From NCBI GenBank assembly GCA_005772895.1, contig SXIH01000062.1, positions 1-64,000 of the forward strand: DNA of 64,000 nt, read 5' to 3'. The number at the start of each line of letters is the position of its first letter. The stretch's first letter is position 1. This stretch comes from Bacteroidota bacterium. Its GTDB lineage: Bacteria > Bacteroidota > Bacteroidia > 2-12-FULL-35-15. Shown here in pieces: positions 1-64,000 of this stretch. The notes under the pieces were generated by a model. That model worked only from the letters and a program-made list of their open reading frames with translations, ran no database searches and was not told where the DNA came from. The position numbers were made by a program, and so were the translations under genes.

Positions 1-10
1 CACCTGGGCA
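1..10 (+). tRNA. Possible 3' acceptor end of a tRNA-Leu cut by the window edge
   Basis: The first ten bases (CACCTGGGCA) fit the last T-stem bases, 3' acceptor strand and discriminator A of a tRNA whose 5' strand would read GCCCAGG. A T-rich stretch follows. No CCA is encoded. Ten bases are too few for certainty; the tentative Leu call rests partly on the inverted tRNA-Leu-like fragment just downstream. Confidence 0.3.
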
Positions 11-30
11 TTTTATTTTTCTTCGTTTAT

Positions 31-88
31 GCTGTTAAGAGACCAGCGCGTCTACCATCCCGATAGCTATCGGGACCGCCACACATAT
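31..88 (-). pseudogene. Broken tRNA-Leu 5' half interrupted by an 18-bp palindrome
   Basis: Read on the minus strand, bases 82-76 (GTGGCGG) and 57-40 (TGGTAGACGCGCTGGTCT) match the D-arm and 5' anticodon stem of a bacterial tRNA-Leu. The few bases normally between them are replaced by the perfect palindrome TCCCGATAGCTATCGGGA at 58-75. No matching 3' anticodon stem, T-arm or acceptor strand follows, so this is a remnant and not a functional tRNA. It is inverted relative to the possible tRNA end at 1-10. Confidence 0.45.
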
Positions 89-170
89 TCATTAATTTGG
101 GAAAGCGGGACGCAAAACTATCGATTTGTTTTGGATTAGCAAAAAAATATGCTCAAAACCACTAATTTTC

Positions 171-202
171 TTTGCCAAAAGTCCATTTTTTACTACATTT
201 GC
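171..202 (+). promoter_or_regulatory. Bacteroidota-type promoter of prs
   Basis: TTTG at 171-174 is followed by TACATTTGC at 194-202, a full match to the TAnnTTTG -7 element, with 19 bp between. The start of transcription would fall near 205-208, about 15 nt upstream of the ATG at 222. This rules out the upstream in-frame start at 126. Confidence 0.75.
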
Positions 203-221
203 AACCCTTATAAAAAAGGCA

Positions 222-1157
222 ATGAACTATAAAGTAAAAATATTTTCAGGTTCTACTACTCGTACTTTGGCGGAAAATATCGCTAAAACGTACGGACAAG
301 AGTTAGGAAAAGTGTCTCTGCTTCGCTTTAGCGATGGGGAAATGCAAACATCCTATGAAGAAACTGTGCGTGGAAGTGATGTGTTTATCATCCAGTCTAC
401 CATGCCTCCTGTAGATAATTTATTTGAGCTTTTATTGATGATTGATGCCGCTAAACGTGCTTCTGCTCATCAAATTATAGCTGTTTTGCCTTATTTTGGT
501 TATGCCCGTCAGGATCGTAAAGACCAGCCACGTGTTGCAATAGGCGCTAAAATGGTGGCCAATATGCTGGCTGCAGCTGGTGCTACACGTATCATTACTA
601 TGGACTTGCATGCTGATCAGATTCAAGGATTTTTTGATTTCCCTGTTGATCATTTATATGCTTCTTCTATATTTTTGCCTTATATCCAAGGCTTGAACTT
701 GCCAAATTTAACAATGGCAGCGCCTGATATGGGTGGTTCAAAAAGAGCAAACGCTTATGCTAAATTTTTGAAATCAGATATTGTTATCTGCTACAAACAA
801 CGCGCAAAAGCAAATGTAATTGAGAGCATGACAGTTATTGGTGAAGTGGAAGGAAAAGACATTGTGTTGGTTGACGATTTGATTGATACAGGAGGAACAT
901 TAACAAAAGCGGCTGATATGATGTTGGACAGAGGCGCAAACAGTGTAAGAGCGGTTTGTACGCATGCTGTTTTATCAGGTAAAGCTTACGAAAATATTGA
1001 AAAATCACGATTAACAGAATTGGTTGTTACCGACACAATTCCATTAACACAACAATGCAGCAAAATAAAAGTGGTATCTGTTGCCGATTTATTTGCAAAA
1101 GTATTGCACAGTGTTCATAGTTTTGAAAGTATAGCATCCAATTTTATTGTATCATAA
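222..1157 (+). CDS. prs: Ribose-phosphate pyrophosphokinase
   Basis: Makes PRPP from ribose 5-phosphate and ATP in the cytoplasm, feeding purine, pyrimidine, His, Trp and NAD synthesis. The 311-residue product has the usual family length. It shows the N-terminal SGSTTRTLAENIA segment, the catalytic loop YARQDRK, the MDLHADQIQGFF region and the PRPP-binding motif DIVLVDDLIDTGGT near residues 216-229. The reading frame extends upstream to 126, but the promoter at 171-202 lies inside that extension and family members begin at MNYKVKIFSG, so the ATG at 222 is chosen. It is followed by rplY and pth, a grouping seen in many bacteria. Confidence 0.97.
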   Translation: MNYKVKIFSGSTTRTLAENIAKTYGQELGKVSLLRFSDGEMQTSYEETVRGSDVFIIQSTMPPVDNLFELLLMIDAAKRASAHQIIAVLPYFGYARQDRKDQPRVAIGAKMVANMLAAAGATRIITMDLHADQIQGFFDFPVDHLYASSIFLPYIQGLNLPNLTMAAPDMGGSKRANAYAKFLKSDIVICYKQRAKANVIESMTVIGEVEGKDIVLVDDLIDTGGTLTKAADMMLDRGANSVRAVCTHAVLSGKAYENIEKSRLTELVVTDTIPLTQQCSKIKVVSVADLFAKVLHSVHSFESIASNFIVS

Positions 1158-1170
1158 GACATTAAAAGCA

Positions 1171-1217
1171 TTGCGCCAATTATTTATAAACGTTGACTGG
1201 CTGGCGCAACAGTCAAC
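1171..1217 (+). promoter_or_regulatory. Two overlapping, mutually exclusive hairpins upstream of rplY
   Basis: TTGCGCCA (1171-1178) is perfectly complementary to TGGCGCAA (1202-1209), and GTTGACTG (1192-1199) to CAGTCAAC (1210-1217). The arms interleave. With no spacer between the two 3' arms both stems cannot form together as a standard pseudoknot, so they are best read as alternative 8-bp hairpins. They end 16 nt before the rplY ATG. No U-run follows, so control, if any, would act on translation or RNA stability. Confidence 0.5.
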
Positions 1218-1233
1218 ATAAAAAAATAAAAAA

Positions 1234-1869
1234 ATGAAATCAGTATCTATTAGCGGTTCGCCACGTGCGAACGTAGGGAAAACAGATGCAACAGCTTTGA
1301 GAAATTCAAAGCGAGTACCATGTGTATTGTACGGAGGTAAAGAACAAGTTCACTTTTCTGTGTTAGAAGCAGACTTTAAAGACTTGATTTATACTCCTCA
1401 TGTAAACACTGTGGACTTAGACATAGAAGGCAAAAAATTCAAAGCCATCCTACAGGAAGCGCAATTCCACACAGTAAAAGATAATCTTTTGCATGTTGAC
1501 TTTTTAGAAGTAATTGCTGGAAAACCAGTAACAATGAGTATTCCCGTTAAAACAACAGGAACATCTCCTGGAGTTAGAAATGGTGGTAAATTGAACAAAA
1601 AATTAAAAACTTTAAGAGTAAAAGGATTAGTAGAAAAAATGCCTGATACTATTGATATCGCAATTGATAAACTAGAAATTGGTGATGGCGTTCGCGTTGG
1701 AGATTTAAAATTTGATGGATTAACGTTTTTAAATGCGGCTAATGTTACTGTTGTTAACGTACAAGTAACACGTGTTGTAGTTGAAGAGCCTAAAGCTGTT
1801 GCTCCGGTTGCGGCTGCTGCAGCTCCTGCTACCCCTGCTGCTGATGCGAAAGCTCCTGCTAAAAAGTAA
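1234..1869 (+). CDS. rplY: 50S ribosomal protein L25 (long CTC/TL5 form)
   Basis: Binds 5S rRNA in the large ribosomal subunit. The 211-residue product is the long two-domain form. The N-terminal 5S-binding domain spans about 1-95 (starting MKSVSISGSPR, with RVPCVLYGG), and the beta-rich TL5/CTC domain about 96-185 (PVKTTGTSPGVRNGGKLN). The tail is low-complexity Ala/Pro-rich and ends in AKAPAKK. It follows prs by 76 nt, a gap holding two alternative hairpins, and is closed by two tandem terminators. Confidence 0.95.
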   Translation: MKSVSISGSPRANVGKTDATALRNSKRVPCVLYGGKEQVHFSVLEADFKDLIYTPHVNTVDLDIEGKKFKAILQEAQFHTVKDNLLHVDFLEVIAGKPVTMSIPVKTTGTSPGVRNGGKLNKKLKTLRVKGLVEKMPDTIDIAIDKLEIGDGVRVGDLKFDGLTFLNAANVTVVNVQVTRVVVEEPKAVAPVAAAAAPATPAADAKAPAKK

Positions 1870-1875
1870 TTTTTA

Positions 1876-1905
1876 ACCCAGATATTTATCGTCTGGGTAG
1901 TTTTT
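1876..1905 (+). terminator. First of two tandem intrinsic terminators after rplY
   Basis: ACCCAGA (1876-1882) pairs with TCTGGGT (1892-1898) around a 9-nt loop, followed by AGTTTTT. It starts a few bases after the rplY stop. Confidence 0.75.
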
Positions 1906-1920
1906 CTCAAACACTAATTT

Positions 1921-1950
1921 AAACCCAGACATTTATCGTCTGGGTTTTTT
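1921..1950 (+). terminator. Second tandem terminator after rplY
   Basis: A perfect 10-bp stem, AAACCCAGAC (1921-1930) with GTCTGGGTTT (1938-1947), encloses a 7-nt loop and runs into T residues. It is near-identical in sequence to the terminator about 45 bp upstream, as if duplicated. It ends just before the pth promoter region. Confidence 0.85.
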
Positions 1951-1969
1951 ATTTTCGTAAATTTGAACA

Positions 1970-2536
1970 ATGAGTAAATTTCTAATTGTTGGATTGGGAA
2001 ATATAGGAGATGAGTATGAAAACACTCGTCACAATATCGGATTTACAATTTTAGACACTATTGCGAAAGAAAACAGTTTTAAATTCACAATTGATAAACT
2101 TGCTTCAATAGCTACATATAAGTTTAAAGGAAAAACATTAATTTTGGTTAAGCCTTCTACCTATATGAACTTAAGTGGAAAAGCAGTAAATTACTGGTTG
2201 CAGGCAGAAAAAGTTCAGAAAGAAAATTTATTAGTTCTTACAGATGATTTAGCTTTACCTTTTGGTTCTGTTCGCATGAAAGGAAAAGGGAGTGATGGCG
2301 GACACAACGGATTAAAAAGTATTCAAGAAACATTGGCAAGTTCTGAATATGCCCGCTTACGTTTCGGAGTTGGCAACGAATTTTCAAAAGGGAAACAAGT
2401 AGATTATGTGCTAGGGAAATGGGATGCAGAAGAACAGAAAGGATTAGAACCAAGAATTAAATTAGCAATTGAAATGATTCAAGGATTTGCTACAATTGGA
2501 TTACAACGCACAATGAGTGCTTATAATAATAAATAG
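1970..2536 (+). CDS. pth: Peptidyl-tRNA hydrolase
   Basis: Cleaves the ester bond of peptidyl-tRNAs dropped from ribosomes, recycling tRNA in the cytoplasm. The 188-residue product matches family length and carries FLIVGLGNIGDEYENTRHNIGF with the catalytic His, the KPSTYMNLSGKAV motif, the LTDDLALPFG segment with the conserved Asp, and KGSGGHNGLKS-like KGSDGGHNGLKSI. A TAAATTTG -7 box at 1958-1965 lies only five bases before the ATG. This suggests a separate promoter with almost no leader, although no clear -33 TTG accompanies it. Confidence 0.97.
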   Translation: MSKFLIVGLGNIGDEYENTRHNIGFTILDTIAKENSFKFTIDKLASIATYKFKGKTLILVKPSTYMNLSGKAVNYWLQAEKVQKENLLVLTDDLALPFGSVRMKGKGSDGGHNGLKSIQETLASSEYARLRFGVGNEFSKGKQVDYVLGKWDAEEQKGLEPRIKLAIEMIQGFATIGLQRTMSAYNNK

Positions 2537-2559
2537 ACAAACAACTAAACTTGATAAAC

Positions 2560-3480
2560 ATGAAAAAAATTACTCTACTCTTTTTTGCAGTTACTTTTAC
2601 GGTTTTTGCAAATGCTCAGCTTTTGTACACTTTTGACAGTGTAAAAACAACTTCAGGAATGATTGATCCAACACCTGTTCCAGTTGGAGGTGCAGGAGTT
2701 ACTTGCGGAAGTTTTTCTGCAACAGGAACTCCTACAAATTCATTGGCTGCTTTTCGTTTCGACTTTTCTGGTTGGGCGCTTGGATCAACTGGTGGTGCTG
2801 CAGATACTTTGTATTCTGGGATGACTGGTTCGGTTAATACTGCTGAATATTATGAGGTAACATTAACTCCAGGTGTTGGATATTCTATTACCGGAGATTC
2901 TATCAAATTTGATTTCGAACGTTCAGGAACAGGAGTTAGAACTTACAGTGTTCGCTCTAGTTTAGATGGCTATACTGCAAATTTAACTGCAGTTTATGGT
3001 TTGCCAACAACAAATGTGGATGTTCAAGCTGGAAATGTTTTCTTTCTTAAAAAAGATATTACTTCTCTTCAAACTAGAAATATTATTGTTTTAGGCCCAA
3101 CTTTCATGAATCTTGTTACTCCTGTTACCTTCCGTTTTTATGGCTGGAATGCCGAAGGCACTGGTGGAACATTTAGCATTGACAATGTAAATTTTATTGG
3201 AAGCTCTACTTTGTTAACTGGAATAACTGAAAAAAGTAAATCCTCTGTTTCTGTTTATCCAAATCCTTCAAACGGACTATGTTTTGCAGACTTAGATGAC
3301 TTGACAGGGAAAATCACAATCACTGTTTCTGATATTATCGGGAATGTGATCTTAACAAAAGAAACAACTTCTAATGCAAGACAATCAATTGATCTGTCCA
3401 AATTGGCAAACGGGAATTATTTTATTCGTTTTATTACAGAGACTCAAGTGATCACCAAAAAAATTACTTTAAATAAATAA
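2560..3480 (+). CDS. Secreted protein with T9SS C-terminal sorting domain
   Basis: The 306-residue product begins with a Sec signal peptide (MKKITLLFFAVTFTVFANA, cleavage before Q). A beta-rich region of about 200 residues has no recognisable catalytic motif. The last 75 residues form a type A T9SS sorting domain: SVYPNPSNG, IDLSKLANGNYFIRF and the terminal KKITLNK. It should be exported by T9SS and surface-attached or released. An in-frame TTG nine bases upstream (2551) would only add three residues before the signal peptide, so the ATG is preferred. Function beyond secretion is unknown. Confidence 0.85.
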   Translation: MKKITLLFFAVTFTVFANAQLLYTFDSVKTTSGMIDPTPVPVGGAGVTCGSFSATGTPTNSLAAFRFDFSGWALGSTGGAADTLYSGMTGSVNTAEYYEVTLTPGVGYSITGDSIKFDFERSGTGVRTYSVRSSLDGYTANLTAVYGLPTTNVDVQAGNVFFLKKDITSLQTRNIIVLGPTFMNLVTPVTFRFYGWNAEGTGGTFSIDNVNFIGSSTLLTGITEKSKSSVSVYPNPSNGLCFADLDDLTGKITITVSDIIGNVILTKETTSNARQSIDLSKLANGNYFIRFITETQVITKKITLNK

Positions 3481-3493
3481 AAATCTATTTCAC

Positions 3494-3528
3494 AAAAAAA
3501 CCCAGGCAATAATTGTCTGGGTTTTTTT
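3494..3528. terminator. Bidirectional terminator between convergent genes
   Basis: AAAAACCCAGGCAAT pairs with ATTGTCTGGGTTTTT (one G-T pair), with A-run and T-run on opposite sides, so it can stop transcription from both strands. It serves the T9SS gene ending at 3480 and the minus-strand lipoprotein gene ending at 3543. Its CCCAG/CTGGG core resembles the two terminators after rplY. Confidence 0.85.
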
Positions 3529-3542
3529 GTTTCAGGAAATCG

Positions 3543-4415
3543 TTATTTAATTATTTCGTTTCGGACTTTGTTTACTGCTGCTGTTAGATCTGCCAACTGT
3601 TTACTGGAATAACTACACAAAACGTTAGCGTTTCCTGCATTATCTTGTTTAACAACAACTGCAATTGGTTCATACGCCTGCTGAATTGAACCAAGCTTCA
3701 TATACAAATCATCAAATTCCGGTTTTTTATCCATGTAGTTTGATAACTCTAATACGTTTTCTAAAAATAATTTCTGTTGACCAATTAAATTTCTAAACTC
3801 TTTTTTATTTTGAATGCTTGGATGATTCAAAGATAAATACAACCCTTCAATATAGGTTCCCGCCAAAATATATAAGCCATCCTCTTCTCTTTTATTTTCC
3901 TGAAAATATGATTGCCACTGCCCGAACGACTTTAAAATAATTGTACAAAGCGAATCTGAATTATCAAGATTTTTTTCAAACTGTTTAAATTGATTGGAAG
4001 TAACATTTGCTGAAATCTGAAGATCGTTTAACAAAGTATTTACTTCTTTATAATAATTTAAAGTTGTTTGTTTTTGTCCGAACAATGTTGAATAACCTAG
4101 ATCTGTTGTGTAAACACCTAAGTTAATTGCCCGCAAATAATCTGAAGAGAAAGAGCGATTTTTTTTAGCTGGAACTAAAAGCTTTTCAGAAAATACAACA
4201 TTCCCGTTTTTTAAAACAGTAGAAATTTGTAATGGTGCGGGTAGTGCAAATACCGCAGCGGTATTATCAGTAGTGTCTTTTTGTGTGGAAATTTTACTTA
4301 ATGAATCGTTTACCATCGTTTCATTAATATTTTTCGAATCTCCACCACCACATGAAACAAAAAATATCGAAAAGCTAAATAAAAAAAGTATGCTTGTTTT
4401 TTCTGTGAATTTCAT
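3543..4415 (-). CDS. Predicted lipoprotein of unknown function
   Basis: The 290-residue product starts with a lipoprotein signal peptide (MKFTEKTSILFLFSFSIFF, lipobox VSC with Cys22, then GGGDS). After a Ser/Thr/Asp-rich linker it is mostly alpha-helical (residues about 75-285), with no recognisable enzymatic motif. The Gly-rich stretch after the Cys suggests outer-membrane lipoprotein export in Bacteroidota. It lies 9 nt downstream of a T9SS-protein gene on the same strand and is probably co-transcribed with it. Confidence 0.7.
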   Translation of the reverse strand: MKFTEKTSILFLFSFSIFFVSCGGGDSKNINETMVNDSLSKISTQKDTTDNTAAVFALPAPLQISTVLKNGNVVFSEKLLVPAKKNRSFSSDYLRAINLGVYTTDLGYSTLFGQKQTTLNYYKEVNTLLNDLQISANVTSNQFKQFEKNLDNSDSLCTIILKSFGQWQSYFQENKREEDGLYILAGTYIEGLYLSLNHPSIQNKKEFRNLIGQQKLFLENVLELSNYMDKKPEFDDLYMKLGSIQQAYEPIAVVVKQDNAGNANVLCSYSSKQLADLTAAVNKVRNEIIK

Positions 4416-4424
4416 AAACCGGTT

Positions 4425-5399
4425 TTATTTAATGATGACTTTTTTAGAATAATTTTCTTTACGGGAATGCCCTCTCACAATATAAACTCCTGGTTTTAAA
4501 TTATTGTTTGCATCTACAGTAAATGAAAATGAACCTTTGTCATCACGTGCAGGAACCTTAGAATACACTTTGTGACCAGCTGCATCAATTAATTCAACAT
4601 TAATTTCAGGGCTTTCAGAATCATCACATCCTGATAAATCAATCACACACTCGCTTGAACAAGGATTTGGATAAACAGAAAGCACGCATCCATTCCCTGT
4701 ATTACTGAATTCAACAGAAATAGTTGAAGAATAAGCAAATGCACCATTAAAATCGGTCTGCTTTAACCTGTAATAAGATGTTCCTTCAATAGGTGTTTTA
4801 TCAATTGTTGAATAGCTTTTTATAGATGTGCTGTTTCCTGCGCCATCAACTGTTGCAACAACGTCATAAGAAACACCATTTGAAGAACGCTCTATAGTAA
4901 AAAAATCGTTGTTTGTTTCTGTTGCTGTTTCCCAAGTTAATTCAATGGAAGTGGAATTAGAAATTTTTGCGTTAAAACTAAGCAATTCAATAGGCAAAGG
5001 TCCAACGCCATAAGTTACTGGCCCTGATGTTGGTCCGGGACCATTCCAAACTGTTGCTCCGCATATATTTATTTTGGATCCGGGGTTTCCTCCTGTTAAT
5101 CGTCCTGTAGCAGAAAGGTTGACCTGTCCACCACAATCTAAATTTAATTTTTGACCATTTTCAAAGTCAATTGTCCCGTCAACATTTACTACCATGTCAA
5201 CGTAAGTAGGAGTATTAATATCCATTGTAACGGTAATTCCTGCAGGGATTGTTATTACATCATAATCAGCAGGGGCTCTCCCGCATGACCAAATAGCTGG
5301 ATCACTCCAGTCACCATCTCTGGTTGCAGTACAATCTGCCTTAAGGAGGTTAAAAGTTAGTAGGAATAAACAAATCAAACCAATTTTAGAGTAGTTCAT
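4425..5399 (-). CDS. Secreted T9SS-sorted protein with G8-like N-terminal region
   Basis: The 324-residue product has a signal peptide (MNYSKIGLICLFLLTFNLLKA, then DCTATRDGDW). Residues about 23-125 resemble the WSDPAIWSCGRAPADYD pattern of G8/parallel-beta surface proteins. A fibronectin-like module typical of Bacteroidota secreted proteins follows (LPIELLSFNAKISNSTSIEL, IERSSNG, SYYRLKQTDFNG). The last 80 residues form a T9SS sorting domain (VYPNPCSSE, LKPGVYIVRG, KKVIIK). No catalytic residues are recognised, so an adhesive or structural surface role is the most that can be said. Confidence 0.8.
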   Translation of the reverse strand: MNYSKIGLICLFLLTFNLLKADCTATRDGDWSDPAIWSCGRAPADYDVITIPAGITVTMDINTPTYVDMVVNVDGTIDFENGQKLNLDCGGQVNLSATGRLTGGNPGSKINICGATVWNGPGPTSGPVTYGVGPLPIELLSFNAKISNSTSIELTWETATETNNDFFTIERSSNGVSYDVVATVDGAGNSTSIKSYSTIDKTPIEGTSYYRLKQTDFNGAFAYSSTISVEFSNTGNGCVLSVYPNPCSSECVIDLSGCDDSESPEINVELIDAAGHKVYSKVPARDDKGSFSFTVDANNNLKPGVYIVRGHSRKENYSKKVIIK

Positions 5400-5488
5400 G
5401 GCTTTCTTCTTTTAAGTGTGTTTAACAAATATATGAAAAATCGCTATTTTTCAAAATTCTACCCTTAGAAAATAGGTTAATGTATCAT

Positions 5489-5496
5489 TATCTTTG
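5489..5496 (+). promoter_or_regulatory. -7 element upstream of uvrC
   Basis: TATCTTTG matches TAnnTTTG and ends eight bases before the uvrC ATG, implying a near-leaderless mRNA. No convincing -33 TTG at 19-21 bp spacing is visible. Confidence 0.4.
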
Positions 5497-5504
5497 GTGA
5501 ATAA

Positions 5505-7301
5505 ATGCAAAAATCCGAATTCATACAAAGTTTATTAAAAACATTGCCCAACAGTCCGGGGGTTTATCAATATTATGATTCTGATGGAAAAATAATTTAC
5601 GTTGGAAAAGCGAAGGATTTAAAAAAGAGAGTTTCCTCCTATTTTACAAAAGATCAATCTGAAAATGGAAAGACTCATATACTTGTAAAAAAAATTGTTG
5701 ACATAAAATTTATAATTGTTGCCACCGAATTAGATGCGCTTTTGCTTGAAAACAATCTCATCAAAAAATATCAACCTCGCTACAATGTTTTATTAAAGGA
5801 TGACAAAACATATCCTTGGATTTGTATTAAAAATGAACGATTTCCAAGAGTATTTACTACGCGCAATATTATAAAAGACGGGTCTCTTTATTTTGGGCCA
5901 TACGCATCCGTGAAAGTAATGCATACGGTTTTGGATTTGGTAAAACAACTTTTCAAACTACGCAACTGCAATTTGAATTTATCTGATGAAAATATTAAAG
6001 CAAAAAAATTTAAAGTTTGTTTAGAATACCATATTGGAAATTGTAAGGCTCCATGTATTGCCAACGAAAGTGAAGAAGAATACAATCTAACAATTTCAAG
6101 TATTAAAGAAATTATAAAGGGGAATATAAGCAATGTATCCAAACATTTGAAAACATTGTTGAATGAACATGTAAGCAAATTAGAATTTGAAAAAGCGCAT
6201 ATAATTAAAGAAAAAATTGATGCATTAGATAAATTTCAAAGCAAGTCAACCGTAGTGAGTCCAACTATAACCAATGTAGATGTATTCTCCATCACCTCTG
6301 ATGAAAAAACGGCTTATGTGAATTTTTTAAAAGTGGTGAATGGCTCCATTATTCAAGGCCACACCATTGAGTTGAAGAAAAAGTTAGATGAAAGTAATCA
6401 AGAGTTGTTAGCCCTTTCAATAGTAGAATTGCGCGAACGTTTTCACAGCGATGCCAAAGAAGTAATTGTCCCATTTGAAATTGAAACCGAATTTCCGAAC
6501 ATTGATTTTATTATTCCACAACGTGGAGACAAAAAACATTTATTAGAACTCTCCGAAAGAAATGTAGAATATTATAAAAGAGAAAAGATTAAACAAGAAA
6601 GTTTAGTTGACCCCGAAAGACATACAAAACGTATTCTGGAGCAAATGAAAAAAGATTTGCGTTTAACAGAAGAGCCTCGCCATATTGAATGCTTTGATAA
6701 TTCTAATTTTCAAGGAGCTTATCCTGTAGCTGCAATGACTGTTTTTAAAAATTGCAAACCAAGTAAAAAAGATTACCGCCATTTTAACATTAAAACAGTT
6801 GAAGGACCTGATGATTTTGCATCTATGGAAGAGATTATTTTCAGGCGATATAAAAGAGTTTTGGAAGAAAAACAATCGATGCCTCAGCTAATTGTAATTG
6901 ATGGAGGTAAAGGACAGTTAAGTGCAGCATTGGCTAGTATTGATAAATTAGGATTAAGAGGTAAAGTGGCAATTATTGGTATCGCTAAAAAATTAGAAGA
7001 AATTTATTTTCCGGGAGATTCTATTCCATTGTATTTAGATAAAAGAAGCGAATCATTAAAAATAATTCAGCAAATCAGAGATGAAGCACATCGTTTTGGA
7101 ATTACTCATCACCGGAGTAAACGCGACAAAGGAACTTTAAAAACAGAGTTGACAGAAATAAAAGGGATAAGTAATACAACAGCTCAAAAACTTTTGTCGC
7201 ATTTTAAATCCGTAAAAAAAGTAAAAGAAGCAAGTGAAGTTGAATTAATAGAAATAATCGGGAAGGCTAAAACTAAAATCATTCTTGATTTTTATAAATA
7301 A
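5505..7301 (+). CDS. uvrC: UvrABC excinuclease subunit C
   Basis: Makes the dual incisions in nucleotide excision repair together with UvrB. The 598-residue product has typical length. The GIY-YIG nuclease domain spans about 15-95 (LPNSPGVYQYY, IIYVGKAKDLKKR, YFGPYAS). A Cys cluster lies near 155-185 and a UVR motif near 205-235 (LEFEKAHIIKEKIDAL). The RNase H-like nuclease follows (IECFDNSNFQGAYPVAAMTV near 393, VIDGGKGQLSAA), with tandem helix-hairpin-helix at the end (ITEIKGIS-like TEIKGISNTTAQKLLSHF). Its last 23 nt overlap the 3' end of the convergent minus-strand gene. Confidence 0.97.
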   Translation: MQKSEFIQSLLKTLPNSPGVYQYYDSDGKIIYVGKAKDLKKRVSSYFTKDQSENGKTHILVKKIVDIKFIIVATELDALLLENNLIKKYQPRYNVLLKDDKTYPWICIKNERFPRVFTTRNIIKDGSLYFGPYASVKVMHTVLDLVKQLFKLRNCNLNLSDENIKAKKFKVCLEYHIGNCKAPCIANESEEEYNLTISSIKEIIKGNISNVSKHLKTLLNEHVSKLEFEKAHIIKEKIDALDKFQSKSTVVSPTITNVDVFSITSDEKTAYVNFLKVVNGSIIQGHTIELKKKLDESNQELLALSIVELRERFHSDAKEVIVPFEIETEFPNIDFIIPQRGDKKHLLELSERNVEYYKREKIKQESLVDPERHTKRILEQMKKDLRLTEEPRHIECFDNSNFQGAYPVAAMTVFKNCKPSKKDYRHFNIKTVEGPDDFASMEEIIFRRYKRVLEEKQSMPQLIVIDGGKGQLSAALASIDKLGLRGKVAIIGIAKKLEEIYFPGDSIPLYLDKRSESLKIIQQIRDEAHRFGITHHRSKRDKGTLKTELTEIKGISNTTAQKLLSHFKSVKKVKEASEVELIEIIGKAKTKIILDFYK

Positions 7302-9294
7302 CAATTTCGAAATTATCGTACAGCAATGTTTTTTTAGTAGGACTCCAAAAGTATACAGCTAAAACATCTTTTTCATCAGTAAACTCAGGAATAATAAAAT
7401 AAAACTGTCCATCCTGAATAGCGCTACTTGGTTTATAATAGTCTCTGAGTTTGTGGCTTTGGAAATTTTTTGTTTCTTCTCCGTTTGCAACTACAGCAAC
7501 CAGCTGTATCTCAGAGTCTGCTTTCAGTAGAAGGTCGCTTGAAACAGAAAGCGTAAAGGGCCCATTTTCTTTTAATTCCTTTGCTTCAATTCTAAAAGTA
7601 ATTCCATATTCTGTTACAGAATCTAGCACTGCTACTTTTGTTCCAAACTCTGGAGCATCTTTCAAATTCCATATTTCGCCAAAATGATCTTTCTCCAAAC
7701 GGTTATCAAAATCTATTCGTGTAATATAAATGGATTTCTTTTTATTAATATTCAACAAATAAGAAATTGATTTTTTTCTGAACTCTTTACTCTTTCTGTA
7801 TATAGATATTTTACCGTTTCCTGCGATAGGTTCAATCATGTATGATACAATTGGATAATATCTTAAAACATCTGAAATCAGAAAAACATCCTGAATAACA
7901 ACATAATCCCATTTTGCCCAAAACAAAGAAAAAGCAGCATCGTCTCTCACCGTTTGGTGCACTGTATACCCTTTCCGGTTCATTAAAATCAAAGGTACAT
8001 TGTAAGAATATGCATCAATCACCAATATTTTAGCATCTTTCGGAATTCCGTTTATATCTAAAAAGGCTTCCGACCCAATAAAGTTTTGACGAGTTGTTTC
8101 TACCCTATCCCAAGAAAATGTTTGATAACGTTCGTCCTGAATTTTTTGTGCACTTATTCCTGATAAAACAACAAATGAGATACTAACAATAATTAAAGAG
8201 ACTTTATAAATATATTTTTCTACTCTTATTACGTTCATCGAAAAGAGGAAGAAGAGAATGATTGGAATAAAAAATGAATCCAGAAAATAATAGTCGTGGT
8301 CGTAATATTGTTTTGCCATTGCCAGAAAATAAACTGTCGTTCCGCAAAAAGCAATGAATAAATGAAACCAGTATTGTTTATTTGTTTCAGCTATGACCCT
8401 ACGCTTAAGAAAAACTATCAATGCCAATACTGCAGAAATTGATATTAGCAGATAATGCCAGATAGTGAAATAGTGAAGACCCCAGTGATGATACATTTCT
8501 CCAAGAATTTCTTTCAATTCACTAAAATTTTTCGGAGTAGTTAAATGATCTAGAAATATCGTCCCATAAATTCTATATAAATGAAGGTTATAGAAAAAGT
8601 ACACGATTATTATTCCAAAGCCAAGAGTAAAAATTGTTACTTCAAATTTGTTGATTCGCTTTTGTTTGATAAACAAAAAGAACTGTTGAGAAAGCACAGC
8701 CAACAGAAAAATAACAAACGGCATTCTTACCAAAGCCGCCAAAGCAAAAAAGAGTATTGCTATACAAAATTGCTTTTTGTTAGTGCTAGCTCTGTAAGAA
8801 AAATAATAGTAATAGGCAATAAATGAAAATGATAAAGCAGGAATAGTGGGTATAAATCCATCCTGATAATACATATAAACCGGAGAAAGGAAAACAAACA
8901 ACACAACTAACACTGATTTTATTTCAGAAGATGTTATTTTTTTAGCGAGTAAGTAAAGATGAATCAATCCCACAATGCTCAACAATAGTGTATAGATTCT
9001 AAAAACACCTGGAGCGGTAGTTCCTGACAATTTCATAATAATTGCAACGATATAATCATTCATAGGAAAATCAACCCGCGTTATTCCATCCACAGTCATT
9101 TGATTAAATGTTTGAGGATGAAAAAAATCAAATCCGTTATTTAAAAATCCCAAGGCAATTGCATACCGGTCGCTTTGCGTCCAAGAGTGCATATAAGCTG
9201 GGAAAAGAGTGATTGTGTTGTGATAAAAAAAGACACTCAAGGCCAACAAAATAAACGAAAGAAATAAAATTCCTTTTTTATTGGACGAGTTCAT
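7279..9294 (-). CDS. Multi-pass membrane protein, glycosyltransferase family 39-like
   Basis: The 671-residue product has an N-terminal TM helix, an acidic loop (HSWTQSDRYAIALGF near residue 40) and about ten further hydrophobic segments to residue about 385. A soluble C-terminal domain of about 280 residues follows. This layout and the Asp in the first extracytoplasmic loop resemble PMT/ArnT-type (GT39/GT83) transferases that move sugars from polyprenyl carriers to lipid or protein. The assignment is by architecture only. It is last in the run lysS-YfhO-gpsA, starting 10 nt after gpsA ends, and its 3' end overlaps uvrC by 23 bp. Confidence 0.65.
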   Translation of the reverse strand: MNSSNKKGILFLSFILLALSVFFYHNTITLFPAYMHSWTQSDRYAIALGFLNNGFDFFHPQTFNQMTVDGITRVDFPMNDYIVAIIMKLSGTTAPGVFRIYTLLLSIVGLIHLYLLAKKITSSEIKSVLVVLFVFLSPVYMYYQDGFIPTIPALSFSFIAYYYYFSYRASTNKKQFCIAILFFALAALVRMPFVIFLLAVLSQQFFLFIKQKRINKFEVTIFTLGFGIIIVYFFYNLHLYRIYGTIFLDHLTTPKNFSELKEILGEMYHHWGLHYFTIWHYLLISISAVLALIVFLKRRVIAETNKQYWFHLFIAFCGTTVYFLAMAKQYYDHDYYFLDSFFIPIILFFLFSMNVIRVEKYIYKVSLIIVSISFVVLSGISAQKIQDERYQTFSWDRVETTRQNFIGSEAFLDINGIPKDAKILVIDAYSYNVPLILMNRKGYTVHQTVRDDAAFSLFWAKWDYVVIQDVFLISDVLRYYPIVSYMIEPIAGNGKISIYRKSKEFRKKSISYLLNINKKKSIYITRIDFDNRLEKDHFGEIWNLKDAPEFGTKVAVLDSVTEYGITFRIEAKELKENGPFTLSVSSDLLLKADSEIQLVAVVANGEETKNFQSHKLRDYYKPSSAIQDGQFYFIIPEFTDEKDVLAVYFWSPTKKTLLYDNFEIVIYKNQE

Positions 9295-9304
9295 TCTTAG
9301 TTTT

Positions 9305-10303
9305 TTAAGATAATTTATCGGTGAGCAATTTCATTTCAATTGCAGGAGAAATTTTTTCATAAACAATATTGTATACTGCTTCGGTAATTGGCATTTCTAC
9401 TTTATATTTTTTATTAATCTCATGTACACATTTTACTCCATAATACCCTTCTGCAACCATGTTCATTTCCAACTGCGCATAACGAACGGAATAACCTTTT
9501 CCAATCATATTCCCAAACATTCTGTTCCTACTGAATTGTGAATAAGCCGTAACCAGCAAATCGCCTAAGTATGCCGAACTTTTAATGTCTCTGTCGATTG
9601 GATGAACCACATCTACAAAAGCTTTTATCTCCTGAATCGCATTTGAAATTAAAACTGCCTGAAAATTATCTCCATAACCTAAACCGTGACAAATTCCACT
9701 GGCAATAGCAAATACGTTTTTCAAAACAGCCGAAAACTCTGTCCCGAAAATATCATCCGAAACTGTTGTTTTGATATATCTGCAATTCAATTGAGAAGCA
9801 ACGTAAGCTGCACTATCTGTATTTTGTGAAGCAATAGTCAAATAAGATAATTTTTCCATTGCTACTTCTTCTGCGTGACAAGGACCAGTGATAACTCCAA
9901 TATCGTCAAAAGGAATATTGTATTGAGAATTAAAAAATTCACCAACAATTAAATTGTGCTCTGGAACAATCCCTTTGATTGCAGAAAATACTTTTTTGTT
10001 TTTAAAGTCTTCTTCCGTTAATTCTTTTAGCGCTTCTTTCAAAAATGCTGATGGAACAGCCATTATTAATATGTCGGCTTTTGAAATGACATCTTTTAAA
10101 TTCGGACTCAAAACCAATTTAGATGTTTCAAATTCAACGGATGTTAAATAATTTGGGTTGTGCTTGTATTTATTAATATGGTCTACAACGGTTTGATTAC
10201 GCACCCACCAATGCACTTCTTTCGCATTGTTGCATAGCATCTTTACTATAGCTGTTGCCCAACTTCCTCCTCCTATTACCGCTATTTTATGTGTTTCAGT
10301 CAT
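9305..10303 (-). CDS. gpsA: Glycerol-3-phosphate dehydrogenase [NAD(P)+]
   Basis: Reduces dihydroxyacetone phosphate to sn-glycerol 3-phosphate for phospholipid synthesis. The 332-residue product shows the N-terminal nucleotide-binding GGGSWATAIVKML, the AVPSAFLKEAL segment, SAIKGIVPE, the GPCHAEEVAMEKLS motif, and the C-terminal catalytic region AVLKNVFAIASGICHGLGYG with the conserved Lys. The length is normal for bacteria. It lies between two membrane-protein genes in a minus-strand run with gaps of 43 and 10 nt. Confidence 0.96.
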   Translation of the reverse strand: MTETHKIAVIGGGSWATAIVKMLCNNAKEVHWWVRNQTVVDHINKYKHNPNYLTSVEFETSKLVLSPNLKDVISKADILIMAVPSAFLKEALKELTEEDFKNKKVFSAIKGIVPEHNLIVGEFFNSQYNIPFDDIGVITGPCHAEEVAMEKLSYLTIASQNTDSAAYVASQLNCRYIKTTVSDDIFGTEFSAVLKNVFAIASGICHGLGYGDNFQAVLISNAIQEIKAFVDVVHPIDRDIKSSAYLGDLLVTAYSQFSRNRMFGNMIGKGYSVRYAQLEMNMVAEGYYGVKCVHEINKKYKVEMPITEAVYNIVYEKISPAIEMKLLTDKLS

Positions 10304-10346
10304 GACTTTCTATAAATAATGTCCTAATTTATGTTTTTTATGGGAA

Positions 10347-12590
10347 TTAAAGCAAAAAATAATATCCTGCACTACCTAATAAAATCAACCACATCATTCC
10401 GACAAGTAAATAGCTTTTGTTTTCTTTAATCCAAATTGTGCTTAATAGTATCATTAGAATTGTAAATACAGAATAGGAAATAATTCCTCCGATAATAACG
10501 GGAGTATTCTTATATACAAATTGAACTGTATGCTCGCCATCGGGAAAGATCACCGACATTGTTAGATAGTTCGACAAAAAAATCTTCGTTTCTTTTCCGT
10601 CCACATAGGCTTTCCATCCTGTATAATTGTTCTGAAGTAATGTGAAAAGCTTAGCCCCCGGGGAATTTCCCCAAAAGGTCATCTTGTCCGGCTGGAATGA
10701 AATGATTGCTGGCTCCTCATAATAAATCGGTCTCAATTTAACCTGAGACGCTACTTCTCTTTCATCTTCATCACTCAAGACTACTGTCCAAGGCCAAATT
10801 TCTACCTTTTTGTTTTTAAGGTCAGTCTCTGAAACAACAACGTCAGAAAAATAAACCAAAGGATTCCGTAGCATAGAATCGTAAATCGGTCGTAATGAAT
10901 CCAACATCATCACTTGATTTTTAAAACAGAAAGAATTAAAAACATCTGCAGAAATGCGTTTGTGAAAAACACTCGTGTTGCGATACAATCCGTGCTTCTG
11001 CCCTATTTCTTCTGTGTTTTCAGAAATGTTATTCATTACCGGAATTGGAAAGCCTTTTGGTAAACTTGCTACATAATCATGAAGTTCTTTTGGTGATGTT
11101 TGCGAAAAACCTACATAGGCAATGTTCAACTGAGTGGCTGTTATCATATCCACAACAACAAAAAGAGTGATTATTGTTAAGCGATATTTTTCTGCTGCTT
11201 TTATAATCGTAAATAAAAGTGCAATCAAAAACAACAACTGAATGCTTCCTTGCAAAATAATATTCTGATACAGACTTGCTGCTTTTATAAAATCAAAAAT
11301 CGTTTCGTAATCTGCGAAAAAGAAAAACGATGCACTGTCGTTTTTTATAAATGCAATAACAAGCAGAATCATCATTAAACCAATTAAAACAGAAATAATT
11401 TTTACAAGTTTGTCTTTACTAATAACAAATGAGGAAAGTGTGAATGCCAGTTGTTTCCCGCCCAGCAACAATAAAACCAATATTGTAAACAAACTGAAAT
11501 AACTTGGGAAACGGAACAGATTCATGAAAGGAAAAACGCTGTATAAGATTTTGTGAACAGGGGTGTAGGAACCAAATGAGGCAAGCAGACAAACAAATGC
11601 AAATCCAAGCAATACTTTTTCTATTCCTGTTTTACTTCTGATAAGAGCTAAAATAATAAATGGTAAAATAATTATTCCGATGTACACATTACACATCGAT
11701 TGATCTGTATTAAAAAAATCAACGCTGTTAACAGTAGAAAATGGAACAAACAAAGAAAGTAAAGATTGTGGCGACAAAGGATTTACAGAAGCGCTTTTAT
11801 AATCCATTCCGCTCAAGCGGTCGATGTAGGGCTTTACCTGGAAGAACACAACAAGTACAACTGTTGAAAGTGCTGTTGTTAAAAAAACAAAAAGTGCATT
11901 TAGTTTTAATAACTGAAAAACAATTTCTTTCTTTTTTTCTCGTATTGCAGCAATAATAAAATATCCTCCGATGGCAAGAAATAAATACGCTAGTATAAAT
12001 GTAAAAGTGTGATTGCCTCCTGTGAGATTAAAAAACAAAAACAAAGATGTATAAATCGCATACTTATACGATTTTGTAACATGCATCTTGTAATAATTCA
12101 AAATAATGAAAGGCAACCAGGCTGCGCCTATCACAGCATAAAAATGTTGAACGTGAGCAACAAAAAATCCACTCAACATATAACACACTCCGGTTATAAA
12201 TGCTACTTTTTTATTTTCGTGAAAACACAGAGATAAAAAATACATCCCCATTCCAGCCATAAAAGCATAGAACACAAAAAGCAATTGAACAACATAGTTT
12301 GATTGTCCGATTGTACTTCCCAAGATCAAAGATTCTAAATACCAGGAAGGCCCCTGCAAATCGGCATGAATAGGATAGCCCAATTGTTGGTATGGATTCC
12401 AGAATGGGAAAGCCCCACTTTGTAAAGACTCAGAAATATAATGCCGCCAGGGAATCCAGCAATTGATCATATCATGCGTTACCGAATATTTCAAAAATGA
12501 AATTTGCCAGTATCCCACAATTGCAACAATCAGCAATAAGGTGATATAGATAAAATGATTTTCTTTTGCTTTTTGTTGTTGGAGCAACAT
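10347..12590 (-). CDS. YfhO-family polytopic membrane protein
   Basis: The 747-residue product has a first TM at about 15-32, a conserved periplasmic loop (DMINCWIPWRHYISESLQSG, FPFWNPYQQLGYPIHADLQG), about a dozen TM helices, a C-terminal beta-rich domain (about 560-690) and two last TM helices. The FWNPY...G loop and overall plan match the YfhO family of GT-C fold proteins, which in Firmicutes are linked to glycosylation of lipoteichoic acid or lipids. The substrate here is unknown. It sits 18 nt downstream of lysS and is probably co-transcribed. Confidence 0.8.
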   Translation of the reverse strand: MLLQQQKAKENHFIYITLLLIVAIVGYWQISFLKYSVTHDMINCWIPWRHYISESLQSGAFPFWNPYQQLGYPIHADLQGPSWYLESLILGSTIGQSNYVVQLLFVFYAFMAGMGMYFLSLCFHENKKVAFITGVCYMLSGFFVAHVQHFYAVIGAAWLPFIILNYYKMHVTKSYKYAIYTSLFLFFNLTGGNHTFTFILAYLFLAIGGYFIIAAIREKKKEIVFQLLKLNALFVFLTTALSTVVLVVFFQVKPYIDRLSGMDYKSASVNPLSPQSLLSLFVPFSTVNSVDFFNTDQSMCNVYIGIIILPFIILALIRSKTGIEKVLLGFAFVCLLASFGSYTPVHKILYSVFPFMNLFRFPSYFSLFTILVLLLLGGKQLAFTLSSFVISKDKLVKIISVLIGLMMILLVIAFIKNDSASFFFFADYETIFDFIKAASLYQNIILQGSIQLLFLIALLFTIIKAAEKYRLTIITLFVVVDMITATQLNIAYVGFSQTSPKELHDYVASLPKGFPIPVMNNISENTEEIGQKHGLYRNTSVFHKRISADVFNSFCFKNQVMMLDSLRPIYDSMLRNPLVYFSDVVVSETDLKNKKVEIWPWTVVLSDEDEREVASQVKLRPIYYEEPAIISFQPDKMTFWGNSPGAKLFTLLQNNYTGWKAYVDGKETKIFLSNYLTMSVIFPDGEHTVQFVYKNTPVIIGGIISYSVFTILMILLSTIWIKENKSYLLVGMMWLILLGSAGYYFLL

Positions 12591-12608
12591 GCAATGGGTT
12601 TTAATTAC

Positions 12609-14315
12609 CTATATGGATTCGAAAACCGGACCTTCTCTCTTCACAACATTTTTTTCTGTCAACGAGGTCAATATTTTATTCAATTGATTTTTTGAAATTC
12701 CTGTAGCTTCACTAACTGTTGCAACCGTTGCCTGATTTTGTTTTTTCACCTCGTCCAATACTTTTTGTTCATCTGCATTCAAGACTACAGCTGCTTTTTT
12801 TACTTCCTCTGGTCTCATCTGAGGGAAAAATAACACATCTTGAATAGAAACATTATTGGTCATAATCATTGCTAAACGGTCGATTCCAATACCAATTCCG
12901 GATGTTGGCGGCATACCATATTCTAAAGCGCGTAAAAAATCGTGGTCAATAAACATCGCTTCATCATCCCCGCGTTCCATTAATTTAATTTGTTCTTCAA
13001 AACGTTCACGTTGATCAATTGGATCGTTCAACTCTGAATAAGCGTTTGCTAATTCTTTTCCGTTTACCATTAACTCAAAGCGTTCTACCAGTCCCGGTTT
13101 GCTGCGGTGCTTTTTTGTTAGAGGACTCATCTCAACAGGATAATCCGTTATAAAAGTCGGTTGAATATAATTTCCTTCGCACTTCGCTCCGAAAATTTCA
13201 TCGATCAGTTTTCCTTTCCCGATATTATCTGCCACATCAATGTGTAATGTTTTACAAGTATCGCGCAATTGGTTTTCATCCATTCCGCTGATATCAATTC
13301 CGGTAAATTCTTTAATTGAATCAAACATCGTAATGCGCTTGAAAGGACGTTTGAAATCAATCATTTTATCTCCAACAGGAACAACGGTTGTTCCATTTAC
13401 ATTGATCGCAATTTTTTCTAGCAACTCTTCCGTAATATCCATCATCCAATTGTAATCTTTATAAGCAACATACAATTCCATTACAGTAAACTCAGGATTG
13501 TGTGTTCTGTCCATTCCCTCGTTACGAAAGTTGCGGGAGAATTCATACACCCCATCAAATCCACCTACAATCAATCGTTTTAAATACAATTCATTTGCAA
13601 TACGCAAATACATCGGAATGTTTAAAGTATTGTGGTGAGTAGTAAACGGACGGGCAGATGCACCACCAGGGATTGCTTGCAAAACAGGCGTATCTACTTC
13701 CAAATATCCTTTCTCATTATAAAAATCACGAATGGTGTTCACCATTTTTGTGCGTTTGATAAATGTGTCTTTTACAGATGGATTTACAATCAAATCGACA
13801 TAACGTTGACGGTAACGGAATTCTGGATCTGTTACTTCATCAAACACATTTCCTTCATCATCACGCTTCACAGAAGGCAATGGTCGTAAGGATTTACTCA
13901 ACATTTTAAATGATGTTGCATGAATAGAAGTCTCGCCTACTTTTGTTACAAAAACGTAACCCGTGATTGCTACAATATCTCCTAAATCGGTATGTTTTTT
14001 AAATAATTGATCGAATGTGCTTCTGTCTTCTTCTGTTCCAATATCATCTCTGCGGATGTAAACCTGAATTCTTCCTGTTGCATCCTGCAAACTAACAAAA
14101 CATGCCTTTCCCATATCACGGTTGCTCATTACACGACCGGCAATGCAAACATTTTTAAATTCTTCTGCTTTTTCTGGGGTAAAATTTTCCAAGATACCTT
14201 TTGCTGTTACATTGATTTCAACCAATGCAGCAGGATAAGCATCAATTCCCATTTTGGTAATCTCTTCCAGTTTCGCTCTGCGTAATAATTCCTGTTCGTT
14301 TAACTCGCTACTCAT
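12609..14315 (-). CDS. lysS: Lysine--tRNA ligase (class II) with C-terminal HTH tail
   Basis: Charges tRNA-Lys. The 568-residue product has an OB-fold anticodon-binding domain (about 55-150) and a class II catalytic core: motif 1 YNEKGYLEVDTPVLQ, motif 2 FRNEGMDRTHNPEFTVMELY, motif 3 GIGIGIDRLAMIMT. The core ends near 500. Residues about 510-568 form an extra domain with a winged-helix-like pattern (ATVATVSEATGISKNQLNKIL, then VVKREGPVF), which standard bacterial LysRS lacks. It heads a four-gene minus-strand run and has its own -7 box upstream. Confidence 0.97.
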   Translation of the reverse strand: MSSELNEQELLRRAKLEEITKMGIDAYPAALVEINVTAKGILENFTPEKAEEFKNVCIAGRVMSNRDMGKACFVSLQDATGRIQVYIRRDDIGTEEDRSTFDQLFKKHTDLGDIVAITGYVFVTKVGETSIHATSFKMLSKSLRPLPSVKRDDEGNVFDEVTDPEFRYRQRYVDLIVNPSVKDTFIKRTKMVNTIRDFYNEKGYLEVDTPVLQAIPGGASARPFTTHHNTLNIPMYLRIANELYLKRLIVGGFDGVYEFSRNFRNEGMDRTHNPEFTVMELYVAYKDYNWMMDITEELLEKIAINVNGTTVVPVGDKMIDFKRPFKRITMFDSIKEFTGIDISGMDENQLRDTCKTLHIDVADNIGKGKLIDEIFGAKCEGNYIQPTFITDYPVEMSPLTKKHRSKPGLVERFELMVNGKELANAYSELNDPIDQRERFEEQIKLMERGDDEAMFIDHDFLRALEYGMPPTSGIGIGIDRLAMIMTNNVSIQDVLFFPQMRPEEVKKAAVVLNADEQKVLDEVKKQNQATVATVSEATGISKNQLNKILTSLTEKNVVKREGPVFESI

Positions 14316-14343
14316 TTTTTGTTTGTTAAGTAATTATAATGTG

Positions 14344-14351
14344 CAAATATA
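14344..14351 (-). promoter_or_regulatory. -7 element of the lysS operon
   Basis: On the minus strand TATATTTG followed by C matches TAnnTTTGC exactly and lies 28 nt upstream of the lysS ATG, giving a leader of about 20-25 nt. No clear -33 TTG is seen. Confidence 0.55.
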
Positions 14352-14450
14352 CACGCAATAGGGCGTTAATTGATGTCTTAATTTGTCTTTTTTTAACCAT
14401 TTATTTAACCAAAAATCGTATTTTTACAGCCCTTGAAGACCTTTTAAACT

Positions 14451-15434
14451 ATGAAGACATTAGTAGCGAATTTTTCAAAACAGTTGACTGAAGCCATTGC
14501 TATTGGCAGCAGTGCTAAATTAACAGCTTCTCCAAACAAAATTTTCAATGTGTTAATTTGTGGTTTGGGCGGCTCCGGTATTGGCGGAAGTATTGTTACG
14601 GAATTGGTTGCGGGCAACGCTTGTGTTCCAATCAATGTTACAAAAGGCTATTTTATTCCTTCTTATGTGACTGAAAATACTTTGGTGATTATTTCATCTT
14701 ATTCGGGGAATACAGAGGAGACTTTAAATTGCATGGAACAGGCAATGGCAAAAAAAGCAAAAATTGTTGGGATTTCTTCCGGTGGAAAAGTGCTCGAAAC
14801 ATGCAATTCAAAAAACTATGACTGTATTGTGGTTCCGGGTGGAATGCCTCCCCGTTCTTGTTTAGGATACTCTTTAACTCAATTGTTTTTTGTGCTTTGG
14901 TTTCATAAGATCATCAACACAAATTACAAAGCAGAATTAGAAGCTGCTGTAAAATTAATTGACGCAGAAGAAAATTCAATTATTGCAGAAGCAAAAACGA
15001 TAGCTGAAAAAATAAAAGGTAAAATCCCTGTTATTTATGCTACAACCTATAACGAAGGGATTGCAATTCGTTTCCGTCAGCAACTAAATGAAAATTCTAA
15101 AATTCTTTGCTGGCACCAAATTGTTCCGGAAATGAATCACAATGAGTTGGTGGGCTGGACAGAAAAGAACGAGAACATGAGTGTTTTATTTTTTCTTGAT
15201 AAAGATGAGTATTCCAGAAATTTATCACGGGTAGAAATTAACAAGGAAGTTATTAAAAAATACACTTCTAACATTACTGAAATTTATTCCAAAGGAAATT
15301 CAATTATTGAAAAAGCAATTTATTTTATTCATTTGGGCGATTGGATTTCTATACACCTTGGCGAAATGCGTGGTGTTGATTTAATGGAAGTGAACGTGAT
15401 CAATCATTTGAAATCGAAATTGTCGGAGCTGTAG
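14451..15434 (+). CDS. Bifunctional phosphoglucose/phosphomannose isomerase
   Basis: Predicted to interconvert glucose 6-phosphate or mannose 6-phosphate with fructose 6-phosphate. The 327-residue length matches the small PGI/PMI family and is much shorter than classical PGI. Two SIS sugar-phosphate folds are visible. Key segments are GLGGSGIGGSIVTELV, the phosphate-binding SSYSGNTEETL, the VPGGMPPRSCLGYSL segment, and EMNHNELVGW with the candidate catalytic Glu and His. It lies divergent from lysS; the gene has no obvious operon partner, and a repeat element follows it. Confidence 0.88.
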   Translation: MKTLVANFSKQLTEAIAIGSSAKLTASPNKIFNVLICGLGGSGIGGSIVTELVAGNACVPINVTKGYFIPSYVTENTLVIISSYSGNTEETLNCMEQAMAKKAKIVGISSGGKVLETCNSKNYDCIVVPGGMPPRSCLGYSLTQLFFVLWFHKIINTNYKAELEAAVKLIDAEENSIIAEAKTIAEKIKGKIPVIYATTYNEGIAIRFRQQLNENSKILCWHQIVPEMNHNELVGWTEKNENMSVLFFLDKDEYSRNLSRVEINKEVIKKYTSNITEIYSKGNSIIEKAIYFIHLGDWISIHLGEMRGVDLMEVNVINHLKSKLSEL

Positions 15435-15462
15435 TTTAAAAAGGCGACTCACCATCCTAAGT

Positions 15463-15564
15463 GTCATCCCGTGCCACGACACGGGATCTCCTAATTTCGG
15501 AGCCTTAACATTCATGAGATGCTGAGCTTGTCCAGAGCGGAGTCGAAGGATAGCACGGCATGAC
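15463..15564. repeat. Intergenic repeat element with terminal inverted repeats
   Basis: GTCATCCCGTGC (15463-15474) and GCACGGCATGAC (15553-15564) are inverted copies with one mismatch. Inside are a hairpin CCCGTG/CACGGG (15468-15482) and the segment GAGCGGAGTCGAAG, whose reverse complement recurs at 33518-33531. The element is non-coding, fills the isomerase-lipB gap, and looks like the short palindromic dispersed elements found between genes in many bacteria. Confidence 0.65.
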
Positions 15565-15588
15565 GACTACTCAAGGAGCAAATCTAAA

Positions 15589-16290
15589 ATGCAAAAAGTA
15601 AAATTCATAGATCTTGGTCTTATCGACTACAAAGAAGCTTGGGACTACCAGGAAAATTTGTTCAGTGGCATTGTTAAAACCAAAGTTGACAATCGTACTG
15701 CTGCTCCCAACTCCGTTCTCCCGACTCCCAACTACCTGCTTTTCTGCGAACATCCGCACGTTTACACGCTTGGCAACACAGGTGATAAAGAACATTTATT
15801 AATCAACGAAAATCAGCTCAAAGAAAAAAACGCTACTTATTATAAGATCAATCGGGGTGGCGATATTACTTATCATGGTCCTGGACAAATTGTTGGCTAT
15901 CCTATTTTAGATTTGGACAATTTTTTTACTGACATTCATAAATATTTGCGCTTTCTGGAAGAAATTGTTATTCGCACATTGGCAGAGTACAATATTGTTG
16001 CAGGCAGAAGCGAAGGCGAAACGGGTGTTTGGATTGATGCCGACAATCCGCTAAAAGCTCGAAAAATTTGTGCAATGGGCGTAAGAGCCAGTCGCTGGGT
16101 TACCATGCATGGCTTTGCTTTTAATACCAATATCGATTTAAATTATTTCGGGAATATTATTCCTTGTGGCATTGATAAGGCGGTAACTTCTTTAGATAAA
16201 GAATTGGGCAGAAAAGTAAATGAGGAAGAAGTGAAAGAGAAATTGAAAAAGCATTTTGCTGAATTATTTGAATGTGAAATCATAAAATAA
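15589..16290 (+). CDS. lipB: Lipoyl(octanoyl) transferase
   Basis: Transfers octanoyl from acyl carrier protein to lipoyl domains of 2-oxoacid dehydrogenases and GcvH. The 233-residue product shows FCEHPHVYTLG, the signature NRGGDITYHGPGQIVGYPI, the conserved Lys in ARKICAMGVRAS, HGFAFNTN and the catalytic Cys in IIPCGI. The start is the first ATG after a purine-rich AAGGAG at 15574-15579, inside or just after the repeat element. The next gene begins one base after its stop, so the two are probably translated together. Confidence 0.97.
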   Translation: MQKVKFIDLGLIDYKEAWDYQENLFSGIVKTKVDNRTAAPNSVLPTPNYLLFCEHPHVYTLGNTGDKEHLLINENQLKEKNATYYKINRGGDITYHGPGQIVGYPILDLDNFFTDIHKYLRFLEEIVIRTLAEYNIVAGRSEGETGVWIDADNPLKARKICAMGVRASRWVTMHGFAFNTNIDLNYFGNIIPCGIDKAVTSLDKELGRKVNEEEVKEKLKKHFAELFECEIIK

Positions 16291-16291
16291 T

Positions 16292-16879
16292 TTGAACTAC
16301 TACATCATTTACAAACCTTACAAAATGATCTCACAATTCACTTCTTCTCATAAAAAGAAAAAGTGTTTGGGTGAGCTGGGATTTACTTTTCCGAAAGATG
16401 TTTATCCCTTGGGGCGATTGGATGAAAACAGTGAAGGACTTTTAATTTTAACAAACGATAAAAATTTAAACTATCGCTTATTAAAACCTGAATTTGAACA
16501 CAAACGTGTTTACTTGGTTCAATTACAAGGATTAATTACAAATGATGCGCTCAAACAATTAGAAGCAGGAGTTACCATCGCGCTTGACGCTGGTCCTTAT
16601 TTGACAAAACCCTGTAAAGCAAAACAAGTTAAAAAACCGGAAAATTTACCTCCCCGCGGACATCCAATCAGCGAGTCTTTACCAACTTCTTGGATTGAAC
16701 TGACTTTAACCGAAGGAAAATTTCATCAGGTTAGAAAAATGACTGCCGGAGTTGGATTCCCTTGTCTGCGCTTGATTCGCATAGCCATTGAAGACATCCG
16801 TTTAGAAAAAATGCAGCCTTCGGAAGTGCGTGAACTAAAGCGTGATGCTATCTATAAACGATTGAACATCGAATTGTAA
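16292..16879 (+). CDS. RluE-type 23S rRNA pseudouridine synthase, TTG start
   Basis: Family members isomerise a uridine in 23S rRNA (U2457 in E. coli for RluE). The 195-residue product lacks an S4 domain, like RluE. It has YYIIYKPYKMISQFTSS, the catalytic Asp in PLGRLDENSEGLLILTND, and the KFHQVRKMTAGVGFPCLRLIR motif. The first ATG falls inside the conserved YKPYKM segment (residue 12), so the TTG at 16292, one base after the lipB stop, is the likely start. Confidence 0.88.
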   Translation: MNYYIIYKPYKMISQFTSSHKKKKCLGELGFTFPKDVYPLGRLDENSEGLLILTNDKNLNYRLLKPEFEHKRVYLVQLQGLITNDALKQLEAGVTIALDAGPYLTKPCKAKQVKKPENLPPRGHPISESLPTSWIELTLTEGKFHQVRKMTAGVGFPCLRLIRIAIEDIRLEKMQPSEVRELKRDAIYKRLNIEL

Positions 16880-16919
16880 CCAATCGCCTCATTTTATCTC
16901 TTTTATCTGTCTGAAACCA

Positions 16920-16949
16920 TTGAAAATTGTCAATATTTTCTTACTTTCG
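16920..16949 (+). promoter_or_regulatory. Promoter of the signalling operon
   Basis: TTG at 16920-16922, 19 bp, then TACTTTCG at 16942-16949 (one mismatch to TAnnTTTG). The TTG could also be read as a start codon, but this spacing makes it more likely to be the -33 box. That moves the start of the first gene to the ATG at 16971. Confidence 0.5.
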
Positions 16950-16970
16950 TTTTCGGATAAAAAAATCCTT

Positions 16971-18323
16971 ATGCTCGCTATAGGCTCTCATTTTATCGAC
17001 AAAATTAAATTGCCTTTTTTGAAGGTTGTTTTGCTGTGCTCCATTTTCATTTCTTTCACAAATAGTACTTTTTCTCAAGCTCCCGGGATGTTAGAATTTG
17101 AAGGAAAAACTACCAAAGACGGCAAAGTTTTATCTGGAGCAACCGTTACAGTATACAGAAACGGAACCATTGAACAAGAAAAAATTAAAACAGGAAAAAA
17201 CGGAAAGTTTTCTTTTTCATTAGTCTTTGGCGTTGATTATAAAATCGCATTTTCTTACCCTGGCTGTGTCGACATGCATGTAATGGTTTATACAAGTAAA
17301 CTGCCGAAAGAAAAAAATAATATTTTCCCACTTTATGTTATAGACGTTCCGTTTTTTGAAACGACTAATACAAATGTCAGAATTGCCAAGTACAAAAATC
17401 CATTTACCAAAATTATTTACGATGGCAAAAAGGGGTTCATGGATGACGAAGCTTATTTAGCGCAATTCACAAAAGATTTATTGATTGACCAGGAAGAGAT
17501 AAACAGATTGCTTGCTGAAAAAGCTGCAAAGGAAAAAGCAGAAAAGGATAAACTGTTAGCCGCAGAAAAAGCAAAAAAAGATGCTGAGGAAAAAGCAAAG
17601 TTGGATGCAATAGCAAAAGCTGCCTATGAAGCACGATTGGAAGCAGAAGCAAAAGAAAGAGCAGCAGAACTCGCAAGATTAAAAGAAGCAGCTAACAACA
17701 AAGAAGTTCCTGTTGATCAATCGATGGAAACAGAAGCCATCCGCTTACAACGAGAAAAAGAAGCAAAAAATGCAATTGCTAAAAAGAATAAAGAAATCAA
17801 AACAAATTACGAAAATGATTTGTTGAAAATGGTTGCAGAAAACGAACGGATAGCAAAGCAAAAAGCACATAACAAACAAAAACAAAATGCCCGGACCAAT
17901 ACGGTGATTGCACAAATGCGAAGTGAAGCCGATGTAAAAGCAAAATCGGATAAACTCAGAGAAGAACAAAAATTAAAGAAAAAAGAATTACTTGCTAATC
18001 AACAACAGAAAACCAATGAAATGCGTAAGCTTGTTGAAGCAGCAGCTTTTGCTGAACGTTCGGTTAGGATCAGCAATCAAAAAACATTGCCCGATGTAAG
18101 AACTTATACACAAAAAGAAAGTCCGAATTTTGCTGTTACTGTTGAAGAAGGCATGATTAAAACAACACGTACTACGACTGTTACTCAAGGAAAAAAACTA
18201 GACACTTATCGTAAAGAAACTTATTTCTGGGGAACAGTCTATTGTTATAAAAATGATATTGAAATTGACGAATTAGTTTATAATAAAGAAATCGCATTTT
18301 TCTCAGGTTATCAAAATAAATAA
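16971..18323 (+). CDS. Secreted coiled-coil protein with carboxypeptidase-regulatory-like domain
   Basis: The 450-residue product (ATG at 16971) has a hydrophobic export signal ending TNSTFSQ. A beta-sandwich of about 80 residues follows (LEFEGKTTKDGKVLSGATVT, GKNGKFSFSL) that resembles the carboxypeptidase regulatory fold. A long Lys/Glu/Ala-rich coiled coil spans about 165-370, with a small C-terminal domain (FAVTVEEGMIKTTRTTTV). It is probably periplasmic or outer-membrane-associated. Its TAA overlaps the ATG of the next gene (TAATG), so it is the first gene of a translationally coupled signalling operon. No enzyme motif is seen. Confidence 0.75.
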   Translation: MLAIGSHFIDKIKLPFLKVVLLCSIFISFTNSTFSQAPGMLEFEGKTTKDGKVLSGATVTVYRNGTIEQEKIKTGKNGKFSFSLVFGVDYKIAFSYPGCVDMHVMVYTSKLPKEKNNIFPLYVIDVPFFETTNTNVRIAKYKNPFTKIIYDGKKGFMDDEAYLAQFTKDLLIDQEEINRLLAEKAAKEKAEKDKLLAAEKAKKDAEEKAKLDAIAKAAYEARLEAEAKERAAELARLKEAANNKEVPVDQSMETEAIRLQREKEAKNAIAKKNKEIKTNYENDLLKMVAENERIAKQKAHNKQKQNARTNTVIAQMRSEADVKAKSDKLREEQKLKKKELLANQQQKTNEMRKLVEAAAFAERSVRISNQKTLPDVRTYTQKESPNFAVTVEEGMIKTTRTTTVTQGKKLDTYRKETYFWGTVYCYKNDIEIDELVYNKEIAFFSGYQNK

Positions 18324-21300
18324 TGACACAGATGAAAAAACACCAACTTGTATTCTATGCATTGCTACTACAATGCTTGATACTCATTATTAATCCTACT
18401 CATGCACAAACCACCAGCTTTATTTATTATGGTGTTGAACAAGGATTGTCACAATCTCAGGTGCAGGATCTTGCTCAGGATGATGATGGAAATTTATGGA
18501 TAGGAACACTTTCGGGATTAACAAAATATAACGGACAAGAATTTAAAACATTTTCACGAAAAGATTCATTGGCTGAAGATTGGGTAACAGCCTTGTGTAA
18601 AGATAAAAAAGGAAATATCTGGATGGGACATTGGGCAGGCGGAGTATCAATGTATAACAGCAAAACAAAAAAAATTGAAAACTTAAATTTAGAAGAATAC
18701 ACCCGTTTTAAAACTGTAACCAGCATTATTCAGGATGGAAGTCAACGTTTTTGGATTGCAACTGAAGGAGCCGGCATTTTTGTTTACGACCCTGCAAACA
18801 AAACTATGATTTCCTTAAATAAAAAAGATGGATTGAGTAGTGACAATGTTTATGATGCCTGTTTGGATCAAAAAGGAAATGTTTGGATTGCAACAGATAT
18901 CGGAATTACTATTTACGATTCAAAAGCAAACATTACTTCTCCCGGTTCATATAGTATTTTAAATACAGGGAACGGATTGCACAGCAACAGAATTACAACA
19001 CTTGCATTGGTTAATTACAATGAGATTTGGGTTGGTACAGCAGATGCCGGAGCAATGGCTTTGATTGTTAAAGATGAGTTTAATGTAAAACTTCCAACTA
19101 AAGCAATTGAAGGATTAGGAAATAAAATAAATATGACGAATGGAATTGGTGCCGATTTTATCAATTGTATTTATGAAGACAAAACGCACAATGTGTGGAT
19201 TGGAACTACCGGTGGTGGAGCAACTAAAATTACTCCTTATCCTTCTAAAGAGCGGACAGAAGCACTTTCTAAGGCCATTATTTATAATTATAATACCAAA
19301 CAAGGTTTAAATTATTTTAATGTAAATACTATTTTTCAAGACAGAGAAGGCGCAGTTTGGATTGGAACAGACATTGGATTAAATCAATACCGTGGTGAAC
19401 GTTTTCAAATTTATGATGAAGGGGATTTGATTGTAAATAATTTAGTGTGGACTACCTTGTGTGACAGAGAAGGAAATATTTGGCTTGGAACAAATGATGG
19501 GATTTCAAAAATTACTTTTAGTTATTCTTCAGTAAACAGAAAAGAAAATCATACCATTCAAAATTATTCGACAAAAGATGGTTTGCCTAGTAACGTTATA
19601 CTTTCCTCATTTGAAGACAAGGAAGGAAATTTATGGTTTGGAACAGGTTTCGGAGGAGTTTGCAAATTCAATAAAACAACAAGCCGTTTTGAATCCTATT
19701 CTACAGCTGATGGATTAGCGGGCGATATGGTTTATGCTATAAGTGATGACAACAAAGGAAATTTGTGGTTCGGAACAAAAGAAGGTGCTTCAAAATTTGA
19801 TCCTGCTACAAAAACATTCAGAAATTATTCGCTTGCAGATGGCTTAGGTGGAAACAACGTTTATCGGATTTTCAAAGACTCAAAAGGAAATTTATGGTTT
19901 GGTGCTTTGGGCGGAAGCTTGTCAATGTTTGATGGTTCGAGCTTTAAATCGTTTGACGAAGAAGACGGAATGCGTCATCGTTTTATTTTATGTATTAACG
20001 AAGATAAAAACCACAATCTCTGGTTTGGGGCTTACGGTGGTGGGTTATACAAATATGATGGAAAAGTGTTTACAAATTTTACTGTTAAAGAAGGGCTAAC
20101 AACTGACTCTCCATATTCGATTATTGCAGATAACGAAAATCATATTTGGATTGGAAGTAGCAGAGGAATTGATCGTTTTGATGAAAAAACTTCTTCGTTT
20201 GTACATTATGGAAAAACAGAAGGATTTTTAGGCGTTGAAACAAATCCAAATGCTGTTTGTATGGATGCTGAAGGAAATCTTTGGTATGGAAGTATCATGG
20301 GTGCCGTAAGATACAGTCCTAAAGAAGATAAACCAAACACTGTAGAGCCTGTTACTTTCATAACCGGCTTAAAATTGTTTATGAAAGATTTTGAATTTCC
20401 TGATGATGCAAGATTCAAATACAATGAAAACCATTTGACATTTAATTTTGTTGGTGTCAGCTTAAACAATCCGGAAAAAGTAAAGTATCAATATAAATTA
20501 GAAGGCTTTGATAAAGATTGGCTTCCGGGTTATACAACAGCAAACGAAGCGGTTTATACCAACTTGCCTCCAGGAACTTATACTTTTTTAGTCCGCGCAT
20601 TCAACAATGATGGAACAGGAAACATTAGAGCTACTGAATACAAATTTCAAATTTCTCCACCTTTTTGGCAAACAGCTGTATTTTATGTCTTAGTATTCTT
20701 GTTTGCCATTTTCGGATTGTATGTGTTTGATAAAATGCGAACGCGAAAATTAAAAGTTGCGAAAAAATTATTGGAAGATAAAGTAGATGAACGGACAGAA
20801 GAGCTTGCAATTAAAAATGCTGAATTAGCTGAAAAAAACAAAGATATTACAGATAGCATCCGTTATGCAAAAAGAATTCAGGAAGCAATTCTTCCTCCAT
20901 CAAACGTAATTAAAAGTTATTTCCCTAATTCATTTGTGTTTTCTAAACCAAAAGATATTGTAAGTGGAGATTTTTATTGGTTGGATAAAAGAGGAGACGA
21001 AATTATGTTTGCTGCTGTGGATTGTACCGGGCATGGCGTTCCCGGTGCGTTTATGAGTATTGTTGGAGCCAACATTTTAAATCAGGCATTGAATGAAAGC
21101 AAAGCAATTATTCCTTCTAAGTTTTTAGATAAACTGAACAAAGGTGTTAGCGAAACGTTAAATCAAACTTCGGAAGACACAAGATTGCGCGATGGAATGG
21201 ATATTGCATTGTGTACTATCAATTTCAAAACAATGGAATTACAATATGCCGGAGCCTACAACCCATTGTTTTTAGTTCGCGGAAAAGAATTGATTGAAGT

Positions 21301-21598
21301 GAAAGCAGATAATATTGCCATCGGAAGTTACACCGAAACTCAAACTCAAAATTACACCAACCACATTGTACCATTACAAAAAGGCGATACCATTTATATT
21401 TTCTCAGATGGCTATGCCGATCAGTTTGGCGGTCCGGATGGTAAAAAATTCAAATTGGCGCAATTCAAAACTATGCTATTAAACATGAGTGGAGTTTCTA
21501 TGGAACAACAACAAATTGCATTGGAGCGTTCGATTGAAGAGTGGAGAGGTGTATTGCAGCAAGTGGATGATATGCTTGTGATTGGCGTACGGATATGA
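18323..21598 (+). CDS. Membrane sensor: two-component-type propeller, Y_Y_Y domain and SpoIIE/PP2C phosphatase
   Basis: The 1091-residue product has a signal peptide (to HAQ). About a dozen propeller repeats of the GNLWIGT/GNLWFGT type span about 30-690. A Y_Y_Y domain (YKLEGFDKDWLPGYTT, LPPGTYTFLVRAFN) lies near 710-765 and one TM near 780-800. A helical linker with DSIRYAKRIQEAILPP lies near 843-858, and a cytoplasmic SpoIIE-type serine phosphatase follows (VSGDFYW, AVDCTGHGVPGAFMSIVGAN, DGMDIAL, FSDGYADQFGG) with all metal-binding Asp present. It has the sensory half of hybrid two-component systems but a phosphatase output in place of a kinase. Its stop overlaps the next ATG (ATGA). Confidence 0.9.
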   Translation: MTQMKKHQLVFYALLLQCLILIINPTHAQTTSFIYYGVEQGLSQSQVQDLAQDDDGNLWIGTLSGLTKYNGQEFKTFSRKDSLAEDWVTALCKDKKGNIWMGHWAGGVSMYNSKTKKIENLNLEEYTRFKTVTSIIQDGSQRFWIATEGAGIFVYDPANKTMISLNKKDGLSSDNVYDACLDQKGNVWIATDIGITIYDSKANITSPGSYSILNTGNGLHSNRITTLALVNYNEIWVGTADAGAMALIVKDEFNVKLPTKAIEGLGNKINMTNGIGADFINCIYEDKTHNVWIGTTGGGATKITPYPSKERTEALSKAIIYNYNTKQGLNYFNVNTIFQDREGAVWIGTDIGLNQYRGERFQIYDEGDLIVNNLVWTTLCDREGNIWLGTNDGISKITFSYSSVNRKENHTIQNYSTKDGLPSNVILSSFEDKEGNLWFGTGFGGVCKFNKTTSRFESYSTADGLAGDMVYAISDDNKGNLWFGTKEGASKFDPATKTFRNYSLADGLGGNNVYRIFKDSKGNLWFGALGGSLSMFDGSSFKSFDEEDGMRHRFILCINEDKNHNLWFGAYGGGLYKYDGKVFTNFTVKEGLTTDSPYSIIADNENHIWIGSSRGIDRFDEKTSSFVHYGKTEGFLGVETNPNAVCMDAEGNLWYGSIMGAVRYSPKEDKPNTVEPVTFITGLKLFMKDFEFPDDARFKYNENHLTFNFVGVSLNNPEKVKYQYKLEGFDKDWLPGYTTANEAVYTNLPPGTYTFLVRAFNNDGTGNIRATEYKFQISPPFWQTAVFYVLVFLFAIFGLYVFDKMRTRKLKVAKKLLEDKVDERTEELAIKNAELAEKNKDITDSIRYAKRIQEAILPPSNVIKSYFPNSFVFSKPKDIVSGDFYWLDKRGDEIMFAAVDCTGHGVPGAFMSIVGANILNQALNESKAIIPSKFLDKLNKGVSETLNQTSEDTRLRDGMDIALCTINFKTMELQYAGAYNPLFLVRGKELIEVKADNIAIGSYTETQTQNYTNHIVPLQKGDTIYIFSDGYADQFGGPDGKKFKLAQFKTMLLNMSGVSMEQQQIALERSIEEWRGVLQQVDDMLVIGVRI

Positions 21599-23088
21599 TT
21601 TTAAAACGTTTTCTTTTTTGTCTTACTCTTTTATTCTGCACAACAATCATGTCAGGTCAAAACATGGTTGTTGATTCAATGTTTGCGCTTATCAAAAAAG
21701 ACAAAGAGGATACAAATAAAGTAATTCATCTTGATGACCTTGGCTGGGAACTGAAAAGCAGCAACCCCGATACTGCTATAATTATAGGAAATCATTCTTT
21801 ACAACTTGCTAAAAAGTTATCTTGGAAAAAGGGAATCGCCAGTTCTCTTGGACATTTAGGTGTTTATTATCGTCTCAAAACGGATTATCCTAAAGCTCTT
21901 GACTATTATTTTCAAGCATTAAAAATTGATGAGGACATCAATAACAAAGAAGGTATAGCCAAACGTTTAGGAAATATCGGACTTGTTTATTTTAATCAAA
22001 GCGATTATCCCAAAGCGCTGGACTATTATTTCAGAGCATTGAAAATAACTGAAGAACTAGAGAATAAAAATTTAATTGCATCTTGGCTGGGTAACATCGG
22101 ACTTGTTTATGATGATCAGGGCGACTATCCAAAGGCATTAGATTATTATTTCAAAGCAATAAAAATAGAAGAAGAACAGTCAAATAAACTTGGAATAGCG
22201 ACCTGGCTAGGCAATATTGGAGGTGTTTATCATCAACAAGCCGACTATACGAGAGCGCTGGATTATTATTTAAAAGCATTAAAACTAAGAGAAGAGATTG
22301 GAGCGAAAAATTTAATTGCAACCACTCTGGGCAACATTGGAATTGTTTACAATGAACAGGCGAAAATATTAAGGAAGGAAATAGATGATAAACAAATGAA
22401 AGGAGAAAACACTTCAGCTGACGAGATTCATCTTTCCTTGCTCTATCAAAAATCATTGGATCATTATTTAAAGGCATTGAAGATAGCCGAAGAGCTCGGA
22501 GGGAAACAAACAGTTGCAATTAACTTAAGCAGTATTGGTTCTCTTTATGTCGACACAAAAAAATATGAAGAGGCGGAAAAATATTTGCTTAAAGCGTTAA
22601 TTATTGACGAAGAAACTGGAGCGCTGAATAATGAACGGCAGGTTCAAGAAAAGCTCAGCGATCTCTACACTAAAACTAACCGCTACCTTCTTGCTCTTGA
22701 ACATTATAAAAAAGCAATGGCAATAAAAGATACTTTGTTTAGTGAAGAAAAAAACAAGGAACTCACACGCAAGGAGATGAACTATGATTTTGAAAGAAAA
22801 GAAGCTGCAGCAAAAGCGGAGCAGGAAAAAAAAGATGCCATTACAAAAATTATTATTTACAGTGTAAGTGCCGGATTTGTGCTTGTTTTAGTATTGGCTA
22901 TTTTTATTTTTAGAGACTACAAACAAAAACAAAAAGCTAACACGATCATTACTGAGCAGAAATATTTGGTGGAAGAAAAGCAGAAAGATATTATGGATAG
23001 TATTCATTACGCAAAGAGAATTCAGCACAGTCTTCTTCCAACAGAAAAGTATATTCAAAAATGTTTAACCCGTTTACAAAATGACTAA
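21595..23088 (+). CDS. TPR membrane protein ending in an orphan PP2C-type linker
   Basis: The 497-residue product has a signal peptide (to MSGQ) and about eight TPR units of roughly 40 residues (YPKALDYYFKALKI.., LGNIGLVY) between about 60 and 390. A TM follows at about 420-442 and a short cytoplasmic coil ends in MDSIHYAKRIQHSLLPTEKY plus 14 residues. That last segment matches the linker preceding the phosphatase domain in the upstream gene, yet the protein stops where a catalytic domain would begin. It overlaps its neighbours by 4 and 8 nt, so it is made in coupled amounts with the phosphatase. A partner or regulatory role is inferred. Confidence 0.85.
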   Translation: MILKRFLFCLTLLFCTTIMSGQNMVVDSMFALIKKDKEDTNKVIHLDDLGWELKSSNPDTAIIIGNHSLQLAKKLSWKKGIASSLGHLGVYYRLKTDYPKALDYYFQALKIDEDINNKEGIAKRLGNIGLVYFNQSDYPKALDYYFRALKITEELENKNLIASWLGNIGLVYDDQGDYPKALDYYFKAIKIEEEQSNKLGIATWLGNIGGVYHQQADYTRALDYYLKALKLREEIGAKNLIATTLGNIGIVYNEQAKILRKEIDDKQMKGENTSADEIHLSLLYQKSLDHYLKALKIAEELGGKQTVAINLSSIGSLYVDTKKYEEAEKYLLKALIIDEETGALNNERQVQEKLSDLYTKTNRYLLALEHYKKAMAIKDTLFSEEKNKELTRKEMNYDFERKEAAAKAEQEKKDAITKIIIYSVSAGFVLVLVLAIFIFRDYKQKQKANTIITEQKYLVEEKQKDIMDSIHYAKRIQHSLLPTEKYIQKCLTRLQND

Positions 23089-24505
23089 ACCGGTCCAATA
23101 TTTTTTTGTTCTCTTTACTCTATTCATACACTTTGGAGTAGATGTACTTGCACAAAACAACAAGACCGATTCGCTATTAATCCTGCTTAAAAAAAATAAT
23201 TCTGATACAAGTAAAGTAAATCATTTGAATGCCTTGGGGTCGCATTTGATGAACAGCAACCCCGACACTTCATTTATTCTCATAAGTGAGGCATTGTCAA
23301 TTGCAGAAAAAGTACAATGGAAAAAAGGCATTGCACACTCTTATGGGAACCTTGGTGTTTATAATTATATCAGAGCTGATTATAATAAATCTCTTGACTG
23401 CTATCTAAAAGCGCTAAAGATTGATGAAGAGCTGAATAATATGGAAGGTAAAGCAAAACTTCTTGGGAACATCGGACTCGTTTATGCAGAGCAAGGTTAT
23501 TATCCAAAAGCTTTAGATTATTATTTAATGGCTCTCAAAATTGCTGAGGAGCTAGAAGATAAACCTGGAATAATAAGACATCTGATTAACATAGGCGTTC
23601 TGTATTATAATCAAGCTGATTATCCTAAAGCATTGGATTACTATTTCAAAGCATTGAAGTTCGCAGAAGCTTTGGGTAACAAAAATGCTATTTCTGGAAT
23701 TATCGGTAACATCGGAATTGTTTATTATGATCTAAAGAATTATCCAAAAGCATTGGAGTATTATTTCAAAGCCTTAGAGCTGAAAAAAGAATTGGGAAAT
23801 AAAAACGGGATTGCAAACACTTTGGGCAACATTGGAATTTTATATAAAGACCAAGGCGATAATTCAAAAGCGTTGGAGTATTATTTCATGGCATTAAAAA
23901 TAGCCGAAGAACTGGGAGATAAAAAAGGAACCGCAAGACATCTTGGCAACATTGGCTCTATTTATACTGGACTAGGAAAATATACCGATGCAGAAAATTA
24001 TTTGCAGCAAGCATTGAAAATGGATAAAGAGATTGGCGTATTGAGCTATGAAAAGGATGTCGAAAGTTATTTTGCCGAGCTATATTCAAAAACTAACCGC
24101 CATAAACTTGCCCTGGAACATTACAAGAGAGCGGTAGAACTTAAGGATACGTTGTTTAATGAAGAGAAAAACAAAGAGCTTACTCAAAAAGAAATGAATT
24201 ACGAATTTGAAAAGAAAGAAGCAGCAACAAAAGCTGAGCAGGAAAAAAAGGATGCAGTAACAAAAATTATTATCTATTCTATTAGTTTTTGTTTTGTTCT
24301 TGTTTTACTACTAGCTGTTTTTATTTTCAGAGGATATAAGCAAAAACAAAAAGCAAATATCATTATTAACCATCAGAAAGAATTAGTGGAAGAAAAGCAG
24401 AAAGATATTATGGATAGCATTCATTATGCTAAAAAAATTCAGCAGAGTCTACTTCCTACAGAAAAGTACATTCAAAAAACCCTAACCCGCTTAAAGAAGA
24501 TCTAA
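23081..24505 (+). CDS. Second TPR membrane protein with the same orphan linker
   Basis: The 474-residue product is a paralogue of the preceding gene: signal peptide, about eight 40-residue TPR units (YPKALDYYLMALKIAEEL, LGNIGIVY), a TM near 400-420, and a C-terminal MDSIHYAKKIQQSLLPTEKY plus 12 residues ending at KKI. Again no catalytic domain follows. Its ATG overlaps the previous stop by 8 nt. The near-identical tails of the two proteins compared with their more diverged TPRs suggest selection on the linker, perhaps for pairing with the PP2C sensor in the same operon. Confidence 0.85.
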   Translation: MTKPVQYFFVLFTLFIHFGVDVLAQNNKTDSLLILLKKNNSDTSKVNHLNALGSHLMNSNPDTSFILISEALSIAEKVQWKKGIAHSYGNLGVYNYIRADYNKSLDCYLKALKIDEELNNMEGKAKLLGNIGLVYAEQGYYPKALDYYLMALKIAEELEDKPGIIRHLINIGVLYYNQADYPKALDYYFKALKFAEALGNKNAISGIIGNIGIVYYDLKNYPKALEYYFKALELKKELGNKNGIANTLGNIGILYKDQGDNSKALEYYFMALKIAEELGDKKGTARHLGNIGSIYTGLGKYTDAENYLQQALKMDKEIGVLSYEKDVESYFAELYSKTNRHKLALEHYKRAVELKDTLFNEEKNKELTQKEMNYEFEKKEAATKAEQEKKDAVTKIIIYSISFCFVLVLLLAVFIFRGYKQKQKANIIINHQKELVEEKQKDIMDSIHYAKKIQQSLLPTEKYIQKTLTRLKKI

Positions 24506-24609
24506 ATCATGCCTATGGTTGAAACAATAAAAAATTTAACATTATTTGTATTTAATAATTCTATTAATAAAACAACTTCTCCTATATTTATAGGAAATAA
24601 AAAACTACT

Positions 24610-25569
24610 ATGAAATCGTACTCAATCAAATTCACCGCACTTTTATTTTGTTTAATTATTTTTCTGTCATTTAAGTCTCTTGGACAGATTACTGAAAAAA
24701 ATTATCGTATTTATTCCACAAAGCTTGGTAAAGAGGTTACTCTTAATGAGATTGTGGAAGAAATGAAAAACTATGATGTGCTTTTCTATGGAGAAGAACA
24801 CAACGATTCGGTAACACACTATTTAGAAAACAAAATATTTGAACTGATGCACGGGAAGTACAATTCAAGTATGGCACTTTCTATGGAAATGTTCGACAGA
24901 GATGTTCAGATTGTAATGAATGAATATTTATCCGGAAGTATCCGGGAGAAAAATTTTAATAAAGATGCCCGGATCTGGAGCAATTATAGAGACTATAAAC
25001 CAATGGTGGAATATGCTAAAAAGAATAAACTGGATGTGATTTGTGCAAATGCGCCAAGCAGATATACAAATCTTGCAGGTAGAAAAGGACAAAAAGCATT
25101 GATGGAATTAAGTGCAGATGCAAAAAAATTCTTTGCCCCATTGCCATATGATACTGCAAGCGGAAAATATTATGATAAATTAATGGGGCTTACAAAACAT
25201 GAACCAGCGCCTCCTGTAACTGTTACAGACACAGCAAAGAAAGCTCCTGCTATACCACCAATGGGAATGGGTGGATTTAATTTAGTAATGGGACAATCAC
25301 TGTGGGATGCAACAATGGCTTATTCAATTTCAGAATATTTAAAAAAGAATGCAGGGAAAAAAGTAATGCAAGTGAACGGAAGATTTCACAGCGATGAAGG
25401 ATTTGCTGTTGTAACTCAATTGAAAAAATACAGTCCGAAAACAAAATCTCTTATTATTTCTACCGGCTCAGATGATGCGTTTCCAAACATTGATTGGAAC
25501 ACTCACAAACAAAATGGAGATTATATAATTATAACGGATCCGGCTGTTCCGAGAACGTACAAAGATTAA
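24610..25569 (+). CDS. ChaN/Tiki-family secreted protein
   Basis: The 319-residue product has an N-terminal signal (to SLGQ) and matches the ChaN-like haem-binding-uptake fold. Visible segments are VLFYGEEHNDSVTHYLENKI with the conserved Glu and His residues, LSMEMFDRDVQ, the DARIWSNYRDYKPMVEYAKK segment and the C-terminal HSDEGFAVVTQL. ChaN binds haem in Campylobacter; related Tiki folds are metalloproteases, so function is uncertain. No typical lipobox Cys is present. It ends one base before the convergent TonB receptor gene, with no terminator between. Confidence 0.8.
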   Translation: MKSYSIKFTALLFCLIIFLSFKSLGQITEKNYRIYSTKLGKEVTLNEIVEEMKNYDVLFYGEEHNDSVTHYLENKIFELMHGKYNSSMALSMEMFDRDVQIVMNEYLSGSIREKNFNKDARIWSNYRDYKPMVEYAKKNKLDVICANAPSRYTNLAGRKGQKALMELSADAKKFFAPLPYDTASGKYYDKLMGLTKHEPAPPVTVTDTAKKAPAIPPMGMGGFNLVMGQSLWDATMAYSISEYLKKNAGKKVMQVNGRFHSDEGFAVVTQLKKYSPKTKSLIISTGSDDAFPNIDWNTHKQNGDYIIITDPAVPRTYKD

Positions 25570-28053
25570 CTACATCCCCATATCTCCTCCACCTTCAAAT
25601 CCACCGTTGTTTTGTTTGTCGGGGCGGGATCTTTTGTTCTCCGACATTTTTCCAAATCGGTAACTAAAGGTAAGTGTTGCTACACGGGATTCTCTTTTAC
25701 GATTCATTTCCTGATAAAATGAAGGATCGTTGTTCCCGACAATTTGCATTTTACGCGCATCCGTTAAATCGGTAATATTTAAACTCAGGCTGGCATTTTT
25801 AAAAATTTCTTTTTTCAATCCTAAATCCATTGTGAACATTGACTTCACTTCTCCTTGTAATGTTGCTGTTGGGCCATTATAATTTGCTGTAAACTGGATA
25901 TCCATATTTTTCCAAATACGCATATTCGATAATAATTTGATAATATAACTCAAATTTTCATTTTGTAAATCTGCTTGTGCTCCTCCATCAATTTTTGTTT
26001 GGAAACCATTTGCGCTAAATGTGATGTTCCACCATTTAGTAATGTCAGTCTTTAAAATAAACTCCAAGCCATACGATTGTGACTTATCCAAATTCACAAA
26101 CGTAATAAATGAAGTTGTGCTGTCAGAAATAATTTTATAGCGCTGAACAACTCCATCTGTTTGACGAAAATAGGCTGTAGCAGTAATTACACCTTTCGGA
26201 AAATATTTTAAGTAACTTAATTCGTATGAATTAATATATTCCGGTTTTAAAAAAGGATTTCCATAACGGATATTGTATGGGTCAGAATAATCTTTAAACG
26301 GATTTAAATTTCTTGTATTGGGTCTGTTAATTCGTCTGCTATAACTAACTTGAAATTCCTGTTCCTTTTTTAATTTTTGTGATAAGTGAACTGATGGAAA
26401 CACATTAAAATAATTATTTACAAATTTTTCGTCCGTTGTTACTAAAGTAGAAGTTGTATTTGCCTGCTCTGCTCTTAAACCAAGTTGATATCCGAAATTT
26501 TTAATTGTTCCAGAAATAGTAGAATAGGCAGCGTAAATATTTTCGGAATAAATAAAATTATTACTCAAATTCGTATCAATCATAAATAAGTCGCTTGGAT
26601 AATCGTACACTTCTGAAGTAAAATCGCTGCCTATACTTCTGAGAGTAGTTTTTGCACCAAGTTCCCACTTCATTTGTTTTTTCAATGGTTGAACGTAATC
26701 CAGCATTAAAGTGGTAATTGTATTTTTTGATTTTGTAACAGAGTTTTGTTTGTAGGGCTCGTTATTTTTAAAATCATATTTCAAAGTATAATCTCTTTCT
26801 ACATAGCTTTCACTTTTCCCACCAACAGCATCCGAATATGTTGCATCAAAAATTAATTCTTGCTTTGGCTTAGTAAAAGTTTTTCTATAGTTTAAATTAT
26901 AATCGATGCTGATTGGTGTTTCACTTGTTTCTACATCTCTTGCATAGCTTCCCGATGTTACATCGTTATTATCCGCTTCGTAAAAATTAATTGTTTCATT
27001 TCCGCTTTCTGTACCTGTATTATACATCACCGAAGCTCCTAATGTATTTTTATCATTCAAATAAAAATCCAATCCTGCTTTCACATTGTGCGAAATATTT
27101 TTATTCAGGGATTTAAAATCTTGGCGAAGGAAAAAAGTTGTGTCGCTTAAAAAATTCTGACGTAAAGTTGAACCGTCTCCTGTTCTGTTGTTTGAACGAA
27201 AACCATAATTTGCATAAACGTTTACTTTTGAATTTCTATAGCTGATTGTTGCTCCGGCATTATATTTATCTCCAGTTCCTGCTCCAAGTGTTACCGAACC
27301 ATTGAATCCATTCAGTTTGTTTTTTTTGGTAATAACATTTATGATTCCCGACATCCCTTCAGGATCGTATTTTGCGGAAGGGTTTGTGATAAGCTCTATA
27401 CTTTCAATACTGCTTGCCGGTATTTGTTGTAAAATAGCTGCTCTGCTTGTTCCTGTTAATCCGGAAGGTTTTCCATCAATTAATACAACTACGTTTCCAC
27501 TTCCACGCATACTTATGTTTCCATCAATATCTACTGATACACTAGGTATACTTTGTAAAACATCGCTTGCAGACCCGCCTTCGCTTACTATACTCTTTTC
27601 TACGTTAAATATTTTTCTATCGATACCCAGTTGTAGCGTACTTTTTTCAGATACAACTTCTACTTCTCCCAATTGTTCGGTATTGCTTTTTAATTTGATT
27701 TGCCCTAAATCAATTTCAGTTTCTTTCGGGCGAATAGCAATAGAATCAATAACCAACTGCTTATATCCAATAAAATTAATTTTCATGAAATAACGTCCGA
27801 ATGGAAGTTCTGATAATTGAAAATCTCCTTTTGCTCCGGCAACAACCCCGTTTACTAATGAAGAATCTTTTGTCTTGTATAACGCGATAGTTGCAAACTC
27901 AACTGCTTGTTTGGTTTTATTATCGGAAACAACGCCTTTTATTTTTCCTATAGCAGGGGCGCTACCTCCATCGGGCATTTGTCTGTTTTGAGACACAAGA
28001 ATTCCCGAAAAGAAAAGAAGGGAACCGAAGAATATCGCTTTTTTAAATAACAC
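25570..28053 (-). CDS. TonB-dependent outer-membrane receptor (GTG start proposed)
   Basis: The 827-residue product is an outer-membrane receptor of the Bacteroidota large-barrel family. It has a signal peptide (LFKKAIFFGSLLFFSGILVS), a carboxypeptidase-regulatory-like domain (about 35-115), a plug (VVSEKSTLQLGIDRK, GSASDVLQSIPSVSVD, VLIDGKPSGL) and a long beta-barrel. The substrate is unknown. The open frame runs to an ATG at 28119, but a TATTTTTG -7 box lies at 28083-28076 inside that extension and the signal peptide would begin 22 residues late. The GTG at 28053 is therefore preferred. No SusD partner is adjacent. Confidence 0.85.
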   Translation of the reverse strand: MLFKKAIFFGSLLFFSGILVSQNRQMPDGGSAPAIGKIKGVVSDNKTKQAVEFATIALYKTKDSSLVNGVVAGAKGDFQLSELPFGRYFMKINFIGYKQLVIDSIAIRPKETEIDLGQIKLKSNTEQLGEVEVVSEKSTLQLGIDRKIFNVEKSIVSEGGSASDVLQSIPSVSVDIDGNISMRGSGNVVVLIDGKPSGLTGTSRAAILQQIPASSIESIELITNPSAKYDPEGMSGIINVITKKNKLNGFNGSVTLGAGTGDKYNAGATISYRNSKVNVYANYGFRSNNRTGDGSTLRQNFLSDTTFFLRQDFKSLNKNISHNVKAGLDFYLNDKNTLGASVMYNTGTESGNETINFYEADNNDVTSGSYARDVETSETPISIDYNLNYRKTFTKPKQELIFDATYSDAVGGKSESYVERDYTLKYDFKNNEPYKQNSVTKSKNTITTLMLDYVQPLKKQMKWELGAKTTLRSIGSDFTSEVYDYPSDLFMIDTNLSNNFIYSENIYAAYSTISGTIKNFGYQLGLRAEQANTTSTLVTTDEKFVNNYFNVFPSVHLSQKLKKEQEFQVSYSRRINRPNTRNLNPFKDYSDPYNIRYGNPFLKPEYINSYELSYLKYFPKGVITATAYFRQTDGVVQRYKIISDSTTSFITFVNLDKSQSYGLEFILKTDITKWWNITFSANGFQTKIDGGAQADLQNENLSYIIKLLSNMRIWKNMDIQFTANYNGPTATLQGEVKSMFTMDLGLKKEIFKNASLSLNITDLTDARKMQIVGNNDPSFYQEMNRKRESRVATLTFSYRFGKMSENKRSRPDKQNNGGFEGGGDMGM

Positions 28054-28075
28054 TGGGGATTCGATTGTTTCCCGA

Positions 28076-28083
28076 CAAAAATA
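28076..28083 (-). promoter_or_regulatory. -7 element of the TonB receptor gene
   Basis: TATTTTTG on the minus strand, 22 nt upstream of the proposed GTG start. It is the reason for rejecting the upstream ATG at 28119. No clear TTG at the -33 position. Confidence 0.45.
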
Positions 28084-28144
28084 CAAATTAAAGCACTTGC
28101 CGAATTGCATATTCGACAAGTGAATGTTAAAAAAGTTTAAATGG

Positions 28145-29350
28145 CTATATCGCGCAAATGAAGAGCTTATTATCTCTTTTATTGAAAATGTTGAACAAGG
28201 AATTAAAATTCACATTTGCAATAATATAATTGGTGTTTGACGATTTATACTCTTCTTCAATAGAAAGTATTTCAAGGTCTTTTAATTCCTCTCTGTTTTG
28301 GAAACGGATGTATAGTTTTATTGGAAAATCGTACTCAATCTGTTTGATTCCATCTTCAATCTTTGTGTTCCCGTTCAATGCTTTTTTCAACTTTTTGTAG
28401 GCGTATTTATAATCATAAGTTAACGCAGAAATATCAGACAAAACAGCACTTCCTGTAGGATGGCTTCCGGCTCCTTTTCCTACAAAAGTTTGTTTACATG
28501 AAAAGGCTCCTTCTACTTCCACTGCGTTGTATTCATATAAAACATTATACAGTTCACTTTCTCTGTCAACAAAGTGTGGCAATGAATAAACTCTGAATTT
28601 ATCTCCTACTTTTTGTGAGACTCCCAACATTTTTATTCGCAAGCCTCTTTGTTTTGCGTACAAAATATCATCGTAACTCACATTTTGTATTCCAGTATTA
28701 AAAATATCATTCGGATTTAACACAATTCCGAAAGCATGTACCGTTAATAACAATGTCTTAAATTTTGTATCAAATCCGGCAACATCTAACCAAGGGTCAC
28801 TCTCTGCAAAACCGTTTAACTGTGCATCTTTCAAAATTTCCTCATAATCTTTATTTTCCAACTCCATGCGGGAAAGAATATAATTACAAGTTCCGTTTAA
28901 TATTCCCTTTACACTACTTAGTAATTCATTGTCGTAATATTCTTCCAGATTACGGATAATAGGGATACTTCCTCCTGCAGAGCCCTCATAAATTAAAGCA
29001 ACATTGTTTTTTTCTTGCAGCTGATATAGTTCCTTGAAATTTTCGGCTAACATCTTTTTATTTGCTGTCACCACACTTACTCCGTTGTTCATGGCATCTC
29101 TCACAATTGCAAACGCTTCATCAGCATTATCGATAAGCTCAACAATTACATTTAAGTTGTTGCGCTTTAAAATTTCTGAACGATCATATGTAAAAAATGA
29201 AATGTCAATTTTTCTTTTTTTGTTTTTGTCTTTTACACAAATTTTTTCAATAGTAGCTTTCAATCCTTGTGAATGATTTAGCACATCGTACAGTCCTTGT
29301 CCAACACAGCCAAAACCAAATAATCCTATTGTAATGTTTTTATTTCCCAT
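28145..29350 (-). CDS. hom: Homoserine dehydrogenase
   Basis: Reduces aspartate semialdehyde to homoserine, the branch point to Met and Thr. The 401-residue product has an N-terminal nucleotide-binding fold (IGLFGFGCVGQGLYDVL), VTANKKMLA, the GSAGGSIPIIRNL segment and the catalytic signature GILNGTCNYILSRME, LDVAGFDTKFK. It is stand-alone, not fused to aspartate kinase, and no ACT domain is recognised at the C-terminus. It lies downstream of cysH in the sulfur-assimilation cluster, which suggests it supplies homoserine for methionine. A 192-nt gap to cysH may hold its own promoter. Confidence 0.93.
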   Translation of the reverse strand: MGNKNITIGLFGFGCVGQGLYDVLNHSQGLKATIEKICVKDKNKKRKIDISFFTYDRSEILKRNNLNVIVELIDNADEAFAIVRDAMNNGVSVVTANKKMLAENFKELYQLQEKNNVALIYEGSAGGSIPIIRNLEEYYDNELLSSVKGILNGTCNYILSRMELENKDYEEILKDAQLNGFAESDPWLDVAGFDTKFKTLLLTVHAFGIVLNPNDIFNTGIQNVSYDDILYAKQRGLRIKMLGVSQKVGDKFRVYSLPHFVDRESELYNVLYEYNAVEVEGAFSCKQTFVGKGAGSHPTGSAVLSDISALTYDYKYAYKKLKKALNGNTKIEDGIKQIEYDFPIKLYIRFQNREELKDLEILSIEEEYKSSNTNYIIANVNFNSLFNIFNKRDNKLFICAI

Positions 29351-29542
29351 AATTTAAATTAGTGATTTGTTGAAATGGAGAGTTGGAGAATTATTGACTC
29401 CTACTCATATCCATTTTCTGTTGCAATATTATATTTATACTTTATTATTAAAATCCTAAAATAACAACATTCTTAGTGATTCATCGAACCATTTTAACTC
29501 TTTTAACCTTTCTCTATTTCACCTATTCTCCATTTCTCTAAT
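29351..29542. other. AT-rich gap between cysH and hom
   Basis: This gap holds no convincing gene, terminator or Met/Cys-rich leader ORF on either strand. Pyrimidine-rich direct repeats of the CTATTTCACC/CTCCATTTCT type are present. Whether hom is read through from cysH or has a separate promoter cannot be decided from the sequence. Confidence 0.4.
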
Positions 29543-30190
29543 TTATAAATGAAGTCCGCATTCTGTTTTTGACTTATTCACCCATCTTCCGCTTCTTCCT
29601 TTTCCTGCTACTGTACAGTGAAAACAGCCAACTGAACTATATCCTTGTGAAAGCAAAGGATGCTCTGGTAAATTATTTTTAATCATGTATTCTTTTGCAC
29701 TCTTTTCATTTTGATCTATTAAGGGATAAAATTTCAGAATCCCATCTTTCTCTTCAAACACCTTTAAATTTTGCCGATGAGTGCTTTGAGAAGCCATTAA
29801 TCCTGATACCCAAACTTCAAAATTGTCTTTTATCTTCTCTATTGGTTCTACTTTATTAATGGAGCAGCACAAATCGGGATCTGAATTCCAAGTTTTGTCC
29901 TTCTGTGTAAAATTATTTTTCCATTCTTCCGGTTTTACATCGATTACTTTTAAGTTTAACAGCTTTGTTAATGCTTCTTTGTATTCTATTGTTTCGTTAA
30001 AATGATAGGTTGTATCTAAAAAATAAACCGTTTCATTTGGTTTCACTTTATGAAACAGATGCAATAAAAAAACAGATGTAGTACCAAAAGAAGAAGTAAA
30101 CAACACTTTACTAAAATCTTTGTAAAGCTCTTGAATACGACCTTCCGGACTAAGTAACAAATATTTTTTATTTAATTCCTCTATGTTCAT
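29543..30190 (-). CDS. cysH: Phosphoadenylyl-/adenylyl-sulfate reductase, iron-sulfur type
   Basis: Reduces activated sulfate (APS or PAPS) to sulfite. The 215-residue product has the PP-loop-like FSKVLFTSSFGTTSVFLLHL, FLDTTYHFNETIEY, and the C-terminal catalytic ECGLHL. Two Cys pairs, DLCC and GCFHCT, are the ligands of the [4Fe-4S] cluster found in APS-type reductases. The Arg usual after the CC pair (CCxxRK) is replaced (CCSINK), so substrate preference is open. Its ATG overlaps the stop of the upstream fusion gene by one base (TAATG). Confidence 0.9.
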   Translation of the reverse strand: MNIEELNKKYLLLSPEGRIQELYKDFSKVLFTSSFGTTSVFLLHLFHKVKPNETVYFLDTTYHFNETIEYKEALTKLLNLKVIDVKPEEWKNNFTQKDKTWNSDPDLCCSINKVEPIEKIKDNFEVWVSGLMASQSTHRQNLKVFEEKDGILKFYPLIDQNEKSAKEYMIKNNLPEHPLLSQGYSSVGCFHCTVAGKGRSGRWVNKSKTECGLHL

Positions 30191-31710
30191 TAAAGAATAC
30201 CAATCAAAATATTACGCAAACTTACAATTATCACAACAATTCCAACAAATATCAATCCAGCCCGAACAGGAATTCTGGATGTCATGATTGCTGCAAATGG
30301 CGCTGCTATCATTCCCCCAATTACAAGTCCTGCAATCATAGTCCAATGCTGAATTCCGATTACAGTAAAAAATGTAATTGAACTGGCAAGTGTAATAAAA
30401 AACTCTGCAAGATTTACAGAACCTATTGTGTAACGAAAAGTTCTTCCTCGCGCAATTAATGTTGAAGATACAATTGGCCCCCAGCCACCACCACCAATAG
30501 AATCAAGAAATGCACCGATAAAAGCCAATGCTCCGATTCGTTTTATTTTTTTCTTTTCTCTTATTTTTCTTATTGCTTTAACAATAATTACAACTCCTAA
30601 TATTAATGTGTAAACAGAAACAAGTGGCTTTATCACACTTCCATATTCCTGAAAAGAAGATAATATATACGCTCCGATAATTGCACCAATGATTCCTGGA
30701 ATCAATAAATGTTTAAAAAGTTTTGTGTTTACATTTTTGAATTTTAAATGCATTAATCCCGATGCGCCAGTAGTAAATATTTCGGATGTATGAACACTTG
30801 CACTTGCTGCAGCCGGAGTTACACCAAATGAAAGCAAAAATGTTGTTGCTGTAACCCCATAAGCCATTCCCAGTGCACCATCCACCATTTGAGCAATAAA
30901 TCCACCTAAAATAAAAATCAATACCGTTTGATCTAAAGAACCAAACAATTCAACAGCCGAATTTCCAATAGATGAAAGAGGAATAAATGAAAATAAAATG
31001 TGTCCAACAATCATTAAAGAAACTGCAGACAAAAAATAAATCAAGAGTTTCTTTGGTTGCTTGTAAAATGGCTTCTTTACTTTTTCAATTGCCAAATGCG
31101 GTTGAAGAGCTGCTAAATTGTTCTCATTAGTAAGAACAGCTGTTACTTCATTTAGCTTTTTTACTTTGTTTGTAAAGTCCCCTTTTAATTGGTTGCGAAA
31201 TTTATTCAGATTCTCAATACTTTCTTGAGTATCATCTGGCAAGGCTTCATTGAAAACTTCCTTTAAACGCTTCGCAAGTGTAGGAGACTTCCCATTTGTA
31301 GAAATAGCAATTTTCAAATCTCCTTTTTGAACAATCGACCCTAAATAGAAATCGCATAAATCAGGAGTATCAGCTACATTTATTAATATTTTACGCTTTT
31401 TTGCTTCTGTTCTAATCAATTCACTTATTGCTCTATCGCCCGTTGCCGCTATTACCAATTCCTTCCCATCTAAATCACTTATCTCAAATGCTCTTTGTTC
31501 AATAATCAATTTTTCTGATTTTTCTTGAAAGGCTTTGATTTCAGGCAATACTTTACGTGCCACTAAAGTTACTTTTGTATCAGGACTATTATTTAAAACC
31601 GATGAAATCTTCTCTAAGCCAATGTTTCCGCCTCCCACAATTAAAACATGCAACTGTTCTAATTTGAAGAAAACTGGAAATAAATTGTTGAAAGATGCGT
31701 TTTTTGTCAT
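30190..31710 (-). CDS. Fusion: precorrin-2 dehydrogenase/ferrochelatase domain + TSUP (TauE/SafE) transporter
   Basis: The 506-residue product joins two functions. Residues about 10-160 match the N-terminal part of siroheme synthase (FFKLEQLHVLIVGGGNIGLE, VNVADTPDLCDF-like INVADTPDLCDFYLGSIV, GKSPTLAKRLKE), which oxidises precorrin-2 and inserts iron. After a helical linker, residues about 215-506 form a TSUP-type permease with 8-9 TM helices (MVDGALGMAYGVTATTFLLS, SIGGGGWGPIVSSTLIARGR). The pairing links siroheme formation with transport of sulfite or a related anion. It lies between the cobA/DUF2490 genes and cysH. Confidence 0.88.
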   Translation of the reverse strand: MTKNASFNNLFPVFFKLEQLHVLIVGGGNIGLEKISSVLNNSPDTKVTLVARKVLPEIKAFQEKSEKLIIEQRAFEISDLDGKELVIAATGDRAISELIRTEAKKRKILINVADTPDLCDFYLGSIVQKGDLKIAISTNGKSPTLAKRLKEVFNEALPDDTQESIENLNKFRNQLKGDFTNKVKKLNEVTAVLTNENNLAALQPHLAIEKVKKPFYKQPKKLLIYFLSAVSLMIVGHILFSFIPLSSIGNSAVELFGSLDQTVLIFILGGFIAQMVDGALGMAYGVTATTFLLSFGVTPAAASASVHTSEIFTTGASGLMHLKFKNVNTKLFKHLLIPGIIGAIIGAYILSSFQEYGSVIKPLVSVYTLILGVVIIVKAIRKIREKKKIKRIGALAFIGAFLDSIGGGGWGPIVSSTLIARGRTFRYTIGSVNLAEFFITLASSITFFTVIGIQHWTMIAGLVIGGMIAAPFAAIMTSRIPVRAGLIFVGIVVIIVSLRNILIGIL

Positions 31711-31843
31711 TGGAATGCGAAAATAGTCTTTTTGTGAATTTCTTGTTGAAACAATGTTAATTTCAATTCGATTTGCTGTTTACCTATTGTTTAATTATTC
31801 TTTTAGTTGGTTTAATATGCGTTTTTCAGTTTTTAATTATTCT

Positions 31844-32584
31844 TTAATTGATGTTTTTGTCAGTTTTTCTACTAAAATCCAAATTGTTATAAAGGTTGAT
31901 AACCAGCACATTATTGTCCTCAAAAGCATCAACTTTAGCTCTTTGAACAAATATGTTTGTGTAAGAAACTAGAATATTGAATCGCTCATTTAGTTTATAG
32001 CCCAATCCAACTGCAATTCTGTTTTGATCAAAATAGTTGTTTCGAATTTCTTTGCCACTATTAATAAAAACTTCATCTGCAATTGAAAAATAAAAAGCTT
32101 TGTCCTCAACTTGTTTCTTGTTCAGAGCCACCTGAAAATTTAACTGATACCTAAAACGATTATTATAATTATAATCGTCAACTAACTCGCTCGATATTAC
32201 CTTTTGAAAAAACCGCTGCTCTGCTCTTAAACGATGGCTCAGCTTTATACTTCCATATGTTTCACCGAACAATAATTGCTGCCAACTTCTCCCTTCTGGA
32301 AGAATATAATTAGTTGTATAGTGACTAAAATAAGCCACTCCAGTTGTTACTGAAACGTTCTTGTTAAAATGATATGTGATTCCAGGACGAACAAGGACTT
32401 GACTCCATTTATTCAACCACTCAGTTCGCCTGAAACCAAAATCAAAATATATGCTCCACTTATCATTCAACTTTGCTTTTGTAAAATCACCAAACCAAAC
32501 AAGGTTGTTATGACTCACGTTTTTTTGAGCAAATGAAACAGTCGTAACAATCATTAAAAGAAATAAAAGAAAACACTTTTTCAT
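31844..32584 (-). CDS. DUF2490 family outer-membrane protein
   Basis: The 246-residue product has a signal peptide (MKKCFLLFLLMIVTTVSFA) and alternating beta strands throughout, with Trp/Tyr-rich edges (WSIYFDFGFRRTEWLNKW, LRAEQRFFQK). It ends in a final strand suited to an outer-membrane barrel, although the last residues (RKTDKNIN) are not the classical aromatic terminus. This fits DUF2490. Its ATG directly follows the cobA stop (no gap), so it is co-transcribed with sulfur-assimilation genes. A role in sulfur compound passage is only inferred from position. Confidence 0.75.
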   Translation of the reverse strand: MKKCFLLFLLMIVTTVSFAQKNVSHNNLVWFGDFTKAKLNDKWSIYFDFGFRRTEWLNKWSQVLVRPGITYHFNKNVSVTTGVAYFSHYTTNYILPEGRSWQQLLFGETYGSIKLSHRLRAEQRFFQKVISSELVDDYNYNNRFRYQLNFQVALNKKQVEDKAFYFSIADEVFINSGKEIRNNYFDQNRIAVGLGYKLNERFNILVSYTNIFVQRAKVDAFEDNNVLVINLYNNLDFSRKTDKNIN

Positions 32585-33361
32585 TTAATTCAACAAGTAT
32601 TTCCAATCAGTTAAACTTATAGGAAAAGATTCGTGTAACTTCACAACATCGCCAATAACAATAATTGCAGGGGCGCCTATCTTTTCTTCTTCCGCAATAC
32701 TAACAATCGTTTCGATGGTTCCTAATGCAAGATTTTCAGTTGGCAATGATCCATTTTGAATAAGCGCAATGGCTGTATCACTTTTACCTTCTTTAATGAA
32801 TACATCTGCTATTTCTTTCAGCTTGTTCAAGCCCATCAAAATAACAACCGTTGCTGTTGACTTTGCAGCAAGTTTAATATCCTCAGAAAGTTGTCCATTA
32901 CTTTTTGTTCCGGTAATTACCCAAAAGCTTTCGCTCGTTCCTCTGTTAGTAACTGGAATTCCTTGAAGCTCCGGAACAGCTATGGAACTTGAAATTCCGG
33001 GCACCACTTCCGTTTCAATGTTAAACAGTTTTGCATGTGAGAGTTCTTCATATCCTCTTCCGAAGACAAAAGAATCACCACCTTTTAGACGAACCACGTG
33101 TCCGTGCGTAAAAGCAAAATCCACAATCAATGAATTAATTTGTTCTTGTGTGTATGCATGGTTATTGTTTCGTTTCCCAACATAAATTTTTAATGTTCCT
33201 TTAGGAGCATATTTCAACAATTCAGGATTTACCAATGCATCATATAAAATTACATCTGCGGAGCCAATCGCTTCAACGCCTTTAACTGTAATTAAATCAA
33301 TATCTCCAGGGCCTGCACCTACAAGAGTTAATTTCGGGATAATATTATTTTTTGTGCTCAT
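32585..33361 (-). CDS. cobA: Uroporphyrinogen-III C-methyltransferase
   Basis: Methylates uroporphyrinogen III twice with SAM to give precorrin-2, the precursor of the siroheme needed by sulfite reductase. The 258-residue product has LVGAGPGDIDLITVKG, the VRLKGGDSFVFGRGYEE motif, VPGISSSIAVPELQGIPVTN and the TVVILMGLNKL strand, as in stand-alone SUMT. It lies between the sulfite reductase gene and the precorrin-2 dehydrogenase fusion, completing the siroheme pathway within one cluster. Confidence 0.95.
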   Translation of the reverse strand: MSTKNNIIPKLTLVGAGPGDIDLITVKGVEAIGSADVILYDALVNPELLKYAPKGTLKIYVGKRNNNHAYTQEQINSLIVDFAFTHGHVVRLKGGDSFVFGRGYEELSHAKLFNIETEVVPGISSSIAVPELQGIPVTNRGTSESFWVITGTKSNGQLSEDIKLAAKSTATVVILMGLNKLKEIADVFIKEGKSDTAIALIQNGSLPTENLALGTIETIVSIAEEEKIGAPAIIVIGDVVKLHESFPISLTDWKYLLN

Positions 33362-33500
33362 TTTGTTTATGTTTTTTTGTCGACTTAATTGAGTCGAGTT
33401 TGTTATTTTGAATTTGTCTGGTTGTCACTTTAAAAAAATTGTCATACCAACAACTTCCAAATTTTATATGATGTTTAAATTGTGTTTTCATTTCTTTCAT
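33345..33500 (-). CDS. Possible small basic protein overlapping the cobA start
   Basis: An ATG-started frame of 51 codons runs from 33500 to 33345 and overlaps the first 17 nt of cobA in another frame. The product is Lys/His/Asn-rich with a central KFGSCWYDNFFKVTT segment that looks folded rather than random. It sits in the same direction as the cluster, between a repeat element and cobA, where translational coupling would be plausible. No family is recognised. It may be an artefact of AT-rich sequence. Confidence 0.3.
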   Translation of the reverse strand: MKEMKTQFKHHIKFGSCWYDNFFKVTTRQIQNNKLDSIKSTKKHKQNEHKK

Positions 33501-33517
33501 GTTTATCGTTACCTTGT

Positions 33518-33590
33518 CTTCGACTCCGCTCAGACTGACGGTTGGGTGGATCTGCTCACCATCGAGTCGTCACACTGTGCGTAGTCGAAG
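33518..33590. repeat. Inverted-repeat element between sulfite reductase and cobA genes
   Basis: CTTCGACTCCGCTCAGACTGACG (33518-33540, shown here only to mark its ends) has an inverted copy at 33568-33590 with 19 of 23 positions matching. The outer CTTCGACTCCGCTC is shared, inverted, with the element at 15463-15564. The remaining gap (33362-33517) contains a CGACT/AGTCG hairpin and the small ORF noted separately. Confidence 0.6.
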
Positions 33591-33596
33591 TGTTCT

Positions 33597-35696
33597 TTAT
33601 TGCAACTGCATTTCTCTTAATGCACTTGCTTGTTTAATAAATTCTTTTGCATCATTTAAATACGTCTCCGCGAATTGCTTTGTTGGTTCATTTTTGTTTA
33701 TCTGTAAAACAAACTCTCTAAACGTGCCACTTACGTTGATTTCATTAATATCAACAAAGTGTTTGTCAAAATCATTGATGATATCGTTCTGTGTATTTGT
33801 TTTTAAACTTTTTCCCAACAACAAAGCTTTTGCTCCACTAATAATTGTTGCATAACTGTGATAAATACTATCTGCAAATAAATTTTCGTTAAACGAATTT
33901 TCTGCCCAATCCAATTTTTCTTCTGCTTCAAAAATCAATGTCGCAACCAAATCAATCATCACTCCGGCACACTCTCCTACTCCAATCTCTGTTTTAAATT
34001 CCTCTGTATGCCCCCAATCCAAATACTCTTCAGGCAACAATGTGCTGTTATCGGCATGTGGTTTTAATAATTGATAGAAATAATCTTTCCCCTGTTTATC
34101 GTAATAATTATTGAAATATTCACCTTCAACTGCATTTTTTTCAAAATCAACAAGCAGTGTTCTCAATACTGCCGGACCACGTTTGCTAGGCACTTTGATA
34201 ATTTTATCAGAAATTCTTCCTTCACCGTTTCCAACAATTCCACCCCCTAAAACCAGTTGTAATGCAGGAACCACAGCTGTTCCGTTTTTAAAAGAACTTC
34301 CGTGAAATCCTATTTGTGCCAGACTATGTTGTCCACAAGAATTCATACATCCACTGATTTTAATTTTGATGTCATTATTAAAAAGCAATTCCGGAAATTC
34401 TTCTTTCACTACTCTTTCCAATTCTTTTGTTATTCCTGTGCTACTTGATATTCCTAAGTTACACGTGTCAGTACCTGGACAAGCAGTTATATCTCCAACG
34501 CTATCAAATCCGGGTTCTGCTAATCCTAATTTATCTAATGACTTGAACAAAGCCGGCAAAGCTTCTTTGGAAACAAATTTCAACAACAAACCTTGATTTA
34601 CCGTTACGCGTATGTCGTCTGCGGCATACGTATTAACTAAACTAACTAATTCTCGTGCGGTTTGTGAACTTAAGTTCCCTAACAAAACTTTTATGTTCAC
34701 ACCATAGAAGCCTTGCTGCTTTTGTTCAAATACATTACTAATAATCCAATCTTGATATTTCTTATTGTCACTTATTTTAAATGTGGTGAAGGATGTTCCA
34801 AGCGTATTTTGTTTCAAAGGAACAGCATCGTAATTAATTGGAAACGATGAATAGCCCAATGCTAAACGTTCTTCAGCCACTAATCTTAATACTTCTACTA
34901 TTCCAATTTTATTCACTAAATATTTTATTCTTGCTTTGTGACGGCTTGCACGTTCACCATGTCTATCAAAAACACGGATCAATGCTTCCGTAAATGGAAC
35001 AATTTGATCTTCTTCCAAAAATTCAAATGCCGTTTTTGCTAAAAAGGGTTGTGCTCCTAATCCTCCGCCAACAAGCACTTTAAAACCTCTAGTGATTTTA
35101 CCCTCTACAATTTTCACTTTAGGAATAAATCCTAAATCGTGCATAAAAGTGTAAGCAGTATCATCATCGTTGGATGAAAAAGCAAATTTTAATTTTCTTC
35201 CAAGTTCTTGCCCGAATGGTTTACGTAAAAAATATTTAAACAATTCCTGAGCATACGGAGAAACATCAAAAGGTTCTTTCGGGTCTATGCCCGCTACTGC
35301 AGACGCAGTGATGTTACGGACTGTATTGCCACAAGCTTCACGCAAAGTAATATCATCTTGCTCCAGCTTTGCCCACAATTCCGGAGTTTTATCTAGACTC
35401 ACATAATGGATCTGAACATCCTGACGGGTAGTTAAATGCAAATTACCATTTGAATATTCATCTGATATGTCTGCAATTCGCAACAATTGTTTGCCCGTTA
35501 CTTTGCCAAAAGGAAGTTTAATTCGAATCATCTGAACGCCTTGCTGACGTTGCCCGTAAACACCTCTAGCCAATCTTAAAGAACGAAATTTTTCTTCATT
35601 CAATGTTCCTTCACGAAATGCGCGAATCTTTTGTTCTAATTCAATTATGTCTTTTTCAACTAATGGATTTTCTATTTCTGTCTGAAAACTTTGCAT
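33597..35696 (-). CDS. Ferredoxin-type sulfite (nitrite) reductase with C-terminal HEPN-like domain
   Basis: Predicted to reduce sulfite to sulfide with siroheme and a [4Fe-4S] cluster. The 699-residue product shows the duplicated nitrite/sulfite reductase half-domains (VYGQRQQGVQMIRIKLPFGK, LTTRQDVQIHYV, REACGNTVRNITAS). The cofactor ligands are in TACPGTDTCNLG near 404 and SGCMNSCGQH near 449. The core ends near 550. Residues about 558-699 are an extra helical domain of HEPN type (IFEAEEKLDWAENSFNENLF, DSIYHSYATIISGAKALLLG). Context with cobA, cysH and siroheme genes favours sulfite over nitrite. It is preceded by the tandem attenuator. Confidence 0.9.
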   Translation of the reverse strand: MQSFQTEIENPLVEKDIIELEQKIRAFREGTLNEEKFRSLRLARGVYGQRQQGVQMIRIKLPFGKVTGKQLLRIADISDEYSNGNLHLTTRQDVQIHYVSLDKTPELWAKLEQDDITLREACGNTVRNITASAVAGIDPKEPFDVSPYAQELFKYFLRKPFGQELGRKLKFAFSSNDDDTAYTFMHDLGFIPKVKIVEGKITRGFKVLVGGGLGAQPFLAKTAFEFLEEDQIVPFTEALIRVFDRHGERASRHKARIKYLVNKIGIVEVLRLVAEERLALGYSSFPINYDAVPLKQNTLGTSFTTFKISDNKKYQDWIISNVFEQKQQGFYGVNIKVLLGNLSSQTARELVSLVNTYAADDIRVTVNQGLLLKFVSKEALPALFKSLDKLGLAEPGFDSVGDITACPGTDTCNLGISSSTGITKELERVVKEEFPELLFNNDIKIKISGCMNSCGQHSLAQIGFHGSSFKNGTAVVPALQLVLGGGIVGNGEGRISDKIIKVPSKRGPAVLRTLLVDFEKNAVEGEYFNNYYDKQGKDYFYQLLKPHADNSTLLPEEYLDWGHTEEFKTEIGVGECAGVMIDLVATLIFEAEEKLDWAENSFNENLFADSIYHSYATIISGAKALLLGKSLKTNTQNDIINDFDKHFVDINEINVSGTFREFVLQINKNEPTKQFAETYLNDAKEFIKQASALREMQLQ

Positions 35697-35727
35697 GTTC
35701 TTATTTTATTTTTTTAGTTACTGAGAT

Positions 35728-35745
35728 CCCGACTTTTGTCGGGAT
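35728..35745. repeat. Palindrome between attenuator and sulfite reductase gene
   Basis: A hairpin TCCCGAC/GTCGGGA with a 4-nt loop lies about 30 nt before the sulfite reductase ATG. It has the same TCCCGA/TCGGGA ends as the palindrome at 58-75 and lacks a U-run, so it looks like a dispersed intergenic repeat instead of a terminator. A further 8-bp hairpin, ATGCGACT (35748-35755) with AGTCGCAT (35767-35774), is adjacent. Confidence 0.5.
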
Positions 35746-35775
35746 AAATGCGACTAATTTTCAATAAGTCGCATT

Positions 35776-35807
35776 AAAAAGCCCTTCTACATTTCTGCGG
35801 AAGGGCT
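35776..35807 (-). terminator. Attenuator 2 terminator, proximal to the sulfite reductase gene
   Basis: On the minus strand AGCCCTTC (35807-35800) pairs with GAAGGGCT (35787-35780), extended by GCA/TGT around a GAAA loop, and is followed by TTTTTAAT. The 9-nt stretch CCTTCCGCA (35804-35796) in its 5' arm and loop is perfectly complementary to TGCGGAAGG inside leader ORF 2 (35866-35858), which would form a competing antiterminator. Confidence 0.8.
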
Positions 35808-35828
35808 CTTCATATCTTGCTTCTTGTT

Positions 35829-35942
35829 TTATCTTTTACAATAGTGCAAAGCTGTTGCCTTCCGCATTCGCAGATACATCATACAACACATACACATTGT
35901 AAATAAGTTCAAAGTAAAAAGTTCAAAGATTAAAGTTGTCAT
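35829..35942 (-). CDS. Met/Cys-rich leader peptide 2
   Basis: A 37-codon ORF with start ATG at 35942. After 15 residues comes the block MCMCCMM (residues 16-22), then YLRMRKA and a tail ending HYCKR. The antiterminator segment (35866-35858) covers codons 26-29, just ahead of a ribosome stalled in the Met/Cys block. The terminator follows the stop codon by about 20 nt. It is too short for routine gene finding. Its expected role is cis-acting: translation rate through Met and Cys codons decides whether the terminator forms. Confidence 0.75.
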   Translation of the reverse strand: MTTLIFELFTLNLFTMCMCCMMYLRMRKATALHYCKR

Positions 35943-35958
35943 TGTTTTTATTTTATAG

Positions 35959-35978
35959 CCGTCTCTTTAAAGAAACGG
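35959..35978 (-). promoter_or_regulatory. Hairpin between attenuators 1 and 2
   Basis: CCGTTTCTTTAAAGAGACGG on the minus strand is an almost perfect inverted repeat (one G-U pair) lying between terminator 1 and the second leader ORF. It has no U-run. It may insulate the two attenuators or pause RNA polymerase. Confidence 0.4.
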
Positions 35979-35984
35979 AAAATT

Positions 35985-36015
35985 AAAAAGGCTTCCCGTT
36001 TTCGGAAAGCCTTTT
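35985..36015 (-). terminator. Attenuator 1 terminator
   Basis: A 13-bp stem (one G-U), AAAAGGCTTTCCG (36015-36003) with CGGGAAGCCTTTT (35998-35986), loop AAAA, followed by T-rich sequence TTAATTTT. Its 5' arm contains AGGCTTTCC (36012-36004), exactly complementary to GGAAAGCCT (36056-36048) located five bases after the stop codon of leader peptide 1. A ribosome at that stop would mask the upstream copy and free the terminator. Confidence 0.88.
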
Positions 36016-36060
36016 AAATGTTATTTAAAATATATGTTTTTTACAACAGGCTTTCCATAA

Positions 36061-36132
36061 TTACGCACACATCATACAGCACATCATTGGGCTGTTTGAA
36101 GAAGTTAACGTATATGTAAAGTTGTTTTTCAT
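36061..36132 (-). CDS. Met/Cys-rich leader peptide 1
   Basis: A 23-codon ORF, ATG at 36132, stop at 36063-36061. Residues 1-15 are polar (MKNNFTYTLTSSNSP), residues 16-22 are MMCCMMC, then Ala and stop. The Met/Cys block starts at exactly the same residue (16) as in leader peptide 2. It lies about 12 nt downstream of the expected transcription start and is followed at once by the antiterminator segment and terminator 1, the layout of a classical amino-acid attenuator. The peptide itself probably has no function once made. Confidence 0.82.
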   Translation of the reverse strand: MKNNFTYTLTSSNSPMMCCMMCA

Positions 36133-36149
36133 TGTTTCTTATTGCGATG

Positions 36150-36182
36150 CAAATATATGACGCTAATTTTTAAGTTTCCAAA
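36150..36182 (-). promoter_or_regulatory. Promoter of the sulfur-assimilation cluster
   Basis: On the minus strand TTTG (36182-36179) is followed after 21 bp by TATATTTGC (36157-36149), an exact -7 element. Transcription would start near 36144, about 12 nt before leader ORF 1. No comparable promoter is seen between the two leader ORFs, so both should lie on one transcript with the sulfite reductase gene. Confidence 0.75.
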
Positions 36183-36485
36183 TTTATTTTTGTTTATTTT
36201 ATATTTCCCTTTATTAGTAGTGCTTTCAGAGGCAATAATACTGAATGAAAGCAAGACGCACATCCTTGTGGTCACGATTATAATATTTACTATTTGTAGG
36301 TTTCTAATTATATATACTTTTTATATATAATATTGTTAATCAGTTATTTAAACACATGTTATTTTCTGAATTTCATTTCATTTTATGTCTCAAAATAGGG
36401 TAAAATTGCTCTTTTTATACTATTTCATTATGTAGATATCTAATTTTATATTAAATTTGATTAATTAATTGCTTTTCAATATTTT
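36183..36485. other. AT-rich divergent intergenic region
   Basis: About 300 bp of very AT-rich sequence between the sulfur promoter and the next plus-strand gene. A -7-like TAAATTTG at 36452-36459, 27 nt before the ATG at 36486, is the likely promoter element for that gene. The hydrophobic 62-codon frame at 36142-36330 is not supported. No other structure is seen. Confidence 0.5.
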
Positions 36486-37991
36486 ATGATATTAAAACAA
36501 TCTATTTTTGACTTAATGAAGTCGCTTTCCGGTTCAGAGAAGAGATACATCAAATTATCGACTGAATTCCGAGAAGACAGTAATTATACGCGTCTGTTTG
36601 ATTGTTATGACCGCATGCGAAGCTATAATGACGCAGTTATTAAAAAAGAATTTAAAGGAGAAGCTGTTTTAAATCAAATTCATGTGGCTGAAAACTACCT
36701 GTACAAAGCCATTTTGAAGTGTTTGAGAAATTATCACTCTGAAAGCAGCATCGAATTTGAAATAAAAAATCAACTGAACGATGTGGAAGTATTGTATCGG
36801 AAAGGGCTGTATCAACAGTGCAGAAACACTTTAAACCACATCGAAAAAATTGCATTGAAGTACGAAAATCATTTTGTGCTCATTGAAGTTTACAATTGGT
36901 ACAGCGAACTCCGTCAGGTAATGGCTGATAACAAGTCGTTTCCCGACCACATAACTGTTTTTCAAAATGAGTTGAACAGTTTGAATGCTCACAAAAACAC
37001 AATTGAGTACAAAAAAATTTCCAGCGATTTGTTTTTCAATATGAGAAGCGAAGGAATGTATCGCGATAAAGATCAGATGCGTGAAATAGAAAAAATTGTT
37101 CTCTCATCCTTATTACAATCAGAAGCAAAAGCTACTACATTTCGCTCCAAACTGAGCTTTTATCAGCTACATGGCGTTTATCAAACATTGAAGGGCGATA
37201 TTGAAAAAGCAATCTCCTTTCAACAAAAAGTAGTTTCGCTATTAGAAGCAAATCCACATCAGATACAAAAGAAACCGCTTTTTTATTTAATCTCGATGAA
37301 CAATTTAGCAATCGGATTAACTAAACTTAAATTATATCATGACGCAATTCGCACTATTCAAAAATTAAGGGCTTCAACAAAAACATTCAATATAAAAAAC
37401 AGCATCGATTGGCAAACAAAATTATTTACCATCACTCATTCTCTGGAGCTGGATGTTTACATTAAGTCCGATGATTTTACAAAAGGGATAGCCCTAATTC
37501 CGCAAATACAGAGCGAATCAGAGCGACTCGAAAAACATGTTAGTCCGGTTCACGAGTTGCAATTCAATTTTGCTTTTGCTCGTTTATTACATGCAAACAA
37601 AAATTATAAAGAATCGTTGCGTTGGGTAAATAAATTATTGAACAACCCAAACAAAGAAGTCCGTGCAGATATTTATTGTTGTGCAAGAATGCTTCAGATT
37701 ATTATTTATTACGAAACCAAAGATTGGGAAACGCTTCCGTATGCAATTATAAACACCACACGTTACTTAAAATCTACAAAAAAGCTTTATCGTGCAGAAG
37801 CAGCTCTGTTGGCTGTTATGCGGAGGTTAGATGATGTAGAAAAACCAAAAGAATTGCAACAACTGAAAAAGTTAAAAACGGCTTTTGATGAAATTTTTAC
37901 AGATAATTTAGAAAAAAACTTGTTGGATAATTTCGATTTCTCGAGTTGGGTAAATGATAAAATAAAATTGCTAATCCCTGAAGGGGGTTGA
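36486..37991 (+). CDS. Helical-repeat protein of unknown function
   Basis: The 501-residue product has no signal peptide or TM segment and is almost entirely alpha-helical, with irregular TPR-like pairs (CRNTLNHIEKIALKYENHFV, QTLKGDIEKAISFQQKVVSL, LIPQIQSESERLEKHVSPVH). The N-terminus (MILKQSIFDLMKSLSGSEKR) is a distinctive helix. It resembles uncharacterised cytoplasmic proteins of Bacteroidota; no catalytic motif is visible. The gene stands alone, convergent with a T9SS gene, so context gives no clue to function. Confidence 0.75.
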   Translation: MILKQSIFDLMKSLSGSEKRYIKLSTEFREDSNYTRLFDCYDRMRSYNDAVIKKEFKGEAVLNQIHVAENYLYKAILKCLRNYHSESSIEFEIKNQLNDVEVLYRKGLYQQCRNTLNHIEKIALKYENHFVLIEVYNWYSELRQVMADNKSFPDHITVFQNELNSLNAHKNTIEYKKISSDLFFNMRSEGMYRDKDQMREIEKIVLSSLLQSEAKATTFRSKLSFYQLHGVYQTLKGDIEKAISFQQKVVSLLEANPHQIQKKPLFYLISMNNLAIGLTKLKLYHDAIRTIQKLRASTKTFNIKNSIDWQTKLFTITHSLELDVYIKSDDFTKGIALIPQIQSESERLEKHVSPVHELQFNFAFARLLHANKNYKESLRWVNKLLNNPNKEVRADIYCCARMLQIIIYYETKDWETLPYAIINTTRYLKSTKKLYRAEAALLAVMRRLDDVEKPKELQQLKKLKTAFDEIFTDNLEKNLLDNFDFSSWVNDKIKLLIPEGG

Positions 37992-38017
37992 TTGTGATTT
38001 AAATAATATGGTTGGCT

Positions 38018-38830
38018 TTATTGTTTTACTATTTGATTTACAAACACTCCTTCTTCGGTTTGAAGTGAAATAAAATACATTCCGTTTGGAAAGCCGCTCA
38101 AGTCCAGTAAATTAGTGTCATTTACCAATTTTTGTGAAAATACTTTTTCTCCAATTGTATTAAACACAAACAAATTTCCTTTGGCTTGTATTGAATACAT
38201 TCCGTTTGATGGATTAGGAAAAATGTTAATCGAATTTTGACTCCCTAACTCAATTATATTTACAGTCAAGGTGCCACACTCATCGCCTCCCTTTTTATAG
38301 TATACCAGGTTATAATGTTCAGATGCAGGACCTCCAATGCCAACAATTCTATTAAAGTATAATCCACCGCAACCTGCAACCACATAATGTTCATTTTGAT
38401 TATACTCTCCAGCCCCATTTGGGAAAGACCTTGTAGTCATTTTCCATGTGTTTTTATTACAAAAATCAAGATAAATAGTATCCTGCAAAACAATTGGGAA
38501 TGGCTGCATATTAACAGCAGAAGTTAAATTGGTATAGTTTTCATAAATAGTGTCAACAACAGTTTGTCCTGGACATGGTCCACAAAGCGGTGGGTCATAA
38601 ACAGTCCGCTTAAAGGAGTAGAAAACAGTATCTAAAGAAGATGAATAATTTTTCGTCAAAACCTCTTTGGTAACATATTGTGGCAATAATGTACTCATGC
38701 CGGTGCCATAAGAATATGTTTGAAAAACATCTCCAATATTATAATCATAAACAGCACCATTGGTGAGCGAAGTTTGCGATGACCCTGAAAAAAACAGGAT
38801 GCAAAAAAATACTACTAGTTTGACTTTCAT
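38018..38830 (-). CDS. Secreted T9SS-sorted protein
   Basis: The 270-residue product has a short signal peptide (MKVKLVVFFCILFFSGSSQ). A beta-rich, Tyr- and Thr-rich region of about 175 residues contains several Cys (PPLCGPCPGQ, VAGCGGLYF, GGDECGTL). A T9SS sorting domain closes it (NIFPNPSNGMYSIQ, DLSGFPNGMYFISLQT, NQIVKQ). The Cys are probably disulfide-bonded after export. No family is recognised for the central domain. It lies 24 nt downstream of another T9SS-cargo gene and is probably co-transcribed with it. Confidence 0.8.
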   Translation of the reverse strand: MKVKLVVFFCILFFSGSSQTSLTNGAVYDYNIGDVFQTYSYGTGMSTLLPQYVTKEVLTKNYSSSLDTVFYSFKRTVYDPPLCGPCPGQTVVDTIYENYTNLTSAVNMQPFPIVLQDTIYLDFCNKNTWKMTTRSFPNGAGEYNQNEHYVVAGCGGLYFNRIVGIGGPASEHYNLVYYKKGGDECGTLTVNIIELGSQNSINIFPNPSNGMYSIQAKGNLFVFNTIGEKVFSQKLVNDTNLLDLSGFPNGMYFISLQTEEGVFVNQIVKQ

Positions 38831-38854
38831 GATTAAAATTTGTTTTAGGTAATA

Positions 38855-40867
38855 TTACTTAATCACCACTTTCCCAATACCAATAACACTTTCGGAAGTA
38901 TATATCTTATAGAAATAAATTCCGTTTTCTAATCCGTTTCTGGAAATTTCAAACTGTTTTTCAGAAATTCCGTTTTTTGATTTTACTTTTTTACCTAAAA
39001 CGTCTGTTAATTCAAAAGAATAAACTTCATTTGAGTTCACGGTAAAGATTGTTGACTCATTAAAAGGATTTGGAGCAACTTTTACATTGTCTGTAGCTAT
39101 AGCATTTGCAATGCCTGTAGCCACACTATAAAAAGTTGGTACATCATACACAACTAATTGCATCGTTCCACTTGAGCGATTCAATGAATCTGCAGAAATT
39201 AAAGAGTCACAAAACATATCTGTGCATCCGGATCCGTTATCAATACTTAAACAAAGTAAATACGGACCAGTACTTGCATAAACATGTGAAGGAGTTGCTA
39301 AAGTTGAAGTTGTGCCATCACCAAAATCCCATAAATAGCTTAAAGTAGCTCCATACGATAAATTGTAAACGTAATGTGCATTTGGATCAGGATTGATTGT
39401 ATCATCCGCAATATTGAAAAGTGCATTGCAAGGATCCAAAACTCCTGTAACGGTAACCGATTGACAAAGTGTATCAGCACCACATAAAAAATTGGATGCA
39501 ATTAAACAAACATTATAGGTTCCCGCAAGTGCATATGTGTGTGTAGGACTTGCCATAGTTGAAACAGCACCATCACCGAAATCCCAGGCATAAGAGTTCC
39601 CTGCTCCTGTTGAAGTATTGTATCCTAAAAAGTTGTACGCATTGGTTGAATCAGGAACCATTGTGAAGTTGGCAATTAAATCGCTTGCAGAATATATTGT
39701 TGTTGAATCAGTAGTGGTACATCCTGCCATATCTGTAATAGTTACGGAATAGGTCCCTGCGCATAAAGATGTTGCTGTTGCTGTTGTTTGAGCCATTGGG
39801 TCGCTCCATAAATATATGTATGGCATAGTTCCGCCAGCTGGTGAAGTAGTTGCTGTTCCATCACATGAAACACAACCCGTTGCATTTACAGAAGTTGTTG
39901 TTGTTGTTATTGATGGGTTCACAATAACTGTTGTTGTTGCAGTTGCTGTACATCCGGATAGCATTGCCGTTACTGTATAACTTGTGGTTGTTGAAGGGCA
40001 AGATATCGGATTTGCTATTGTTGTGCTGCTTAAGCCTGTAGCAGGGGTCCATACAAAAGCAGATCCACCCGTTGCTGTTGCTGTAAGACCAACACAAGTC
40101 CCCGGACAAACATCATAAGGTGTAGGAACGGTGATTGTTGGGCTTGGGTTTACAGTCACAGTTGAAACTGCTGTGGCTGTACATCCTGCAGATGTTCCAG
40201 TAACCGTATAACTTGTTGTTGTTGCTGGAGAAACATTTATAGTTGCTGTTGCCGCTCCTGTGCTCCATAGATAAGTGCTTGCTCCACCTCCTGTTAACGT
40301 TGCTGTTAATCCTGCACAAATTGTTGGTGAGTTTGCCGTAACAACCGGTATAGGATTTACTGTAACTGTTGAAGAGCCCATTGCAACACATCCGTTTGCG
40401 TCAGTAACAGTAACTGTATAGGTTGTTGTTGTTGCTGGACAAGCGCTTGGACTTGGGCCAAATAAACCACCCGTCCAACTATAAGTGTATGGAGGAGTTC
40501 CACCACTTGCAAGTGGAGAAAGGGTTGTACACGAACCAGAACATATTGTTGCTCCACCCAAGCCAACTGTTAAAAGTGGCGGTTCTGTTATAGTAACATT
40601 CGCATTAGCAGTAGACATATCACTATTATCCGTACAGGTTACTACATAAGTTCCTGGACATAGACCACTAATTGAAGCTGTTGTAGCTGAAATAGGAGAC
40701 CAACTATAAGTAAACGGACCAACACCTCCGCTAACAGAAGCTGTTGCTGAACCATCACAAATACCATAACATGTTACGTTTGTTTGAGTAATTGTAACAA
40801 CGTGTCCCGCGGCAAAAACGGATGCGCTAAAAAATAATGCGACAAAAAGAGAGTAGATTTTTTTCAT
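38855..40867 (-). CDS. Large T9SS-sorted surface protein with SprB-type repeats and PKD domains
   Basis: The 670-residue product has a signal peptide (to VFA) and an SprB-type repeat (TNVTCYGICDGSATASVSGG, YSWSPISATTASISGLCPGT). Several Thr/Ser/Val-rich Ig-like modules follow (TVTVTDANGCVAMG, TSYTVTGTSAGCTATAVSTV), then two PKD domains (YAWDFGDGAVSTMASPTHTY, YLWDFGDGTTSTLATPSHVY) and a T9SS sorting domain (VAPNPFNES, LENGIYFYKIYTSE, GKVVIK). This is the plan of a surface adhesin. The coding DNA for residues about 100-330 is highly repetitive in ACA/GTT codons. Confidence 0.85.
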   Translation of the reverse strand: MKKIYSLFVALFFSASVFAAGHVVTITQTNVTCYGICDGSATASVSGGVGPFTYSWSPISATTASISGLCPGTYVVTCTDNSDMSTANANVTITEPPLLTVGLGGATICSGSCTTLSPLASGGTPPYTYSWTGGLFGPSPSACPATTTTYTVTVTDANGCVAMGSSTVTVNPIPVVTANSPTICAGLTATLTGGGASTYLWSTGAATATINVSPATTTSYTVTGTSAGCTATAVSTVTVNPSPTITVPTPYDVCPGTCVGLTATATGGSAFVWTPATGLSSTTIANPISCPSTTTSYTVTAMLSGCTATATTTVIVNPSITTTTTSVNATGCVSCDGTATTSPAGGTMPYIYLWSDPMAQTTATATSLCAGTYSVTITDMAGCTTTDSTTIYSASDLIANFTMVPDSTNAYNFLGYNTSTGAGNSYAWDFGDGAVSTMASPTHTYALAGTYNVCLIASNFLCGADTLCQSVTVTGVLDPCNALFNIADDTINPDPNAHYVYNLSYGATLSYLWDFGDGTTSTLATPSHVYASTGPYLLCLSIDNGSGCTDMFCDSLISADSLNRSSGTMQLVVYDVPTFYSVATGIANAIATDNVKVAPNPFNESTIFTVNSNEVYSFELTDVLGKKVKSKNGISEKQFEISRNGLENGIYFYKIYTSESVIGIGKVVIK

Positions 40868-40985
40868 TGGGAGTAGCTTAATTTAATTGAACAATGTTAG
40901 TTTAATAAGTTTTATTTATTTAGAAATAATAGAAAGTGTTTCAGTCTTTCTTTGTAGATGAAAATAGTTACTATTTAGTTGCATC

Positions 40986-41585
40986 ATGAATTACATTGAT
41001 ATTCTTCTTTGCATTCCACTTATTTGGGGACTTTATAAAGGTTTTACGAAAGGTCTTGTAATTGAGGCTGCTACGTTGGTAGCTTTCGGATTAGGGGTTT
41101 GGTGCGGAATTACATTTTCGGATTATATTGCTCAAAAATTGACCGAGAATTTTGATTGGCATTCTCCTTATTTGCCAATCATTTCATTTGCATGTGTTTT
41201 TTTACTCATCATCGCCTTTGTTTTTCTGGTTGCAAAAATGATCCAGAAAATGGTGGATGGTGTTGCATTAAGTGCTCTAAACAAGATTGGTGGCATGGTC
41301 TTCGGAGCACTAAAATTTGCTTTGATGATGAGTGTTGTAATTTTTATGATCGATGCAATTGAAGAAAGTTATCCGATGATTTCTTTTAAAACAAAAGAAG
41401 AGTCACTACTCTACAGACCGGTTGGAAAAATTGCACCAACACTTATTCCGGCATTGGATAAAAGTAAAGTAGCCGCAATGATGCCGAAAGCGGAGGATAT
41501 GAAGGTTGAGATTGAAGTTGATCCTGCCAGCTTGTTGGATACAGCTAAAGTGGATGTGAATGTGAAGTTGAAGGACAAACAATGA
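40986..41585 (+). CDS. CvpA family membrane protein
   Basis: The 199-residue product starts MNYIDILLCIPLIWGLYKGF and has four TM helices (about 1-20, 25-45, 63-87, 105-122), with the Gly-rich KGFTKGLVIEA loop after the first helix, the pattern of CvpA (colicin V production) proteins. The C-terminal 70 residues are hydrophilic and acidic/Lys-rich. CvpA proteins affect envelope homeostasis, but the molecular role is not established. It stands alone, convergent with atpG. Confidence 0.85.
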   Translation: MNYIDILLCIPLIWGLYKGFTKGLVIEAATLVAFGLGVWCGITFSDYIAQKLTENFDWHSPYLPIISFACVFLLIIAFVFLVAKMIQKMVDGVALSALNKIGGMVFGALKFALMMSVVIFMIDAIEESYPMISFKTKEESLLYRPVGKIAPTLIPALDKSKVAAMMPKAEDMKVEIEVDPASLLDTAKVDVNVKLKDKQ

Positions 41586-41622
41586 TTCGCGTCATCCCCC
41601 TTCGCCCCCTTCAAAGGGGGAC

Positions 41623-41654
41623 AAAAAAAGACTTGCAACAATCGCTACAAGTCT
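41623..41654 (-). terminator. Terminator downstream of atpG
   Basis: On the minus strand a 7-bp stem AGACTTG/CAAGTCT (41654-41648 with 41635-41629) around a 12-nt loop is followed by a run of T (41629-41623). It would end the atpBEFHAG transcript. The neighbouring palindrome CCCCCTT/AAGGGGG (41605-41620) is a repeat-like sequence on the CvpA side. Confidence 0.6.
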
Positions 41655-41680
41655 CCGAACTCCAAACTCCTGACTCCAAA

Positions 41681-42559
41681 CTACCCAGCCAACGCTTCTG
41701 CTCCGCCTACAATCTCCAATATTTCGTTTGTGATAGCTGCCTGACGTGCTTTGTTGTATGTTAATTTCAACTCTTTAATCAATGCTCCTGCGTTATCTGT
41801 TGCTTTGTGCATTGATGTCATACGGGCTCCGTGCTCTGCAGCGTGTGAATCTAATAATGCTTTAAACAATTGTGTTTTTAATGAACGAGGAATTAAATCA
41901 GCAACGATAAATTCTTTACTTGGTTCAAAAATATATTCTCCAGATTGTTTTTTTTCAGTTGCAGGTGGCGCCTGAACTGGTAAGTATTGTTCTGTTGTAG
42001 TGATTTGTACCGCGGCATTTTTAAATTGATTGTAGATTAATTCTACTTTATCAAATTGTCCGTCAGCAAAAACTTGCATAATTTTTTCTGCAACTGGCGC
42101 TACATTCACAAATGTTAATGCATCATATAGTTCGTTTAATCCGCGAGGCATATCTGAACCAATGATTCCGTATTCTGTTTTCTTAAAGTAATCGTTTGCT
42201 TTTTTACCGATACATAACACACTTACATTCGCTCCTTTGTAATCTTCACGAGCCAATTTGCTGGCTGCTTTCAAAACGTTTGCATTAAATCCACCACACA
42301 ATCCACGGTTTGATGTAATTACAACCAACAACACATTTTTAATCGGACGTTGTTTTGAATATTGTCCATCTGAACTATCCAAACTTGCACTTAAGTTTTC
42401 TAAAATTTCTTTCAACTTACTTGCATATGGGCGCATTTGTGTGATTGCATCCTGAGCTCTACGCAACTTAGCCGCACTCACCATTTTCATAGCGCTTGTG
42501 ATTTGTTGTGTTGAACTTACAGATACTATTCGGTTACGAACCTCTTTTAAATTTGCCAT
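41681..42559 (-). CDS. atpG: ATP synthase F1 gamma subunit
   Basis: Central rotor stalk of F1. The 292-residue product shows the N-terminal coiled coil (MANLKEVRNRIVSVSSTQQI, TSAMKMVSAAKLRRAQ), TSNRGLCGGFNANV, and the C-terminal helix ASRMTAM-like ARMTSMHKATDNAGALIKEL and NKARQAAITNEILEIVGGAEAL. It is the last gene of the atpBEFHAG run; atpD and atpC are not in the window. A 73-nt gap before it contains a degenerate direct repeat of the GATATGAGA type. Confidence 0.97.
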   Translation of the reverse strand: MANLKEVRNRIVSVSSTQQITSAMKMVSAAKLRRAQDAITQMRPYASKLKEILENLSASLDSSDGQYSKQRPIKNVLLVVITSNRGLCGGFNANVLKAASKLAREDYKGANVSVLCIGKKANDYFKKTEYGIIGSDMPRGLNELYDALTFVNVAPVAEKIMQVFADGQFDKVELIYNQFKNAAVQITTTEQYLPVQAPPATEKKQSGEYIFEPSKEFIVADLIPRSLKTQLFKALLDSHAAEHGARMTSMHKATDNAGALIKELKLTYNKARQAAITNEILEIVGGAEALAG

Positions 42560-42632
42560 TTTATTAGATGTTAGATATAAGATATGAGATATGAGAAAAA
42601 AGTCTCACGTCTCAAATCTATAATCTCAATTC

Positions 42633-44210
42633 TTATTTATAGTTTGCAGATAAATCTTTTGCTACTGCTTCCAACACGTTTGTGATTTCGTCAGTGAATT
42701 TTCCTGCTTTTAAATCGTTCAAAATATTTTTGTGTTTTGCTTCTAAGAATGCAACATATTCTGCTTCAAATTCTTTTACTTTATTTACAGGAACGTTACG
42801 CAATAAACCTTTTGTTCCACAGTAAATAATTGCAATTTGTTGCTCAACACGTGCCGGAGAAAATTGTGCTTGTTTCAAAATTTCCACGTTACGTGCACCT
42901 TTATCCAATACTGATTTTGTAGCAGCATCTAAGTCAGAACCAAATTTAGAGAAAGCCTCTAATTCACGGTACTGTGCTTGATCCAACTTCAATGTACCAG
43001 CAACTTTTTTCATGGATTTAATTTGAGCGTTACCACCCACACGTGATACAGAAATACCTACGTTGATTGCTGGACGAACACCCGAGTTAAACAAGTTCAA
43101 CTCCAAGAAAATTTGTCCATCCGTAATCGAAATTACGTTTGTTGGAATGTATGCAGAAACGTCACCCGCTTGTGTTTCAATGATTGGTAAAGCTGTTAAT
43201 GATCCACCGCCTTTTACGATATCTTTAATAGAATCCGGTAAGTCGTTCATGTTTTTAGCGATGTCGTCATTCGAGTTAATCTTCGCAGCACGCTCTAATA
43301 AACGGCTGTGTAAGTAGAATACGTCACCAGGGTAAGCCTCACGTCCTGGAGGTCTACGCAATAACAAAGAAACCTCACGGTAAGCAACCGCTTGTTTTGA
43401 TAAATCATCATAAACAATTAAAGCTGGTTTTCCACAATCACGGAAAAACTCACCAATTGCTGCACCTGCGAAAGGAGCGTAGAATTGCATTGGAGCTGGA
43501 TCAGATGCTGTTGCTGCTACAATTACTGTATAAGCCATTGCACCGTTCTCTTCCAATACACGTTGAATATTCGCTACAGTCGAACCTTTTTGTCCGATTG
43601 CAACATAAATACAAAATACCGGTTGACCAGCTTCGTAAAATTCTTTTTGATTAATAATCGTATCAATCGCAACCGCAGTTTTACCTGTTTGACGGTCACC
43701 AATAATTAACTCACGTTGTCCACGACCGATAGGAATCATCGCATCAATCGCTTTTAATCCTGTTTGTAATGGCTCCGTAACCGGCTGACGGTAGATAACA
43801 CCTGGTGCTTTACGCTCCAAAGGCATTTCATATAGTTTACCTGTGATTGGTCCTTTTCCATCAATTGGATTTCCCATTGTATCAACAACACGGCCTAACA
43901 TTCCTTCACCAACTTGTAGCGAAGCAATTTTACCGGTACGTTTTACAACATCACCTTCTTTAATATCATTTGATGAACCTAAAGTTACAGCTCCAACGTT
44001 GTCTTCTTCCAAGTTCAATACAATTCCTTTTAATCCACTAGCGAATTCGATCAACTCACCTGATTGAACCTTTGAAAGTCCGTAGATACGAGCGATACCA
44101 TCACCTACTTGCAATACAGTTCCTACTTCTTCTAATTCCTGCTCCGATTTGAAACCTGATAATTGCTGTCTTAAGATTGCAGATACTTCTGCCGGTTTTA
44201 CTTCTGCCAT
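42633..44210 (-). CDS. atpA: ATP synthase F1 alpha subunit
   Basis: Non-catalytic nucleotide-binding subunit of F1. The 525-residue product has the beta-barrel N-terminus, the P-loop [28 protein letters not shown]-like [16 protein letters not shown], the ATP synthase signature region [14 protein letters not shown] and the DELSEED-independent C-terminal helical domain. The codon use is more biased than in neighbours, as expected for a highly expressed gene. It follows atpH by 19 nt. Confidence 0.98.
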
Positions 44211-44229
44211 TGTTTTATTTATTTGTCTG

Positions 44230-44787
44230 TTAAAATTCTTTTATAAATGGGTTTTCGTTAAAGCTGCGTTTCAATAAATTTAATTTACGTGCGATACTTG
44301 CATCTACTTGTTTATCTCCAACACGTAAAACAAATCCACCGATAATATTTTTGTCGATTTTTTCTTCCAATACTACTTCACTTGCACTTGCTCCTTTTAC
44401 AATCTCCATTACTTTTTTGCGTGTAGTATCATCTAGTCCGCTTGCAGAAGTAACCACTGCAGTTAAAATTTTCTTTTTCTCTTTGTATTGATTCACAAAT
44501 TCAGTCGCAATTTCTGCCAAATAGATTTCTCTTTTTTTAGCAGTAATCAAATGAACATATGCATCAGTAATCTTATTTAATTTTCCGCCAAACACTTCTT
44601 TTAAAACAACTTGTTTTTTATCTGTTTTAATAAGCGGAGATTTTAAGAATGTTACAAAATCGTGATTTGATTTACATAAATCAGCGATTGTTTTCATATC
44701 ACTATACGCTTTTTCCAATGACCCTTGTTCTGTTGAAAGGTCGATGAATGATTTTGCGTATCGTGATGCTACTCTTGTTCCTTGCAT
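44230..44787 (-). CDS. atpH: ATP synthase F1 delta subunit
   Basis: Peripheral stalk subunit joining F1 alpha to the b subunit. The 185-residue product begins [20 protein letters not shown], has a six-helix N-terminal domain and ends with the conserved [20 protein letters not shown] segment. Its ATG lies one base after the atpF stop. Length and order (atpF-atpH-atpA) are standard. Confidence 0.95.
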
Positions 44788-44788
44788 G

Positions 44789-45283
44789 TTAGTTTAAGTT
44801 AACGTCTTTTAATAACGTGTTCACTAAAGTTTTTTGTTTTTCGTCAGAAGATAATTCTGATTTCAAAATCTTTTCTGCAATCTCAATCGATAATGTTGCA
44901 ACTTGATTTTTCAATTCAGTGATTGCCGCCATTTTTTCGTTTTGAATATTTTCGCGCGCGATGGTCAACAATCTTTCTCCTTCTTTTGTTGCAATTCCTT
45001 TTGCTTCAGAAATCATTTTCTCTCTGATTTCGCGTGCATCTTTCAACAATTGATCGCGCTCGTTTCTTGCATCAGCCAAAATTTTCTCGTTGTTTGATTG
45101 CAAGGCTTTCATTTCTTCTTTTGCTTTTTCAGCTGCATCCAAAGCATTTTGAATAGATGCTTCTCTTTCGTGCAACATATTCAAGATTGGCTTCCAAGCG
45201 AATTTTTTAAGGATAAGTAAAATAATCCCGAAAGAAATACACATCCAAAAAATAAGACCAAATTCCGGTTTAACTAATTCCAT
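44789..45283 (-). CDS. atpF: ATP synthase F0 b subunit
   Basis: Stator subunit anchoring F1 to F0. The 164-residue product has one N-terminal TM (GLIFWMCISFGIILLILKKF) followed by a long polar coiled coil (AWKPILNMLHEREASIQNAL, KLLADARN-like KILADARNERDQLLKDAREI). No second b-type gene is present. It lies 104 nt downstream of atpE; the gap holds an AT-rich repeat. Confidence 0.95.
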   Translation of the reverse strand: MELVKPEFGLIFWMCISFGIILLILKKFAWKPILNMLHEREASIQNALDAAEKAKEEMKALQSNNEKILADARNERDQLLKDAREIREKMISEAKGIATKEGERLLTIARENIQNEKMAAITELKNQVATLSIEIAEKILKSELSSDEKQKTLVNTLLKDVNLN

Positions 45284-45292
45284 GTTTTACAA

Positions 45293-45323
45293 ATTATAAA
45301 TGATGAATTATATATTATAAATT
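45293..45323. repeat. 31-bp AT-rich dispersed repeat, copy 1
   Basis: The stretch beginning ATTATAAATGATGAATTA matches the sequence at 51821-51851 in 29 of 31 positions. It lies between atpE and atpF, 10 bp upstream of the atpF start. Non-coding and semi-palindromic. Confidence 0.6.
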
Positions 45324-45386
45324 TTTGATTCGTTTAAAAATCAGTACTGCAACCAACCGTTGCAATACTGATAATTTGTTTTCGGA

Positions 45387-45680
<294 letters not shown>

Positions 45681-45720
45681 TTAATAAGCTGCCAAAGGAA
45701 TTCAGCTTTAATATTTTTGA

Positions 45721-46905
45721 CTAAAAATTTCTATCGTGATCGTGATCATCGTGTGGGTTGTGCTTGTCGTGCCCTTCATCAATTGCAGAACCGAAATACA
45801 TCGCTGCTAATAATGTGAACACGTATGCTTGTAAAAAGCAAACCAACAATTCTAACATTCCCATAAAAATGGTGAATGCAACTGAAAATACTCCAACACC
45901 CCAACCTAATCCTGTATTCATTTCAGCAAAAATGAAAATCAAACTGAAGAATGACAATGCAATGATGTGACCTGCTAACATGTTTGCAAACAATCGTATC
46001 ATCAATACAAATGGCTTCAAAAACATTCCGAAAATTTCAATTGGAGTTAGCAATACCAACACCCCGATTGGAACCCCAGGCATTGCAAAAATATGTTGCC
46101 AATAATGTTTGTTTGCAGTAACAACAGTGATGATAAATACAACTGCCGCTAACACCATTCCTATTGCTATGTTACCTGTAACGTTAGCGCCTCCTGGAAT
46201 AATTGGAATTAATCCTAACAAGTTGTTAATCCAAATAAAGAAAAACACTGTCAATAAAAAAGGCATGTATTTGTGGTATCTTTTTTCTCCAATTGCTGAT
46301 TTAGCAATATCATCTCTAACGAAAATAATCAAAGGCTCCAACAAGCCTTGCATTCCTTTTGGAGCTTGTCCGGGATTGCGCTTGTACATTTTTGCAGCAG
46401 TAATAAACATCCAAAGCATCAACCCAAAACTCACAAACATTGCCAATACATTTTTTGTAATTGAAATGTCCCAAAGTCCGTTTGTCACCTCTTCGTTCAC
46501 TGTTGAGTGGTGTGCATCCACTTGCTCCATTTCATCAACAGCAACAATGTGATTTTTTTCTAATTTATAACCATTATATGTTTTGTGACCGTGTTCAAAT
46601 TTGTTAGAAAGAAAAATAGAAAGACCTCGTTGAGAAGAGTAAAGAATAACAGGAAGTGGAAGTGAAATGGAGTGTTCGCCTTCTCCGGCAATATGCCAAT
46701 CGTGAGCATCTGTAATGTGTCCGATGATTAATTCACCTGCATTAAACTTATCGCTTTTTTGCTCATGCTTGTCATGATTTTCTGCAGGAGTTGCTTCAGA
46801 TTTATAGTCTTTTTCTTGAGGTTCGTAAGCAAGTACCGAAAGGCTGGTAAAAAGCAGTACAAAAAGAAGTAAAAAATGCTTGAAAATATTGATTTTATTC
46901 GCCAT
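45721..46905 (-). CDS. atpB: ATP synthase F0 a subunit with N-terminal extension
   Basis: Forms the proton half-channels. The 394-residue product is longer than the usual ~270. Residues 1-30 look like a signal peptide (HFLLLFVLLFTSLSVLAYEP), followed by a His/Glu/Lys-rich extracytoplasmic stretch of about 130 residues. The channel core has the essential Arg in VLMIRLFANMLAGHIIALSF and the TM5-6 region to residue 380, then a His/Asp-rich tail (EGHDKHNPHDDHDHDRNF). A TAGATTTGC -7 element lies upstream. The extension is known from other Bacteroidota a subunits; its function is not clear. Confidence 0.95.
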   Translation of the reverse strand: MANKINIFKHFLLLFVLLFTSLSVLAYEPQEKDYKSEATPAENHDKHEQKSDKFNAGELIIGHITDAHDWHIAGEGEHSISLPLPVILYSSQRGLSIFLSNKFEHGHKTYNGYKLEKNHIVAVDEMEQVDAHHSTVNEEVTNGLWDISITKNVLAMFVSFGLMLWMFITAAKMYKRNPGQAPKGMQGLLEPLIIFVRDDIAKSAIGEKRYHKYMPFLLTVFFFIWINNLLGLIPIIPGGANVTGNIAIGMVLAAVVFIITVVTANKHYWQHIFAMPGVPIGVLVLLTPIEIFGMFLKPFVLMIRLFANMLAGHIIALSFFSLIFIFAEMNTGLGWGVGVFSVAFTIFMGMLELLVCFLQAYVFTLLAAMYFGSAIDEGHDKHNPHDDHDHDRNF

Positions 46906-46943
46906 TACACAATATACGTTACACTGTTTTTCAAATTCGGGTG

Positions 46944-46951
46944 CAAATCTA
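46944..46951 (-). promoter_or_regulatory. -7 element of the atpBEFHAG operon
   Basis: TAGATTTG followed by C on the minus strand matches TAnnTTTGC and lies 38 nt before the atpB ATG. It implies that the ATP synthase genes can be transcribed separately from the upstream sprE-bactofilin-atpZ genes. No -33 TTG is evident. Confidence 0.5.
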
Positions 46952-47055
46952 GAAAATTAAACCCGACATATAAAATAAAAAACACCTTTTTTTATATGAT
47001 TTCTATCAATAGGAAAATGGGCATTATAAAGTGAAGAAAATGGGCGACAAAATTT

Positions 47056-47436
47056 TTATTTTTTGAAATGTCGCATAAGCGTAACTACCTCAAATCCACT
47101 ATAAAAAAAGTAGGTAATCAGAAAACATACAATGAAGCCTTGAGCGGTTTCACGGTTGGATAATCCATAAGCTAAAATTATGATTAAATAAACGAATAAT
47201 TTCATGGCTGTCATACCCATAAAATAGGTCACAAATTTTTTAGGGTCTTGAGCAGCGGCTCTAACCAAAATAATATGAATTAAAGCTGTTGTGATGATGA
47301 AAAAAAGCAAAATGACCCAATATATTTTGGTTTGGAAGCTTACAGATGCAAAATGTTGCCAGGCGAGTAAAAGCCCTAGAATAACAACTGAAAATATAGT
47401 GAGCTTAATAAAAAAAGGACGGAAGGTTGAGAGCAT
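47056..47436 (-). CDS. Small membrane protein, AtpI-like, upstream of atpB
   Basis: The 126-residue product has four TM helices (about 8-28, 36-56, 68-92, 98-118) and basic ends (MRHFKK). Position directly between atpZ and atpB, two bases after the atpZ stop, and this four-helix layout match ATP synthase subunit I (AtpI), which helps assemble the c ring in other bacteria. Sequence motifs are weak, so the call rests on context. Confidence 0.65.
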   Translation of the reverse strand: MLSTFRPFFIKLTIFSVVILGLLLAWQHFASVSFQTKIYWVILLFFIITTALIHIILVRAAAQDPKKFVTYFMGMTAMKLFVYLIIILAYGLSNRETAQGFIVCFLITYFFYSGFEVVTLMRHFKK

Positions 47437-47438
47437 TT

Positions 47439-47672
47439 TTATTTCTTAATGAAGTCTTTTATAAAAACATAAATGGCCATAAAAACAGAGGCCATTGCTA
47501 AAACAAGCGTAAATATTGGGAATTTTAATGCGAGCCATTCATCCAGCTTAACACCACCATAGGTTCCTGCACCCATAATAGCGGCCATTTTTATTCCCAT
47601 ACCGGAATATTTCAAATAAATATTAGGCTGTTTGTTCGGAAAGTTTGGTTTGGGCTTGTTCTGTTCTTTCAC
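47439..47672 (-). CDS. AtpZ/AtpI-family protein
   Basis: The 77-residue product has a polar N-terminus (MKEQNKPKPNFPNKQPN) and two TM helices around YSGMGIKMAAIMGAGTYGGVKLDEWLALKFP and FTLVLAMASVFMAIYVFI. The GVKLDEW and FP elements between the helices are typical of the AtpZ/AtpI family, implicated in F0 assembly or Mg2+ handling. Its first 50 nt overlap the 3' end of the bactofilin gene in another frame. Confidence 0.8.
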   Translation of the reverse strand: MKEQNKPKPNFPNKQPNIYLKYSGMGIKMAAIMGAGTYGGVKLDEWLALKFPIFTLVLAMASVFMAIYVFIKDFIKK

Positions 47673-48042
47673 CTTTTATGTCTTTAATTACTCCACCCAT
47701 GCTACAAGTTCCTGTAAAAGTAGCCCCCGGTTCAATCGCTATTTTGTTGGTGATAATATCTCCCGATAATTTTGAAGATGCTTTTAAAGCCAATAGTTCA
47801 GCCACACCAATTTTTCCTTTGATAGTTCCTGAAATGTCGGCATTCTGACAAATAATTTCGCCTTCAACAAAACCTGAAACACCAATAACCAGCTTCCCTT
47901 TTACATTTATTGAACCTGTTAATGATCCATCAATGCGCATATCGCCATTAGTAGTAATATCTCCTTCAATAGTAGTTCCAGCACCAATCAAATTAACTGA
48001 TTGGCTGTCTGATTCGTTATTTTTTGCCATTTTATTGAACAT
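47623..48042 (-). CDS. Bactofilin
   Basis: Polymer-forming cytoskeletal protein (DUF583). The 139-residue product has a short disordered N-terminus, then a right-handed beta-helix core of about 95 residues (IGAGTTIEGDITTNGDMRID, GSLTGSINVKGKLVIG, ASSKLSGDIITNKIAIEPGA) and a charged tail (GERTEQAQTKLSEQTA). A second Met at residue 5 (48030) may be the true start. It overlaps atpZ by 50 nt and follows sprE by 60 nt. Bactofilins scaffold envelope-associated processes. Confidence 0.93.
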   Translation of the reverse strand: MFNKMAKNNESDSQSVNLIGAGTTIEGDITTNGDMRIDGSLTGSINVKGKLVIGVSGFVEGEIICQNADISGTIKGKIGVAELLALKASSKLSGDIITNKIAIEPGATFTGTCSMGGVIKDIKGERTEQAQTKLSEQTA

Positions 48043-48102
48043 TTTAATGCTTTTTGCCTCTTTTTTGCGTAAAACTAGTCATTTTTCATCAAAAACACCA
48101 AT

Positions 48103-50763
48103 TTATTTGAAGTTTTGAGTAAAAAACTGCTCATATTCAACTATGTTTTTGTCCTTATAAAAAATGGTATAGTTTTCAGCTGATATAACAAATGTCTGAT
48201 AGCTTCCTTTTTCTAAATCTACAAACAGCTCCTTTTTTGCAGAAAGCGCATCAAAATAATTCATCGCTTTATCTTTCCCTTCAAATGTTTTCACATTCAC
48301 CATTTGATGTGTAATGTCTAAAAATACACTTGAAATAGAAATGTCGGCTGTACTAAACATTTGAGTATTAAAATCAGAAAGCTTGGTTTTAAATTTATTC
48401 AAATCGCCTTTCCCGTTTTCTACAATAACTAAACAATAATATTCTCCGTCTTCTTTAAAAATAAACTTTACCGGATCTTTTGGAGTTGTTGAATTAGTTG
48501 TAGAATCAACTGTTGTAATAGTAGTAGGATTTTTTTGTTGTTTTATCATGTCCAACATTTCCTGAGCTTTTTCTTTAACAGGATCTTTCGGATATTTTAC
48601 GGTTACTTGTGTTAATGCATTTTCAAATGCTGTAATGTCTTGCGTTCTTCCTATACAAAGTGCCTTTAAAAAAGTAAACTGAGGCATTAAATTACTCTTA
48701 GAATACAACGAATCGGCACGCATACAATTTTGATATGCCTGATTGTAATCTGCTGCAGTATATAACTGATATGTTTCTGTATAAAACTTTTCTACCTGGC
48801 TTTTGCTAGCTGCAATATCTGCTGCATAACTAGGATTTCTGATAATGGTTGCATAATCCGAATCGGGGTAATCTTTTAATAATAAATCTTTATAGTAATC
48901 CGATTTCGGCTGGTTGTTCATCGATAAGTAAATCCGATAAAGCTGATAGTAAGATGTCAGCTTGTATTTATTTTCCGGGAAACGCTGCAACAATTCTTCG
49001 AATGATTCAACCGATTTTTGATTGTTCAACAATTGCTCTTTATAAATTGAACCAACATTATAATATGCTTCTACAATTTTCATGTTCGATTTTGCAAAAG
49101 CATCAGGAGTTAAAGGAATATTTTTTAAGTAATAATTTTTATCTTTTTTGTTTTTTGTTTTGGAACCAAGTGAAGTGCCACCATTCAATGTTTGAGCAGA
49201 ATCGCTAATATCGTTTACTCCTTCATCCACAATAGCCCCCACAACATCTTTTTCGCTTCGTCTCCAATTGTCTTCCAGTTTACGACTTCCCCACTTTTTA
49301 GTAAATGCTCCTGCACCAAAACTAACCGTTGCGGGATTGTAAAAATACCAAGCACTCGAACCGGCATTTGCATTCTCATTTGTTGTTGGTGTTACATTGT
49401 TTTGTGCGTTTGTTAATTGAAATAATCGTTCTTCTTCTTTTCGTTTTTCCTCCTCTTCAATTTTTGTAATCATGTTTTCAATTGTCTTCTCTCTTTCTAC
49501 TTCACTCATTTTCCCTAATCGTTGTAAACTGTCTTCCAGAACAATCACATTTAAATTTACAACCAATGCTGTTAAACTTTTTTTCTTTTCATCAATCACT
49601 GCATAATCCAGATAATCTTTTGGTAAAAAAGTCATGGTGCTATCATAATTGGCCTGAGCATTTTTATAATCCGGTTTGTCAAAATAAATATCTGCTCGCT
49701 TTAAATAAGAAAGCGCCTTTTGTGTATTGTTTGAAGTGCTTGCTTTAATTGATTTAGAAAGATAAGTAAGTGCAAGCGGAACATCGTTCTCTTTCACTGC
49801 AATATCTGCTAAAGCATAATAAATCTGGTCCTGGAATTCAATGTTCTTATCATCGCGCAACATTTTGTTCAATTGCTTTTTAATGATTTTACTTCCTCCT
49901 TCACTAATGTCATACAACTTCGCACGATTGATTTGTGCATTAAATGCCATATCATAAGAAGGATGAAGTCCGGGAACCAAAGAATAATACTGAGAAGCTT
50001 TTTTGTTGTCGCCCAACTTTTCATATACCTGAGCAAGCACATAAGTGTATCGGGCTTTGGTAGTTTTTTTACGTGTTAAAGCAATTGCTTTTAAAAGATG
50101 TTTTATGGAAGCGTTATAATCTTCCCGTTTGATATAGTAATCTGCAGTAACCGCAGCTAACTCCCGTTGATAAGATCTGTCGTTAGGAAAATCTGTTGCA
50201 TTTCTGATTTCATCCAAGCTCGCTTCTGTCAATGAATAGCTTCCAATTTCATTATTTGTTCGCATCATCCAAAGCATACCTGTATACTTTGCTTCCGGGT
50301 TAGGATAAATTTTTGAAACGTATTCAAACGCTTCTAATGCAGAAAATAAATCGCGTTTATAAAAATGCGCCTTGCCTATCAAAACATAATTTTCGTCAAT
50401 CCATTTACAAGCATTCGGAATTTCTTTTTTAGATTTTCTTTCCGTGATGGTATGCCGCTGAATTACAACGGAAGATTTTTTAATTGTTTTATCGCAATCG
50501 CTGTAAAAGGTTTTGGAGGTTGTATTGTTGGTATAAATAAAAAGGGGAATAATTTTAGAAAAATCGTCTTTATGAACCTTTTCGATTTTTTTTACAGTTT
50601 CTTTAATGTTCTCATTGGAATAAAAATAACCATTAAAACGGGCCGTCATATTATGCCAGCCTCTATGCATAAAAGTATTTCTGTTTGTTTTGCAACTGTT
50701 TAAAAACAATGCAAGACAAACCAATAAAATTAAACCAAAATAGTAATTGTTCTTCCTTTTCAT
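48103..50763 (-). CDS. sprE: SprE/PorW-type TPR lipoprotein of the type IX secretion/gliding machinery
   Basis: The 886-residue product is a lipoprotein (LALFLNSCKTNRNT, lipobox Cys24). It starts with a conserved region (FMHRGWHNMTARFNGYFYSN, IKETVKKIEKVHKDDFSKII, IPLFIYTNN) and continues with many TPR units over 100-760 and a C-terminal beta domain (YCLVIVENGKGDLNKFKTKL). This fits SprE of Flavobacterium and PorW of Porphyromonas, required for T9SS secretion and, where present, gliding. The several T9SS cargo proteins in this window show the pathway is used. Other T9SS core genes are not here. Confidence 0.8.
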   Translation of the reverse strand: MKRKNNYYFGLILLVCLALFLNSCKTNRNTFMHRGWHNMTARFNGYFYSNENIKETVKKIEKVHKDDFSKIIPLFIYTNNTTSKTFYSDCDKTIKKSSVVIQRHTITERKSKKEIPNACKWIDENYVLIGKAHFYKRDLFSALEAFEYVSKIYPNPEAKYTGMLWMMRTNNEIGSYSLTEASLDEIRNATDFPNDRSYQRELAAVTADYYIKREDYNASIKHLLKAIALTRKKTTKARYTYVLAQVYEKLGDNKKASQYYSLVPGLHPSYDMAFNAQINRAKLYDISEGGSKIIKKQLNKMLRDDKNIEFQDQIYYALADIAVKENDVPLALTYLSKSIKASTSNNTQKALSYLKRADIYFDKPDYKNAQANYDSTMTFLPKDYLDYAVIDEKKKSLTALVVNLNVIVLEDSLQRLGKMSEVEREKTIENMITKIEEEEKRKEEERLFQLTNAQNNVTPTTNENANAGSSAWYFYNPATVSFGAGAFTKKWGSRKLEDNWRRSEKDVVGAIVDEGVNDISDSAQTLNGGTSLGSKTKNKKDKNYYLKNIPLTPDAFAKSNMKIVEAYYNVGSIYKEQLLNNQKSVESFEELLQRFPENKYKLTSYYQLYRIYLSMNNQPKSDYYKDLLLKDYPDSDYATIIRNPSYAADIAASKSQVEKFYTETYQLYTAADYNQAYQNCMRADSLYSKSNLMPQFTFLKALCIGRTQDITAFENALTQVTVKYPKDPVKEKAQEMLDMIKQQKNPTTITTVDSTTNSTTPKDPVKFIFKEDGEYYCLVIVENGKGDLNKFKTKLSDFNTQMFSTADISISSVFLDITHQMVNVKTFEGKDKAMNYFDALSAKKELFVDLEKGSYQTFVISAENYTIFYKDKNIVEYEQFFTQNFK

Positions 50764-50948
50764 TCTTCTTTCGTGTTTCTACAGATAAAAACGGCTGAGT
50801 TCTAGCTCAGCACAACACTATATAACTGCAGAATGGCAAAAATATTTTATTTTTCTCTAAAAACGTCACAAATTACTAATTATTCCGCACCTGACAGCAC
50901 AATTATTGCCCCTTTTAACCAAATTATTTTGCGATATTTGTGGCTTCT

Positions 50949-51818
50949 ATGAGCGAACAAAAGGAAAATAAAAAGAGTTTTTTGCAGCGTTTGCGTCACC
51001 GTTACCGGTTGGTGGTAATGAATGACGATACGTTTGAAGAAAACTTCTCCCTGCGCCTTACTCCGCTGGGATTATTGATTTTGCTTAGCTCAGTGACGAT
51101 TGTAATGGTGATGTTGGTGACTTCGCTTATTGCCTTTACGCCTCTTCGGGAATATATTCCCGGTTATGCCGATGTTGGAATGAGAAGAGAGTTAATCAAC
51201 CTTGCGATGCGCTCCGATTCACTTGAACAAGCTCTTATTGAACAAAATATGTTCAATGAAAATATCACCAACGTTTTAAGCGGAAATATAAAATCCGACA
51301 CAGCAGGAAACCGCCCCGATAAAAGCAAAGAATATGAAAAATTAAAACTCAACGCTTCCCAAAAAGAAGCATTGTTGAAACAGACTATTGAGTCGCAAGA
51401 CAAGTACAGCTTAGCTTACGGAGCGGAAAGCAACAAAAACGGGATTAGCAATTTCTTCTTTTTTACTCCAATAAAAGGTGTTGTTTCAGAGCAATTTAAG
51501 AGCAAAGAGCGCCATTACGGAGTGGATATTGTTGGTCCGGAAAACGAACCTATCAAAGCAACTTTGGATGGAACCGTGATTTTAGCTACTTGGTCGTCAG
51601 AAACCGGTTACACAATAACAGTGCAGCATACAAACAATTTAATTTCGGTTTACAAACACAATTCCGTTCTTCTTAAAAAAGTGGGTGATTATGTAAAAGC
51701 CGGGGAAGCAATTGCAATTATTGGAAATTCGGGAGAACAAACAACCGGTCCGCATTTGCATTTTGAATTATGGTATAACGGAAGCGCTATTGATCCTCAG
51801 GGATATATGGTCTTCTAG
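50949..51818 (+). CDS. M23 family metallopeptidase, membrane-anchored
   Basis: Predicted murein hydrolase or its regulator. The 289-residue product has a basic N-terminus (KKSFLQRLRHRYRLVVMNDD), one TM near 40-62 (LGLLILLSSVTIVMVMLVTS), a coiled periplasmic stretch and a LytM domain. The LytM domain carries the zinc ligands: the first His and Asp in HYGVDIVGP, and HLH in GPHLHFELWYNGSAIDP. The ATG at 50949 is chosen over an in-frame GTG three codons upstream. It precedes dxr by about 30 nt, a gap filled by a dispersed repeat. Confidence 0.9.
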   Translation: MSEQKENKKSFLQRLRHRYRLVVMNDDTFEENFSLRLTPLGLLILLSSVTIVMVMLVTSLIAFTPLREYIPGYADVGMRRELINLAMRSDSLEQALIEQNMFNENITNVLSGNIKSDTAGNRPDKSKEYEKLKLNASQKEALLKQTIESQDKYSLAYGAESNKNGISNFFFFTPIKGVVSEQFKSKERHYGVDIVGPENEPIKATLDGTVILATWSSETGYTITVQHTNNLISVYKHNSVLLKKVGDYVKAGEAIAIIGNSGEQTTGPHLHFELWYNGSAIDPQGYMVF

Positions 51819-51820
51819 AA

Positions 51821-51851
51821 ATTATAAATGCTGAATTATAAATTATAAATT
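51821..51851. repeat. 31-bp AT-rich dispersed repeat, copy 2, abutting the dxr start
   Basis: Matches the copy at 45293-45323 in 29 of 31 positions. Its last two T bases form the first two bases of the TTG start codon of dxr, and its own ATG (51829) hits a stop after six codons. Confidence 0.6.
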
Positions 51852-53004
51852 GTCAGAAAAAAACAACATAGCAATACTTGGTTCAACTGGTTCTATTGGG
51901 ACACAGGCACTCGATGTTATTCGTGCTAACAAAGATGCTTTTTGTGTTGAGGTGTTAACAGGCAACGGAAATGCTGATTTGCTTATCAAACAAGCGATTG
52001 AGTTTGATCCGAATACAGTTGTTATTGCTGATGAAAGCAAGTATCAATATGTGAAAGACGCTTTGGCCTCTCACGACATTAAAGTTTTTGCAGGAAATAA
52101 AGCCATTGCCGAAGTGGTTCAAATGGATAGCATTGATACTGTATTGGCGGCTATTGTTGGTTATGCGGGATTGGAATCTACTTTGTCTGCAATAAATGCT
52201 GGGAAACAAATTGCTTTAGCGAATAAGGAAACATTGGTTGTTGCAGGTGATTTGGTTACAAAAATTGCAAAAGAAAAAGGCGTAAATCTTTATCCAGTAG
52301 ATTCAGAACACTCTGCCATCTTTCAATGCTTGGCTGGTGAATTTCATAATCCAATCGAGAAAATTTATTTAACTGCTTCTGGCGGTCCGTTCAGAGGAAA
52401 AGACAAAACATTTTTAAGTACAGTAAAAAAAGAGCAGGCGCTAAAGCATCCGAATTGGGACATGGGCGCAAAAATTACCATCGACTCGGCATCATTGATG
52501 AATAAAGGCTTAGAGGTGATTGAAGCAAAGTGGTTGTTTGGTTTAAAACCCGAACAAATTGATGTGATTGTGCATCCGCAAAGTATTGTTCACTCCATTG
52601 TTCAGTTTACAGATGGGAGCATGAAAGCTCAAATGGGCTTGCCCGACATGAAATTGCCAATACAATATGCAATTGGTTATCCTAACAGAATGAAATCAAC
52701 TTTTCCTCGTTTTGATTTTTTAACACACCCTCAACTTACCTTTGAGCCTGTGGATACAAAAACATTTCGTAACCTTGCATTAGCTTTTGAAGCGATGAAC
52801 AAAGGTGGAAATGCTCCTTGTGTTTTGAATGCAGCAAATGAAATTGCGGTTGCAGCGTTCTTAAAAGATAAAATTGGATTTTTACAAATGAGTGATGTTG
52901 TAGAAAAATGTTTGCAAACCATTGCACACATTGCAAAACCAAGTTATGAGGATTATGTAGAAACGGATAAGGAAACAAGAAGAGTTGCAGAAAAATTAAT
53001 TTAA
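51850..53004 (+). CDS. dxr: 1-deoxy-D-xylulose 5-phosphate reductoisomerase, TTG start
   Basis: Second step of the MEP isoprenoid pathway, NADPH-dependent. The 384-residue product shows NIAILGSTGSIGTQALDVIR, LANKETLVVAG, PVDSEHSAIFQCL with metal-binding Asp and Glu, LTASGGPFRG and the signature MGAKITIDSASLMNKGLEVI-EAKWLF. The first codon is TTG; no in-frame ATG precedes the conserved NIAILGSTG segment. rseP follows in the same direction after 61 nt. Confidence 0.97.
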   Translation: MSEKNNIAILGSTGSIGTQALDVIRANKDAFCVEVLTGNGNADLLIKQAIEFDPNTVVIADESKYQYVKDALASHDIKVFAGNKAIAEVVQMDSIDTVLAAIVGYAGLESTLSAINAGKQIALANKETLVVAGDLVTKIAKEKGVNLYPVDSEHSAIFQCLAGEFHNPIEKIYLTASGGPFRGKDKTFLSTVKKEQALKHPNWDMGAKITIDSASLMNKGLEVIEAKWLFGLKPEQIDVIVHPQSIVHSIVQFTDGSMKAQMGLPDMKLPIQYAIGYPNRMKSTFPRFDFLTHPQLTFEPVDTKTFRNLALAFEAMNKGGNAPCVLNAANEIAVAAFLKDKIGFLQMSDVVEKCLQTIAHIAKPSYEDYVETDKETRRVAEKLI

Positions 53005-53065
53005 GATTTAAAATAGCATACACAGATTCGTAAAATTCGTATTCATTAGTTATCCGTAACCATAA

Positions 53066-54388
53066 ATGTTAGTACAAGTAGCACAGTTTATATTAAGCCT
53101 TTCCATCTTAATCGTATTGCACGAATTAGGACATTTTATTCCAGCCCGTATTTTCAAAACACGTGTCGAAAAATTTTATTTATTCTTTGATCCTTGGTTT
53201 TCTCTGTTCAAAGTAAAAAAAGGAGATACTGAATATGGTATCGGCTGGTTACCATTGGGCGGATATGTAAAAATATCCGGAATGATTGATGAGTCGATGG
53301 ACAAAGAGCAAATGAAATTGCCACCGCAAGAGTGGGAGTTCCGCTCGAAACCAGCTTGGCAACGATTGATTATTATGGTAGGCGGAGTAACCGTAAATGT
53401 GATTTTGGGAATTTTAATTTATGCAATGGTTTTATTTGCCTGGGGCGAAGAATATCTTCCAACACAAAATGCGAAGTATGGAATTGCTTGTGATTCGCTT
53501 GCTTTAAAGATGGGATTAAAAGACGGAGATAAAATTCTTTCAGTTGAAAACAAACCTGTAGAAAGCTTTGGAAAAATTATCGGAGAAGTTGTTTTAGGAC
53601 AAGTAAAAACAATTCAGGTGGAACGTGATGGACAAAAAATGGACATCAAGGTTTCAGACGATAACATTAGTGAAATGGTCAAAAACAGTAAAACTCCTTT
53701 CTTTAGTCCACGCATACCATGTGTTGTTGACTCTGTTGCACCTGGACTAGCTGCTGAAAAAAGAGGATTTAAAAAAGGCGATCAAATTATTTCTATTAAT
53801 AATAAGCCAACACCTTTCTTTAATGAAGTAACAACAATATTACGGGCTAACCCATATACTGTTGCAAACATTGAAGTTTTGAGGGGAAATGATACTTTAT
53901 TGTTGCGGACTCCAATTAATGGCGAAGGAACAATTGGTTTCATTACAGCTCCTATAAATAAATTTTTAACACTCGACACTCTTAACTATACCTTTTTTGA
54001 AGCCTTTCCTGCAGGAGTACAAAAAGCGAAAACTACTTTTGTAAACTACATCAAACAATTCTCTGTAATTTTTACTGTAGAAGACGCCTATCAGCAATTA
54101 GGCGGATTCGGAACTATAGCAAGTGCTTACAGTAAAGAATGGGACTGGGAAAATTTCTGGGGATTTACTGCGTTCTTAAGCATTGCATTGGCAATCATGA
54201 ACATTTTGCCGATACCGGCATTAGATGGTGGACATGTAATGTTTTTGTTATATGAGGTAATTACACGCAGAAAACCGAACGAAAAATTTATGGAATATGC
54301 ACAATATGTAGGCATGTTGTTGTTACTGGCATTGTTGTTGTTTGCAAATGGAAATGATGTTTTTAGATGGATTCAGGAAAAATTTTAG
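53066..54388 (+). CDS. rseP: RseP-type site-2 intramembrane metalloprotease
   Basis: Zinc protease that cleaves anti-sigma factors and remnant signal peptides in the membrane. The 440-residue product has HELGH in the first TM (SILIVLHELGHFIPARIF), GIGWLPLGGYVKISGM, two PDZ domains (about 140-210 and 215-290: DSVAPGLAAEKRGFKKGDQI) and the C-terminal motif NILPIPALDGGHVMFLLYE. Placement after dxr is common in Bacteroidota and Proteobacteria. Confidence 0.95.
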   Translation: MLVQVAQFILSLSILIVLHELGHFIPARIFKTRVEKFYLFFDPWFSLFKVKKGDTEYGIGWLPLGGYVKISGMIDESMDKEQMKLPPQEWEFRSKPAWQRLIIMVGGVTVNVILGILIYAMVLFAWGEEYLPTQNAKYGIACDSLALKMGLKDGDKILSVENKPVESFGKIIGEVVLGQVKTIQVERDGQKMDIKVSDDNISEMVKNSKTPFFSPRIPCVVDSVAPGLAAEKRGFKKGDQIISINNKPTPFFNEVTTILRANPYTVANIEVLRGNDTLLLRTPINGEGTIGFITAPINKFLTLDTLNYTFFEAFPAGVQKAKTTFVNYIKQFSVIFTVEDAYQQLGGFGTIASAYSKEWDWENFWGFTAFLSIALAIMNILPIPALDGGHVMFLLYEVITRRKPNEKFMEYAQYVGMLLLLALLLFANGNDVFRWIQEKF

Positions 54389-54400
54389 CTTAGCTGGAAA

Positions 54401-55186
54401 ATGATTTCAATAAAAAAATATTTCTTTCTATTCGTTTTTGTTTTTTTCTCTGCAATTTCATTTGCTCAGGAAGGAACAAGAAACACTGAAACTCCTGGGA
54501 AAACAGTGAGCGGGAAAATTTGTTTGGTCCCATTCGAACCCAAATTATACATGAGTGAGATTGATAAAAAAATCAATGAGCAAACAAAATGGAACTGGGA
54601 AACCATTCGTGAAAATTTCAGATACCAACTAGATGTTCAATTAAAATTAAAACTTAAAAGCACACATTCTGTTCTTTCATTTTATGCCGATTCTGCAAAA
54701 ATGTCGAAAGACTTAGATTATGTTTACAACTCAACTGGCTTGTCGTACGACCCTGTTGGAAAGCCTACAGAAGCAAAAACCGAAAGTAAAACAAAAACAG
54801 GTATTTCAAACGGACAAATTGCTGTGGAACAAAACAGTGATAAAAAATTTATGAATACCAAACTTACAAATGTTGAAGTGCTTTCATATCTGAATAAAAA
54901 ATACTCAAGCGAATACTTTGTATTCATCAATCAATTGGATATTAAAAATGATATGAACTCTTATGATATCAATACAGATACTTATCAAAGAGAAATAACG
55001 GTTCATTATTCTATTTTAGATATTACGGGCAAAACAATAAATGCAGGAATTGCTACTTCTCGTTTTTCATCGAAAGAAAATAATCCAAAAAAAATTGTTT
55101 CACTTTGCTTCTCGCCTATCGCTACCTATATTGCTGCTAAGTATACAGCCATAGTAAATCCAAAGCCTGCTCCGCAAAAAAATTAA
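54401..55186 (+). CDS. Secreted protein of unknown function
   Basis: The 261-residue product has a signal peptide (FFLFVFVFFSAISFAQ). A mixed alpha/beta region follows with GKICLVPFEPKLYMSEIDKK, a helical stretch (WNWETIRENFRYQLDVQLKL) and the hydrophobic strand YFVFINQLDIKND. No catalytic signature is seen and the domain is not recognised. It begins 12 nt after rseP and may be co-transcribed with it, which would suggest an envelope-related role. Confidence 0.7.
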   Translation: MISIKKYFFLFVFVFFSAISFAQEGTRNTETPGKTVSGKICLVPFEPKLYMSEIDKKINEQTKWNWETIRENFRYQLDVQLKLKLKSTHSVLSFYADSAKMSKDLDYVYNSTGLSYDPVGKPTEAKTESKTKTGISNGQIAVEQNSDKKFMNTKLTNVEVLSYLNKKYSSEYFVFINQLDIKNDMNSYDINTDTYQREITVHYSILDITGKTINAGIATSRFSSKENNPKKIVSLCFSPIATYIAAKYTAIVNPKPAPQKN

Positions 55187-55205
55187 ATTTATAGGGGTTC
55201 ACGAA

Positions 55206-55934
55206 TTAAAATTTTATTCCTATTCCCACTCTTGCTGAAAACATTTGCGGAATTGTATTCGCATTAAAATCGAATGTTTCTCTTTGTGCACTTGGCAATG
55301 AAGGATCTTCATTTTTTTCTTTTGCAAATTCTGTTTCTGAAAGACAAATAGGAATATTGAAATCCAAAAATAATTTTTGTTTAATAAAATAAGTGATTCT
55401 TGGCGTAACAAACATTTTCAATCCAATCGTTTGTTCCGACTTCGGGAATGATGAAGATATTCCGGGAAGAGAACTAAGTCTTTTGTAATAAGGACTCGCT
55501 GCGAATCCCAGAGAAGGCACCAGTTTTTTTTCTTTCTTTTTGTTGAACATTAATTGGAACTCATATCGTGCAGCAAAAATTGTTCTGCTGATATTTTCTT
55601 CATAAACAAGCACACTTGTTTTGATAGAATCGTTGTTCGCATGAGTTGTAAAAGCAGAGTTTTCCCATTCAAAATCTGTCAACTCTATTTCATGAAAATT
55701 ATTTCTTTTCGTTTTCCATTGAACGGCAATTGTTGGATGAAAGAGTTTTAAACTATTTGTATGATCATGATAGTAATTATATTCTACAGGATTTGTATGT
55801 CTGAATTTATCCGTTTCATCATATCTTGCTAAGTTGTAAACTTTAATTGCAAAACGATAATCCATATTCGGATTTTGTGCTACAGCCACTTTAATAAAAA
55901 GTATTGCTACACTTGCTGTAATTATTTTTTTCAT
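55206..55934 (-). CDS. Predicted outer-membrane beta-barrel protein
   Basis: The 242-residue product (ATG at 55934) has a signal peptide (MKKIITASVAILFIKVAVA), alternating amphipathic strands (FAARYEFQLMFN, LKMFVTPRITYFI, QKLFLDFNIPICL) and a C-terminal strand ending in Phe (MFSARVGIGIKF), as in outer-membrane barrels. The frame is open 29 codons upstream to 56021, but those residues precede the signal peptide and are unlikely to be translated. No family is recognised. Confidence 0.7.
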   Translation of the reverse strand: MKKIITASVAILFIKVAVAQNPNMDYRFAIKVYNLARYDETDKFRHTNPVEYNYYHDHTNSLKLFHPTIAVQWKTKRNNFHEIELTDFEWENSAFTTHANNDSIKTSVLVYEENISRTIFAARYEFQLMFNKKKEKKLVPSLGFAASPYYKRLSSLPGISSSFPKSEQTIGLKMFVTPRITYFIKQKLFLDFNIPICLSETEFAKEKNEDPSLPSAQRETFDFNANTIPQMFSARVGIGIKF

Positions 55935-56159
55935 TTTATTTTTTTGTTGGTGAAGCTTTAGAACGACCCATATTTTATAAAATTGTCTGATAAAAAATAT
56001 TGTTGATTTGCTGGCAACCATAAGATAAAAGCTACGTCATCCTATGCTTCAACAAGTTTTTATTCTGCGTTTTTGTCGGTTATAACATCTGTAAAACAGC
56101 CCTCAGCAAGGCTTTCCTTAATTTCGTCTAAAAAGCATATAAGAAGCCTTGTTTTTTAT

Positions 56160-56167
56160 TAAATTTG
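56160..56167 (+). promoter_or_regulatory. -7 element of the aldehyde dehydrogenase gene
   Basis: TAAATTTG matches TAnnTTTG and lies 20 nt before the ATG at 56188. It falls inside the longer open frame that begins at 56149 and so supports the internal start. Confidence 0.5.
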
Positions 56168-56187
56168 TTACCCCAACAAAAAATGCT

Positions 56188-57744
56188 ATGTCAGAAACAT
56201 TAACAAAACAATCTTTTGGAATAGAAGCTGTTCTGAAAGAATTAGGAATTAAAGAAAATAACTACGGTGCATCTACCGGATTAAAACATACTTCCACAAA
56301 AGGGAAAAAAATCGATTCTTATTCTCCTGTCGATGGAAAATTAATTGGTAGCGTAAATGCCGCTACAGCAGACGATTATACCAACGTTATGAAAGCGGCT
56401 GATGAAGCTTTCAAAACCTGGAGATTAATGCCTGCTCCTAAACGTGGAGAAATAGTTCGTCAGATGGGTGATCAATTGCGTAAATATAAAGAGCCTCTTG
56501 GAAAATTGGTTTCCTACGAAATGGGAAAAAGTTTACAAGAAGGATTAGGAGAAGTTCAGGAAATGATTGACATCTGTGATTTCGCAGTTGGATTATCTCG
56601 TCAGCTATACGGATTAACTATGCACAGCGAACGCCCGATGCACCGCATGTACGAGCAATGGCATCCGTTTGGTGTTGTAGGAATTATTTCTGCATTTAAT
56701 TTCCCTGTTGCTGTGTGGAGCTGGAATGCTGCTTTGGCTTGGGTATGCGGAGATGTTTGTATTTGGAAACCTAGTTCAAAAACTCCATTGTGTGCAATTG
56801 CTTGTCAGAACATCATTGCAGATGTATTAAAAAACAATAACGTTCCGGAAGGAGTTAGCTGTTTAGTGATTGGGAATGAATCCGGTGATTTAATCAACAA
56901 CGATAAACGTATTCCATTGGTTTCTTTCACAGGTTCAACTCGTATCGGAAGACATGTATCAAAAACTGTTGCAGAACGTTTTGGAAATACCATTTTAGAA
57001 TTAGGCGGAAACAATGCAATAATTATTTCAGAGCATTCTGATTTAAATATGGTATTGGTTGGTTCTGTTTTTGGCGCAGTAGGAACAGCAGGACAACGTT
57101 GTACGTCCACACGTAGATTGATTATCCACGAAAGTGTTTACGATAAAACAATTGCTGTTTTGAAAAATGCGTACGGACAATTAAAAATCGGAAATCCATT
57201 GGACTCAAACAATCACGTTGGTCCATTGATTGATCAAAATGCAACAAAAGATTATTTGAATGCAATAGAAAAAGCAAAACAAGAAGGTGGAAAAATAATT
57301 GTGGATGGTGGAGTTTTAACAGGTGAAGGATACGAAAGCGGATGTTATGTAAAACCATGTATCATCGAAGCAAAAAATGAATTCCACATTGTACAGGAAG
57401 AAACATTTGCTCCTATTTTATATGTAATGAAATACAAAACCATTGAAGAAGCTATTGCTATGCAAAATGGCGTTCCTCAAGGCTTATCTTCTTCTATTTT
57501 CACAAACAACATGCGTGAGATGGAATTGTTTTTATCACATGCAGGTTCGGATTGCGGAATTGCAAACGTGAACATTGGAACTTCCGGAGCAGAAATTGGA
57601 GGAGCATTTGGTGGAGAAAAAGAAACAGGTGGCGGACGCGAGTCTGGCTCTGATGCTTGGAAAGCTTATATGCGCAGACAAACAAATACAATTAACTACG
57701 GAACAAGTTTGCCTTTAGCACAAGGAATAAACTTTAATATTTAG
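56188..57744 (+). CDS. Aldehyde dehydrogenase, antiquitin (ALDH7) type
   Basis: NAD-dependent oxidation of an aldehyde, in this family typically L-aminoadipate semialdehyde from lysine breakdown. The 518-residue product has ISAFNFPVAVWSWNAALAWV, FTGSTRIGRHVSK (Rossmann loop), the catalytic Glu in LELGGNNAII and catalytic Cys in GTAGQRCTSTRRLII, then EETFAPILYVM and the C-terminal EKETGGGRESGSDAWKAYMR. The ATG at 56188 is chosen over 56149 because a promoter element lies between them. The gene is isolated, so the substrate cannot be set from context. Confidence 0.9.
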   Translation: MSETLTKQSFGIEAVLKELGIKENNYGASTGLKHTSTKGKKIDSYSPVDGKLIGSVNAATADDYTNVMKAADEAFKTWRLMPAPKRGEIVRQMGDQLRKYKEPLGKLVSYEMGKSLQEGLGEVQEMIDICDFAVGLSRQLYGLTMHSERPMHRMYEQWHPFGVVGIISAFNFPVAVWSWNAALAWVCGDVCIWKPSSKTPLCAIACQNIIADVLKNNNVPEGVSCLVIGNESGDLINNDKRIPLVSFTGSTRIGRHVSKTVAERFGNTILELGGNNAIIISEHSDLNMVLVGSVFGAVGTAGQRCTSTRRLIIHESVYDKTIAVLKNAYGQLKIGNPLDSNNHVGPLIDQNATKDYLNAIEKAKQEGGKIIVDGGVLTGEGYESGCYVKPCIIEAKNEFHIVQEETFAPILYVMKYKTIEEAIAMQNGVPQGLSSSIFTNNMREMELFLSHAGSDCGIANVNIGTSGAEIGGAFGGEKETGGGRESGSDAWKAYMRRQTNTINYGTSLPLAQGINFNI

Positions 57745-57758
57745 ACTTCATCCCCGCA

Positions 57759-57821
57759 CTCTCCAAAGGAGAGGGAGCGAGTTCTTTTATAGAATCGTCA
57801 TTGCAAGGCACGAAGCAATCT
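57759..57821. repeat. Intergenic palindrome and dispersed repeat fragment
   Basis: CTCTCC/GGAGAG (57759-57773) is a short hairpin. It is followed by CGTCATTGCAAGGCACGAAG (57797-57816) and CAATC, a sequence type familiar from dispersed bacterial intergenic repeats. Non-coding. Confidence 0.4.
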
Positions 57822-57857
57822 AAAAAACGTTATACATACATGTGTAACGTTTTTTTA
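57822..57857 (+). terminator. Terminator after the aldehyde dehydrogenase gene
   Basis: An 11-bp stem AAAAAACGTTA (57822-57832) with TAACGTTTTTT (57845-57855), extended by ACA/TGT inside, followed by more T. It is symmetric and could act on both strands, but only the plus strand has an upstream gene. Confidence 0.8.
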
Positions 57858-57919
57858 TTTCAGCCCGTTAAACCTTCTGAATATTTTAAGGTCATACCCA
57901 CAAATTTTAAATAAAACTC

Positions 57920-59167
57920 ATGAAAAAGAAATTACTCCTCTCTCTTTTTTTGTTGCCTTGCGTTGTAATAAATGTTGTTGCACAGACAACTATTTTACAT
58001 CTTAATCTGGGCTCACACAATGAAACAAACGACCCCTCTTATGGTGTTAGTTATACTACCAACTACGCAACTATAAAAAGTAAAATCTTAGAAATTGCTG
58101 ATAGCGTAGATGCCAATGATGCAAAATGGAATATGCAAGTTGAATCTAACTTCGTTCTTCAATGTATTCAACAAGAAAGTGCTGGAACAAATCCAAACGA
58201 TCTTATTCAAACAATGGACAACTTATCTTATGTAGAAGTTGACCCACACAATCATATTGATACAGTTGCGGGTCCGGGTTACAATCCATACAATTATGCT
58301 GATTTAGCACACCTACTCGATTCGTGTGGATTAACAACACGAACAAATATTGGCGGTTTTTTATACAAAGCAAGTGATTGGGAAACTTCGGATGCTAATT
58401 GGACACTTTGGAAAGCAGGCCTTGCGGGCAGAACATTTCCATGGCATACATGGACGCCTACAATGCTTTGGGGTGGTGGAACACCAGGGCACACTAATGA
58501 TCCTTATCTGATTGGCGTTTGGCATCCTGCCGGAGCAACAACTATCTCTTTTTTAAACAATGCTCCTACAAATCTTTTGGATATGGGAAATGGTTGTGGC
58601 TGGATTGTTACTGATTCAACTGATGTTCCTGCTTTATTAGTTGAAATCGGAGAATATATTTCTGTTTTAAATAGTACAAGCCCGTCATCTAATACATTTA
58701 ATACAGCAACGGTGATGTTTAATTTCCGGAATATTTTAGCAACAAATACTATTTCTAAAATAAGCGAATTTTTAAGAGGAATGAAAACTCATGTAACAAA
58801 CGGAGACGTGGTTTGGCAAACATTATCAGAAAAACGTGCCGACTGGTTAACTGCACATAATAATACAACCGATAATTTTTTGATACAATGCAGCGATTTA
58901 AGTGTAGGTGTTACAGAAGAAAAACAAGAAGAGACAATGGTTATTTACCCGAATCCGTCTGCTGCAATTTTTACTATTCAGTCGAGCGATGAAATAAAAA
59001 GCGTTGAAATTTTTGATGTATGCGGAAAGATGATACTTCAAGATAGTGCAAACAAGGGAACAATTAAAACCTTAAATTTACAGTCGAAAGCAAACGGGAT
59101 TTATTTTGCTAAGATTTATACGAGTAGTGAAATTACAACAAAACGGATTATTCTAAATCACGAATGA
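57920..59167 (+). CDS. Secreted T9SS-sorted protein, catalytic domain not recognised
   Basis: The 415-residue product has a signal peptide (MKKKLLLSLFLLPCVVINVV-AQ). A central domain of about 300 residues carries LHLNLGSHNETND, DPHNHIDTVAGPGYNPYNYA, TFPWHTWTPTMLWGGGTPGH and MGNGCGWIV; the His and Asp pattern could suit a metal-dependent hydrolase, but no family is identified. A T9SS sorting domain closes the protein (VIYPNPSAAIFTIQ, SKANGIYFAKIYTS, TKRIILNHE). Its stop overlaps the next ATG by 4 nt (ATGA), so it is co-translated with the thioredoxin-like gene. Confidence 0.8.
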   Translation: MKKKLLLSLFLLPCVVINVVAQTTILHLNLGSHNETNDPSYGVSYTTNYATIKSKILEIADSVDANDAKWNMQVESNFVLQCIQQESAGTNPNDLIQTMDNLSYVEVDPHNHIDTVAGPGYNPYNYADLAHLLDSCGLTTRTNIGGFLYKASDWETSDANWTLWKAGLAGRTFPWHTWTPTMLWGGGTPGHTNDPYLIGVWHPAGATTISFLNNAPTNLLDMGNGCGWIVTDSTDVPALLVEIGEYISVLNSTSPSSNTFNTATVMFNFRNILATNTISKISEFLRGMKTHVTNGDVVWQTLSEKRADWLTAHNNTTDNFLIQCSDLSVGVTEEKQEETMVIYPNPSAAIFTIQSSDEIKSVEIFDVCGKMILQDSANKGTIKTLNLQSKANGIYFAKIYTSSEITTKRIILNHE

Positions 59168-60411
59168 AAATAAAAAACAGCATCTTACACAAAAGCGGAA
59201 TAACATTGGTTGTTTCGCTTTTGTTTTTTGTGAACAGTCTTTTTGCTGGTATCGATCCGGAAGGTTATTATAGTGCCAAATTACAACTGAATGATTCTGT
59301 TGTCCTACCCTTCAAATTTAATCTGAGATATGAATTGGGAATATACACTGCTACATTTTTTAATGACACAGAAGAAATTAAAACAAATGAAATTATCATA
59401 AAAGAAGATTCGGTTTTCATTCGTATGCCCGTGTTTGATTCAGAGTTCAAAATTCAAATGCATGATAAAAAAATGACTGGTGTTTGGATTAACTATGCCA
59501 GAAAAAATAAAAACATCATCCCTTTTATCGCAATTAAAATTTGGCCTGACGGGGTTTATGTAAAGGGAAATGATTCTATCTTTTATGCAAACAGTGCATT
59601 TGAAGTAACATTCAATGAAAATTCTAAAGATAAATATAAAGCAAAAGGGGTTTTCCATGAAAGCAACTACTATTATACTACTGGAACCTTTTTGACAGAA
59701 ACGGGAGATTACCGTTATTTATCCGGTTCACGTTCAGGAAACCAATTCACGTTATCCTGCTTTGATGGCTCCCACGCATTTCTATTTACCGGACAAGTAA
59801 AAGGCGATAGCATTGTGAACGGTCATTTCTATTCCGGAGCCCACCATCACGAAGCCTGGGTTGCAAAACGCAATGATAAATTTGAGCTCCGCAACCCTGA
59901 TTCACTTACTTATTTAAAACCAGGATTTACCAAAATCGATTTCAATTTTAAAAACCTGGAAGGGAAAAGTGTTTCTCTTCAAGATGAAAAATTCAAGAAT
60001 AAAGTAGTCATCATACAAATTATGGGAACATGGTGTCCAAACTGTATGGATGAAACAAAATTCCTTGCTCCGTTTTATGATAAGTACAAATCAAAAGGAC
60101 TAGAAGTAGTTGCATTGGCATTTGAGCGCACCGATGATTTTAATAAAGCAGTAAGCAATATTCAACGTTCTAAAGCCCGTTTCAATGCAGATTACGAATT
60201 TTTAATTACTATGAAAACAGGCAAAGACCAAGCATCCGAAGCATTGCCCATGTTGAATGAAGTGATGGCTTTTCCTACGACTATTTACATAGATAAGAAA
60301 GGAATCGTTCGTAAAATTTATACAGGATTTAATGGTCCGGCTACCGGTGATGCACATACAAAGTTTGTGGAAGACACGACACGCTTTGTGGAGAAGTTGT
60401 TGGCGGAGTAA
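59164..60411 (+). CDS. TlpA-like secreted thioredoxin-domain protein
   Basis: The 415-residue product has a signal peptide (to SLFAG), a beta-rich N-terminal domain of about 240 residues and a C-terminal thioredoxin fold (about 255-415). The thioredoxin fold has the redox motif MGTWCPNCMDETKFLAPFYD (CPNC near 291-294) and the cis-Pro segment AFPTTIYIDKKG. It probably acts on disulfides in the cell envelope. The coupling to the upstream Cys-containing T9SS protein suggests a shared process; several other Cys-containing secreted proteins lie downstream. Confidence 0.85.
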   Translation: MKIKNSILHKSGITLVVSLLFFVNSLFAGIDPEGYYSAKLQLNDSVVLPFKFNLRYELGIYTATFFNDTEEIKTNEIIIKEDSVFIRMPVFDSEFKIQMHDKKMTGVWINYARKNKNIIPFIAIKIWPDGVYVKGNDSIFYANSAFEVTFNENSKDKYKAKGVFHESNYYYTTGTFLTETGDYRYLSGSRSGNQFTLSCFDGSHAFLFTGQVKGDSIVNGHFYSGAHHHEAWVAKRNDKFELRNPDSLTYLKPGFTKIDFNFKNLEGKSVSLQDEKFKNKVVIIQIMGTWCPNCMDETKFLAPFYDKYKSKGLEVVALAFERTDDFNKAVSNIQRSKARFNADYEFLITMKTGKDQASEALPMLNEVMAFPTTIYIDKKGIVRKIYTGFNGPATGDAHTKFVEDTTRFVEKLLAE

Positions 60412-60412
60412 G

Positions 60413-60805
60413 CTATTTTTTGATTTTTTTATTAGGACTCTTTTTCTTGTCCTCCATCAAATCAACAATCTTTTTCAAATAAGCAATCTCGCTTAATAAA
60501 AGTTCGTTTTGTTTTTCCAGAGCTTTAAGTTGTTCGGAATGTGTATTGTATGGTGCTTTTTCATCTCTGACGTACAACGACTGAACACCTTCTTTTTTAT
60601 ACTCTTTTTGATCTGAGTAGATGGAAAAGAAGTCCAGCCGGAGAATAATTCCGATTTTATTCAATAAGGCGGTATCAATGCTTTCTCTTTCAAAGATATC
60701 GTAAACAACATTCCGGCTACGATTAATTTTTCTGGCAAAAGTGCTGACAGAAATTCCCTGTTTATATAATTCGTCCTTTATCTTTTTCCCGATATGAATT
60801 GCCAT
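60413..60805 (-). CDS. XRE-like DNA-binding regulator with C-terminal coiled coil
   Basis: The 130-residue product (ATG at 60805) has a helix-turn-helix of XRE type (HIGKKIKDELYKQGISVSTF, ARKINRSRNVVYDIFERES, LLNKIGIILRLDFFSIYS), a linker, and a heptad-like coil (LKALEKQNELLLSEIAYLKK) with a Lys-rich end. Small Bacteroidota regulators share this layout. The frame is open to 60853, but the 16 extra residues are hydrophobic and precede the conserved start. It is divergent from a second HTH gene, with two dyad sites between them. Confidence 0.8.
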   Translation of the reverse strand: MAIHIGKKIKDELYKQGISVSTFARKINRSRNVVYDIFERESIDTALLNKIGIILRLDFFSIYSDQKEYKKEGVQSLYVRDEKAPYNTHSEQLKALEKQNELLLSEIAYLKKIVDLMEDKKKSPNKKIKK

Positions 60806-60843
60806 ACCCAAAGATAAGTGGCTGATAAAAAAGAAGTTCCGCA

Positions 60844-60866
60844 TTTTGCACAATATAATAGTACAA
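60844..60866. promoter_or_regulatory. Candidate operator, copy 1
   Basis: TTTTGCACAATATAATAGTA followed by CAA is an imperfect dyad (TTGnAC ... GTnCAA) and matches the site at 60908-60930 in 20 of 23 positions. It lies 38 bp upstream of the XRE-like regulator start. Confidence 0.45.
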
Positions 60867-60881
60867 TTATGTACTTATTTA

Positions 60882-60912
60882 TTTGGCATATTTGGGTTTT
60901 TATATACATTTG
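60882..60912 (+). promoter_or_regulatory. Plus-strand promoter upstream of the small HTH gene
   Basis: TTTG (60882-60885), 19 bp, TACATTTGC (60905-60913): a full match to the Bacteroidota consensus. The predicted start near 60917 leaves a leader of about 160 nt before the ATG at 61079, with no obvious ORF inside. The -7 element overlaps operator copy 2. Confidence 0.7.
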
Positions 60913-60930
60913 CACAATATTATAATACAA
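60908..60930. promoter_or_regulatory. Candidate operator, copy 2, overlapping the -7 element
   Basis: ATTTGCACAATATTATAATA followed by CAA repeats the 60844-60866 site with three mismatches, 64 bp downstream. It covers the -7 element and expected transcription start, so a protein bound here would block the plus-strand promoter. Confidence 0.5.
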
Positions 60931-61078
60931 ACTGTTTTTTACTCCAAAACAGATTGGGTTGTCTGCAGTACTAATTTTTAAAACCGCAAGCTCAGACAAA
61001 GCAACATTCAGTACATTTTATTTCTGCTTGCTCCTCAGAAATTTTAAATAACTAAGTTTTAACACAAAACTCTGCTAT

Positions 61079-61279
61079 ATGAAATTTGATGATTATCAGG
61101 AGAAACTGGAACAAATTGATAAACTGATCCGGTATTCCAATACCGGCTCTCCAAAAGAGCTTGCTACACGGATGCGTGTTTCGGAACGGACAATCAGAAG
61201 ATTCATTGAAAAGTTAAAAACCAAAAATGAGTCCATTCGATATTGTCGTAAATCCCAATCCTATGTAATAAAAAATTAA
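61079..61279 (+). CDS. Small HTH DNA-binding protein
   Basis: The 66-residue product is almost entirely a winged helix-turn-helix of the HTH_11/DeoR-like type (YQEKLEQIDKLIRYSNTGSP, KELATRMRVSERTIRRFIEK, LKTKNESIRYCRKSQSYVIK) with no effector domain. It may bind the 19-bp dyad just downstream at 61292-61310 and control the following genes; this is inferred from position. Its own promoter is controlled by the operator overlapping the -7 element. Confidence 0.75.
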   Translation: MKFDDYQEKLEQIDKLIRYSNTGSPKELATRMRVSERTIRRFIEKLKTKNESIRYCRKSQSYVIKN

Positions 61280-61291
61280 ACAAGTTTTCCC

Positions 61292-61310
61292 GCGGTCAAA
61301 ATTTGTCCGC
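61292..61310. promoter_or_regulatory. 19-bp dyad upstream of the small secreted protein genes
   Basis: GCGGTCAAAATTTGTCCGC is an inverted repeat broken only at positions 5/15 and the centre. It sits between the HTH gene and the -7 element at 61320, where the -33 region should be. This is a plausible operator for the adjacent regulator. Confidence 0.5.
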
Positions 61311-61319
61311 CATACAAAA

Positions 61320-61328
61320 TATGTTTGC
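61320..61328 (+). promoter_or_regulatory. -7 element for the small secreted protein genes
   Basis: TATGTTTGC is an exact TAnnTTTGC. Transcription would start near 61333, about 60 nt before the ATG at 61394. The usual -33 TTG is absent at 19-21 bp; the dyad occupies that position, hinting at activator dependence. Confidence 0.5.
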
Positions 61329-61393
61329 AGAGTGATATTGAGGGGATGCCGAAAACCTATCAGAGTAGGCAAAAATTAAAATCAATAAAAAAT

Positions 61394-61711
61394 ATGAAAA
61401 AAATCTTATTTGCTTTTGGATGTGTGTTGGTGGCAACTGTAGCAAAGGCACAATCTCAAAACACGGTTGTTTACATTCCAACAACTAACACTTGCTATGA
61501 AGCATCCGGAATTTCCAGTTCGTCAAACGGACAAACATTGACTTTGCAAATTTATAATGCAACCCACGTTGAGCCAACAAGAGAACGACTACGCCAGGCA
61601 AACGATTGCACAAGAGGAGAATTCGTCAACGACAACACTCAAGGTGGCACTCATAATGTTGACTGTGATGTAACGGTGAATGCAACCTGCTTTTGTACCG
61701 GAGTTAAATAA
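61394..61711 (+). CDS. Small secreted Cys-containing protein 1
   Basis: The 105-residue product (ATG at 61394) has a signal peptide (MKKILFAFGCVLVATVAKA, cleavage before Q). The mature chain of about 86 residues has five Cys (34, 72, 91, 99, 101), Ser/Thr/Asn-rich beta stretches and the end CFCTGVK. No family is recognised. The frame is open upstream to 61325 but this would bury the signal peptide. A second small secreted protein follows after 24 nt, then a thioredoxin-motif protein, suggesting an exported product matured through its cysteines. Confidence 0.65.
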   Translation: MKKILFAFGCVLVATVAKAQSQNTVVYIPTTNTCYEASGISSSSNGQTLTLQIYNATHVEPTRERLRQANDCTRGEFVNDNTQGGTHNVDCDVTVNATCFCTGVK

Positions 61712-61735
61712 ATTATTAACCTTTAATTAAACGCT

Positions 61736-62047
61736 ATGAAAAAAAATATTTTTTTACCCGCTTGTCTGGTTGTTCTCACAATCGGTCTAAATGCACAAAC
61801 AAGACCAACAACAAGAGTTGATATTCCGGATAGAGGAATTTCTTTAACTGCTGAAAATGTTTCCATAACAGATAACAGTTGCACCTTGGAAGGGAATGTT
61901 ACAGAAGAGCCAATAATGCGATTGCCCTATATAACAGCACGTAATGTTCCGGGCATATTAACCAATATTAATCAGATTGGCAGTACCTGGGTTATCCAGT
62001 GTACTGCCGGTCCGGGATACTGTTTTACTTGGTACGACCCTAGATAA
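61736..62047 (+). CDS. Small secreted Cys-containing protein 2
   Basis: The 103-residue product has a signal peptide (MKKNIFLPACLVVLTIGLNA, cleavage before Q) and a mature chain of about 83 residues. The chain is beta-prone (TRVDIPDRGISLTAENVSIT) with Cys at 49, 89 and 96 and an aromatic end (GPGYCFTWYDPR). It resembles the preceding gene in size and plan but not closely in sequence. A strong terminator follows directly, so the two small genes form one short transcript. Confidence 0.65.
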   Translation: MKKNIFLPACLVVLTIGLNAQTRPTTRVDIPDRGISLTAENVSITDNSCTLEGNVTEEPIMRLPYITARNVPGILTNINQIGSTWVIQCTAGPGYCFTWYDPR

Positions 62048-62054
62048 TAAACTC

Positions 62055-62092
62055 ATAAATCTTGCATCAATAGTTTGATGCAAGATTTATTT
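62055..62092 (+). terminator. Strong terminator after the two small secreted protein genes
   Basis: A perfect 16-bp stem, ATAAATCTTGCATCAA (62055-62070) with its complement at 62075-62090, loop TAGT, followed by TTAT. The apparent start at 62075 of the next frame lies inside the 3' arm and is not used. Confidence 0.8.
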
Positions 62093-62113
62093 ATACTATT
62101 TAAAATACTTTTT

Positions 62114-63628
62114 ATGTTTAAAAAATGTTTCCCCTTTTTTATTTTCTTCTTTATAACTATTTCTTTTTCTGCTGCCTCGGAGAAAGAGCTCTCATACTAT
62201 ATTAAAAAACATGAGCTTTCTGAAAATATAAATATTCTTTCTGTTTTCGGAGAAGACTGTGTCAACTGTTATTATGGATTTTCTTACTTTTTAAAAGAAC
62301 ACAAAGATGAATTTAAAAAAGAAGATTTTGTTTTTCTTTTTCAAAAAAGTGCCGAAAATGAAATTGATAATATTTTCAAATTCCGTTTAGGTGTTGATAA
62401 AATCGGATGCAGAATTATTATTGATGATGCCTTTTATGATCAAGTAAATAAAAATGGAATAACAACTTTAAGCATTATTGAAAAAGGTAAAATAGCAGAA
62501 CGGTTTACCAGTAAAGATATCTATAAATTTAAACACTTTGCTCAATCGGGAGCTCAAACGATTAACTACAATTTAATTAATCTTGACACCATTAATTTAA
62601 TGTCACGGTTTGGCACCAAAAAACTTTCAATAACTCTGTTGAATGAATCAAAAATTGTTGTTCAGAATAAATACACCAACGATGTTTCTTTGTTTGACCT
62701 GAATACTAAACGCATAATCAAAAAACTTCCTATTAGTGCGTTTACAGAAAAATATGACAGCCTACTTAAATTATTGGTGCTTGACAATCCTGAGAATTTA
62801 GAATATAACTTAAAACAGTATAAGGAAAAGACGTTTTATAAATCCTTCCCACTATGTTCGGTTCAAGAAGTATATTGTTTCGACAATCTTGTTTATTTAA
62901 GTTTGAGTGTTGCTCAAATGGAAGTCGATACAAATAATCACATCGTACATGGTTCACAATTAGCAATGGTCAAGCTGGACAGCAATTTACAGATTCAGCA
63001 TATTTATAAAATTCCGGAACGTATTCCTGATTCCGACAAACTGCTTAACTTTTTTGATTGTATTTTTATCGCTCCTGAAACAGCCGTTGTTTCTTTATCC
63101 GTTTTTGATCCATCGGGGTTAAGAAAAAAAGATTCCATTTGTGCATTGTACTCAGTGGCAACTAATGAGATTAAAATTTTAAATTTCGGATATGAGTCGT
63201 TCATGCCTTTGAAGGGCAATAATGGCTATTATAATTATTATCACTTTGATGTGTTGAACGAAAACAATCTAATAAAAGGATATTTCAATCGTTCTCCATT
63301 TATTTATAATATTTCTGAAAACACCAAGCGCTTAATCCCTGATATTGGTGTCGATCCAAAAACAATCGACATAAATGAAAAAGATAAATTTTTCTGGATA
63401 AGTAAAATTTTCCCTTTTCAAAACTCTGTGTTTGTAATTGCAAATCAAAAACAAAATGAAACGACTCTTTTGCAATACGACAGGGAAATGAAAACATTAA
63501 TTTCAAAAAAGAAAATTTTTGAGGGTTATTTTTCTGATGCTTTTATTCTCAATAACAAAGTTTATGCATTTGAAAACTATTCTGAAAAGGGAGATGTGGC
63601 AATGTTGCATATATATGAGTTGAAGTAG
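62114..63628 (+). CDS. Secreted protein with thioredoxin-like CVNC motif and propeller-like C-terminal region
   Basis: The 504-residue product (ATG at 62114, after the terminator) has a signal peptide (PFFIFFFITISFSAAS). A domain of about 110 residues follows with a strand-then-CxxC pattern (NINILSVFGEDCVNCYYGFS, CVNC at 49-52) like a thioredoxin fold. Residues about 150-504 are repeated beta strands as in six-bladed propellers (LSITLLNESKIVVQNKYTND, NKVYAFENYSEKGDVAMLHI). The combination with small secreted Cys proteins resembles Bacteroidota peptide loci but no known family is matched with confidence. Confidence 0.65.
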   Translation: MFKKCFPFFIFFFITISFSAASEKELSYYIKKHELSENINILSVFGEDCVNCYYGFSYFLKEHKDEFKKEDFVFLFQKSAENEIDNIFKFRLGVDKIGCRIIIDDAFYDQVNKNGITTLSIIEKGKIAERFTSKDIYKFKHFAQSGAQTINYNLINLDTINLMSRFGTKKLSITLLNESKIVVQNKYTNDVSLFDLNTKRIIKKLPISAFTEKYDSLLKLLVLDNPENLEYNLKQYKEKTFYKSFPLCSVQEVYCFDNLVYLSLSVAQMEVDTNNHIVHGSQLAMVKLDSNLQIQHIYKIPERIPDSDKLLNFFDCIFIAPETAVVSLSVFDPSGLRKKDSICALYSVATNEIKILNFGYESFMPLKGNNGYYNYYHFDVLNENNLIKGYFNRSPFIYNISENTKRLIPDIGVDPKTIDINEKDKFFWISKIFPFQNSVFVIANQKQNETTLLQYDREMKTLISKKKIFEGYFSDAFILNNKVYAFENYSEKGDVAMLHIYELK

Positions 63629-63726
63629 AAAAGTATTTTGTTTCAAACTTACAAAAGACCCTTTCCGAATTTTGTTTCTTGCCTTTTCGTTTTCTTTTTC
63701 TTAACTTTATTGGAAACAAATTCCCA

Positions 63727-64000
63727 TGAAAAAGGTATTTCTTCTTTTTTTAGTTGCGTTATTCCTCTTTTCAAATGAACTAAACGCGCAAAAACTAACG
63801 CCTCAACAACAAAAAGCGCTTGCCACTTTATATAAAACCAAAAAGGTGGTTTATTTTAAATTCAAAGTGAATTCAGTACATGAAATAAAAGGTATGGCAA
63901 ATATTATTACTGTAGATAAAGTTAAAGGAACGGAAGTTGCTGCACATGCAACGAAAGCACAGTTTACAAGATTTTTGCCTTATAACTATAAATACACCAT
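63727..64000 (+). CDS. Secreted protein, 5' part only (runs off the window)
   Basis: Ninety-one codons are visible from the ATG at 63727. A signal peptide (MKKVFLLFLVALFLFSNELN-AQ) is followed by KLTPQQQKALATLYKTKKVV and YFKFKVNSVHEIKGMANIIT. This N-terminal region looks like the propeptide-like start (YFKF...ITVDKVKG...EVAAHATKAQF) found on large secreted Bacteroidota proteins, many of them T9SS-exported peptidases; that match is from memory and the catalytic part is outside the window. A weak promoter (TTG, 20 bp, TAACTTTA) precedes it. Confidence 0.65.

Follow-up and report, generated by a model that had tools for sequence, protein, structure and literature searches.

Tandem short ORFs with mixed Cys/Met codon blocks and competing RNA structures precede sulfite reductase genes in Bacteroidia and suggest serial transcription attenuation

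The window analyzed here, a stretch of 64,000 nucleotides of a Bacteroidota contig, encodes on its minus strand a nitrite/sulfite reductase (sir) followed by genes for a tetrapyrrole methylase (cobA/cysG-like), a DUF2490 protein, a siroheme-synthase/TauE fusion, a PAPS reductase (cysH) and a homoserine dehydrogenase (hom), as assigned with Pfam. This gene content fits a reduction of sulfate sulfur towards Cys and Met, and the gene spacing suggests that the cluster is co-transcribed. The fusion ORF (30190-31710, minus strand) joins the N-terminal part of a siroheme synthase to a TauE/SafE sulfite exporter domain. A gap of 192 nt lies ahead of hom, and inspection by eye found no leader in it. 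Between a divergent gene at 36486 and the start of sir at 35696, two short ORFs lie in series on the minus strand. Their positions, lengths (23 and 37 codons) and Met/Cys blocks, both starting at residue 16, were confirmed as given in the initial annotation. The features of the locus are as follows.

36150..36182, minus strand: predicted promoter of Bacteroidota type (TTTG at 36182-36179, 21-nt spacer, TATATTTG at 36157-36150)
36061..36132, minus strand: leader peptide 1, ORF MKNNFTYTLTSSNSPMMCCMMCA and stop codon, 23 codons, block MMCCMMC at residues 16-22
36048..36056, minus strand: antiterminator arm 1, GGAAAGCCT, pairing with the 5′ arm of terminator 1, AGGCTTTCC
35986..36015, minus strand: intrinsic terminator 1, AAAAGGCTTTCC GAAAAC GGGAAGCCTTTT, then T-rich
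35829..35942, minus strand: leader peptide 2, ORF MTTLIFELFTLNLFTMCMCCMMYLRMRKATALHYCKR and stop codon, 37 codons, block MCMCCMM at residues 16-22
35858..35866, minus strand: antiterminator arm 2, TGCGGAAGG, inside ORF 2, pairing with the 5′ arm of terminator 2, CCTTCCGCA
35776..35809, minus strand: intrinsic terminator 2, AGAGCCCTTCCGCA GAAA TGTAGAAGGGCTTTTT with a T-rich tail, a hairpin in the minimum-energy fold
33597..35696, minus strand: sir, nitrite/sulfite reductase (Pfam NIR_SIR and NIR_SIR_ferr), first gene of the operon
28145..33361, minus strand: remaining gene cluster, five genes downstream of sir

A consensus promoter had been proposed ahead of the two ORFs. A promoter is indeed predicted there and is conserved in the genus, but a sigma-70-like type was rejected in favor of TTTG/TAnnTTTG, as sigma-70-like matches numbered 6 against 4.9 in shuffled sequences. 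We take TTTG/TATATTTG to be the promoter type of Bacteroidota.

Both terminators fold better than expected from their composition (z-scores of -5.1 for terminator 1 and -4.4 for terminator 2), and no equally good fold was obtained among 200 shuffles of each. In both leaders, a segment 9-15 nt past the Met/Cys block competes for the 5′ arm of the terminator, with duplex energies of -16.4 kcal/mol for arm 1 and -19.6 kcal/mol for arm 2, neither of which was matched in 200 shuffles of the intervening region. The competing antiterminator and terminator pairing, which had not been demonstrated when tandem attenuation was proposed for this locus, is thus present. The two leaders differ in geometry. 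The stop codon of leader 1 lies directly ahead of arm 1, whereas ORF 2 extends across its own arm.

We modeled the pairing available with the ribosomal A site on each codon, assuming that 14 nt from the A-site codon are covered. In both leaders, the arm was predicted to pair with the terminator 5′ arm with a probability of 0.95-0.98 for the A site on codons 16-21 and of 0.84-0.89 at codon 22. The probability then collapsed. In leader 1 it was 0.00 with the A site on the stop codon (codon 24), and in leader 2 it was 0.12 at codon 24 and 0.00 at codon 25, so that in the model antiterminator pairing is lost no more than one or two codons beyond the block. This collapse past codon 22 suggests that the block ends where stalling stops to matter. 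Because stalls before the block act alike, only its downstream edge is informative. Once a ribosome has arrived at the stop codon of leader 2, arm 2 behind it is free once more, and attenuator 2 would therefore need timing or another hairpin. The region carries short ORFs rich in codons of the operon end product, and intrinsic terminators separate these ORFs from the first gene. The operon makes the amino acid that would be sensed, judging from Pfam assignments to sulfite reductase, siroheme synthesis, PAPS reductase and homoserine dehydrogenase. The antiterminator excludes the terminator and in the model is exposed only with the ribosome at or before the control codons, which for leader 2 applies to ribosomes short of the stop codon.

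The Met/Cys blocks had been considered unlikely to arise by chance, and pattern searches of the genome agreed. TGYTGYATGATG matched three times in the 3.54-Mb genome and its reversed pattern did not match at all; all three matches are in leaders before sulfur genes. The third copy lies in MKTSNFYKTMGKNSTMMCCMMCCI, a leader situated immediately ahead of cysC-cysD. A terminator and its competing arm come after this leader, and the gene behind it encodes an APS kinase (Pfam). A further, short pattern, ATGTGYTGYATG, was searched over the class and discarded as too unspecific to define a regulon; its one extra match in this genome falls within a prolyl-tRNA-synthetase-like gene, in antisense orientation. 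When 36 genomes of the genus were searched, ATGTGYTGYATGATG matched 26 times and its reversed control once, and 25 of these 26 matches fall within short leader ORFs. Most of these ORFs precede sir, frequently as a tandem, or else cysC-cysD, genes that include cysH, or an aldo/keto-reductase-like gene adjoining sir or hom. Leader 2 has orthologues in the genus, as has leader 1 with the same core: the leader 1 copies examined keep MCCMM, while their Cys codons switch between TGC and TGT and their N-terminal residues differ. At four genus loci (L022, L023, L025 and L031), the aldo/keto-reductase-like gene (MEKIYISDSGPEVSAAIYSFWRW, named by eye) lies between the leaders and sir/hom, which would place it under the same control.

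For a wider survey, 296 genomes of the class together with named genomes supplied the sir genes whose upstream regions were read. A Cys/Met leader with a terminator was found in 40 of 80 sir-bearing Bacteroidia genomes, representing 15 of 25 families; no leader was detected in the other 40, among which are all sampled members of ten families. Named carriers include strains of Pedobacter, Mucilaginibacter, Parapedobacter and Chitinophaga, and carriers in Pedobacter (P. suwonensis is one), Mucilaginibacter and Chitinophaga are cultured. Conservation in relatives had been set beforehand as a check on the proposal, which it passed: blocks, start codons and terminators are kept in the genus and recur across families. 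We also scored all residue pairs for clusters of at least five of seven residues in short ORFs with a terminator upstream of sir. Cys plus Met was by far the commonest pair: the coding strand had such clusters at 55 of 160 loci, the opposite strand had none, and one was present among 1719 ORFs without a terminator. These counts are not independent, given the relatedness of the loci and the double entry of some genomes. In most loci, the hairpin and T-run follow roughly 46-78 nt past the leader stop codon.

Sulfur genes (sir, cysC-cysD, cysH and metY-metX-hom) lie downstream of the leaders. The initial annotation had suggested a search upstream of sulfur genes, metX among them; metX loci mostly lacked such a leader (present at 1 of 30), and Met-only leaders were not found before these 30 metX loci. 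At three loci, some 1-3 kb ahead of sir, short ORFs close with a run of seven consecutive Cys codons (L077 at -3001, L089 at -2298 and L113 at -1104). They are possibly a Cys-only form of the leader; no strong terminator was seen directly behind them. A separate motif, CTACTAAWTCTATA(G/T), occurs at or near the sir promoter in Pedobacter, Mucilaginibacter and Chitinophaga (20 of 160 loci, including L123, L131, L149, L183, L187 and L205) and was not seen in the window's genus. It is a candidate transcription-factor site for sulfur genes.

Competing arms were also found beyond the genus. In 91 distinct leaders from 71 loci, arm pairing averaged -11.4 kcal/mol against -6.3 kcal/mol for shuffled sequences, and in about 45% of leaders it was no better than the shuffles at the 5% level. 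For the 71 leaders whose arms pair well, block end and arm were 12 nt apart (IQR 9-14, sd 4.7), whereas the distance from stop codon to arm ranged from -61 to +6 (sd 16). The small spread of the former and the large spread of the latter indicate that the block-to-arm distance is the quantity held constant. This constancy is predicted by a ribosome sensor and not by a functional peptide.

Two leaders in series were present at 20 loci from six families and one named genome. The named genome and five of the six families share one layout, in which the stop codon of the first leader lies 0-5 nt before its arm and the ORF of the second runs 20-43 nt past the arm start; the exception is family f10, in which both tandem leaders overlap their arms. 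Of 71 first leaders, 53 have TAnnTTTG in the 60 nt ahead of them, and of 20 second leaders none has it (shuffled rate 4%), suggesting that the two leaders are probably in series on one transcript, with one Bacteroidota-type promoter probably serving both. In fourteen first leaders of Pedobacter and relatives (including L131, L172, L178, L187 and L188), the ATG lies exactly 4 nt after TATATTTG, a spacing that makes translation of the leader ORF from a leaderless mRNA probable. A division of labor, with Met in one leader and Cys in the other, was sought in the tandem loci and none was found: the blocks of first leaders contain 55 Met and 63 Cys, and those of second leaders 61 Met and 65 Cys. The earlier proposal of attenuation by Met and Cys supply stands if both leaders read both amino acids, not as one leader for each. 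The alike composition instead favors serial gain or robustness, which we infer to be the purpose of the tandem.

Whether Met is sensed as well as Cys was approached with ORFs picked solely by a CC pair and a terminator. Met made up 30% of the residues beside CC; the corresponding share was 2.7% next to CC in ORFs lacking a terminator and 4.7% at other positions of the same leaders. In one family an MMMCCCM block with a terminator precedes metY-metX-hom. Both observations point to Met being sensed too, and we consider it very likely that it is sensed along with Cys, though Cys-only leaders also occur. It is conceivable but unlikely that Cys alone is sensed and that the Met codons are bystanders kept for RNA pairing, by historical drift or for local initiation. 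The pathway yields cysteine before any other amino acid, some leaders have blocks made wholly or almost wholly of Cys (CCCCC in f10 and the Cys7 ORFs of L077, L089 and L113), and Met, having a single codon, makes synonymous conservation useless as a test. However, Met occurs in 88 of 91 blocks (although these were selected for Cys plus Met), its enrichment persists when ORFs are chosen by CC alone, the Met codons fall inside the stretch where stalling frees the arm in the ribosome model, and metY-metX-hom is itself preceded by one such leader.

Met/Cys-rich motifs bind soft metals, and the peptides might thus act as small proteins, for example in Cu(I) or redox binding, and not as cis sensors. 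We regard this as very improbable, because leader N-termini and lengths differ freely among families while the block-to-arm distance is held, the codons of leader 2 past the block coincide with the antiterminator arm, and each leader is followed by a terminator. That the two ORFs are chance frames in ordinary intergenic DNA that separates sir from a stray terminator has next to no probability: AT-rich DNA often holds short ORFs, but the counts at genome, genus and class level and the conserved tandem order refute it. An action on translation or on Rho-dependent termination has been proposed for the Cys leaders of Actinobacteria, those of mycobacteria included, where a conserved terminator hairpin is absent (PMC1262725). 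For the present leaders, such an action is very improbable, given the strong hairpin with a T-run behind each of them.

We therefore favor, as highly probable on the sequence evidence, two ribosome-mediated transcription attenuators in series on one transcript before sir, sensing Cys and Met. With charged tRNA-Cys and tRNA-Met plentiful, ribosomes would clear the blocks and cover or run through the arms, the terminators would form, and most transcripts would stop ahead of sir. If either amino acid were short, a ribosome would stall on the block, leaving the arm about 12 nt beyond free to pair with the 5′ arm of the terminator, which would let RNA polymerase read through. In leader 1 the arm would be masked by a ribosome parked at the stop codon, whereas in leader 2 the ORF itself would pass over the arm. 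Since both gates would have to be passed, we propose that the read-through probabilities multiply. The ORFs, blocks, terminators, competing pairing, geometry, conservation and single promoter motif are read directly from the DNA; the translation of the leaders, the stalling, the response to Cys and Met and the multiplication of the two gates are what these features lead us to infer.

To our knowledge, the control of sulfate assimilation in Bacteroidota has been little described. The present leaders would represent a widespread cis-acting control of this pathway within the class Bacteroidia, and would place Met among the amino acids sensed by leader peptides. They would also reveal a recurrent two-step design that may provide gain, set a threshold or confer robustness to ribosome timing. 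Unannotated short ORFs ahead of sir, cysC/cysD and met genes deserve annotation as leaders. We are evenly balanced on a broader proposal: that Bacteroidota possess a widespread unnamed class of sulfur attenuators reading Cys and Met jointly, and that several families stack two mechanically different versions for a steeper switch. If so, the attenuators would report the total supply of sulfur amino acids, and the stacked versions would be one masked by a stop-codon ribosome and one swept by a moving ribosome.

Known RNA-based control of sulfur amino acids comprises SAM riboswitches, T-boxes and actinobacterial Cys leaders, and leaders of the his, trp and ilv type sense tRNA charging through runs of the regulated amino acid. 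The absence of a named family for the present leaders, noted in the initial annotation, agrees with Rfam, as no SAM riboswitch or other family reached its gathering score in the leader region. Bacteroid-trp RNA (RF01692) is likewise a leader-peptide RNA of Bacteroidota but has Trp codons, and its covariance model scored 25.3 bits in the window (E = 1.6) against a gathering score of 49. The SAM-I riboswitch (RF00162) also exerts transcription control on sulfur amino-acid genes, in other phyla, but senses S-adenosylmethionine directly. The single SAM-I match in the window's genome (C36:24188-24293, L252) is upstream of a methyltransferase-like gene and not of a methionine operon. Elsewhere in the window, a DUF805b RNA (RF02914) match at 61339-61371 on the plus strand (36.3 bits) is barely over its gathering score. 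No description of Cys/Met leaders in Bacteroidota was found in the open-access literature searched. A 2010 survey of premature terminators stated that leader-peptide systems were previously known from Proteobacteria and Actinobacteria only and added a case from Firmicutes (PMC2965389), and a transcriptome study of the flavobacterium F. psychrophilum refers, without further detail, to attenuation by leader peptides ahead of amino-acid operons (PMC9723704).

In Actinobacteria, cys genes are preceded by leader peptides with Cys runs; these are single leaders that lack conserved terminators, and no Met is reported for their Cys runs (PMC1262725). Mycobacteria have polycysteine leaderless ORFs (Canestrari 2020, as cited in PMC13236596). 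The present leaders share with them the Cys runs before cys operons and, in some cases, a leaderless appearance with the ATG 4 nt after TATATTTG. They belong to another phylum, however, and instead of a Cys run by the stop codon without a conserved terminator they show terminators throughout and Met mixed with Cys. In architecture only, the tandem resembles Salmonella mgtCBR, in which the leader ORFs mgtM and mgtP lie in series in one leader RNA, each with alternative structures, an arrangement called singular there (PMC3641672). mgtM senses ATP and mgtP proline (PMC3641672), whereas both blocks here carry the same two amino acids; this likeness, in composition only, speaks against different signals for the two leaders. 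As in the trp, his, ilv, thr and phe attenuators of Proteobacteria, runs of end-product codons, competition between antiterminator and intrinsic terminator, and a biosynthetic operon downstream are found together. Unlike these classical systems, the present ones combine Cys and Met codons, place two leaders in series with leader 2 overlapping its own arm, and occur in Bacteroidota. The two conserved leaders before sir are almost certainly ribosome-mediated transcription attenuators. With Cys and Met codons, intrinsic terminators and a tandem of two geometries, they are a variation on known leader-peptide attenuation, widespread in Bacteroidia.
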